From positions 1 through 37,121 of the forward strand of contig JACROV010000019.1 in the NCBI GenBank assembly GCA_016214285.1: a stretch of 37,121 nucleotides of DNA, given 5' to 3'. The notes under the pieces are model-generated. The model had not been told where the DNA came from and did no database searches. It saw only the letters and a list, made by a program, of their open reading frames with translations. Source of the DNA: Candidatus Omnitrophota bacterium (GTDB taxonomy: Bacteria; Omnitrophota; Gorgyraeia; Zapsychrales; Zapsychraceae). A program made the position numbers and the translations under genes. Numbering within the stretch: the first letter of the stretch is position 1; each line of letters begins with the position of its first letter. This document shows, in pieces, positions 1-37,121 of this stretch.

Positions 1-2
1 CA

Positions 3-857
3 AATATCCTCAAAGAACTTAAAACCACCAAGAGCTTTATCGATAACAAAGATATGCCGATCTGGTCTTACAACTACAGTTTTATCAAAAATGATCTGGA
101 AACTCGCTATCAACAAAAGGTCGCGTTGCAAACCATCATCAACCGCGCCAAAAAACATGGTTTTTACATCAACCGTTCCAGGAAAACCAAAGTCCATGAC
201 CGCGAGGTCATCACCAATCAGGTCGGCGAATTACTCCAGCACGATTCCTCGCTCCACCTCTGGAGCCCTTATTCAGAAGAAAAATGGTGGCTGATCACGT
301 CTCTGGACGACTTCAGCCGCAGGATCCTTTACGCTATGCTCGTGCCCAGGGATATTGCCTAGCCTCACATCGTCGCTATCCAGACCGTATTCCTAGAGTT
401 TGGCCTGCCGCTGTCCATGTACGTCGATTCCGATTCCATCTTCCGGTTCGTCCGCGGCAGGGATGAGCTGCATTATAAACATCACCAGCTCACCGATGAA
501 TCCATCCCGCAATGGAAACAGGTCGTTCATGACTGCCAGGTCAAAGTCATTCACGCTTTATCACCCCAAGCCAAAGGCAAGATCGAGCGACCCTACGGTT
601 GGCTTCAAGATCACATCGTCCGCATATGCGCCAGAGACAACATCTCAACAATCGCCAAAGCCAATCAAGTCTTGTTCCGCGAGGTCCATGAATACAACTA
701 CAAGCGGGTTCATTCAACGACCGGCGAAATCCCTCATTTTCATTATCAAAGAGCTCTCAGAGAAAAGAAAAATGTCTTCAGGAAATTCTTCGTCCCGCCA
801 CCCTTTAAAAACCTTAAAGACATCTTTTGCTTTAGAATGCCTGGATTTTCCGGATAA
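3..857 (+). pseudogene. DDE integrase-type transposase remnant, interrupted by an in-frame TAG
   Basis: The frame is open from the window edge to a stop at 855-857, broken once by TAG at 360-362. The peptide before it (residues ending VPRDIA) and after it (PHIVAIQTVFLEFG) read as one rve-type catalytic core. The first Asp lies in LDDFSR (near 303-320), the second in YVDSDSIFRF (near 419-445) and the Glu in GKIERPYGW (near 577-603), so the DDE triad is visible. TAG probably replaced TGG (Trp). The N-terminus is outside the window. The C-terminus stops being transposase-like after KDIFCFR near 835, where it runs into the convergent GH5 gene; relatives I recall continue well beyond this point. 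I therefore read it as a nonsense-mutated, 3'-truncated IS481/ISNCY-like element. The exact IS family is not certain. Confidence 0.8.
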
Positions 858-3800
858 GCTCTTCAATGGAATCATTGAAAAAATTCAGTAAAGCATCATT
901 GTATCCGTCATGATTATACATGCCCCAATCCGTCGGGTAATCATGGGCTTTGTATGACCACATGGCCCAGCTCCATCCTTTTTCCTTGAATTTCGTCAAA
1001 TAATAATCCCATACGGCCTTATTATGAAAACCGCTGAATTCCCCGATCATAACCGGGACATTATACGCCGGCTGTTTAACAGCGGCATCAGCTATTTTCC
1101 CATCGATAAAGGCCTGCTGGGCGGGATATTGGACATTAGGGGACGCAGGCGAATCCTCGGGACAGGTCCCACCTTTGTCCGGTGAAAAACAATAGAAATG
1201 AAACTGATACATAACATTGGTCCAGCCGAACGTCAAAGGCTTAGGCAGCGTGTCCCAGTCTTTATTACTCGGCACGCCTTCCATCACGATAAGATGATCA
1301 GGATCATTCGCCCCCGCAGAATTACGGATAGCGGTGAGAATACGGTGATATAAATTCCAAAGGGCCTGATAACCGGCCTGCGGCGTAGGATAATAGGCCG
1401 GGGTAAGAACCCCGAATGGTTCATTGATCAGATCATACCCGGCAATTGTTGTATTATTGCGGTAATGCGTGGCAATGGCCTGCCACAGCTCAACGGTGCG
1501 CTGGCGGTAGATGTCGTTGCTGGGGTCAAAGAGTTTGTTACTGTTGACCTGGCCGGAATGAAAATCGTTGTTTTGTCCGCCGGGGACCCCATGCAAATCC
1601 AAAAGCACATAAATCCCGCGGTCCGCGCAGAAATTGACAATGCGGTCAATTGTGCTGAAGTCAAATGACAAACCAACCCACTGTCCGTTGTCATCCAGTT
1701 CGCGTAGATCCCGGTAATGAATCGGTAAACGCACAAAATTTACACCGGAGTTAAGCAGGATGTCAAAATCGGCTTCCTGAAGATACGTATCATGATAATG
1801 TTCCAAGATATCCGCGGCCTGTTGTGACCCGAACCGAGTCTCCAACAAATTGCGGATGGTCCAATCATCAGGGTAAATATTGCGATTCGAATCACCCAAG
1901 AGCATCCAGGGCTCCAGCAAGGAAAAATTACCCAGGTTCACGCCTTTCAGGACAATGGTCGTACCACTTGTTTTTTTCGTCTTAAGGACTCTGTCTGCGG
2001 CGGTGATGTAGGATGAAGGATCATAGGCCAGCGCCGGACTCCACGCGGTTGATCCTGTTGTAGCACCGCTAGCAGATAGTTTAACGCCACGGACCCGGTA
2101 CCATTTGCCTAGAGTTGCGGTCAAGGGCGATATCCGGAAACCACCTTTATATATTGTCGTCCACATGCCGGTCTTGGCAACGGCTTCCTGAACCTCGTAA
2201 ACGCTCGCCTGGGGGATAAACGTCCATTCGACTTCACCTCGTTCCAGTAATTGTGCGTTTCTGATCAGCACAGGCTTTGGCTGATACACGACAACATCAC
2301 TCCAGTCTGACTGAAAAGGGATCTGGCTCCGGACGGGATTCATTAGGGTTTCCCAACGGACTTTAAACCAGGCCTTGGAAAGTCTTGTTGTCGTGAATGT
2401 TGTCAACGGTCCGGAATAAACAGCTGTCCATGGTCCCTCTGGTCCTTTTGTGCTTTGCTGTAATGTATATACGCCGGCGCCGACAAATGAATTCCAGGCA
2501 ATCGTACCCGAGGACAAATAAGCCGGATTAATGACAAGCTTCGGCTGTTTTGCCGCGCGGATGTCATCGAGATAATAGGTCCCGGGCCAATAAACACGGA
2601 ATTGAATCTTGTTAATATCCGTCAAATTAAAATCCCTAGGCAGCTTGCTAAAAGGCACGGCAAGCTGTGTCCATTGACCGTATTGCGCGACCCGCTGAGT
2701 CCATATCAAATTCGGCCGTTGGTCATCAGGGCGGACATTTGTAGCATTTTCAGTATATTGACCATTGTCAAAAAACTGCACTTCAAGGTTATTCGCCATA
2801 CCATTATACGCTAAAGCGTAAATCCAAAAAGTCAACTGATCAAACTGGGACGGAACCAGATGCGAAGGGTTTAAATCCACGTTCCACTCGGTCTGAAAAG
2901 AACAAGCCTCTTTGGGCTGGCAGCGTTTTTCCTGGGACTTGATTCCGGTACCGGAAAAACTTTTGGCGGCATCAAATTTCCAGGATTGGACACCTTCTTT
3001 AACTGGTATGGAAGCAGCGGAACCGGTCCCGTCCCAGACCCAGGCACAGTCATTACCGGGAGGACAGCTCCACGGTTCAAAAGACTGATAAATGCGGTCT
3101 CTGGCTTCGATCCTGATATCGTCGAAGTAGTATGTCCCCTTGGCCTCGTTTACAAAATTGATCTTGTCCACATGGGCCAAATCAAAATTGGCGGGCAGCT
3201 GCGTAAACAAAACTGACAATTCGGTCCACTGGTTGTATTTTGCCTTTTTTGTCGTGGAGACCTCAAACCCGTCATACCAATTCCCTTGGTCGCGATAATT
3301 CTTTTTGTCAAAAAAACGCACCCGGACATCATGGTCCAAACCATCATTGGCCAAGGCTTTAACCCAAAATGTCAAACGGTCGTGGCGTTGTGGTTCAAAA
3401 TTGACGTTGTAGGTCTGCGTCTGAGCAGGGATTCCCGTCCCGCCGAAATCGATGGTAGGTGAGCTGACGACTTGCCAGGAACGTCTTCCGCTGTGAAACT
3501 GTGTGGTCGACAAAGACACGGTTGCTCCGTTGAGAGGCCACCCGTATTCCGGCGCGCCGTTGGGATTCCCCGGCGGCGGGGGCGTGCCGTTACCATTCTC
3601 GAAATTCTGATAAACAAGCCCCAGAGTGCCCGCGTTATAAAGAGCACGGACACCAAAATCGCTCAAGACACGGTTATAAATGCGCACCTCATCCAAAAGC
3701 CCATTGTAAATGGGAAGGTCCCAGATCCTGCGGCCGACATAAAGGTCAAAACTGGTCTGGGGGGTAAATGAACCGAGGATCTTTGTTTCCGCTAATGCCC

Positions 3801-5040
3801 CGTCGATATACACCCGTCCGACGCCGCTATTGCCATCGTAGGTTACAACAAGATGGTGCCATTCGTTAAAGTGTAAGTCACTGGTGCTGACTACATTATT
3901 TATCTCATTACCGGTGGTATCGACTAAATTTGCCCCGGTCCCTTTTACATTCCACTGGAATCCAATTGTATTGGCCCAAACGTGAACGCCGGCTTTTTGT
4001 CCATCGGAATATTCCAAGATCGGGTTCTGCTGGAAAGTTGGCAACAGGTTCTTGCGCGTATCGTAGGCCTTGTACCAGACGGCAAAAGTCGCTTGCTTGC
4101 CGACGTCAAGGGAAGCGTTGCGCGTAACCTTGATCCAGTCATCAACGCCGTCAAATTCGTAAGCTCCGCCGATTCTTCCGCTATTGACCTTAAAGCTCAC
4201 CCCGCCCGTTACAGTTCCGTTGTTCCATTTACCGCTTTTATCCAAAACCACAGTGCCCTGCGGCGCTTCATCAAAAGGGAAATAAAGGACAAGCCCGTCA
4301 TCATTCCCGGTTGCCAGCGCAATAACTTCCTCAGCCGTCAGGACACGATTGTAGATGCGCACCTCATCGATCCATCCCTTCCAGAACCTTTCCGGATCGG
4401 CGGAATAACCGTTGCCGATGGCGACATTGGTGAAATTCAAAGTAGACGCCAGATATTGTCCTGCTGTCAGAGGCAAATCCGGATGCACTTGCGAATTGGG
4501 ATCCGGATTGGGATTCTTGAATTTTAATTCTCCGTCAAGATATCCATACGCGGAATTCTGGTCCCAGGAATAGACCACATGATACCAGCGCTTGGCCGCC
4601 ATCCCGGAATTCAAAAAATTGCCGCCGCGGCCCAAGCCATGCCCGCCGCCCATAAACTGTCCTTCGGAACTTTCTTCAAACCGTATGCAATCGTCCCATC
4701 CCGCGTAATCCGTCGTAAACGGATTACGCCAATTCTCAACCGTTTCCGCTTTCATCCAGAAAGAAATCGTACCCGTAGGCTGATATCCCAAATTACCGAC
4801 GGAAATATAATTATTTGTTCCGTTGAAATAGTAAGCGCTGCCAAAGCGTCCCTCTTGGGTATAAGTCGCTCCCATGACAGCGGCATGATGGCCCTGGCCG
4901 CTCTGATCGCTGACGGTGCCGCCCTCATCCGCATCAAAAGTATAATGCAGAACCTCTCCCTTGTTAAGTTCAGAGACCGCCTCAGCAGAGACTGTCAGAA
5001 ACAAAAACCCGATGATGAGTAACAATTGTGCATTTTTCAT
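832..5040 (-). CDS. Secreted multimodular GH5 beta-glucanase with two LamG domains
   Basis: This is a 1402-residue secreted polysaccharide-degrading enzyme. Residues 1-21 are a signal peptide with a hydrophobic core and AEA cleavage region. Two LamG/concanavalin-like domains follow (about 28-240 and 250-470), then two similar jelly-roll carbohydrate-binding-like modules (about 475-655 and 660-835), two Fn3-like segments (about 840-1020) and a C-terminal GH5 barrel (about 1025-1400). The barrel has LKGVNLGNF, DLHGVPGGQN, acid/base E1207 in INEPFG and nucleophile E1334 in MIGEFSG. The DLHGxPGxQN form resembles exo-1,3-glucanase-type GH5 enzymes, so a beta-1,3- or mixed-linkage glucan is a plausible substrate (inference). 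The start lies 16 bp after glgP, so it is probably the last gene of that operon. Its stop codon lies inside transposase-derived sequence, so the original C-terminus may have differed by a few residues. Confidence 0.88.
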   Translation of the reverse strand: MKNAQLLLIIGFLFLTVSAEAVSELNKGEVLHYTFDADEGGTVSDQSGQGHHAAVMGATYTQEGRFGSAYYFNGTNNYISVGNLGYQPTGTISFWMKAETVENWRNPFTTDYAGWDDCIRFEESSEGQFMGGGHGLGRGGNFLNSGMAAKRWYHVVYSWDQNSAYGYLDGELKFKNPNPDPNSQVHPDLPLTAGQYLASTLNFTNVAIGNGYSADPERFWKGWIDEVRIYNRVLTAEEVIALATGNDDGLVLYFPFDEAPQGTVVLDKSGKWNNGTVTGGVSFKVNSGRIGGAYEFDGVDDWIKVTRNASLDVGKQATFAVWYKAYDTRKNLLPTFQQNPILEYSDGQKAGVHVWANTIGFQWNVKGTGANLVDTTGNEINNVVSTSDLHFNEWHHLVVTYDGNSGVGRVYIDGALAETKILGSFTPQTSFDLYVGRRIWDLPIYNGLLDEVRIYNRVLSDFGVRALYNAGTLGLVYQNFENGNGTPPPPGNPNGAPEYGWPLNGATVSLSTTQFHSGRRSWQVVSSPTIDFGGTGIPAQTQTYNVNFEPQRHDRLTFWVKALANDGLDHDVRVRFFDKKNYRDQGNWYDGFEVSTTKKAKYNQWTELSVLFTQLPANFDLAHVDKINFVNEAKGTYYFDDIRIEARDRIYQSFEPWSCPPGNDCAWVWDGTGSAASIPVKEGVQSWKFDAAKSFSGTGIKSQEKRCQPKEACSFQTEWNVDLNPSHLVPSQFDQLTFWIYALAYNGMANNLEVQFFDNGQYTENATNVRPDDQRPNLIWTQRVAQYGQWTQLAVPFSKLPRDFNLTDINKIQFRVYWPGTYYLDDIRAAKQPKLVINPAYLSSGTIAWNSFVGAGVYTLQQSTKGPEGPWTAVYSGPLTTFTTTRLSKAWFKVRWETLMNPVRSQIPFQSDWSDVVVYQPKPVLIRNAQLLERGEVEWTFIPQASVYEVQEAVAKTGMWTTIYKGGFRISPLTATLGKWYRVRGVKLSASGATTGSTAWSPALAYDPSSYITAADRVLKTKKTSGTTIVLKGVNLGNFSLLEPWMLLGDSNRNIYPDDWTIRNLLETRFGSQQAADILEHYHDTYLQEADFDILLNSGVNFVRLPIHYRDLRELDDNGQWVGLSFDFSTIDRIVNFCADRGIYVLLDLHGVPGGQNNDFHSGQVNSNKLFDPSNDIYRQRTVELWQAIATHYRNNTTIAGYDLINEPFGVLTPAYYPTPQAGYQALWNLYHRILTAIRNSAGANDPDHLIVMEGVPSNKDWDTLPKPLTFGWTNVMYQFHFYCFSPDKGGTCPEDSPASPNVQYPAQQAFIDGKIADAAVKQPAYNVPVMIGEFSGFHNKAVWDYYLTKFKEKGWSWAMWSYKAHDYPTDWGMYNHDGYNDALLNFFNDSIEELIRKIQAF

Positions 5041-5056
5041 AATTTTTTTTCAATCT

Positions 5057-7084
5057 TTAAGATTTGTGTGGAACAGAATGCCACATCTGGTTACTATATT
5101 GGTTAACCATTCTATGGGTATTAAAAAACGCGCTCTCCTTGACGCAATTGATCATCTTGTCGATCCACGGACTTTGGATATTAACTTCCATATCTTTATA
5201 AGTTTTATAATACAATTTCATCACTTCCCGTAAAACACCATAAAGCGCCGTTGAATCTTCATCGAGGCGTAAATGTTTTTCATCGCCGATCTCCGGCCCC
5301 GCGTGCCGGTACCCGAATATCCAGCCGATATCGCTGCCGGCGGCCTCCACCACCCAGCCATCAAGTGTGGTGACCTGCAAAACACCGTTAAGGATCGCCT
5401 TCATGCCGCTTGTGCCCGACGCTTCAAAAGGCGGCAGCGGGTTATTGAGCCAGACATCCACCGAGTTCGTCAGAAGTTTACCGAAATACGTGTCATAATT
5501 CTCCAGGATCATGACCCTGATCACGTTACGGTGGGCGTTGAGCATATCGATGTGGTCCAGGATCTCGTCGATATGCGCGGCGCCGATGTCATCGTTGGGA
5601 TGGGCCTTGCCGGAAAGGATGATCTGCACGGGGCCGACCTCATTCGCCAATTTGAGGATTTCCTGCGCGTTATGAAAGATCAGGGCCGGACGCTTGTATC
5701 CCGCGATCCGGCGCGCCCAACCGATGGTGAACACGTTGTCCTTTAATTTCCAGCGTTCCAGAACACCGGCCAAATTTTTTTTGTTGACCTGGTGGGCCAG
5801 AAAAATATCCCGGCGAAATTCTTCATTGCCGCGCAGCTCAACGACTTTTGCCAGATTCTCGGGATGGTTCCGCCAATCGCCGAAGGTGGATACATACCGG
5901 TCAAAAAGTCCCGCGAAGCTTTCCGAAATCCACGTGTGGATGTGGATCCCGTTGGTGATAGCCTGAATTTTTGGCGCGAAATCGGGGAACTGCAGGCGCG
6001 TGATCTCGCCGTGTTTTTGCGCGACGGCATTGACCTGCTGGCAATTATTCAAACACATGAACGTCAGATTGATCTGGGACGATGAAGGCGACTCCTTGCC
6101 GAATAATTCGCAGGCCTGCGTGTATGCCTCGGGGAGTATCCGGCCGACGTCTTCAATCCGGAACCGGTCATGCCCCGCGGCGACCGGCGTATGACAGGTA
6201 TAAATGAAATGTCCGCGCCAACGCGCCATTTCGGACTTATCCGGCAAGTTCACGTATTTTTCAACGATGGCCAGAGCCGCGTGGCCTTCGTTCAAATGGT
6301 AACAATCCACCGTGTACCCCAGATTAACCAGGGCTTTCATACCGCCGATCCCCAGGATGGCGCGCTGAAAAATTTTCCACCAAACATCATCACTGCGGTA
6401 AAGCTGATCGGTCAACCGGCGCAAGTCCGGCGCGTTTTGTTCGCAATTGGAATCCAGCAAAATGATCGGACAGGCTTTAGACTTGTCGTGGCTGTACACA
6501 TAATATTTCCACAAACGCAGATGCAGCGGCCCTTCCTTCGTATCGATCGTGACGATGTTCTTCAGCGGGATAAGGCCGGGATAATTGTACGGGTCCCAGG
6601 TCAACGCCTCGGGGATCTGTCCGTGCTTGTACCAGAATTTCTGTTTAAAATATCCTTTGTTCCATAAAATACCGACGCCCGCGACCGAAAACCCAAGATC
6701 GGCCGCGCTTTTCATGGCGTCGCCGGCCAAAACCCCAAGTCCCCCGCCGTAAATAGGGATATCAAGCATCTTATCGATCTGGATCTTGAACAAATAATCG
6801 CACAACCAGTAATTGGAAAAAACTTCGTGGGTGAAGAACTGATTTTCCTCGGGGATAGGCCGGCTCAATTTAAAAGTATTATAAATGCTCGGCGCGATGC
6901 CGAATTCCATGGAAAAATAACCGATGCTCTGGACGCGGGGATCCAGAAGATCGCTTTCGACCTTCAGGACCGGGGCCATCGGGAACCCGAAATAATGTTC
7001 CGGATCGATGTCAGCGGAATAATTTTTATCGAATCCGTTGACGGCGGCGATAAAATTCTTATAGTTCGTGGATTGTTCGGTCAT
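5057..7084 (-). CDS. glgP: Alpha-glucan (glycogen) phosphorylase, short GT35 type
   Basis: This cytosolic enzyme releases glucose-1-phosphate from glycogen or maltodextrin with orthophosphate and pyridoxal phosphate. It has 675 residues, typical of the short bacterial/archaeal type rather than the roughly 800-residue E. coli type. The N-terminal YFSMEFGI and YGGGLGVLAGD segments and the PLP region EASGTSGMKA are clear; K562 is the expected Schiff-base lysine. GWARRIAGYKRP matches the conserved phosphate/glucan region. The ATG at 7084 lies 8 bp after moaC and the stop 16 bp before the GH5 start, so all three are probably cotranscribed. With the GH5 enzyme, the ParA-CBM48 protein and PPDK in this window, it points to glycogen-centred carbon use. 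Confidence 0.95.
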   Translation of the reverse strand: MTEQSTNYKNFIAAVNGFDKNYSADIDPEHYFGFPMAPVLKVESDLLDPRVQSIGYFSMEFGIAPSIYNTFKLSRPIPEENQFFTHEVFSNYWLCDYLFKIQIDKMLDIPIYGGGLGVLAGDAMKSAADLGFSVAGVGILWNKGYFKQKFWYKHGQIPEALTWDPYNYPGLIPLKNIVTIDTKEGPLHLRLWKYYVYSHDKSKACPIILLDSNCEQNAPDLRRLTDQLYRSDDVWWKIFQRAILGIGGMKALVNLGYTVDCYHLNEGHAALAIVEKYVNLPDKSEMARWRGHFIYTCHTPVAAGHDRFRIEDVGRILPEAYTQACELFGKESPSSSQINLTFMCLNNCQQVNAVAQKHGEITRLQFPDFAPKIQAITNGIHIHTWISESFAGLFDRYVSTFGDWRNHPENLAKVVELRGNEEFRRDIFLAHQVNKKNLAGVLERWKLKDNVFTIGWARRIAGYKRPALIFHNAQEILKLANEVGPVQIILSGKAHPNDDIGAAHIDEILDHIDMLNAHRNVIRVMILENYDTYFGKLLTNSVDVWLNNPLPPFEASGTSGMKAILNGVLQVTTLDGWVVEAAGSDIGWIFGYRHAGPEIGDEKHLRLDEDSTALYGVLREVMKLYYKTYKDMEVNIQSPWIDKMINCVKESAFFNTHRMVNQYSNQMWHSVPHKS

Positions 7085-7092
7085 GATGGGTA

Positions 7093-7563
7093 TTATTTGT
7101 CCCGATTGAACGTGCCGCTTTTGCCGCCGCTTTTATGCAGCAACCGGATATCGGAGATCACCATCGCGTGATCGGCCCATTTCATCATGTCGTAGATCGT
7201 CAAGGCCGCCGCGCACGCGGCCGTCAACGCCTCCATCTCGACACCCGTGCGGCCCCGGCAAACGACCTGCGAAATTATCCCGATCGCGTGATCGCTTTCG
7301 CGCGGATCAAAGGCGATCTTCACCTGGCTTAATTCCAACGGATGACACAACGGGACAATGCCCGGCGTCGATTTGGCCGCCATGACACCCGCGATCCGCG
7401 CGGTTTCAAAAACGTCCCCTTTCGGAGACCCCTTGGTCATCAACGCCCGGAAGGCTTTGGGCCCCATTAAAATTCTGGCCGTGGCTTTCGCGATCCGCCT
7501 GGTCACCGCCTTGGCGCTGATATCCACCATTCCCGCGAACTTTTTATTTTGCTTCTTTTTCAT
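7093..7563 (-). CDS. moaC: Cyclic pyranopterin monophosphate synthase MoaC
   Basis: MoaC acts after MoaA in molybdenum cofactor synthesis, forming cyclic pyranopterin monophosphate. The 156-residue protein shows the family hallmarks MVDIS near the N-terminus, VPLCHPL, GRTGVEMEALTA and IYDMMKW (catalytic Asp region), with a Lys/Gly-rich C-terminus KSGGKSG. The start ATG overlaps the stop of the upstream TMTC-like gene as ATGA (7560-7563), implying translational coupling. No other moa, moe or mob gene is in the window, and its neighbours are carbohydrate genes, so its placement is unexpected. Identity is secure; whether the cell makes Moco cannot be judged here. Confidence 0.95.
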   Translation of the reverse strand: MKKKQNKKFAGMVDISAKAVTRRIAKATARILMGPKAFRALMTKGSPKGDVFETARIAGVMAAKSTPGIVPLCHPLELSQVKIAFDPRESDHAIGIISQVVCRGRTGVEMEALTAACAAALTIYDMMKWADHAMVISDIRLLHKSGGKSGTFNRDK

Positions 7564-9233
7564 GGATACTTGCCAAAACGATTAAAATATTTTTCCGTCA
7601 AGGCGTCCCGTTCGTGTTGATACGCCTGCGGATCCGCGGCGATTGCCTTGTCATAAAAATCTAAAATCTGGAGATACATACCTTCATGATCCGGACTGAT
7701 GGCAATGGCCTTATTAAAAGCTTTCGTTGCCTGCGCGTATTGCCCCTCCCGGTCATGCAATAATCCCAGCTGAAAATACGCGTCAACATGTCCGCCGTCA
7801 AGTTCGATTGTCCTGTTGAAATAAATTCGGGCAAGAGAAACATCCCCTCGGCACTCGGCCAATTGACCTAGATGAAAATACGCCTGGGCGTAATCGGGTT
7901 TTATGGCGATCGCCTTATGCAAATAATCCTCGGCCATCCGGATTTTGCCGGAATTATTCTCGAAACCCGAATCCTGCATATACGCCTGGGCGAGTTTGTT
8001 GTAAATGAGCGCCGTTGCGGCCTGGCTTTGATGACGCAACTGATGTTCCCATAAAGAAGCCCCATTATACCACACGCGGGATTGCCGGGCCGTCTGAAAA
8101 AACAAAAAACTCAATACCGTTGCTCCGGCGAGCAAGAGCCCTGTTCTGGCAAAGGGAACATTCCGGAAACGATCCCAAAGATTTACGGAGGAATTTCCCA
8201 ACAACATACACCAGCCCAGCATCGGGAGGTAAAGAAAACGGTCGCCGACAACATTAAGCCCCACATTATAGTCCGCGCGCAGCAGAAAAAAGATCGAAAA
8301 GATATAAAATAAATTGGCAAAGACGAATAACCGGTTCTTCCTGAAATACCACAAGCTTGCCAGCAAGACGATGAATAGGAGAACTGAAACGGCATAAACG
8401 GGATTGCTCAGGGCTACCGGCGCTGGCGAATGATAGATCAAAACAAAATAATCAGGATAAAACATCTTTTGAATATAAAACACAAAGCACCATATCCCGG
8501 TGAGAACAGATCCGGGAAATTTAATGACCTGGGTATGCATCAGAAGCGCATAAGTGACCCAAGCGACCGGAAACACCGCAAGCCCGCAATATATTTTCTC
8601 CACGCAAGAGCGTATCGTCAACTTGCGCCGGAAAAACCAGTCGAGGAGAAACAATATCCCTGGCAAACTCAACGCTGAAGGTTTAGCCATGATGCTCAAA
8701 AATCCAAAAAAAAGCGTCAGCCCAAACGCCCATCCCGCGCGATATGTGGACGACTCCTTTAGCGTACGAAGATGATCCAGATAACGCAAGATTGCCAGCA
8801 TATAAAAGAAAGCATACAAGACATCTTTTCGCTCGGTGACCCAAGCCACCGATTCGACATGAGTCGGATGCAGCCCGAAGATCAGGGCGGCCATCCCTGC
8901 GGCCGGCACAGATAATCCGCAGCGCAGGCAAAACAAAAAGGCCATCATGGTCACCGCTAGATGTAGCAGCAGATTATCCAGATGGTAGACAAACGGATCG
9001 GCCCTGAAGAAATGATACTCCAGGGCAAAGGAAAGCGACGTCAACGGGATATAGATCCCGTTGACGGTCGTCGTAAATATGTCTCTGACATTGATGGGAT
9101 GGACAAACGGGTTCTCCAGCAGGTGCGCGTCATCATCCCAATTGACAAACTTGTTGTTCAGGGAAGGGCCGTACGCGAGGATGACGACCGCGGCCACACC
9201 CGCCATAGCCGCCAGGATATACCGGTTATTCAT
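7560..9233 (-). CDS. TMTC-like GT-C membrane glycosyltransferase with C-terminal TPRs
   Basis: A polytopic membrane protein (557 residues) with about 10 hydrophobic segments followed by about three TPR units from roughly residue 400. The N-terminal [10 protein letters not shown] (acidic loop after TM1), [23 protein letters not shown] and [20 protein letters not shown] are shared with TMTC-type O-mannosyltransferases and bacterial GT-C relatives, which use polyprenyl-phosphate sugars on the outer face of the membrane. Acceptor and sugar are unknown. I chose the ATG at 9233, because extension to 9257 needs a TTG start; GGAA lies 6 nt upstream. The start overlaps the end of the RF-1-domain gene by 8 bp and the stop overlaps moaC by 4 bp. 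A longer paralogue is at 27366-29810. Confidence 0.82.
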
Positions 9234-9645
9234 AGCGTTCCATGGTCTTCCTGTCAATTTTCCGGCGGGCCGTCTTTTTTACGGAACGGTAATGTTTCTG
9301 CTCGAGGATCTCCTCTTTAAGCGCCGTGGTACGCTTGCGCCGTTGCCGCCGTTCTTTCTCCCTCTGCTGGATGACTTTCAGCCGTTCGGTCTTCCTTTGA
9401 TGCTCGATCTTGTCCAGAATAAGCCGGCGCGCCTTATGCCGGTTGATCCGCTGCGAACGCTCTTCCTGGCATTTGACCCGGATACCGGTCGGAACATGAA
9501 ATAAAACGACGCACGTCGAGGTCTTGTTGACGTTCTGTCCACCGGGCCCGGAGGCGCGGACAAACGCCTCCTTGATATCTTTTTCATAAACGCCCAATTG
9601 GCGCATCCGCCGCTTTAACTCATTTTCCTTTCTCGTTTCCAGCAT
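9226..9645 (-). CDS. RF-1-domain protein with GGQ motif, ribosome-rescue-like
   Basis: The 139-residue protein has [14 protein letters not shown] near residues 31-44, the GGQ motif (G35-G36-Q37) that triggers peptidyl-tRNA hydrolysis in class I release factors. [14 protein letters not shown] follows, typical of RF-1-domain proteins. There is no codon-recognition domain, and the C-terminal half is very basic with a long helix, as in ArfB/YaeJ and mitochondrial C12orf65-type factors, whose tails bind the empty mRNA channel. A stalled-ribosome rescue role is therefore likely (family inference). TGGGAGGAAA lies 8 nt before the ATG, a strong ribosome-binding site. The stop overlaps the start of the TMTC-like gene. 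Confidence 0.88.
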
Positions 9646-9740
9646 TACTATTTCCTCCCATGCTTTTTATATAACACAGCCGCCCATCCCTTGCCCTTAA
9701 TAATTTTTAACGTACGCAATAATGGATATTTTCGATTTGC

Positions 9741-11420
9741 CTACAGCTTCTCAATGCGTACGATGTGTTTGTCCCCCACGCCCCGCAATTCTTCCAGCCG
9801 GTATGGCTGACCTTCTACGATACGCTTAAGATCGCGAACGTTGCCGTCTTTGACGATCGCGTAGGTGACGGACTGGGTCTTAAGGAAATCAAGCACCTTT
9901 TGGTCGGTATTTAAAAAAGGGACCGGGTGCGGGCTGAAGAAACCTTCGCCGTTAATGTCGATGACGGCCATCTTGCGGTCGGTGTAAAAACGGATGCCGC
10001 GGACATAAAATTTACTGGCCAGGACCGTTGAACCGGAATGGTCAACGGTCTTGAAAATATCCGTGATATCTTTACAGGAAACCCAGGGCTCGGCGGACGG
10101 GCGTGCCAAAAGCAGCATAACAAGCAAGGCCGCCGTCATTCCCGCGTGCGCGAGAAGCATCTTGAAATATTCCCTTTTGCGATTGAACACAAAGATGCAA
10201 ACCGCGGTGGCCGCCAGCAATATCGTGAAAACGTAAACGGGCGCGGGGTGGGTGACGAAATCCTTGAACTTGTTCGCGGCGGCTACGGTGCCCGCAATAA
10301 GCGCCAAGAGAAAAACGAAAAAGGCATACCCGCACCGGCTCAACGCTTGCGCGCGTCCGGTGTCCTCGGCCTGACGCAAGGCGCGGTCCAGATAATACGC
10401 GATAAGGACGGCGATGGCGGGGAAAACCGGAAAGACATAGCTGGCCAGTTTGGAGTGCGCCGGCTGGACGCAAATGTACACGCCGACGATCCAGGCCAGA
10501 AGAAAAAACAGCTTGTCGCGGTCGGGGAACTTTTCCTTGAACTGCCGCCACACCAGCCGCGCCGCCGGAGGCCAGAAAAAACTCCACGGCAAAATACCCG
10601 CGAACATAAGCCAGAGATAAAAATACCAGTTATCCAGACGCGCGTGCTCCGCTTCCAGTACCCGGCGGATATGCACGTTATAAACGTATTCGCGGATAAA
10701 TTCCTGGCCGTACCGTTGATACATCACCACGTGCCACGGCAGGGCAATGAGCAGGAAAACACATAACCCCAACCATACCCCCCGCCTCTTCAAAAAGGCC
10801 AGTTCCCTTTTGTACAACAAAAAGATCACGATTACCGCGGTCGGGAAAATGATGCCCAGGACGCCTTTGGTCAATACCGCAAGGCCGGCCGCGACCCCGG
10901 CGAAGACGAGCCATTGATCCGATGAGGCGCGGTATTTGTACCCCGCGTAAAGCAGAACGATCGTCGCGGTCACCCAAATGGAAAAAACCATATCGGTGAG
11001 GACCGACCGAGCCAGGGCCAGATAGATAAAACTGCTTGCCAAAACCAATCCGGAAAGGAACGCGAGGCGCTTGCGCTCAAAAAGCATCCAGGCTACCCAA
11101 TAGGTCACGGCCACTCCGAGGATGGCGAAAAAAGCGGGCCAGAACCTCGCCACAAACGGCGTGATGCCGAACAATTTGATATTAAGCGCCAGCAACCAGA
11201 AAAAAAAGATCGGTTTTTCGAAGTGCGGCGCGTCAAAGATCATCGGCGTCATCCAGCTGTTGTGCCGGATCATCTCCTTGGCGCTTTGGACGTAAAAAAC
11301 TTCATCCGGGTGCGTGAGGCTGACGAAACCGTTGCCCATCATCAAAAGAACATACGCCGCGGCCATAAGGATGCCGAGCAGTTTTTTGTGGCTTATCGCT
11401 TCAAGATGATCATGCTTCAT
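9741..11420 (-). CDS. ArnT/PMT-family GT-C membrane glycosyltransferase
   Basis: A 559-residue polytopic protein with about 12 hydrophobic segments and a soluble C-terminal domain from about residue 455. The first periplasmic loop has LTHPDEVFYVQSAKEM, matching the DE-containing catalytic motif of ArnT and related PMT-family enzymes. FEKPIFFFWL and FGITPFVARFWPA are further family signatures. These proteins transfer a sugar from undecaprenyl-phosphate to lipid A or another acceptor; the specific sugar cannot be read from sequence. The ATG overlaps the end of the deacetylase gene by 11 bp, so the two are probably cotranslated and work on the same cell-surface polymer or lipid. Confidence 0.88.
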   Translation of the reverse strand: MKHDHLEAISHKKLLGILMAAAYVLLMMGNGFVSLTHPDEVFYVQSAKEMIRHNSWMTPMIFDAPHFEKPIFFFWLLALNIKLFGITPFVARFWPAFFAILGVAVTYWVAWMLFERKRLAFLSGLVLASSFIYLALARSVLTDMVFSIWVTATIVLLYAGYKYRASSDQWLVFAGVAAGLAVLTKGVLGIIFPTAVIVIFLLYKRELAFLKRRGVWLGLCVFLLIALPWHVVMYQRYGQEFIREYVYNVHIRRVLEAEHARLDNWYFYLWLMFAGILPWSFFWPPAARLVWRQFKEKFPDRDKLFFLLAWIVGVYICVQPAHSKLASYVFPVFPAIAVLIAYYLDRALRQAEDTGRAQALSRCGYAFFVFLLALIAGTVAAANKFKDFVTHPAPVYVFTILLAATAVCIFVFNRKREYFKMLLAHAGMTAALLVMLLLARPSAEPWVSCKDITDIFKTVDHSGSTVLASKFYVRGIRFYTDRKMAVIDINGEGFFSPHPVPFLNTDQKVLDFLKTQSVTYAIVKDGNVRDLKRIVEGQPYRLEELRGVGDKHIVRIEKL

Positions 11421-12126
11421 GCGTCAGATCCTCGACAGTGACAAAAGAAAATCCCTTTTCCTTCAAAATTTTAATGAGAAGCGCCGCCGCCTGGACAGTC
11501 TGGCCGCGATCGCCCCCCTCCCGCGCGAAAATATTTCCGCTATCATGAAAAAGAAGGATATCCCCGCCGCGCGCGCGCGCGGCCAAATAACGGACGATAT
11601 ACCGGTGGGGGAAACCCGCCCAATCCTTGGAATTGAGCGACCACAAGACGACCGCGTATCCCATCGATCTTATTTTTTCTTTGGTAGAATTGCGCAGCCA
11701 TGCCTTGGGGGGACGGAACATGGTGGTTGTTTTTCCGGTGACCTCGCGGATGACGTGTTCCGTGTATTTGATCTCTTCTTCGATCTCCGCGGGTGTGTAA
11801 TACAAAATAACGCTGTGGGCGTATCCGTGATTGCCGATTCCGTGTCCTTCGCGGGCCACGCGGCGCGCGATGTCCGGATATTTCTGGACATGATGGCCGA
11901 CCATAAAGAACGTGGCCTTCACATCCGCTTTTTTAAGCTCATCAAGGATCTTTGGGGTCCAGACGGGCGAAGGGCCGTCGTCAAATGTCAGGGCGACGAT
12001 CTTTTTCGAAGTCCTGACACAATACGTTGTACCCTGACGCGTCAAAACGGCCGGATCGAAGAAAACGCAGAAACATCCGAACAGGAAAAGTCCCCCCAGG
12101 ACAAACCACAGCAATGTCAGCAGCAT
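11410..12126 (-). CDS. Membrane-anchored polysaccharide deacetylase, NodB/CE4 family
   Basis: A 238-residue protein with one N-terminal hydrophobic anchor (residues 3-23) and a NodB homology domain. All five CE4 motifs are visible: TFDDGPSP with D49/D50, NHGYAH with metal ligands H100 and H104, FRPPK at 138-141, the DW segment near 168, and LLFHD with H194. Members remove N- or O-acetyl groups from peptidoglycan, chitin or polyprenyl-linked sugars; the ArnT-like gene immediately downstream makes an ArnD-like role on a lipid-linked sugar worth considering (inference). It starts 18 bp after gpmI and overlaps the next gene by 11 bp. Confidence 0.92.
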   Translation of the reverse strand: MLLTLLWFVLGGLFLFGCFCVFFDPAVLTRQGTTYCVRTSKKIVALTFDDGPSPVWTPKILDELKKADVKATFFMVGHHVQKYPDIARRVAREGHGIGNHGYAHSVILYYTPAEIEEEIKYTEHVIREVTGKTTTMFRPPKAWLRNSTKEKIRSMGYAVVLWSLNSKDWAGFPHRYIVRYLAARARGGDILLFHDSGNIFAREGGDRGQTVQAAALLIKILKEKGFSFVTVEDLTHEA

Positions 12127-12144
12127 TGAAAGCTTATCTCCCCA

Positions 12145-13830
12145 TTAAATAAACTCGATCAACGATGGGTCGTAGTCTTCCGGCTTTTCGAACCCCAGCA
12201 GATTCAAGAGCGTCGCCGCGATGTTGGACAGGCCACGCTGTCCATTAGGCTCCTTCCTGCGGAAGGAGGAGAGGTTGGCCATTTTGTATTCCCCTTTGTA
12301 TCCGGCATCCACAATGGCACATGGGACGGGATTCAAGGAATGCGCCGTGCTCACGATCTTTCTCCCGTCTTTAAGGGTGTACATCTCGTCGGCATTGCCG
12401 TGATCCGCCAGGACCAGGGCGATCCCGCCGAGCTCATCGACCACTTTGATCAGTTTGTCGGTGCACTCATCCACCGCCTCGACGGAAGCAATGATGGCTT
12501 TTTCCACACCCGTGTGCCCGACCATGTCGCCGTTGGGGAAATTGATACGGCCGAAGCGGTAGCGGCCGCTGCGTAAAAGTTCTATCGTCTTTTCGGTGAT
12601 TTCACAGGCCTTCATCTTCGGCGTCTTGTCGAACTGGATCCGGTCGGAGGGGATTTCCACGTAAGTCTCCAGGTCCTTATTGACATATCCGGAATTATTC
12701 CCGTTCCAAAAGTAAGTCACGTGGCCATACTTCTGGGTCTCGGAAACAGCGAAGGCGGTGATGCCGTTGGCGCACATATATTCGCTGACGGCGCGCTCAA
12801 TTTGCGGCGGCTCGACCAGATAATGCCTGGGGATGTGGAGATCTCCGTCGTACTCCATCATGCCGGCGAACAGGACATCCGGCACGCGCTGACGGTCGAA
12901 CTTGTCGAACCCGTCTTTTTGTTCGAACGCCATCGCGAGCTCGATGGCCCTGTCCCCGCGAAAATTAAAAAGGACAACCACGTCGCCGTCTTCGATGGCG
13001 CCGACGGGCTTACCGCTCTCGGCGACAACAAAAGATTCCAGATATTGGTCCGTGAGCTTCGGGTCTTCACGATAATATGTTTCAACGGCCTCTGCCGCCG
13101 AGGCGAACATGCGCGCCTTACCCAGCACGTGCGCGTCCCAGCCGCGTTTGACGATCGTCCAGTCGGCATTATACCGGTCCATGGTCGTTATCATGCGCCC
13201 GCCGCCGGAGGCGATACGGTAATCCACGCCGTATTGCTTTTTCAATTCTGTTAAAACCTGCTCGGTCTTTTCGATGTACTGCAGAGCGGATTTTTCATAA
13301 ACATCGCGGCCGTCCGTCAACGCGTGGATCCTGGCCCGCTTGACCCCGTCTTTGGCCGATTGACGCAGCAGCGCGTAGAGATGATCCGTATGCGCGTGCA
13401 CGTTCCCGTCGGACAATAACCCGATCAGATGAAAAGTGCCTGGCGGTAAGCCGCCAGGCAGGCCCGATGGTTTAACCCGCGCGATGAGGTCCTTCCACAA
13501 CGGCGTGCGAAATATACTGCCGTTTTCAATCGCCTTCGAAACCAAAGCCGCCCCCTGTTCAAAGACCCGTCCGGCGCCCAGCGCGTTGTGCCCGACTTCG
13601 CTGTTTCCCATATCACTGTCGGAAGGCATCCCCACCGCTTTTCCATGGGCCTTGAGCGTGGTGTATAAGGGGCTCTTCATCAGCCGGTCCAGACACGGTG
13701 TCCTGGCCATAAAGACCCCGTCGCTGGCGTCGCGCTTGCCGATCCCCACTCCATCGAGGATGATCAACAAAAGCGGCCCTTTGCGGCCATGAAACTTCGG
13801 TAATTTTTTCAACAATAAGGGATTAGACAT
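12145..13830 (-). CDS. gpmI: 2,3-bisphosphoglycerate-independent phosphoglycerate mutase
   Basis: This Mn-dependent enzyme interconverts 3- and 2-phosphoglycerate. LLIILDGVG provides the first metal ligand (D26), the phosphoserine is S77 in GNSEVGHN, and LADHGNADEM carries C-terminal metal ligands. The length of 561 residues is slightly above the usual 510-550. The sequence SGLPGGLPPG just before TFHLIGLLSDG is encoded by a GC-rich palindrome at 13437-13460 that appears to have been inserted in frame. I chose the ATG at 13830 over the TTG at 13848. There is no Shine-Dalgarno sequence, and a TACAAT hexamer sits 7 nt upstream, so the mRNA may be leaderless. The deacetylase gene follows after 18 bp. 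Confidence 0.95.
   Translation of the reverse strand: MSNPLLLKKLPKFHGRKGPLLLIILDGVGIGKRDASDGVFMARTPCLDRLMKSPLYTTLKAHGKAVGMPSDSDMGNSEVGHNALGAGRVFEQGAALVSKAIENGSIFRTPLWKDLIARVKPSGLPGGLPPGTFHLIGLLSDGNVHAHTDHLYALLRQSAKDGVKRARIHALTDGRDVYEKSALQYIEKTEQVLTELKKQYGVDYRIASGGGRMITTMDRYNADWTIVKRGWDAHVLGKARMFASAAEAVETYYREDPKLTDQYLESFVVAESGKPVGAIEDGDVVVLFNFRGDRAIELAMAFEQKDGFDKFDRQRVPDVLFAGMMEYDGDLHIPRHYLVEPPQIERAVSEYMCANGITAFAVSETQKYGHVTYFWNGNNSGYVNKDLETYVEIPSDRIQFDKTPKMKACEITEKTIELLRSGRYRFGRINFPNGDMVGHTGVEKAIIASVEAVDECTDKLIKVVDELGGIALVLADHGNADEMYTLKDGRKIVSTAHSLNPVPCAIVDAGYKGEYKMANLSSFRRKEPNGQRGLSNIAATLLNLLGFEKPEDYDPSLIEFI
13437..13460. repeat. GC-rich palindrome inside gpmI
   Basis: TGCCTGGCGG and its exact complement flank TAAG, giving a 10-bp stem with a 4-nt loop. 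It is in frame within gpmI, in a loop just before the conserved HLIGLLSDG segment. Confidence 0.8.
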
Positions 13831-13837
13831 CGGGGGT

Positions 13838-13866
13838 ATTGTACACAAAAATGCCGGGATTTTAAA
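13838..13866 (-). promoter_or_regulatory. Predicted sigma-70 promoter of gpmI
   Basis: On the minus strand TTTAAA (13861-13866) and TACAAT (13838-13843) are separated by 17 nt. A start seven bases after the -10 box would fall on or next to the ATG at 13830. The -35 box matches 4/6 and the -10 box 5/6. Confidence 0.5.
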
Positions 13867-13913
13867 CCTTTTTTAAGGGAAAACTTGAAGGGAACTGCCG
13901 CGCAGACGACAAA

Positions 13914-15146
13914 TTATCCGCAGGGTTGGAATACCAGCCTGGCCCGCACACCGGTATGGTCCGTGATGTTCTCAATGGCGACAATACCATTATGGTTTTC
14001 CATGATGCTTTTGGTGATGGACAATCCCAGTCCAACGCCGCCAAAGTCGCGTTTGGTCGTAAAAAACGGCTCGAAGATCTTTTGCAGGTGCTCCGGAAGG
14101 ATACCGTTACCGCTATCTTCCACATCGCACATGATCACAGTATCTCCCGCTTTGAATTTGCTCTTGTCCAGATTATACGAACGGCAGTGGTCCTCCGAGA
14201 TCGTCTGACAATACGTTTTCAATTCAAGGATGCCCCCCTGCGGGGACGCGTGGACCGCGTTGAGCATGAGATTGACAAGGACCTGCTCAATACGGTTGCG
14301 GTCGATATTGACCTGCGGAATGCTCTGGTCGAGGCGTCCGACGACCTGAATGTGTTTTTTATGGAACTCATGCCGGATGAGCGATAAACTTTTCTCGATG
14401 ATCTCGTTTAAATTTTCCGGCTTCTTGCTCGAAGAGGCAGAGGTCTTCCCTGCAAAGTTCAACAGTTCGTTGACGATCCCGTTGGCTCTTTGGACGGCTT
14501 CCCTGATATTCGTTAACGCGATCTGGATCTTGGCAGGGTCGCCGGAGAGAATTTGTTCCTGCCTGTCCGGCAGGCAGGCCTGCAAAAATGTTGTGTCATA
14601 ACTTATCGTGGCCAAGGGGTTCCTGATCTCATGGGCGATGCCGCTGGCGATCTCCCCGATGACCTTCATCTTCTCCATCTGCAGAAGCTGTGACTGCGTT
14701 TCCTGGAGCCGCTGATAGGCCGCGGTCAATTCGCGCTCCAGGCGTTTGCGCTCCAGGGCGTAATGCAGCGCCTTGTGAAGCACATAGGCCGTATATTTTC
14801 CCTTGACCAAAAAATCCTGCGCCCCATAACTGAGCGTATTGATCCCCAATTCATCTTCATAGGCTCCGGTGTTGATGACGATAGTCACATCGGGATACCT
14901 GGCGCTCAACGACGTCAAGGTATCTTTCCCTTCGCTGTCCGGAAGGTTCAAGTCCAAAATGACCACATCGAAGGAATGTTGCTCGAGAAGCTGGATGGCC
15001 CCGGCTAAAGTTTCCGCGCTTTTAAGGAGAGAAACGGGGTGGGAAAATTCATGGAGCATGGTCTCGAGGATCCGGCGGTCGATCGCGTTATCCTCGACCA
15101 CCAGGATTTTCAAGGGCTGCGTAAATTTGGGAGGAGTCTCGTTCAT
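13914..15146 (-). CDS. Soluble hybrid sensor: REC domain plus histidine kinase
   Basis: A 410-residue cytosolic signalling protein without membrane segments. Residues 12-130 form a receiver domain (acidic pocket E18/D19, phosphoacceptor D65 in VILDLNLPD, T93, K115). A coiled coil at about 132-160 leads to a HisKA domain with H172 in GIAHEIRNPLAT, then a HATPase_c domain with the N box NLMLNAVHA and G boxes DSGNGI and GVGLGLSI. The kinase is probably controlled by phosphorylation of its own receiver by another kinase. CLPDRQ in the HisKA region comes from a palindrome (14558-14578). I prefer the ATG at 15146 to the TTG at 15161. No cognate response regulator is adjacent. Confidence 0.92.
   Translation of the reverse strand: MNETPPKFTQPLKILVVEDNAIDRRILETMLHEFSHPVSLLKSAETLAGAIQLLEQHSFDVVILDLNLPDSEGKDTLTSLSARYPDVTIVINTGAYEDELGINTLSYGAQDFLVKGKYTAYVLHKALHYALERKRLERELTAAYQRLQETQSQLLQMEKMKVIGEIASGIAHEIRNPLATISYDTTFLQACLPDRQEQILSGDPAKIQIALTNIREAVQRANGIVNELLNFAGKTSASSSKKPENLNEIIEKSLSLIRHEFHKKHIQVVGRLDQSIPQVNIDRNRIEQVLVNLMLNAVHASPQGGILELKTYCQTISEDHCRSYNLDKSKFKAGDTVIMCDVEDSGNGILPEHLQKIFEPFFTTKRDFGGVGLGLSITKSIMENHNGIVAIENITDHTGVRARLVFQPCG
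14558..14578. repeat. Palindrome within the histidine kinase gene
   Basis: CCTGCCTG and its exact complement CAGGCAGG flank TCCGG. It encodes CLPDRQ in the kinase, in the linker between the two HisKA helices where an insertion would be tolerated. Confidence 0.8.
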
Positions 15147-15160
15147 GGGCTGATACTGCA

Positions 15161-15189
15161 ATGATACAATACTTCCACCATGATGTCAA
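15161..15189 (-). promoter_or_regulatory. Predicted sigma-70 promoter of the REC-histidine kinase
   Basis: On the minus strand a perfect TTGACA (15184-15189) is followed after 17 nt by TATCAT (15161-15166, 5/6). The expected transcript start is about 8 nt before the ATG at 15146, and no Shine-Dalgarno sequence fits in that leader. Confidence 0.72.
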
Positions 15190-15200
15190 ACCGGCTTATG

Positions 15201-15220
15201 GAGCCTGTCCGGAGCCTGTC
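15201..15220. repeat. Short tandem GAGCCTGTC repeat
   Basis: GAGCCTGTC occurs at 15201-15209 and again at 15212-15220, directly after the end of the EF-Tu-domain-like gene. It belongs to the cluster of GC-rich repeats in this part of the window. Confidence 0.5.
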
Positions 15221-15226
15221 GTGGTA

Positions 15227-15667
15227 TCAGCGAAGTCGAATAAGCTTATCCCCCGCCTTAGCCGCGCGCTCGACTTTCAAGCCGATCAACTGCCCGCGAC
15301 GGGCACAGCGGACATCCACGCTTTCGATCTGCATGGAACGTATGGTCTGCGCAAAATTCGTGGTTTTACCCTGAATACGGACCTTATCCCCCACGGCAAG
15401 GTTCCCCTTGGTCATTTTTACGACGGCCACCTGGATCTTTGAGAAAAAGTGGGTTATTTCGCCTGCCGGCTGGCCCGCCTGGGCGGGCTGGCCCGGCGGT
15501 TGAGTTTTACCGGAAGGAGATTTACCCCTGGAGGCGGAAACAGCCACGGGAGCTTGAGAACGAGGCGATCTTTTAACGGAAGGAACGGTTTGTTTCTTTT
15601 TGATCTTTTTTCTGGAAGGACGCGTCGCGCGGGATCTCCCCAAGGATTCGCGCCGGACGCGGGGCAA
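15227..15667 (-). CDS. Small EF-Tu-domain-2-like protein with basic N-terminal extension
   Basis: The C-terminal 78 residues (GEITHFFSKIQVAVV through RGQLIGLKVE to AGDKLIRL) match the small 'translation elongation factor-like' family, a beta-barrel like EF-Tu domain 2, without a GTPase domain. Function is unknown. The N-terminal about 65 residues are Lys/Arg/Ser/Pro-rich and probably disordered. The start is uncertain: 15667 is a TTG, and the frame stays open upstream to a TAA near 15793 without any ATG or GTG. A GC-rich repeat (15713-15762) lies in that upstream stretch and may have replaced the native start. QPAQAGQPAG is encoded by another palindrome (15473-15488). Confidence 0.65.
   Translation of the reverse strand: MPRVRRESLGRSRATRPSRKKIKKKQTVPSVKRSPRSQAPVAVSASRGKSPSGKTQPPGQPAQAGQPAGEITHFFSKIQVAVVKMTKGNLAVGDKVRIQGKTTNFAQTIRSMQIESVDVRCARRGQLIGLKVERAAKAGDKLIRLR
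15473..15488. repeat. GC palindrome in the EF-Tu-domain-like gene
   Basis: GCCCGCC and GGCGGGC flank a TG centre. It sits in the Pro/Gln/Gly linker before the conserved barrel domain. Confidence 0.65.
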
Positions 15668-15712
15668 TGCTTTTCTTCTGACTTTTCGCTTTGCTTTCCG
15701 TCGCTGTTTTTT

Positions 15713-15762
15713 CCCTCTCCCCCCGGCCGTAGGTCCCCTGCGGGGGAGGAGCCTTCGGCCGA
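15713..15762. repeat. GC-rich interspersed repeat, copy 1
   Basis: This shares CGGCC(G/A)TAGGTCCCC, GGGGGAGG and GCCTT(C/T)GGC with 30535-30582. The minus-strand translation in one frame is PPPQGTYGRGE, against PPPRGTYGRGE in the other copy. Confidence 0.75.
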
Positions 15763-15790
15763 ATAACTTTCGCAGGGAAGAAAATATTTT

Positions 15791-15874
15791 TTAGGGTTAT
15801 GCCCTTGACTACCACTTCCAGCATACGATGGGCACGAAATCCTGTTGCACTGTTCATCAAAGGCATAACCCTAA
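15791..15874. repeat. Long-spaced inverted repeat, likely element remnant
   Basis: TTAGGGTTATGCC at 15791-15803 is the exact reverse complement of 15862-15874. The match extends inward to 17 of 18 bp through TTGA/TCAA, with a spacer of about 47 bp, and A/T runs lie outside both arms. No transposase is present. It could be a MITE-like remnant or a large hairpin. Confidence 0.7.
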
Positions 15875-15905
15875 TATTTTTTTCAAAACGGCCATGTCGG
15901 TTCGT

Positions 15906-16244
15906 TCACATACTTATCTTGTCGGCGATCGGAGAAATGACGGGAAACCTGATCAACCGCCCCTGAAGAACGGCAATGATGCCAATAAAAGCGAATACCC
16001 CCAATACGAACATCCCCAGGCGAAGCAGCCACGTCCCTAAAAGGATCGACACGATCATGACCGCCACCTGCCCGAGGAAAATAACAAGGCCCTGCTTGCT
16101 GTGCGCGAGGACGAATGAATTATCCTTTTTGAGGATCAACGGGATGACGCACAGGATGGACAGATACGACAAAACGGCGAAGCTTTTCCCCTCGAGGATG
16201 CGGGGATCCTCCTGCGGGTTGAACTGCGGGGTTCTCTTAGCCAT
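15906..16244 (-). CDS. DUF4870/Tic20-like small membrane protein
   Basis: The 112-residue protein has a short polar N-terminus with EDPRILEGKSFAVLSYLSI, a first membrane segment about 24-38, the conserved FVLAHSKQGLVIF amphipathic stretch, and two to three further hydrophobic helices to about 98. This is the layout of the DUF4870/Tic20-like family, whose function is unknown. Its ATG overlaps the end of the ParA-CBM48 gene by 8 bp, so it is very probably cotranslated with it. That makes it a candidate membrane component of the same system (inference). Confidence 0.8.
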   Translation of the reverse strand: MAKRTPQFNPQEDPRILEGKSFAVLSYLSILCVIPLILKKDNSFVLAHSKQGLVIFLGQVAVMIVSILLGTWLLRLGMFVLGVFAFIGIIAVLQGRLIRFPVISPIADKISM

Positions 16245-17355
16245 TAGCCGTGACCTCGATCAGGGAATTGATGTCCCCGAAAGAGTTTCTCTCTTTATTG
16301 GGATTGCGGGAATCTTCTTTCCAGACGCCATCGACGATAAACTGATATTTATAAACACCCGGCTTAAGCGCGATGACGGCTTCCCACTTCCCGTTGGCCT
16401 GCGTGAGGCGGCAATGGTCATCCAAAGACCAGTCGTTAAAACTTCCCGTCACAAAGACGGACTTCGCGGCGGCGGCGTCATAGCTAAAGCGCACCGGGAA
16501 CAACTGCTGGACATCCTTGACTTCCTGCCTGATGAGCGTCCCCATTTTCTCGGAGAATGCTTTTGGCTCGACGCTGGCGGCCGCTGGTGCCGGCTGTTTT
16601 TTTTCGGCGCAAATGATCTCTTTGGAAAGCGTGAAATAATCCTTGGTGCCGCGGCTGTATTTGTCGTAGACGCCGACGGTCTGTCCCAGCACGGCGGATT
16701 CTTTGAGTTTTACGCTGGTGTGGACGATCGTGTCAAAAAGCAATTCGCTGAATTTCTGCCGGAACGTTTCCAGCATCGCGAAGGAATGCCGCAGGCGCGA
16801 ATCGAACATCGTGATCAAGACCCGGCACTGGATCGCGTGGTTTAAGCGGTCGCGCACGAGATTGACAATATCCAGCAGATGCTCGACACCCTGGATGGAA
16901 AAACGGCTGGTCTCAACCGGGATAATAAGCTCATCGCTGGCGCGTAACGCGTTGACCGTCAGGATGCCGAGGCTCGGCGCGCAATCGATCAGAATATAAT
17001 CATAATTCTCTTTGACCGTCGCGATCACCTCGGACAATTTCAATTCACGGCCGATCTCATCGGCCAGTTCCTGCTCCAGCGTGCCGACGAGGATATTCGA
17101 CGGGACGATGTCAAAACTGTTCTCGATACGCTGGATGATATTCTCCAGGCGCAATTTGCGCGGCGTCAGCCGGGAGATAACGTTATAAATGCTGTCCTGG
17201 CTTTCGACGTTAAGCCCCAGCGAGGCGTGCGCCTGCGGGTCCAGGTCAATCAAGAGAACCCTGCGCCCGTTCCTGCCCAATGCCGCGGCCAGATTGATGG
17301 CTGTCGTCGTCTTGCCGCAGCCCCCTTTTTGATTGGCAATAGCGATAATTCTCAT
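16237..17355 (-). CDS. ParA/Soj-type ATPase fused to a C-terminal CBM48 glycogen-binding domain
   Basis: Residues 1-250 are a ParA-family ATPase. The deviant Walker A KGGCGKTTT has signature lysine K10 and K15, switch region DLDPQAHAS follows, and Walker B lies in YILIDCAPSLG. ParA proteins dimerise on ATP and position plasmids, chromosomes or organelles. After a linker (about 250-285), residues 290-370 form an AMPK-beta-type CBM48: GSFNDW, YKYQF, DGVW and DINS. The residues that contact glycogen in AMPK-beta have equivalents here: W309, K336, W345, N363. Such a fusion is not one I know from characterised systems. The gene starts 3 bp after a membrane-anchored protein and overlaps a DUF4870-like gene; no parB or parS is seen. 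A role in anchoring or segregating glycogen is inferred. Confidence 0.92.
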   Translation of the reverse strand: MRIIAIANQKGGCGKTTTAINLAAALGRNGRRVLLIDLDPQAHASLGLNVESQDSIYNVISRLTPRKLRLENIIQRIENSFDIVPSNILVGTLEQELADEIGRELKLSEVIATVKENYDYILIDCAPSLGILTVNALRASDELIIPVETSRFSIQGVEHLLDIVNLVRDRLNHAIQCRVLITMFDSRLRHSFAMLETFRQKFSELLFDTIVHTSVKLKESAVLGQTVGVYDKYSRGTKDYFTLSKEIICAEKKQPAPAAASVEPKAFSEKMGTLIRQEVKDVQQLFPVRFSYDAAAAKSVFVTGSFNDWSLDDHCRLTQANGKWEAVIALKPGVYKYQFIVDGVWKEDSRNPNKERNSFGDINSLIEVTANG

Positions 17356-17358
17356 ACT

Positions 17359-17943
17359 TTAGACCCCCTTCTCTCCGGAAAAACAAATGTTGTCAATGAG
17401 AATAATGCCTTCTTTCTTTTCCACGTTCCAGGATTCCAGGACAAATGAAACAGTCTTGAGGTTTGTCCAATCGGTGATTTGTTTAAATTCATGCAAAGGA
17501 ATGCGAAAATCCTGCCAATTGTAATCGATCCCCTGGATGTAATACGAAGCTGTCTCGTTTTTATCGTTCTCAATGACGACCTTCACGATGGACGGGTTCG
17601 CCCCCTCCTTACTCCGGATAGAAAACTGGATGTTTTTGTACCGGCTGGCATCGATCGCCGGCGCGGACAAGAGAAGCGTTTTGACGGGCGAAAAATCTTC
17701 GTCAAAATTGTAATCCAGGCGCACCAGCCCGTTGTACAAAGCGAAAAGGACATTGCCGCGCAGCGACGACTGCCGCGTCAAAAACGCGGTCAGGCCGTAG
17801 AAGACGCTGGAGAAGATCATCAACGTGATCAAGACATTGATCACCAGCCAGGCGTGAAAATGTTTCTTCTTGCGGGGCTCGGCTTCTTTGCGCTTGCCGA
17901 GGTAAACTTGCGCTAAATGGTCGTAAATTTCGTCGCGTGTCAT
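17359..17943 (-). CDS. Single-pass membrane protein with basic cytosolic tail and carbohydrate-binding-like domain
   Basis: I do not recognise this 194-residue protein as a named family. Residues 1-28 are hydrophilic and basic (LGKRKEAEPRKKKH), residues about 30-54 are one membrane helix, and the rest is beta-rich. The C-terminal part (NIQFSIRSKEG, WQDFRIPLHEF, LKTVSFVLES, IILIDNICF) resembles jelly-roll CBM11/CIA30-type domains and the two modules of the GH5 protein at 832-5040. By the positive-inside rule the basic tail should face the cytosol and the domain the periplasm. It ends 3 bp before the ParA-CBM48 start. A short basic N-terminal peptide is how many ParA partners stimulate ATP hydrolysis, so it may be the partner (inference). 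Confidence 0.75.
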   Translation of the reverse strand: MTRDEIYDHLAQVYLGKRKEAEPRKKKHFHAWLVINVLITLMIFSSVFYGLTAFLTRQSSLRGNVLFALYNGLVRLDYNFDEDFSPVKTLLLSAPAIDASRYKNIQFSIRSKEGANPSIVKVVIENDKNETASYYIQGIDYNWQDFRIPLHEFKQITDWTNLKTVSFVLESWNVEKKEGIILIDNICFSGEKGV

Positions 17944-18030
17944 GGTTATAAATAATTCTTTTTATTTAATTAATTTATAATACCAGATTAAACTAGAAAT
18001 CAAAATATTAATTAACTTTTTTTTAACAAC

Positions 18031-18069
18031 AGAAAACCCCTGCCGCGTATTCTGCGGCAGGGGTTTTCT
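18031..18069 (-). terminator. Rho-independent terminator of the porin gene
   Basis: A perfect 16-bp stem (18031-18046 with 18054-18069, including CCCCTGCCGC) closes a 7-nt loop. The minus-strand 3' arm ends in TTTTC, followed by T/A-rich sequence. It lies 27 bp after the porin stop. Confidence 0.9.
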
Positions 18070-18095
18070 ATAATGACAACTAATCTTCTAAAGAA

Positions 18096-19511
18096 TTAGA
18101 AGTTTACATTACCATGGAAGATCGCCTGCGTAGCCACTTGATTATTGGCTCCCGTAAACAAATCACCCGGTAAGAACCACCCAAAATTGGCACCGAACTG
18201 AACGTCTTCGGTGTAATCATAGGTGAGCGTGGTGTCAATTTCATTGCCGATCTCTTTTTCATCGACAACAATACCCATGGTTCCTGATACCGCACCATCG
18301 GGCTGGACAAGGGTAAGGGTCGTATTAGTCGCGTTCCCTCTAAGCCCTTTGTCTAGCCGAAGGTTGCTCCAGGACACTTTGGCCGTGACATCTTCAATCG
18401 GATTAACTTGAGCGGACACCGTGCTAATGTGGGAGTTGCTTAAGTTAAAGAGCGTATTGTAGATGGTCCCGCCGGCCTGATTCTCGAACATCGGATCCCA
18501 GGCGGTGTACGTGTTGGTTGATCCCTGACGTCCGCCACCATTTGTCTCTGATAAAGCCCGGTCACCCGGATTGCTGTCACCGGAAACATACGTGTACACA
18601 TATCCCAGGATGGGTTTGTACTCTTCCATCACAGGCACCTTATAACTGGCGATGACCTGGGCGCCCATGGCTTCGCGTTGTTCGTTATCGCGGATCGTAC
18701 CGGTTGTGGCGACCCTGTTACCTCTCTGCCAGGCAACTTCCGCCTGCACGTTCAACCCTTCGATAGGATTGGTGCTGGCTCTCAAACCAGGCACATAAAC
18801 CGTATCTGATTTGCTGAACTCACCGGCAGCAGCGGTATTGCTAAGTTTATCGACCTTGGCAAAGAAATACGCCTCAACCTGCGTATTCATGCTGTCGCCG
18901 ACCTCATAACCGACATTGGCACCGTAAAGATCGATATCATCTTTATTCTCAATTGCCAATGTGTTGGTACGAGAATTAATTTTCGAGAACAGCAACTCGA
19001 CGCTCAAGGGTTCATAATCAAAAATGAACCGGGCGGCATCTTGCGTTGTCTGCTTGGTCAGATCACCGGCGATTAAAGCAATACCGGAATCAGCCGGCGC
19101 GGCGTTGTTGGTCCCGCCAGAATCCACGATGAAGCTGTTGCCATAGTGGAATGCCTGCTTACCAACCACGACCGTTAACGGGGAATACAACATTTCCCGC
19201 AACGTGGCATAGGCCAACAAAAGGTCAATGTCTGTCGAAACATTGCTTGTATCGCCCCATGCTCTCTCATTGATAAGAGCCACAGTTGTGGACACATTGT
19301 CTGTCAGGTCCGCGTCGGCCCGCAGAATGGATTGGGTGATGAACAGGTTTTGCTGTTCATCTTCAGTAAGACTCAAACCAAGATCAAAATTGTTGCGGAT
19401 AAGCCAGGTGGAATCAATGCTTCCGCTGATCTTGACGTTTTGCACACTAGCCATTGCCGGCATGGCTGCAAAAGCGGCCAAAGCAAAAGCTAATAGGATT
19501 GTTTTTCTCAT
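18096..19511 (-). CDS. Outer-membrane beta-barrel porin
   Basis: The 471-residue protein has a signal peptide (MRKTILLAFALAAFAAMPAMA), then alternating short amphipathic strands rich in Asn, Asp and aromatic residues. It ends in HGNVNF, the terminal Phe typical of BAM-inserted barrels. There is no SLH or coiled-coil domain. It resembles putative porin/alginate-export-type barrels; the solute is unknown. The true start is the ATG at 19511, because the alternative TTG at 19523 lies inside the Shine-Dalgarno sequence TTGGAGGAAA. It has its own upstream promoter and a strong terminator, so it is probably monocistronic and well expressed. Confidence 0.88.
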   Translation of the reverse strand: MRKTILLAFALAAFAAMPAMASVQNVKISGSIDSTWLIRNNFDLGLSLTEDEQQNLFITQSILRADADLTDNVSTTVALINERAWGDTSNVSTDIDLLLAYATLREMLYSPLTVVVGKQAFHYGNSFIVDSGGTNNAAPADSGIALIAGDLTKQTTQDAARFIFDYEPLSVELLFSKINSRTNTLAIENKDDIDLYGANVGYEVGDSMNTQVEAYFFAKVDKLSNTAAAGEFSKSDTVYVPGLRASTNPIEGLNVQAEVAWQRGNRVATTGTIRDNEQREAMGAQVIASYKVPVMEEYKPILGYVYTYVSGDSNPGDRALSETNGGGRQGSTNTYTAWDPMFENQAGGTIYNTLFNLSNSHISTVSAQVNPIEDVTAKVSWSNLRLDKGLRGNATNTTLTLVQPDGAVSGTMGIVVDEKEIGNEIDTTLTYDYTEDVQFGANFGWFLPGDLFTGANNQVATQAIFHGNVNF

Positions 19512-19847
19512 TTTTTCCTCCAAAAGGTTAATTTAAAAACCATGAGCCTCATATTCCGACTCATCACTTCTATATAAGTATATAGCCAAGTCTGTGCCTG
19601 GGCATTAATCAGTCTAATAGACCAGATTTTCGATGATTTCCGACCTTAACGATTGGCTTCACCTCCTTTGGCGGTCAAATTAAAATCATCACTGGGTTAA
19701 GTTGTGAAACGGTTGCTATTTTCACACAGCCCTGCGGCAGTGTCAATAATTTTTAAAAAAAATTTCGGAGGGCATTTTGTGAGGGCGCTGTCCCTTAAGA
19801 AGCCTCACTGCCCGCTCCACACCAGGGATATTCGGGGCGAAGCAGGA
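19512..19847 (-). promoter_or_regulatory. Porin promoter and long 5' leader (gene-free region)
   Basis: On the minus strand TTGACA (19741-19746) and GAAAAT (19718-19723) are spaced by 17 nt, placing the transcript start near 19711 and giving a leader of about 200 nt. Within it, AAGGAGGTGA (19664-19673) is an almost perfect anti-16S match with no start codon at a usable distance. CTATATA-AG-TATATAG (19570-19585) is an inverted repeat that could bind a regulator. I see no gene here. Confidence 0.55.
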
Positions 19848-20219
19848 TCAACCCGGCTGCTCCTTTTCCTCCCGCGGGATGACGATGGTTTGATCCAGGT
19901 AGCCGCCTCCCTTGCTGATCGCCCTGACACGGATCGCGTCACCGGCGACGGCCTCGAGGGGAAAATCCTTTGTCAAACTATTGGGTGTTGTCTGCCGGAT
20001 GATCGTTATCCGGCTCAACTCCTGAGCATTCTTGTAGATCACCAGCTGGCGGATACCGTCTTCCCGCAAATTCTTCGCCACGTGGGCCACCTCGATATGC
20101 AAAATGGCCGTCGGGGCATCATAGCTTAATGTTACATCGCTCGGCGGATGGGCGGCCGCGGGCCGAGGGCAGAAGATCAATAATACCAGCAAAACGATAA
20201 GTACCTGTTGTTTCCTCAT
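19848..20219 (-). CDS. Small periplasmic protein of the metal efflux operon
   Basis: A protein of about 123 residues with a signal peptide (hydrophobic residues 6-16, AAA-H cleavage) and one beta-sandwich-like domain beginning HPPSDVTLSYD. The pattern LSYD, LHIEVAHV and VIYKNAQEL resembles desulfoferrodoxin/SoxZ-like immunoglobulin folds, but no cysteine or clear metal site is present, so the function is unknown. CusA's TGA overlaps the ATGATG start. GGGGAGG lies 5 nt before the second ATG (20219) and only 2 nt before the first (20222), so I prefer 20219. It is the last gene of the efflux operon. Confidence 0.75.
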   Translation of the reverse strand: MRKQQVLIVLLVLLIFCPRPAAAHPPSDVTLSYDAPTAILHIEVAHVAKNLREDGIRQLVIYKNAQELSRITIIRQTTPNSLTKDFPLEAVAGDAIRVRAISKGGGYLDQTIVIPREEKEQPG

Positions 20220-23200
20220 CATATCCTCCCCTTCTTCATTTCAAAATCCCATTTCCATATGGCATAGATGACCGGATAAACCAGTAATTCCAGGATAAAT
20301 GACGAGGACAGGCCCCCCACCATGGGCGCGGCAATACGTTTCATCAGATCGGAGCCGGTCCCTGTTGCCCACATAATGGGGAGCAGACCCATGAACGCCG
20401 CCATGACGGTCATCAATTTGGGGCGCACCCGCTTGACAGCCCCGTTGACGATGGCTTCTTCCAAGTCCTGTTCCGTTTTCATCTTGCCTTTGCGGATCGC
20501 GTCCTCGTAAGCCATGTCCAGGAAAAGTAGCATAAAAATACCCGTTTCCGCATCCAGTCCCATGAGCGCGATCATCCCCACCCAGACAGCGATGGAAATG
20601 TTATAACCCAATGCCCACAGCAGCCACACCGCCCCGATCAAAGAAAATGGGACCGCCAGCAACACGATCCCCGTTTTGACCAGTGATTTGGTATTCATAT
20701 ACAAGAGCATGCAGATAATGAAAATAGTCAAAGGCAAGACGACTTTGAGCCGTTCCTTGACCCGTAACATATTTTCATATTGGCCGCTCCAGACAAGCGC
20801 GTAGCCCGACGGCATCTTCAGTTCCCGGGCGACGGCTTTCTTGGCCGCTTCGACATAACGGCCGATATCGTTGGTGGCCATATCCACATAAACATACCCG
20901 GCTAAAAGTCCGTTTTCATTACGGATCATGGCCGGCCCCGAACGCAGGACAATATCGGCGACCTGCGTCAAAGGAATCTGCTGGCCGGAGGGGGTCGGGA
21001 CCAGCACCCGTTTAAGCTTTTCCACATCATCCCGCAGTTCCCGCGGGTAACGCACGTTCACCGGATACCGCTCCCGGCCTTCGATGGTCGTCGTCACATT
21101 TTCACCGCCGATCGCCGACAAGACCACCATCTGCGCGTCTTCCACCGAGAGCCCATAGCGCGCCAGCTCCTCGCGTTTGAGGTCAAAATCAAGAAAATAC
21201 CCCCCTGCGGCACGTTCGGCATAAACACTTCTGGTGCCGGGGATGTCCTTGAGGATCATCTCCAGCCGGGTCCCCAATCCCTCGATCTCGTTAAGGTCCG
21301 ATCCCAGGATTTTGATCCCCAGGGGCGTGCGGACGCCCGTGGACAACATATCAATACGGTTTTTAATGGGCATGGTCCAGGCGTTGATCGCCCCGGGGAC
21401 CTTCAGGGCCTCATCCATTTGATTGACCAAATCCTCGTGTGAAATACGGTCGGGCCAGAACACGCGCAAAGGCGCCTTGAGGAAATCCGGCATCCCGGAA
21501 TACCAGCGTTTGATCTTTGGCCACTCGCCTTCCGGCTTTAAGGTCACGACCGTTTCCATCATGGAAAACGGGGCCGGATCGGTCGAACTTTCCATACGGC
21601 CGGCCTTGCCGAAAACGCTCTCAACTTCGGGAAAACTTTTTAAAACCTGGTCCTGGGTCTGCATGAGATTCTGGGCTTGTGTGACGGAAATGCCGGGTAA
21701 TGTCGTCGGCATGTAGAGGACCGACCCCTCCCATAAAGGCGGCATGAATTCTGATCCCAGTTTCAAATAAACAGGGATCGTGGTGAGGACCAGAATCAAG
21801 GCTGTGATGAGGGTCCCCTTGCGATGTTTGAGGACAAAACGACAGGCGGGTTCATAAATACGAAAAAGGATTTTGCTGATGGGGTGCTTCTCCTCCGGGT
21901 AATAATTTCCGACGAGAAGGGTTGTGGCCGCTTTCGATGCCCACGGCCATTTTAACCTGAATGGCTCCATACGGACAAAAAGCATGCGTATGGCCGGATC
22001 CAGGGTAACGGCAAGAATCGCGGCAATCGCCATCGCCAGGTTTTTCGCCCACGCCAGGGGTCTAAAAAGCCGGCCCTCTTGATCAATTAAAGTAAAAATC
22101 GGCATAAAGGCGACGGCAAGCACCAGAAGCGAAAAGAAGACAGAAGGTCCGATTTCCTTAATGGCCTTTAATAAAATGACGCGGTAGTCGCCTTTGCGCC
22201 CCCCCTCGACCCATTGCTCCAGACGTTTATAGGCATTTTCCACTTCCACAATAGCGCCGTCCACCAGGACGCCGATGGAAATGGCAATACCCGAAAGCGA
22301 CATGATGTTCGAGGTTAATCCCAACCCATAAAAGGGGATAAAAGAAAGCAGGACAGCGACGGGGATCGTCACTATGGGGACGAAGGCGGAAGGAAAATGC
22401 CAGAGGAAAATAATAATCACGATGCTCACAATAATCATTTCCTCAATCAGCTGGTGTCTCAGGGTCTCGATCGCCCTTAGAATCAATTCCGAACGGTCAT
22501 AGGTCACTTTAATTTCCGCCCCTTCAGGCAGAGTGGGTTCAATCTCCTTCAATTTGGCCTTGACGCGGTTGATGACATTAAGGGCGTTTTCGCCGAAGCG
22601 CATAATGACCGTCCCGCCGACCACATCCCCTCCGCCGTCGAGATCGGCCAGCCCGCGGCGGATCTCCGGCCCTGTGGCGACCGTGGCCAGGTCCCTGACC
22701 AGCACGGGTGTCCCGTTTTTATCCGTCGCGACGACGATTTCCTCCAGGTCCCCGATGGATTTGGCATAACCGTGCCCGCGGATCATATACTCCGCGCCGG
22801 AAAACTCCAGGAGTCGTCCCCCCACTTCCTGGTTCCCATGACGGACCGCGTCGATGACTGTTGTGATCGGGATGTTGTAAGCCAACAGACGGTTGGGGTC
22901 CACGGTGATCTGGTACTGCTTGACAAAACCGCCGAGGGAAGCGACTTCCGCCACACCGGGCACACTTTGCAAGTGATAACGCAGGTACCAGTCCTGGAAG
23001 CTCCGTAATTCCTGCAAAGAGTTTTTCCCGGATTTATCGACCAGGGCATATTGAAAAACCCACCCCACGCCGGTGGCATCCGGCCCCAGTTCGGTCTTGA
23101 CGCCTTCCGGCAAGCGGGGGATGATCTTGCTTAGATATTCGAGCGTCCGGCTCCTCGCCCAGTAAATATCCGTTCCGTCCTTGAAGATCACATAGACGTA

Positions 23201-23497
23201 AGAAAAACCAAAGTCGGAAAAACCCCGGATCGCCTTGACCTGGGGGGCACCGAGCATCGCTGTGACGATGGGATAGGTGACCTGGTCCTCGATGATATCG
23301 GGGCTGCGGTCCCATCGGGAATAAATGATCACCTGCGTATCGGAAAGATCGGGGATAGCGTCCAGAGGGATGTTTTTCAGTGACCACACGGCCGCGGCCA
23401 TGGCCGCCATGACAAAGGTCAAAACAATGAACTTGTTGCGGGACGAGAATTCAATGATCTTTTCGACAAACCCCTCCCGAGGGCTGTTATTGTCCAT
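20219..23497 (-). CDS. cusA: Heavy-metal efflux RND permease, CusA/CzcA family
   Basis: The inner-membrane proton-driven pump of a tripartite exporter, 1092 residues with the 12-TM RND layout: an N-terminal helix at about 19-36, a large periplasmic loop, a TM block around 345-540, a second loop and a C-terminal block. HME-RND signatures include DAIPDLSDTQVII, YMPTTLPGIS, TDPAPFSMMETV, MPIKNRIDMLSTG and MGLDAETGIF. The methionines in YMP and MPIKNRIDM match the methionine relay described for copper/silver CusA, favouring Cu(I)/Ag(I) over Zn/Co/Cd, though this is not decisive. The start overlaps cusB by 11 bp, with GAAGGAGGG upstream. Confidence 0.93.
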   Translation of the reverse strand: MDNNSPREGFVEKIIEFSSRNKFIVLTFVMAAMAAAVWSLKNIPLDAIPDLSDTQVIIYSRWDRSPDIIEDQVTYPIVTAMLGAPQVKAIRGFSDFGFSYVYVIFKDGTDIYWARSRTLEYLSKIIPRLPEGVKTELGPDATGVGWVFQYALVDKSGKNSLQELRSFQDWYLRYHLQSVPGVAEVASLGGFVKQYQITVDPNRLLAYNIPITTVIDAVRHGNQEVGGRLLEFSGAEYMIRGHGYAKSIGDLEEIVVATDKNGTPVLVRDLATVATGPEIRRGLADLDGGGDVVGGTVIMRFGENALNVINRVKAKLKEIEPTLPEGAEIKVTYDRSELILRAIETLRHQLIEEMIIVSIVIIIFLWHFPSAFVPIVTIPVAVLLSFIPFYGLGLTSNIMSLSGIAISIGVLVDGAIVEVENAYKRLEQWVEGGRKGDYRVILLKAIKEIGPSVFFSLLVLAVAFMPIFTLIDQEGRLFRPLAWAKNLAMAIAAILAVTLDPAIRMLFVRMEPFRLKWPWASKAATTLLVGNYYPEEKHPISKILFRIYEPACRFVLKHRKGTLITALILVLTTIPVYLKLGSEFMPPLWEGSVLYMPTTLPGISVTQAQNLMQTQDQVLKSFPEVESVFGKAGRMESSTDPAPFSMMETVVTLKPEGEWPKIKRWYSGMPDFLKAPLRVFWPDRISHEDLVNQMDEALKVPGAINAWTMPIKNRIDMLSTGVRTPLGIKILGSDLNEIEGLGTRLEMILKDIPGTRSVYAERAAGGYFLDFDLKREELARYGLSVEDAQMVVLSAIGGENVTTTIEGRERYPVNVRYPRELRDDVEKLKRVLVPTPSGQQIPLTQVADIVLRSGPAMIRNENGLLAGYVYVDMATNDIGRYVEAAKKAVARELKMPSGYALVWSGQYENMLRVKERLKVVLPLTIFIICMLLYMNTKSLVKTGIVLLAVPFSLIGAVWLLWALGYNISIAVWVGMIALMGLDAETGIFMLLFLDMAYEDAIRKGKMKTEQDLEEAIVNGAVKRVRPKLMTVMAAFMGLLPIMWATGTGSDLMKRIAAPMVGGLSSSFILELLVYPVIYAIWKWDFEMKKGRI

Positions 23498-24857
23498 GCT
23501 GATGCCCTCCTTCAGATCCTGACATCCCTTCCAGCGCGGCCTTAAGACGGCTCTCCGAATCGATCAGGAAATTACCGCTGGTAACGACAATCTCTCCTTC
23601 CTGAACGCCGCTTTTCAGTTCATAATAACCATCCGCCTTGGCTCCTACCGTAATGTCCCTCGGCTCAAGAACTCCCTGCCCCTTGTCGACGAAAACGATC
23701 TTTTTCGTCCCGGTATCGAAAACGGCTCCCTCCGGGATGGCCGGCGTTTCCCCCAGGTCGACGTCGACGGACACATTGACATACATATCCGGCCTCAACC
23801 GGCCTTGCGGATCTTTGAGCTGGGCGCGGACCCGTGTCGTACGCGTGGCCTGGTCGACCATCGAATCCACCGCGCGGATAGTCCCCTGAAACGTTTCATT
23901 GGACAAAGACGGGACCTCGGCCCTGATGTCCTGCCCCACCCGGATCAGCGGCAATTCATATTCGTACACCGGCGCGTACACCCAGACCGGCTCGCCGGGA
24001 GTCGTGAAAAGCAAACTGCGTTCGGCCTCTTTCCAGGCGGCGATCTCGGAGATAAGATCATCGTTGAGGCCCATGTGTCGCAGGCGGATCCGTGTGGATT
24101 CGACAAGCCGCCGCGACTGGTCGACAATTTCCGGGATGTCGCTTTGTTTAGCCCGCTCAAAAGCCTGGATCGCCTGGATATACTCCGTCTGGGCCTGATA
24201 AAGTTCCGGGTCATGGGCGATTGTCCCGACGGTGCGGACCGTTTTGATCAACTTCTTCTTTTCCACCGCTGCCGTTTTAATGCCGATCAATTGTTGTTTC
24301 TGGGGGCTCAACATAATCGGCGCGTAACCTTGCGGGGTCTGCGCGCTCTGCGCCACTGTTTCCTCTTCATAAACCGGGATCAAATCCATGCCCATCGGCG
24401 ATTTCCCCGGTTTATCCGCTTTGTAGCCCGGGATCATGGGGTCGGTCCAAAAAAGAATTTTCTTTTCCTTCTTCCCGCCGGAAATGCCGGCCACGTGCGT
24501 GCCGCAAATCGGGCAGGTCACCTTCTCGCCTTCTTTGGCCAGAACCATCATCGGGCACGGTTTGCCATCATGACTTTTATGGCAATTATGCATAATACAA
24601 ATATCGCGCAGGTGCTTATCGACTTGCCGGGCCTCCGGCATCTCCGGCGTGATTTCTTTTTTGACCAGATTCATATTGCAAATCGGACAGGTGCCGGGAC
24701 GGTCGCTCGTGTACGTGGGATGCATCGGACAGTAATAGACGTCCCGCGCGCGCGCCGCTCCGCCCTCCTTTCCCGCTTTTCCCGCCATAATCACGGTGCC
24801 ACCAGCGACGAGAAGTACAATCACGCCAAGGACAAAGAATTTCTTTTGAATCCGCAT
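23487..24857 (-). CDS. cusB: RND periplasmic adaptor CusB with three metal-binding segments
   Basis: A 456-residue membrane-fusion protein linking CusA to the outer-membrane channel. After an N-terminal membrane/signal segment (8-25) come three Cys/Met/His-rich regions: YYCPMHP...GTCPICNMNL (41-64), a region with IMHNCHKSH, CPMM and CPICGTH (87-121), and a heavy-metal-binding repeat DPMIPGYKADKPGKSPMGMDLIPVY (139-163, described as a motif span). The usual barrel, lipoyl and coiled-coil adaptor domains follow. The YYCPMHP-type domains are typical of copper/silver adaptors. GGAGGG lies before the ATG. It overlaps cusA by 11 bp and begins 13 bp after the TolC-like gene. Confidence 0.93.
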   Translation of the reverse strand: MRIQKKFFVLGVIVLLVAGGTVIMAGKAGKEGGAARARDVYYCPMHPTYTSDRPGTCPICNMNLVKKEITPEMPEARQVDKHLRDICIMHNCHKSHDGKPCPMMVLAKEGEKVTCPICGTHVAGISGGKKEKKILFWTDPMIPGYKADKPGKSPMGMDLIPVYEEETVAQSAQTPQGYAPIMLSPQKQQLIGIKTAAVEKKKLIKTVRTVGTIAHDPELYQAQTEYIQAIQAFERAKQSDIPEIVDQSRRLVESTRIRLRHMGLNDDLISEIAAWKEAERSLLFTTPGEPVWVYAPVYEYELPLIRVGQDIRAEVPSLSNETFQGTIRAVDSMVDQATRTTRVRAQLKDPQGRLRPDMYVNVSVDVDLGETPAIPEGAVFDTGTKKIVFVDKGQGVLEPRDITVGAKADGYYELKSGVQEGEIVVTSGNFLIDSESRLKAALEGMSGSEGGHQHGQ

Positions 24858-24869
24858 AAAATATCCCTC

Positions 24870-26162
24870 CTATTTTTCCATATCAATGCCAACCGCGCGT
24901 TCGATAGCCGCGAAATTCTTTAGAGCATCGGCCAACGCCTGATAATAAGCGATCTTCGCGTTACGGTACACTTCCTCGCTGTCCAGAAAATTGAGGACAT
25001 CCGTCCGGCCCGCTTCATAGCCGGCCTGGTCCGAAGAAAAGGCCAGTTTTGCCTGCGGGATCAAGGCATTCTCATAAAGTTCAACCACCTGTCTGCCCGC
25101 CGTAAATCGGTAATACGCGTTTTTGATTTCGTATTCGGCAAGATTTTCGGCCTGGCGAAGGTTTGCTTCGCTCGCGTTGAGGTTCCGCTTCGCCTCGAGG
25201 ACCGCCGGGATGATCCTGTTCTGCCATAACGGCAAGGTAACCTTTAGCGGCACCATCCACGCGTCGCGGCCGTCATTGGGACCCGTGGTCATGCCGCCGC
25301 CGATGCGCGTGTACTGAAAGCCGACCGAGATATCCGGCATATATTCATATTTCGCCAGGGCATGGGCATGCCCCTGCCTGCCGCGCATGGCCGCCGCCTC
25401 CAGAAGTTCCGGACGGTTTTCCCTGGATTGTTTCAGCAGTTGATCCAGCGATAATTCCAGCTTGGGCAAGACCGGCGCTCTGATCTTGTCGATGGGCGCC
25501 AACGCTCGACGGTCAAGAAGCGCGTTGAGGAAGGCGGCCAGCGTCTGGCGTTGTTGACGCAAGACAAAAAGTTCCTGGAGCGTTCCGGAGACCTTCGCCT
25601 GCGCCTTGGCCACGTCGCGTTGCTCTCCCTGCCGGCTCGCGTAACGGGACTCGGCGACAGCCTCAAACTTTTTTAAAAGATCAAGGATCTCCTCGACGGC
25701 CGCGATGGCCGCGTCCACCGCGTAAAGGTCATAATACGTCTGCGATATGTTCAGAACAAGTTCGCGTTCCACCTGCTTGAGCCGGGCCGATGCCGCGTCG
25801 ACCTCGGAAAGGGCGATCTTCCTTCTCTCCAGTAATTTCCCCGGAAAGGGGATCATCTGTTCGAACTCATACACATCTTTTTGCGGTCCCAGAGGGGTTT
25901 CCAGCATGGGCCCCATCACGGCATACCCCGCCGTCGGGTCGGGAAGAGCGGAAGCTTGCGGAACGCGGTGTTTGGCGGCCTGCAGCTCTTCGCGCGCCGC
26001 CTCAAGCCCGCGGTTATTCGCCAAGGCCTCTTTAAGAAGTTCCTCCAGCGGCACGGAAGACCGGACCGTTTCCTGGGCAGGAAGCCGGGTGGATAACGAA
26101 AAAAATAAGAAAACAGATATTAAAATGATGATTAATGCTCTGACCACGGGGGTCCTGTTCAT
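24870..26162 (-). CDS. TolC/CusC-type outer-membrane efflux channel
   Basis: A protein of 430 residues with a signal peptide (hydrophobic 9-24) and two outer-membrane-efflux-protein repeats. Long helical segments such as LEAAREELQAAKHRV and LKQVERELVLNISQTYYDLYA, and the second-repeat counterpart LNASEANLRQAENLAEYEIKNAYYRF, are characteristic. It forms the trimeric exit duct for the CusA/CusB pump. I chose the ATG at 26162, because GGAGG is spaced 5 nt from it and overlaps the alternative ATG at 26174. cusB follows after 13 bp. Confidence 0.9.
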   Translation of the reverse strand: MNRTPVVRALIIILISVFLFFSLSTRLPAQETVRSSVPLEELLKEALANNRGLEAAREELQAAKHRVPQASALPDPTAGYAVMGPMLETPLGPQKDVYEFEQMIPFPGKLLERRKIALSEVDAASARLKQVERELVLNISQTYYDLYAVDAAIAAVEEILDLLKKFEAVAESRYASRQGEQRDVAKAQAKVSGTLQELFVLRQQRQTLAAFLNALLDRRALAPIDKIRAPVLPKLELSLDQLLKQSRENRPELLEAAAMRGRQGHAHALAKYEYMPDISVGFQYTRIGGGMTTGPNDGRDAWMVPLKVTLPLWQNRIIPAVLEAKRNLNASEANLRQAENLAEYEIKNAYYRFTAGRQVVELYENALIPQAKLAFSSDQAGYEAGRTDVLNFLDSEEVYRNAKIAYYQALADALKNFAAIERAVGIDMEK

Positions 26163-26305
26163 TACCGCCTCCATTCGTTTCTGTTTGACCCAATTATACT
26201 ATACCCCTTCATGCCCTTATGTAAATCCAAAATCGAAAAAATGAAACAATCATGCGAAACTAGAGTAAGGGCTTTGAAGGAAAGAATACAGACCGGGCTA
26301 TGAGC

Positions 26306-26722
26306 CTAAAGGCGCAGGACGCAATGACGAAGATAAACGGGGATGGCAGACGAACTTTCCCGGGGGGGACCATGATAGTAGACGATCTTCAACAAGGCCC
26401 GATCCCGGGAAATATCATCCAGGGAAACACCGAGACCAGGATCATGCGGCAAAAAATCCCTTGCTTCGGAAACCGATGGGACATCGCAGGGACGGGAAGA
26501 TAAACTTGCGATTTTGTGACACTGACATTCATCGGTTTGCCGGGAATGATTGTTGTGGCCGGCAGAAGGACTTGCCCGCCGGGAATCCGTGTCCGTTGGA
26601 GAATGGCAGTGTCCTGCGCCGGCACGCCCGACGGCCACGGCGGATCTCTCCAGGCAACAACACAAAATCGCCCAGAAGAATATGGGGAGGATAAGAAGGG
26701 AAGTGAATGTTTTTTTATTCAT
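26306..26722 (-). CDS. Small secreted His/Cys-rich protein heading the efflux operon
   Basis: No family recognised. The 138-residue protein starts with a signal-like helix (residues 5-23) containing CCC. A stretch dense in His, Cys and Ser follows (GHCHSP, SAGHNNHSRQTDECQCHK), suggesting soft-metal binding in the periplasm. The C-terminal half has no recognisable motif. The ATG at 26722 is chosen over the TTG at 26755, and the promoter -10 box ends about 20 nt upstream. A 143-bp gap separates it from the TolC-like gene, in which I see no terminator. Small Cys/His-rich first genes are common in copper efflux operons; the role here is inferred. Confidence 0.65.
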   Translation of the reverse strand: MNKKTFTSLLILPIFFWAILCCCLERSAVAVGRAGAGHCHSPTDTDSRRASPSAGHNNHSRQTDECQCHKIASLSSRPCDVPSVSEARDFLPHDPGLGVSLDDISRDRALLKIVYYHGPPRESSSAIPVYLRHCVLRL

Positions 26723-26742
26723 TCTGATCACCGGACAATAAA

Positions 26743-26771
26743 AGTATATGCTCAACCTCCCCGCATGTCAA
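26743..26771 (-). promoter_or_regulatory. Near-consensus promoter of the metal efflux operon
   Basis: TTGACA (26766-26771) and TATACT (26743-26748) on the minus strand are separated by exactly 17 nt. The expected start near 26736 gives a leader of about 14 nt. Upstream, GGTCAGTGGC is tandemly repeated (26781-26800), a possible operator or activator site. Confidence 0.8.
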
Positions 26772-26829
26772 CAGTCAGTCGGTCAGTGGCGGTCAGTGGC
26801 GAAGAAGAATGCGCCCGATTGGATTCCGA

Positions 26830-26857
26830 CTCATTAGGCCACATATGGCCTAATGAG
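26830..26857. repeat. Perfect 12-bp inverted repeat upstream of the efflux promoter
   Basis: CTCATTAGGCCA and its complement TGGCCTAATGAG flank CATA. It lies about 60 bp upstream of the -35 box. It could be an operator or a stem-loop; no U-tract follows, so it does not look like a terminator. Confidence 0.7.
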
Positions 26858-26994
26858 GAGTCCCGAGGCTCACGAGTCTTTACCAGAGTAAGCCGAGGGA
26901 GAACCAACCCCCAAGCCCCTCGCGACTGAATTGCTCAATACGGTCGCTCGGGACATCTATCCTTTTTGGAGAATAATCTTTAAGAAAAAAGGAT

Positions 26995-27066
26995 AAGTGC
27001 CCCTAGTTGGATTCCCCCACAGGGGCCAACCACGCAATGATTGAATAAATGCGCCTGGCCGGACTC
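26995..27066. repeat. Two degenerate copies of the tRNA-Arg 3' end
   Basis: The 20 bases at 26995-27014 differ from the tRNA 3' region (27146-27165) at one position, and those at 27047-27066 at about five. Each copy is followed on the plus strand by a C-rich/G-rich block (CCCCCacaGGGG, CCCCCaaaGGGG). They look like scars of insertions at a tRNA attachment site or decayed tRNA duplications. Confidence 0.6.
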
Positions 27067-27148
27067 CCCCAAAGGGGTCCTGTCTTCCTTCTAAATCGTA
27101 TTTATGGAAAAGACAGGAGAACCGGCACGATTGGCGGTTCAGATTAAG

Positions 27149-27223
27149 TGCCCCTGGTTGGATTCGAACCAACCACGCCGGCCTTAGGAGAGCCGCGCTC
27201 TATCCATACTGAGCTACAGGGGC
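27149..27223 (-). tRNA. tRNA-Arg (anticodon CCT)
   Basis: The minus strand folds as a cloverleaf. The acceptor GCCCCTG pairs with CAGGGGC, the D stem is GCTC/GAGC, the anticodon stem CGGCT/GGCCG holds loop CTCCTAA with anticodon CCT (codon AGG), and the T stem GTTGG/CCAAC holds loop TTCGAAT. The discriminator base is A and CCA is not encoded. Confidence 0.96.
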
Positions 27224-27225
27224 AT

Positions 27226-27362
27226 ATATAAAATGACCAAATTACAAGCACCAAATCACAACAATATACAATATCCAAATTCAAATAGCCAAAACTTTGT
27301 GATTTTGATCATTGGGGTTTGTTTATTGTCTGGAATTTGAGATTTGTGCATTGGAATTTTAA
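27226..27362. repeat. AT-rich imperfect inverted repeat, spacer copy 1
   Basis: The spacer is built from CCAAATTACAA / CCAAATTCAAAT-type words, and the second half is an approximate reverse complement of the first. It resembles the spacers at 29825-29945, 32268-32420 and 35262-35342. Confidence 0.55.
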
Positions 27363-27365
27363 CTA

Positions 27366-29810
27366 TCATTTAACACGATACGGCGCCAGGGCATTCAGAT
27401 AGCCTTCCGGGGCGTCGTACCCCAAAAGGACCGCTTCATCGCAGTACTTGACGGCGGCCGCAAAATCCTCCTTCTGAAAGGATAAAATAGACAAGTTTAC
27501 CAGCGCGTTCATGTGCAGGGAATCCTGATCAACGGCTTTTAAATAGCTGGAAATCGCCTCTCCGGTATTATTGAGCCTGGCATAAATATTCCCCATATTA
27601 TAATACCCCTCGGCATTCGCCGGATCCAGGGTAACCGACTTCCGATAAAGCTCAAGCGCACCCGGCAAATTCTCGGCCGCCTCCTCCAGGAACGCCAGGT
27701 TAAAATAAGCCCTGCCGTTACGGGGATCCACTCGCAGGGCCTTCTGATAAAAGGACTTTTCCCGATCCTTTTCCCCCTGCCGGCCGTAAATGACCCCCAT
27801 ATTCAACCAGGCATCGGCCATGCGGGGATCAACATCAAGGGCCTTTTGATAGAAACCAAGCGCTTCTTTGAACCTTCCCTGTTCTTTATAAAGATTCCCC
27901 AAATTATATAAAGCGCCGCTGTTCCGGGGATCGATCTCCAAAGCCCTGCGGTAAGCTAAAAGCGCCATCCCGGCGTCGCCCACATCGATATACAGATTGC
28001 CCAAATTAAAATAGGACGCCGCCTTCGGACGGTCTTTATTGACCATCGCGGCATACCGCGCCAGAACATTACTTCTTGCCTCCTGATACGCCGAAACACC
28101 GGGATTTTTCTCAATGGCCTTCGTGTACGCCTTGACGACCATAACATGCAGGTCCTTGTCTTCGGGGTTCAGCTGCAGCGCTTGATCAAAAGCGAAAACG
28201 GCCTGGCGCGCGTCCCCTGCTTCCACGTAGACATCACCGAGTCCGCAATGAGCGTCCTTGAATTTCGGGTCGATCTCCAGGGCTTTCTTGTAAGCCTCAA
28301 CAGCCTCGGGAAATCTTCCTATGCGGGCGTACAGATCGCCCAGATTATAATGGGCATCCATATAACCGGGTTCTGCCTCAACGGCACGCTGATAAAGCCC
28401 GATCAAATGATCGACCTTGCGGATCTTTGCGACGACCTCCGGCGCGAGGCCTTTTTGGACTCCCGCGAGCCCGGAACGCATCACTTTCTTGTACTCTTTT
28501 TGCGCGGCCCCGGATTCCCTGGTCTTGCCCAAGACGATGGCGAAGTTGTTCAAGGCAAGGGGTTCATCCGGATAATATTTCAGGTCGTGCCGCCATAATG
28601 ACATGCTGTCGCGCCAGACATGAGATTGCTGAAAAGTCTTGAACGAAAAAATCGTGCCCAGAAGAATGACGCCAAGAACCCGCGGCAACGCAGGGTGCTG
28701 CCGCGGGTTCAACCACAAACCAGCTAAAAAGCAAAATCCCAAAGACGGCAGATACATAAACCGGTCGGCGACCGTGTTGACGTCCTTTGTCTCGTCGAAA
28801 CGCAGTAAAAAAAATATCGACAAAAAATAAAAAAGAACGGCAAAGACGAACCATTTGTTGCGGCGTGGAGCCCCGCGGGCGGAATCCTGAACTGTCCCGA
28901 CGTAAAGTCGGGACTGCAAACGCGCGAGGGCCAAGACGACAAGGACAAGAACAGCGAGCGACAAGAAATATTCCGGGTTTGTCAACAGAACCGGTTTCGC
29001 GAGACGGTGCAACGGGACGGAAATATAGGGAAAAAAGAATTGCCGCAAATAGAACGTGAACGTCCACGGCCAGATCAAAGCGCTCTGCACGACGCTTTCG
29101 CCGGGGATGCGGGCGTGCGCCGCGTAGGTGATCCAGGCGATCCCGCCGATGATAACGCCCAAAGGCAACTTTTCGATGAACGCCTGTCTATTGAACGGTC
29201 TCCCTTTAAACCAATCGAGCAAGACAAGGATCAGCGGCAGGCTCAAGGCCATCGGCTTGGACAGCATGCTCAAGGCCCCAAGGATCGTCGTTACCCAAAG
29301 CCAATGGAATCTCTTCTCTCCCAGGTAACGCAGATAACTCAAAAGCGCGGCCATATAAAACGCGGCGTACAAAACGTCTTTACGTTCCGTGATCCAGGCG
29401 ACGGATTCGACATGGACGGGATGGATCCCGAAAATCAGCGCGGCCACGCCGGCGGCGGCTTGCGAAAGTCCGAGTTCGCGCCCCAGCAAAAACACCATGA
29501 CAACGACGAGAAGATGCAGCAAAACATTATCTAAATGATAGGCGAACGGATTATAGCCAAAAAAATGATGTTCCAGGGCGAAGGAAAGACTGGTGAGCGG
29601 AATATAGATCTTGTTGACGGTGGAGGTGAACATCTCCAGGACATGTTCAAGGTCAAGGCCGCGGATGGTGATATTCTCCAGCACGTGGACGTCGTCGTCC
29701 CAGAGAAGGAATTCACCTTTTAAAATAGGCAGATAAGAAAGGAACGTGAGAACAAGTATCGGGACGAGAAGAAAAACAGCGGGGATTTTTGAAGCAACTT
29801 GCTTATGCAT
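27366..29810 (-). CDS. TMTC-like GT-C membrane protein with extended TPR array
   Basis: A protein of 814 residues with about 10 membrane segments in the first 440, then about nine TPR units to the C-terminus (NLGDLYARIGRFPEAVEAY, NLGNLYKEQGRFKEALGFY and similar). The N-terminal half ([50 protein letters not shown]) closely parallels the shorter paralogue at 7560-9233, including the acidic loop expected to hold the catalytic aspartate. A polyprenyl-phosphate-dependent protein or lipid glycosyltransferase is inferred. I use the ATG at 29810, since 29819 is a GTG; neither has a clear Shine-Dalgarno sequence. SRLYVGTVQ near residue 300 is encoded by a palindrome (28894-28914). Confidence 0.82.
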   Translation of the reverse strand: MHKQVASKIPAVFLLVPILVLTFLSYLPILKGEFLLWDDDVHVLENITIRGLDLEHVLEMFTSTVNKIYIPLTSLSFALEHHFFGYNPFAYHLDNVLLHLLVVVMVFLLGRELGLSQAAAGVAALIFGIHPVHVESVAWITERKDVLYAAFYMAALLSYLRYLGEKRFHWLWVTTILGALSMLSKPMALSLPLILVLLDWFKGRPFNRQAFIEKLPLGVIIGGIAWITYAAHARIPGESVVQSALIWPWTFTFYLRQFFFPYISVPLHRLAKPVLLTNPEYFLSLAVLVLVVLALARLQSRLYVGTVQDSARGAPRRNKWFVFAVLFYFLSIFFLLRFDETKDVNTVADRFMYLPSLGFCFLAGLWLNPRQHPALPRVLGVILLGTIFSFKTFQQSHVWRDSMSLWRHDLKYYPDEPLALNNFAIVLGKTRESGAAQKEYKKVMRSGLAGVQKGLAPEVVAKIRKVDHLIGLYQRAVEAEPGYMDAHYNLGDLYARIGRFPEAVEAYKKALEIDPKFKDAHCGLGDVYVEAGDARQAVFAFDQALQLNPEDKDLHVMVVKAYTKAIEKNPGVSAYQEARSNVLARYAAMVNKDRPKAASYFNLGNLYIDVGDAGMALLAYRRALEIDPRNSGALYNLGNLYKEQGRFKEALGFYQKALDVDPRMADAWLNMGVIYGRQGEKDREKSFYQKALRVDPRNGRAYFNLAFLEEAAENLPGALELYRKSVTLDPANAEGYYNMGNIYARLNNTGEAISSYLKAVDQDSLHMNALVNLSILSFQKEDFAAAVKYCDEAVLLGYDAPEGYLNALAPYRVK
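28894..28914. repeat. Palindrome inside the TMTC-like gene
   Basis: GTCCCGAC and GTCGGGAC flank GTAAA. It is in frame, encoding SRLYVGT in a loop between membrane helices. Confidence 0.75.
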
Positions 29811-29824
29811 TGAAATCACAAGGT

Positions 29825-29945
29825 CACATTTAATGTCAAATTTAAAATGACAAATGTCAAATTAATGACAAATTCCCGATTTCCAACCCATTTGTCATTG
29901 TTCATTATCAATTAATTTGTCATTTGACATTGGTCATTGTGCCCT
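29825..29945. repeat. AT-rich imperfect inverted repeat, spacer copy 2
   Basis: AAATGACAAATGTCAAATTAATGACAAAT-type sequence in the first half is mirrored by ATTTGTCATT and AATTTGTCATTTGACATT in the second half, so the transcript could form one long hairpin. Confidence 0.65.
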
Positions 29946-29964
29946 GTTATGTGACTTGGTGACT

Positions 29965-30504
29965 TTAATATTTTATTACAGAATACACAGGAAGGTCTTT
30001 AAGCTTCTCTTTTCCCCGAAGGAACTGCAACTCGACTAAGAAAGCCACGCCGGCGATCGTCGCCTTCTGGCTTTTAACGAGTTCGCAAACCGCCTTAATG
30101 GTCCCCCCGGTTGCCAGAAGATCATCGACGATCAAAACGCGCGTATCGGGGCCAAGAGCGTCTTCATGAATCTCTAAAACATCGTTTCCGTATTCCAGTT
30201 CATAGGTGATGCTTTTGGTCTTCGCCGGGAGCTTGCCTTTTTTACGCACGGGGACGAAGCCGGCGCCCAGTTTGTAGGCCAAGGCGGCGCCGAAGATAAA
30301 GCCGCGCGCCTCCACTCCGACGACATAATCGATCCTTTCCTTCTTAAATTTACCCGCCAGGAGGTTAACGGATTTTTTAAAAGCATCTCCATCCTTAAGA
30401 AGTGTCGTGATATCCTTGAAAATGATCCCTTCTTTGGGAAAATCCGGGATGTCCCTGATCCGGTCCTTGAGATCGCTTTTGCGCAGCGTCATTGCTTTGG
30501 TCAT
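29965..30504 (-). CDS. apt: Adenine phosphoribosyltransferase
   Basis: It salvages adenine to AMP using PRPP. The protein is 179 residues, the usual length. It has the N-terminal IPDFPKEGIIFKDITTLL, the VVGVEARGFIFGAALAYKL loop, and the PRPP-binding motif RVLIVDDLLATGGT. The ATG at 30504 is preceded by GGGAGG 9 nt upstream and overlaps the stop of the LacI-like gene as ATGA, so it is translationally coupled to that gene and the sigma factor. Confidence 0.95.
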   Translation of the reverse strand: MTKAMTLRKSDLKDRIRDIPDFPKEGIIFKDITTLLKDGDAFKKSVNLLAGKFKKERIDYVVGVEARGFIFGAALAYKLGAGFVPVRKKGKLPAKTKSITYELEYGNDVLEIHEDALGPDTRVLIVDDLLATGGTIKAVCELVKSQKATIAGVAFLVELQFLRGKEKLKDLPVYSVIKY

Positions 30505-31448
30505 TTTTTATCTCCTCCCTGCGGGCCAGAGGCTCCCTCCCCGCGGCCATAGGTCCCCCGAGGGGGAGGGGCCTTTGGCTGAGGGGAAGAGCCTTTGGCC
30601 ACTTTGACCACAGAATCACGTTTGATCAATTTTGTCGGCAGCACGATCTTCAGCGGCAGCCTCTCTTTTCCTTTACTGATCTGGCTCAAGTGTTCCGCGC
30701 CCAAGCGTCCCATCTCGACCAACGGCTGGGACACGGTCGTCAATGCCACCGGGCTGGTCACATTGATCGGGTTATCGTCGAACCCGATGACGGAAAGATC
30801 TTGCGGCACGCGCATCTGCAGCGACCGGGCCACGTCCATCAATTCCAGCGCCATGACATCCGAGGCGGCAAAAACGGCCGTGGGCCGGTTCTTCGCTTTC
30901 AACAACTTTTGCGCGGCGGCGCGCGCGGGCGTGCGCAAGAAATCCCCGAAGGTGACGTAATGACGCGGCGTTTCGATATTATGTTTGATCAGCGCGTCGC
31001 GGTATCCTTCCAGACGCTTGATGCCGGCCTGGGTGGAGATGTCCCCTGCGATAGTGGCGATCTCTGTGTGCCCCTGGCCGATGAGATATTCGACGACTTC
31101 CATGGCGGCCTGTTTATTGTCCACCGAAATGTAATTGATCGGTTCATCCAGGATGTTGTTCAAAACCACACACGGCATACCCCAGCGGATCGCCTTCTTG
31201 ACGACGTCCACGTCATTGTCGATGTCGGCGAAGATGATCCCGTCGACATATTTGGTGTCCATCAAACTGGAATCGAGCCAGCCTTTGTGGTTGTTGCGAT
31301 CCGTAATATGGACCAAAAAATCGGCGTTCAAACGGCTGGCGGAAAGGCTCACGCCGCGGATAATTTCTCCGGCGTAAAAGGAATGAAAAATGTCCTCGAA
31401 CTGCGGGATGACCAGAACAAAGGTTGGTTTGCGTTTGCGGGAGATCAC
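30501..31448 (-). CDS. LacI/PurR-type ligand-binding domain protein lacking the HTH
   Basis: A 315-residue protein whose sequence from residue 8 (PTFVLVIPQFEDIFHSFYAGEIIRGV) to about 285 matches the periplasmic-binding-protein fold of LacI-family regulators, with DGIIFAD, NYISVDNKQAAMEVVEYL, AIFAASDVMALELM-like and LSVIGFDDNPI segments. The usual N-terminal DNA-binding HTH (about 60 residues) is absent: the start is a GTG at 31448, within GTGA shared with the sigma-factor stop. There is no signal peptide, so it should be cytosolic. The last roughly 25 residues (from PQPKAPPPRGTYG) are encoded by a GC-rich repeat (30535-30582). It may be a ligand sensor acting on another protein; the adjacent sigma factor is a candidate (inference). 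Confidence 0.88.
   Translation of the reverse strand: MISRKRKPTFVLVIPQFEDIFHSFYAGEIIRGVSLSASRLNADFLVHITDRNNHKGWLDSSLMDTKYVDGIIFADIDNDVDVVKKAIRWGMPCVVLNNILDEPINYISVDNKQAAMEVVEYLIGQGHTEIATIAGDISTQAGIKRLEGYRDALIKHNIETPRHYVTFGDFLRTPARAAAQKLLKAKNRPTAVFAASDVMALELMDVARSLQMRVPQDLSVIGFDDNPINVTSPVALTTVSQPLVEMGRLGAEHLSQISKGKERLPLKIVLPTKLIKRDSVVKVAKGSSPQPKAPPPRGTYGRGEGASGPQGGDKK
30535..30582. repeat. GC-rich interspersed repeat, copy 2
   Basis: It is homologous to 15713-15762. It provides the C-terminal tail of the LacI-like protein (PPPRGTYGRGE), just before its stop codon. Confidence 0.75.
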
Positions 31449-32260
31449 TTTTTGACCTTGTCGTGTTTCAACAGCTGCCGGATCCTTTTGAGCGTGGCTG
31501 ATTCGATCTGGCGCACGCGTTCGCGCGAAACGCCCAATTCCCCGGCGATCTCGGCCAAGGTGCGGGCCTCGCCGTCGATCAAACCATAACGCATCTCAAT
31601 GATCTTGCGCTCGCGTTCCTCAAGCATTTTCAGGAATCTGACGGTGCGTTCTTTGTCGAAAAATTTTTCCAGCTCGGCATCGGGACTGGACACGTTCTCA
31701 TCTTCGATGATATCGATGATCTGGCCTTCCCCTTCCTCGCCGATGGGCGCGTCCAGGCTCGACATACGGGTGATGGCGTTATCCAGTTCGCGGATGCGCT
31801 CGACGGTCAGCTTCATGCGCTTGGCGACCTCCGCCATGCGGGGTTTACGGTTCAAACGATGGGTCAGCTTTTCCACCATTTTCTTGTATTTAAGGATCTC
31901 TTCATTCATGTAGACCGGAACGCGGATCATCTTCCCCTGATCGATGATCGCGCGCGAAACTCCCTGCTTGATCCACCAGGCCGCGTAGGTAGAAAAACGG
32001 TATCCTCTTTTGGGATCGAATTTTTCAACACCCTTCATCAGCCCGATGTTCCCTTCCCCTATAAGGTCGCTTAAAGGAACGCCCAGATTCACATACCGTT
32101 TGGCGATACTGATGACCAGACGCAGATTGGCCCTGATCATCTTGTCCCAGGCCTCCTTGTCCCCTTTTTGGACCCTTTCGGCTAAAGCAATTTCTTCCGC
32201 GGCCGTCAGAAGCGCGATGGGACGAACGTCTTTAAGATATGCTTTGATGGGATCGGTCAT
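31445..32260 (-). CDS. Sigma-70 family (RpoD/RpoS-like) sigma factor
   Basis: A 271-residue factor with region 1.2 (DPIKAYLKDV), region 2 (NLRLVISIAKRYVNLGVPLSDLIGEGNIGLMKGVEKFDP in segments, with the -10-recognising YRFSTYAAWWIKQGVSRAI), region 3 and region 4 (RERKIIEMRYGL, LGVSRERVRQIE). It lacks the long region 1.1 and the non-conserved insert of housekeeping RpoD, so it is probably a group 2 (RpoS/SigB-like) factor. It could still be the main sigma factor of a reduced genome. Its TGA overlaps the GTG of the LacI-like gene. An AT-rich inverted repeat lies upstream. Confidence 0.93.
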   Translation of the reverse strand: MTDPIKAYLKDVRPIALLTAAEEIALAERVQKGDKEAWDKMIRANLRLVISIAKRYVNLGVPLSDLIGEGNIGLMKGVEKFDPKRGYRFSTYAAWWIKQGVSRAIIDQGKMIRVPVYMNEEILKYKKMVEKLTHRLNRKPRMAEVAKRMKLTVERIRELDNAITRMSSLDAPIGEEGEGQIIDIIEDENVSSPDAELEKFFDKERTVRFLKMLEERERKIIEMRYGLIDGEARTLAEIAGELGVSRERVRQIESATLKRIRQLLKHDKVKK

Positions 32261-32267
32261 AGCTTCG

Positions 32268-32420
32268 TAATGACCAAATTACAAAAATGTCAAATGTCAA
32301 AATCCAAATGACAAATTAATTCCAAATGACCAATATCAAATTGGTTAAGGCAAATTAGGGATTTGAGATTGGTCATTGATTTGTCATTTGACATTTAAAA
32401 TTTGTCATTCATCTGTGATT
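32268..32420. repeat. AT-rich imperfect inverted repeat, spacer copy 3
   Basis: The first half (GACCAAATTACAAAAATGTC, CAAATGACAAATTAATTCC) and the second half (GATTTGTCATTTGACATT, ATTTGTCATTC, GTGATTTGGCC) are approximate reverse complements with arms of about 70 bp. No gene is seen in this spacer. Confidence 0.7.
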
Positions 32421-32428
32421 TGGCCATT

Positions 32429-35227
32429 TTACCTCTTCTTGGCTTTCTTTCCCTTCGTATTTGCCCTGCCGGCATTCTCCGCCTTGAGCGCGGACTGGGC
32501 CGCGGCCAAACGGGCGATCGGAACGCGGTACGGCGAGCAGCTCACGTAATCCATCCCCGCACGGCAACAGAAATCGACGGAAGCCGCGTCTCCGCCATGT
32601 TCACCGCAGATACCGACCTTCAAATTCTTCTTTGTCAAACGGCCGCGCTCAATACCCAGTTTAACGAGCGTCCCGACGCCCTCCTGATCCAGACTTTGGA
32701 AAGGATCGCCCTTGAAAATGCCTTTACCGCCGTCTTTTTCCGTCGCTACATAAACCGGCAGGAAGCGCCCGGCGTCGTCGCGCGAAAGTCCCAGGGTCAT
32801 TTGGGTCAGGTCATTGGTACCGAAGCTAAAAAAGTCGGACACTTCCGCCAGTTGATCCGCCAGAAGAGCGGCACGCGGAATTTCGATCATCGTACCGACC
32901 AGATAAGGCAGCGTCACGCCGGCCTGCCTGATCAATCGGTCAGCGACGGCGCGAGTTTGCTTCTCGAGGATATCAAGCTCTTTTTTGTCGATGGTCAACG
33001 GATGCATGATCTCGGGCAAGACCTTGATCCCTTCTTTCCGGCATTTGATCGCGGCCTGGATGATCGCGGTGACCTGCATGTCGAGGATCTCCGGATACGT
33101 GATGCACAAACGGCATCCGCGATGACCCAGCATCGGGTTGGCCTCATGCAATTGCTCGCAGCGATGTTTGATCTTATCGGGTGAAATGCCCGTGATCTTG
33201 CTTAATTTTTCAATGCCGGCATTGTCTTTCGGCGTAAACTCATGCAATGGCGGATCGATCAAACGGATCGTAACGGGATAACCGTTCATGGCTTTAAAGA
33301 TGCCGTAAAAATCATCCGTTTGGAACGGCAAAAGTTTCGCGAGCGCCATTTTACGGGTATCCAGCGTTTCAGCGACGATCATTTCCTGAATCGCCAAACG
33401 GCGTTCCTCGGTATCGAAGAACATATGTTCCGTGCGGCACAGCCCGATGCCTTCGGCGCCCATCTTGATCGCGTTGACGGCATCATAGGGTGTATCCGCG
33501 TTGGTGCGGACGTTGATCTTGCGGAATTCATCCGCCCATTTGAGGATCGTATAATACTCGTCGGGAAGTTCCGGTTCTCTCAAAGGCATATCACCGACGT
33601 AGACTTCGCCGGCCGAACCGTCGAGGGTAATGTATTCACCCTGCTTGATCGTTTTACCATTGACCGACATTTGCCTGGCGTCGTAATCGATGCGTAAAAC
33701 CTCGCACCCGACGATGCAGCATTTACCCCAGCCGCGCGCGACGACCGCCGCGTGGCTGGTCTTGCCGCCGGTCGCGGTCAAAATACCTTTGGCCGCGTGC
33801 ATACCGCCGACGTCCTCGGGGCTTGTTTCCTTGCGCACAAGGATGACCTTCTCGCCTTTATGTCCCAGCTTCTCCGCTTCCGCGGCCGTGAACACAACCT
33901 TACCGGCGGCAGAACCCGGAACGGCGTTGATACCACTGGCAAATCGCGCGGACTTTAGCTGCGCGGGAGCCACCTTGTCCGTGTCGATGACCGGATAAAA
34001 AAGACGCTCGATGTCATCGGAGGAAACGCGGCTGACTGCTTGCGCTTTTGTAATAACCGGTTTGACGGCGAGCCGGGCGTACTTTTTGGGCAAATAACCT
34101 TTTTTAACAAGGTCATGGGCCTGGCCCTTGGTCAAAAGCGGCCTGGTCGCGTGATCGAGGGCGATGCGAAACGCCGCGGCCGGGGAACGCTTGCCCGTGC
34201 GGCATTGCAGCATATAAAGCTGCTCATCCTCAACGGTGAATTCCAGGTCCTGCATTTCCTTATAATAGGATTCCAGGATCGCGCGCACGGCGCAAAGCTG
34301 ATCATACGCCTTGGGCATTTGCTGCTGCAGTGTGGAAAGTTTAAGCGGCGTGCGGATACCGGCAACGACGTCCTCGCCCTGGGCATTGATCAAATAATCG
34401 CCGTAAAAAGTATTTTCACCGCTGTTGGGGTCGCGCGTGAAGCACACGCCTGTCCCGCTGTCGTTGCCTTTATTGCCGAAGACCATCTGCACGACGTTGA
34501 CCGCGGTCCCTTTTAGGTCCGTGATCTTCTCCACGCGACGGTAAGTCTGGGCTTTCTCCGCCTCCCAGCTATTAAAGACGGCCATGATCGCGCCCCATAG
34601 TTGTTTCCAGGGGTCCTGGGGGAAATCTTCGCCTTTATTCATTTTGTAGAACGCCTTGAACTGTTCGCACAATTCCTTGAGTTTCTCGGCGGGAATTTCG
34701 GGATCGGTCTTGACTTTGAGCTCACGCTTCATTTCATGGAGCAGATCTTCCATCGATTGCTTGGACAGCCCCATGGCCGTGCTGGAGAACATCTGGATAA
34801 AACGCCGGTAGGCGTCGTAGGCAAAACGCGCGTTGCCTGTTTTCCTGGCCAGGCCCTCGACACTCTGGTCATTGAGACCGAGATTGAGAATCGTCTCCAA
34901 CATCCCCGGCATCGAACGCGCGGCGCCGGAGCGCACGGAGACGAGCAAAGGATCTTTTTCGTCGCCGAGTTTCTTCCCGGTCACTTTTTCAAGTTTTGAG
35001 ACCGCGCCGCGCACTTCTTTTTCCAATCCTTTGGGAAGTTTGCGGCCGAGCTTGTAATATTCTTCGCAGGTCTGGATCGTGACCGTGAACCCCGCAGGGA
35101 CCGGGATGCCGATCGAGGTCATTTCCATCAAACCGATGCCCTTGCCCCCGAGCACATTCTTGCTTAATTCTTCGCCTTTGGCTTCCGCGCGTCCGGCCCC
35201 GTAAGAATAAACAAATTTCTTACTCAT
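32429..35227 (-). CDS. ppdK: Pyruvate, phosphate dikinase
   Basis: It interconverts PEP + AMP + PPi with pyruvate + ATP + Pi, allowing PPi-based glycolysis or gluconeogenesis. The 932-residue protein has an N-terminal ATP-grasp domain (GGKGIGLMEMTSIGIPVPAGFT, SVRSGAARSMPGMLETILNLG), a swivelling domain with phosphohistidine H492 in GGKTSHAAVVARGWGK, and a PEP-binding barrel (GIGLCRTEHMF, FGTNDLTQMTLG, CGEHGGDAASV with the catalytic Cys). GGKTSH rather than the common GGMTSH is a small variation. The ATG at 35227 with AAGGGA 8 nt upstream is preferred to the TTG at 35248. It lies downstream of glyS. Confidence 0.96.
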   Translation of the reverse strand: MSKKFVYSYGAGRAEAKGEELSKNVLGGKGIGLMEMTSIGIPVPAGFTVTIQTCEEYYKLGRKLPKGLEKEVRGAVSKLEKVTGKKLGDEKDPLLVSVRSGAARSMPGMLETILNLGLNDQSVEGLARKTGNARFAYDAYRRFIQMFSSTAMGLSKQSMEDLLHEMKRELKVKTDPEIPAEKLKELCEQFKAFYKMNKGEDFPQDPWKQLWGAIMAVFNSWEAEKAQTYRRVEKITDLKGTAVNVVQMVFGNKGNDSGTGVCFTRDPNSGENTFYGDYLINAQGEDVVAGIRTPLKLSTLQQQMPKAYDQLCAVRAILESYYKEMQDLEFTVEDEQLYMLQCRTGKRSPAAAFRIALDHATRPLLTKGQAHDLVKKGYLPKKYARLAVKPVITKAQAVSRVSSDDIERLFYPVIDTDKVAPAQLKSARFASGINAVPGSAAGKVVFTAAEAEKLGHKGEKVILVRKETSPEDVGGMHAAKGILTATGGKTSHAAVVARGWGKCCIVGCEVLRIDYDARQMSVNGKTIKQGEYITLDGSAGEVYVGDMPLREPELPDEYYTILKWADEFRKINVRTNADTPYDAVNAIKMGAEGIGLCRTEHMFFDTEERRLAIQEMIVAETLDTRKMALAKLLPFQTDDFYGIFKAMNGYPVTIRLIDPPLHEFTPKDNAGIEKLSKITGISPDKIKHRCEQLHEANPMLGHRGCRLCITYPEILDMQVTAIIQAAIKCRKEGIKVLPEIMHPLTIDKKELDILEKQTRAVADRLIRQAGVTLPYLVGTMIEIPRAALLADQLAEVSDFFSFGTNDLTQMTLGLSRDDAGRFLPVYVATEKDGGKGIFKGDPFQSLDQEGVGTLVKLGIERGRLTKKNLKVGICGEHGGDAASVDFCCRAGMDYVSCSPYRVPIARLAAAQSALKAENAGRANTKGKKAKKR

Positions 35228-35261
35228 TTTTCGAATCCCTTTCTTCAAAAAGTTGTTGCTG

Positions 35262-35342
35262 TTACAATTTCAAATAACAATTTTGAACATTGTGATTTTG
35301 GTATTGTTTGTTATTTGATGTTTGATGCTTGGAGTTTGAAAT
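35262..35342. repeat. AT-rich imperfect inverted repeat, spacer copy 4
   Basis: CAAATAACAATTTTGAACATTGTGATTTTGG is followed by TGTTATTTGATGTTTGATG-type sequence, in the same CAAATnACAAA word style as the other three spacers. Confidence 0.5.
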
Positions 35343-35343
35343 T

Positions 35344-36918
35344 TCAACTCTCCAAACGTTCTTTCAAATATGCTTTTAACTTTTCCACCGCAATGCGCTC
35401 CTGCGCCATGGTGTCGCGCTCACGCACCGTGACCTGGCCGTCTTCCAGCGACTGCACGTCTACGGTCACGCAATAAAATGTCCCCACTTCATCCTGACGC
35501 CGGTACAGTTTGCCGATGGCGGCCGTATCATCATAAACGCAAACGAACTCTTTTTGCAAGTCATTCTTGATCCGCTTGGCCAAGGTGACGATGCCGTCAT
35601 TTTTCTTCAACAGCGGCAGAACAGCCGCCTTGATCGGGGCCAGCTGCTTGCTGAACCTTAAAACCACCCGGGTCTGGTCTTTGACGATCTCTTCATGGTA
35701 GGCGTCCACCAGAAACGCCAGCGTCGCGCGATCCACCCCGCCGGAAGGTTCGATGACATACGGATAGAATTTCTCGTTGGTCGCCGGGTCCTGATATTGC
35801 AGGTCCTTGCCGGAAAATTTCGCGTGTTGTTTAAGGTCGTAATCGGTGCGGTTGGCGATGCCTTCCAGCTCCGACCAGCCGAAAGGAAAATTATATTCGA
35901 TGTCCGTGCAGGCGGCGGCGTAATGGGCGAGCTCGTCTTTAGCGTGCGGGCGTACCCTCAAATTTTCCTTGTGAACCCCCATATTCAAATACCAATTGAG
36001 ACGGTCTTCGATCCAGCGCCTGTGACAATCTTCCGCATCTTGTTTTGTGGTGAAATATTCAATCTCCATTTGTTCAAATTCTCTCATCCGGAAAATAAAA
36101 TTCTTTGTCGTCACTTCATTGCGAAAAGCCTTGCCGATCTGCGCGATGCCGAAGGGAAGTTTGCGATGGGTGCTGTCCAGCACGTTCTTGAAATTGACGA
36201 AAATGCCCTGCGCGGTCTCGGGACGCAGATAAACCTTCTCGGCCGTCTCTTCAACGGGCCCCAAGGATGTTTTTAGCATTAAATTTGCTGCGACACCTTC
36301 ATCAGGAAGGGCTTCCCCGCACTGGGGACACGGCATTTGGGCTACACCGCTCTGACGTGCGGCAATACGGCCGATAAAATTCTTAAAATCCAGATTTAAT
36401 TCACCGAAGGAGGCAAACGAATCGACCATCCAGGAAAAAGTCACTTCCGGTTCTTTCACCAAGGCCAAATTCGGGGCCAATTCTTTTCCCTCTTTTTGAG
36501 CCCAGCGTAAAAGATAAGAGCTGTCCTTGTTGCCTACAATCGTTTTATGAAGGGAGATAAACCATGGACTTGTCCAAATTTCCTCCCAAATTTTATCGAG
36601 GCGAAAATGCCTCTGGCAGGAAGGGCATTTAACAAAAGGATCGGAAAAACTATTCACGTGGCCCGAGGCTTCCCAGGTCTTGGGGTGCATCAGAATGCTG
36701 GCATCGAGGCCGACCATGTCATCGCGGCTATGCACGACCGTGCTCCACCAGGCCGACTTGACGTTGCGCTTGAGTTCCGCCCCCAGCGGACCGTAATCCC
36801 AGGCGCTGCCCAACCCGCCGTAGATCTCCGAAGAGGGGAATATGAAGCCCCTGCGCTTGCACAGGGAAACGATCTTTTCCATTAAATCGCTCTTCGGGGA
36901 GTCTGCTACTTTCGACAT
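35344..36918 (-). CDS. glyS: Glycyl-tRNA synthetase, dimeric (single-chain) type
   Basis: A class II synthetase charging tRNA-Gly. The 524-residue chain is of the alpha2 type found in archaea, eukaryotes, Firmicutes and Thermus, not the GlyQ/GlyS heterotetramer. Visible features are the N-terminal RGFIFPSSEIYGGLGSAWDYGPLG, zinc-like CPSCxRHF and CPQCGEALP pairs, RPETAQGIFVNFKNV (motif 2 region), IGKAFRNEVTTKNFIFRMREFEQME given in parts, and PYVIEPSGGVDRATLAFL (motif 3), followed by the anticodon-binding domain. The ATG at 36918 has no Shine-Dalgarno sequence, and the predicted -10 box is only 9 nt upstream, suggesting a very short leader. Confidence 0.96.
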   Translation of the reverse strand: MSKVADSPKSDLMEKIVSLCKRRGFIFPSSEIYGGLGSAWDYGPLGAELKRNVKSAWWSTVVHSRDDMVGLDASILMHPKTWEASGHVNSFSDPFVKCPSCQRHFRLDKIWEEIWTSPWFISLHKTIVGNKDSSYLLRWAQKEGKELAPNLALVKEPEVTFSWMVDSFASFGELNLDFKNFIGRIAARQSGVAQMPCPQCGEALPDEGVAANLMLKTSLGPVEETAEKVYLRPETAQGIFVNFKNVLDSTHRKLPFGIAQIGKAFRNEVTTKNFIFRMREFEQMEIEYFTTKQDAEDCHRRWIEDRLNWYLNMGVHKENLRVRPHAKDELAHYAAACTDIEYNFPFGWSELEGIANRTDYDLKQHAKFSGKDLQYQDPATNEKFYPYVIEPSGGVDRATLAFLVDAYHEEIVKDQTRVVLRFSKQLAPIKAAVLPLLKKNDGIVTLAKRIKNDLQKEFVCVYDDTAAIGKLYRRQDEVGTFYCVTVDVQSLEDGQVTVRERDTMAQERIAVEKLKAYLKERLES

Positions 36919-36927
36919 AGAGGAAAT

Positions 36928-36956
36928 ATTTTAACCAAAAGCATTTCAAAAAGCAA
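36928..36956 (-). promoter_or_regulatory. Predicted promoter of glyS
   Basis: TTGCTT (36951-36956) and TAAAAT (36928-36933) on the minus strand are spaced 17 nt. The -10 box matches 5/6, the -35 box 3/6. A transcript would begin about 4 nt before the start codon. Confidence 0.5.
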
Positions 36957-36961
36957 GTCCC

Positions 36962-36985
36962 TTGACAGATCTTGACAGATCTGTC
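36962..36985. repeat. Direct repeat and palindrome upstream of glyS
   Basis: CTTGACAGAT is repeated in tandem (36961-36980), and GACAGATCTGTC (36974-36985) is a perfect 12-bp palindrome just upstream of the predicted glyS -35 box. It could be an operator. Confidence 0.6.
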
Positions 36986-36995
36986 ATTTAAGAAT

Positions 36996-37121
36996 TAAAA
37001 GTGGACACTTTTTAAAGCGATTTAAGTTTTAAAAGTGGACACCTAAGAAATTCGTAATTTCTGGAGAAATGTTTTTAGGCAAAACCTTCAATCTTTTAAA
37101 GTCATTCATCGAAACATCCAT
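36996..37121. mobile_element. Probable insertion-sequence terminus at the right edge
   Basis: TAAAAGTGGACAC occurs at 36996-37008 and 37030-37042, a terminal-repeat style seen in IS481/IS3-like elements. AGAAATT-CGT-AATTTCT (37046-37062) is an inverted repeat. A minus-strand frame enters from the edge and ends in GVHF at a stop at 37029-37031 (30 residues visible), consistent with a transposase C-terminus reading into the terminal repeat. The alternative is a plus-strand gene starting near 37069. Confidence 0.4.

Follow-up and report, generated by a model that had tools for sequence, protein, structure and literature searches.

The tRNA-Arg(CCT) gene in the 37,121-nucleotide stretch of DNA analysed here (the window; Candidatus Omnitrophota bacterium, assembly GCA_016214285.1, contig JACROV010000019.1) is followed by three displaced relics of tRNA-Arg genes. 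With a probability of about 0.6, this array is a fossil left by several rounds of homing that each replaced the tRNA; a nuclease would have cut the resident tRNA gene, and its own gene would since have been lost. The agent was likely a small GIY-YIG nuclease rather than a tyrosine integrase. Homing endonuclease genes are a kind of element already known; the variant proposed here would reside in tRNA genes and bring a replacement tRNA.

All features of the locus lie on the minus strand, in the order TPR-repeat protein gene (27366..29819), AT-rich repeat, tRNA-Arg(CCT) and relic units 2, 1 and 3. The AT-rich repeat (27224-27366, CCAAATTACAAG...) extends from the TPR gene to the tRNA and has many matches elsewhere in the genome and in some relatives. 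The working tRNA-Arg(CCT), the newest gene version at the locus, was found by ARAGORN at 27148..27223 and scores 59.2 bits with Rfam RF00005 (27149-27223). The relic units share one plan, consisting of a T-stem 5' strand that ends in GGTTC, then a hairpin or a pair of hairpins, then the remainder of the tRNA, which starts at T-loop position 57 and runs to the acceptor end. In relic 2, the nearest displaced copy, the T-stem 5' strand (27119..27128, ending GGTTC) pairs with the 3' half across a double-hairpin element, E (27067..27118; hairpin H1 of 41 nt and hairpin H2 of 11 nt), which sits in the T-loop of the relic and scores 67.1 bits with covariance model R1 and 33.9 bits with model R2. The second half of the T-loop, the T-stem 3' strand and the acceptor 3' strand follow at 27050..27066, a stretch with which the working tRNA-Arg in the sister genome G003 also ends. 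Relic 1, an older tRNA-Arg, begins with a variable-loop/T-stem 5' strand (27026..27035) that is the same as GCGTGGTTGG of the working tRNA; its T-stem strand ends in GTTGG with no TTC, and H2 stands alone (27015..27025), without TTC and H1, before the tRNA 3' half at 26998..27014. The H2-only form also occurs at tRNA-Phe and tRNA-Pro(ggg) of this genome. Relic 3, the farthest, comprises a T-stem 5' strand ending in GGTTC (26901..26912), a 74-nt two-hairpin element in the T-loop (26827..26900) with a weak R1 match of 22.7 bits, and a tRNA 3' half (26810..26826) of repeat family D1. In predicted folds the T-stem strands of each copy pair across the insert, copy 2 having been folded as RNA too. 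Folding is stronger than in shuffled sequences for copy 2 (z -4.24, as DNA) and copy 3 (z -5.00), whereas copy 1 is not clearly beyond shuffles (z -1.74, with 13 of 200 shuffles as good).

An earlier note had described two duplications of the tRNA 3' end at this locus and attributed them to tyrosine-recombinase integration. The copy at 26995-27014 is real: 19 of its 20 bases agree with the tRNA-Arg 3' end, and 0 matches are expected in shuffles at up to three mismatches. The copy at 27047-27066 is weak when taken alone, with five mismatches to the window tRNA, but the comparison with G003 upholds it as a true 3' half. The number of copies has to be raised by the third, at 26810-26826, and none of them is a bare 3' end, each having a T-stem 5' strand and one or more hairpins besides the part from T-loop to acceptor. 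No 5' half occurs within 250 bp upstream of the window tRNA-Arg (best 12/20). The open reading frame list shows no GIY-YIG gene beside the window relics, and the GIY-YIG matches of the genome all lie off contig C4.

Positions 27026-27066 are identical (41/41) to contig C85 of G003, where they constitute the 3' end of the working tRNA-Arg and its downstream spacer. This identity makes the 27047 copy a true 3' half of an older gene version, and since the match is to a working gene, the locus has been overwritten serially; the sister genome thus still uses the gene end that became relic 2 in the window. The next unit in G003 starts with the T-stem strand of relic 1, at which point the contig ends. 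G003 and G005 each have one intact tRNA-Arg beside apparently the same TPR gene, and tandem full tRNA genes, which would have spoken for simple duplication and decay, were not seen in them. Little downstream comparison is possible because the two contigs stop 47 and 3 bases past the tRNA. Three contigs (G005:C32, G003:C85 and G028:C61) stop within ~50 bp of the tRNA-Arg 3' end, which would suit an array that differs between members of a population.

The TPR gene also marks the locus in G029, a genome of another family, in which tRNA-Arg(CCT) follows a TPR gene whose product is 48% identical across the last 181 aa. Here an 85-aa GIY-YIG open reading frame (PF01541, E 1.9e-13) separates tRNA-Arg(CCT) from a displaced 3' half that bears E. 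Judged by one repeat-protein gene and the identity of the tRNA, the locus is probably orthologous to that of the window. The idea of an insertion scar with lost cargo therefore survives in part: the look of a scar and the GIY-YIG gene between tRNA and 3' half in G029 agree with it, but an integrase island as the cargo is not supported. In the interval from its TPR gene to its working tRNA, G029 also has an older tRNA-Arg with two inserts, as well as two open reading frames (L324:948-1469 and 1496-2005). These frames, situated between the element-ridden old tRNA-Arg and the working one, are possible further cargo and have no Pfam or NCBIfam match.

Displaced halves are not confined to tRNA-Arg. 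Halves matched by isotype were sought in 250 bp on each side of 153 tRNA loci, some of them chosen because they hold E, with thresholds of at least 16/20 for 5' halves and at least 16/19 for 3' halves. The 5' halves lie upstream at 14 loci and downstream at 1, the 3' halves downstream at 33 and upstream at 0, and reversed-sequence controls give 0 and 0. With the threshold lowered to 15, 5' halves number 17 upstream, 3 downstream and 2 in reversed sequence, and 3' halves 37 downstream, 1 upstream and 0 reversed. Among loci picked only for a tRNA (250 bp), a relic accompanies 9 of 32 tRNAs in the window's own genome (wrong-side controls 0 and 0) and 7 of 77 in sister genomes (wrong-side controls 1 and 0). 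The isotype that matches best agrees with the tRNA of the locus for 10 of 11 halves upstream and for 28 of 30 downstream, and the three exceptions fit a neighbouring tRNA. The pattern thus recurs across the genus and is directional, with old 5' halves upstream and old 3' halves downstream.

Several of these relics can be reassembled. Old halves rejoined across inserts of 157, 152+71 and 204+115 nt give complete tRNA-Gly, tRNA-Gly and tRNA-Cys, respectively, and tRNA-Thr is complete when rejoined across 160 nt with the displaced copy. Nesting of whole genes is found as well. In G014, a hairpin that contains a whole tRNA-Gly interrupts another tRNA-Gly at its anticodon loop; the same arrangement is present in G005 with the two types swapped, and G017 has a tRNA-Cys within the D-loop of another tRNA-Cys. 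The stages can be followed at one locus, bounded in three genomes by tRNA-Tyr and the same other gene: tRNA-Gly is intact and of the old type in G001, a new-type gene interrupts the split old one in G005, and the new type stands alone in G000.

Empty and occupied alleles exist at the same site for tRNA-Pro, tRNA-Glu and tRNA-Val, where collinear flanks enclose an interrupted tRNA gene (G003 versus G000 and G002 for Pro, G001 versus G005 for Glu, and G002 versus G003 for Val). The tRNA-Pro gene is single in G003, while G000 and G002 keep its positions 1-39, followed by the nuclease gene and a new tRNA; in G000 the old gene continues at position 58 with its downstream flank, and in G002 the new tRNA passes directly into the old downstream sequence. 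For tRNA-Glu, the site is empty in G001 and in G005 consists of positions 1-30, the nuclease gene and a complete tRNA that is collinear with the old downstream sequence, from which it follows that the cassette restored the 5' half. This site in G005 has a short palindrome in its 5' half but no E-bearing 3' relic that could be detected, which makes it a first instance of a nuclease-tRNA insertion that lacks E. For tRNA-Val, G002 is empty and G003 has the nuclease gene, a new tRNA and then positions 13-74 of the old one.

The nuclease genes themselves are associated with tRNAs. Thirteen Omnitrophota genomes contain 50 small GIY-YIG genes, once ten long frames of UvrC type and two matches short of the cut-off are set aside. 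Of these, 26 have a tRNA no more than 300 bp away, in all 26 cases on the same strand, against a chance expectation of ~1.8% that is a rough density estimate (40 tRNAs in 2 Mb); the other 24 are farther than 300 bp from any tRNA. Among Y1 transposase genes, taken as a control, 0 of 20 are near a tRNA. Three of the six small GIY-YIG genes of the window's own genome are at a tRNA, namely tRNA-Pro(cgg), tRNA-Gln(ttg) and tRNA-Arg(ccg). Within 350 bp, the 26 nuclease-tRNA modules have a 5' half upstream in 13 cases, a 3' half downstream in 6 and either in 15, compared with 0 and 0 on the wrong sides and 1 and 0 in reversed sequence; the 11 modules without a half at threshold include that of G029 (3' half 15/19). 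PF01541 was above the cut-off in all six of the 26 tRNA-linked frames that were searched for it. In a tree of 49 of the 50 genes, one broken frame having been dropped, linkage to a tRNA requires 9 changes versus 16.5 in shuffles (0 of 500 as low). Where two tRNA-linked genes form a well-supported pair, both have the same isotype in seven of eight cases, which could also be explained by vertical inheritance. The nearest solved relatives of one GIY-YIG protein compared are hypothetical UPF0213 proteins, and the only matches of the G029 protein to phage records (E up to 0.01) are stretches of 34-36% identity in four Listeria phage records.

According to the explanation proposed here, free-standing GIY-YIG nucleases of ~80-100 aa, encoded in tandem with a tRNA gene, would cut a tRNA gene that lacks the nuclease. 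The cut would fall within one of the tRNA loops, with the anticodon loop and the T-loop as the best fits, and repair of the break would copy the nuclease cassette into it. The cassette would bring the part of the tRNA that restores function, be it the 5' half (Glu in G005) or the 3' half (the tRNA-nuclease order of G029), or else a complete isoacceptor tRNA, as for Pro in G000 and for Gly in G005 and G014. The incoming copy, often altered in the T-stem, would resist cutting, the old gene would stay split with one half on each side, and the palindromic E would accumulate within the dead halves, in their D-, anticodon- and T-loops. Later loss of the nuclease gene would leave the displaced halves alone, as may have happened in the window, whose latest round would have turned relic 2, still a working 3' end in G003, into a relic. 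A wider and more tentative proposal, put somewhat below even odds, is that Omnitrophota carry natural cleave-and-rescue elements, whose isotype-specific GIY-YIG nucleases cut an essential tRNA gene, insert themselves and supply a resistant tRNA with a recoded T-arm; successive waves would stack up as fossils, and selfish DNA would rewrite the tRNA repertoire.

Resistance by recoding was approached through sequence divergence. New and displaced 3' halves differ at 52 of 160 T-stem positions (0.33) and 17 of 224 acceptor positions (0.08), as against 0.31 and 0.19 in ordinary orthologues; the T-stem excess of the relic pairs is mainly acceptor conservation, because the match threshold favours the acceptor. 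The comparison argues weakly for recoding, since ordinary orthologues also differ most in the T-stem, the threshold acts in the same direction, and 10 of the 32 relic pairs have no T-stem change.

Integration at tRNA 3' ends is the obvious competitor to homing, and the T-loop is a known crossover region for it. Islands of this type, later deleted, would leave duplicated attachment sites, which agrees with 3' halves downstream of tRNAs that begin at a junction in the T-loop and with the different spacer after each window copy (~20, 14 and 85 nt). Such short spacers speak against islands, however, as do the hairpins within the T-loop of the displaced copies and the GIY-YIG gene that forms the cargo seen beside relics. 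Integration at a tRNA 3' end leaves no 5' halves upstream of the working gene; a duplicated 3' end with an untouched 5' end describes the window alone and fails for the class of loci, given the 5' halves upstream at 14 of the 153 loci and in 13 of the 26 modules. The integrase search that the earlier note had suggested returned two tyrosine recombinases, XerD and XerC, in a genome that is 88% complete. Large islands would be missed, because relics were sought only within 250-350 bp. Integration by a tyrosine recombinase, as proposed in that note, is accordingly highly improbable. Tandem duplication of the tRNA with decay, E entering the redundant copies later, is disfavoured as improbable. It would account for relics without E (tRNA-Glu and tRNA-Val of G000) and for two near-identical units of ~118 bp in tandem in G230, but not for 5' halves upstream and 3' halves downstream, for complementary halves that rejoin into one gene, or for the single intact genes of sister species at the same place.

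Two further explanations give the leading part to the hairpins. In one, E, as two inverted REP-like hairpins, is itself mobile and enters tRNA loops, sometimes with a tRNA in the loop of a hairpin, and the GIY-YIG genes are bystanders. The precise placement of E in T-loops, with no duplication or loss, suits this idea, as do related copies that occur at other tRNAs, within riboswitches and, reading in frame, within an open reading frame, the likeness of H1 to the reverse complement of H2, and the whole tRNAs of G014 and G005, which can be read as lying inside E-like hairpins. It leaves unexplained the GIY-YIG linkage (26/50) and the halves that flank nuclease-tRNA modules; no autonomous version of E was found, and E was absent near 20 Y1/RAYT-type transposases (best E 0.51). 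A mobile E as the whole explanation is therefore unlikely. In the other, the units are integron-like cassettes, with the T-arm as entry site and T-arm plus E as a folded attC-like site. The order of the array, a hairpin site at each junction and the restoration of the tRNA end at each step are in keeping with this, and both recombinases of the genome pass NF040815 (XerA, tyrosine recombinase/integron integrase). Both also pass the XerC/XerD equivalog cut-offs and fall below the two models dedicated to integron integrases (TIGR02249 and NF011946), however, and in the window array the T-stem strand that precedes E has its pairing partner in the following 3' half and not in its own cassette, which makes integron-like cassettes hardly credible. 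Homing with tRNA replacement is the reading retained here.

Element E has an exact position, with GTTC on one side and the bases that continue the T-loop on the other, and neither duplication nor loss is seen. A pattern search of the loci sampled at that stage found 13 distinct two-hairpin copies. In an alignment of 15 copies, 94.2% of pairs in the T-stem, H1 and H2 helices are standard, and 40 double-sided changes are present compared with 12.8 in shuffles. Model R1 includes the flanks and R2 describes E alone, and both favour T-arm sites because they were built mostly from such sites. With R1, E was detected in 18 of the 32 family genomes (E <= 0.01) and in 32 of 285 genomes across the phylum (E <= 1e-6); of the 22 loci added by the phylum scan, with positions set by hand, 16 have a tRNA within 400 bp. 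R2 was run on ten genomes, and its matches often cover both strands of one place (112 matches at 54 loci). Of 62 sites classified from that search, 26 occupy a T-loop that has a tRNA gene no more than 400 bp away, 5 are at other points in or next to tRNA genes or tRNA halves, 12 coincide with a riboswitch-like motif, and the others are in various places, including a few open frames. Since E also occurs in c-di-GMP riboswitches and open frames, it does not clearly belong to the homing cassette. A search with one pattern gave 0 matches in viral contigs and 3 in genome contigs, all Omnitrophica/Omnitrophota, in a set possibly without the window's own genome.

Other accounts of E were rejected. 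Y1/RAYT transposases are poor candidates for its mobilisation: Y1 occurs in 27 of the 32 family genomes, also in those without E, was not found in the E-bearing genomes G003, G004 and G014, and had no E nearby at any of the 20 Y1 loci examined, in disagreement with what defines a RAYT-mobilised element. A rule that E enters any stem-loop fails, flank pairing at 20 sites outside T-arms being like that of shuffles (p 0.25) and at the 12 riboswitch-type sites giving p 0.996. E is also not a spliced intron, because relics keep it though most of the tRNA is gone and splicing could not restore them. Rickettsia palindromic elements (RPE) are short palindromes; E is alike in this and in having one copy in frame inside an open reading frame, but differs in its many copies in T-loops of tRNA relics. 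With REP/BIME sequences, which are associated with RAYT enzymes (PMC2817692), E shares the pairing of inverted hairpins of one kind, H1 resembling the reverse complement of H2, but it has no GTAG-type head, was not found near Y1/RAYT genes and resides in loops of RNA genes.

tRNA genes are usually viewed as passive docking sites for integrases. In the loci described here, they appear as target, cargo and rescue of a homing system, and an essential gene seems to have been replaced in place repeatedly. If true, this would explain T-arm and acceptor swaps between the tRNAs of close species and would provide a natural counterpart to a man-made gene-drive design, together with a widespread record of invasions. 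In synthetic cleave-and-rescue drives, a nuclease is directed against an essential gene and a recoded rescue copy is supplied. Those drives are man-made and unlinked to their target, whereas the present elements would be natural and inserted in the target itself. A precedent for restoration exists in fungal mitochondrial atp6 (Allomyces), in which a homing nuclease was inserted, the incoming end restores the gene and the old end is left downstream; that case involves a mitochondrial protein gene, and the present one tRNA genes, both halves as well as whole genes, and repeated rounds.

The closest functional parallel may be SegB of phages T4 and T6, which is, like the nucleases of the present cassettes, encoded by a free-standing small GIY-YIG gene beside tRNA genes. 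T6 SegB is reported to be a GIY-YIG homing enzyme that cuts inside tRNA genes, with the motif RAWTSGAAC at 23 of 83 sites; the motif matches the T-arm, and the enzyme amplifies the segment containing the tRNA gene (PMC13096335). The complement of this published motif, GTTCSAWTY, spans the GTTC|GAATC junction used by E, so that cuts in T-loops may have opened the way for E. In the phage genome, the reported outcome is amplification or preferred inheritance of whole tRNA segments (PMC13096335), whereas the Omnitrophota cassettes are in a bacterial chromosome, are inserted inside tRNA genes and come with split halves and replacement tRNAs. By analogy, then, the cassettes would work in the manner of SegB, a likeness of action and not a claim of membership in its family. 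No report of nested tRNA genes or of chromosomal GIY-YIG/tRNA cassettes was found among the open-access titles and abstracts listed by searches, and a term search of passages of one Omnitrophota genome paper (PMC10066038) returned nothing on either.

Several minor observations concern E and other palindromes. Of the 12 riboswitch-motif sites, nine were scanned with Rfam and five reach the threshold of the c-di-GMP-I riboswitch RF01051 (L271:1501-1570, L228:1562-1625, L281:1393-1456, L284:1450-1513 and L220:1480-1551); in these five, E overlaps the riboswitch, after CAAAGCTA and before AGGG. Seven further riboswitch-like sites have similar flanks, the four scanned being all below the RF01051 threshold, and in three of the seven E stands one step earlier (GGACG|E|CAAA). 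At L074:1506-1586 (G012), an 81-bp element lies in frame in a PD-(D/E)XK (AddB-like) gene, within a T-arm-like palindrome, GGGTTC|AAATCCC. The tRNA-Pro(ggg) loci of two sister genomes (L062 versus L021) differ in that TTC and H1 are exactly missing from one and H2 is kept; along with relic 1 and the H2-only forms at tRNA-Phe, it looks as if H1 had been lost precisely and repeatedly. The tandem units of G230 (L297:1447-1712) follow a tRNA-Gly, and each consists of a tRNA 3' half, a spacer, a T-stem strand and E. A separate family of nested palindromes, GTCCCGAG...CGAGGGA...TCCCTCG...CTCGGGAC, stands directly 3' of tRNA-Tyr, tRNA-Leu and tRNA-Ile in the window's own genome (L040, L048 and L049). 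The tRNAs ahead of this family have an encoded CCA, and part of the palindrome family overlaps relic 3 of the window (26916-26954).
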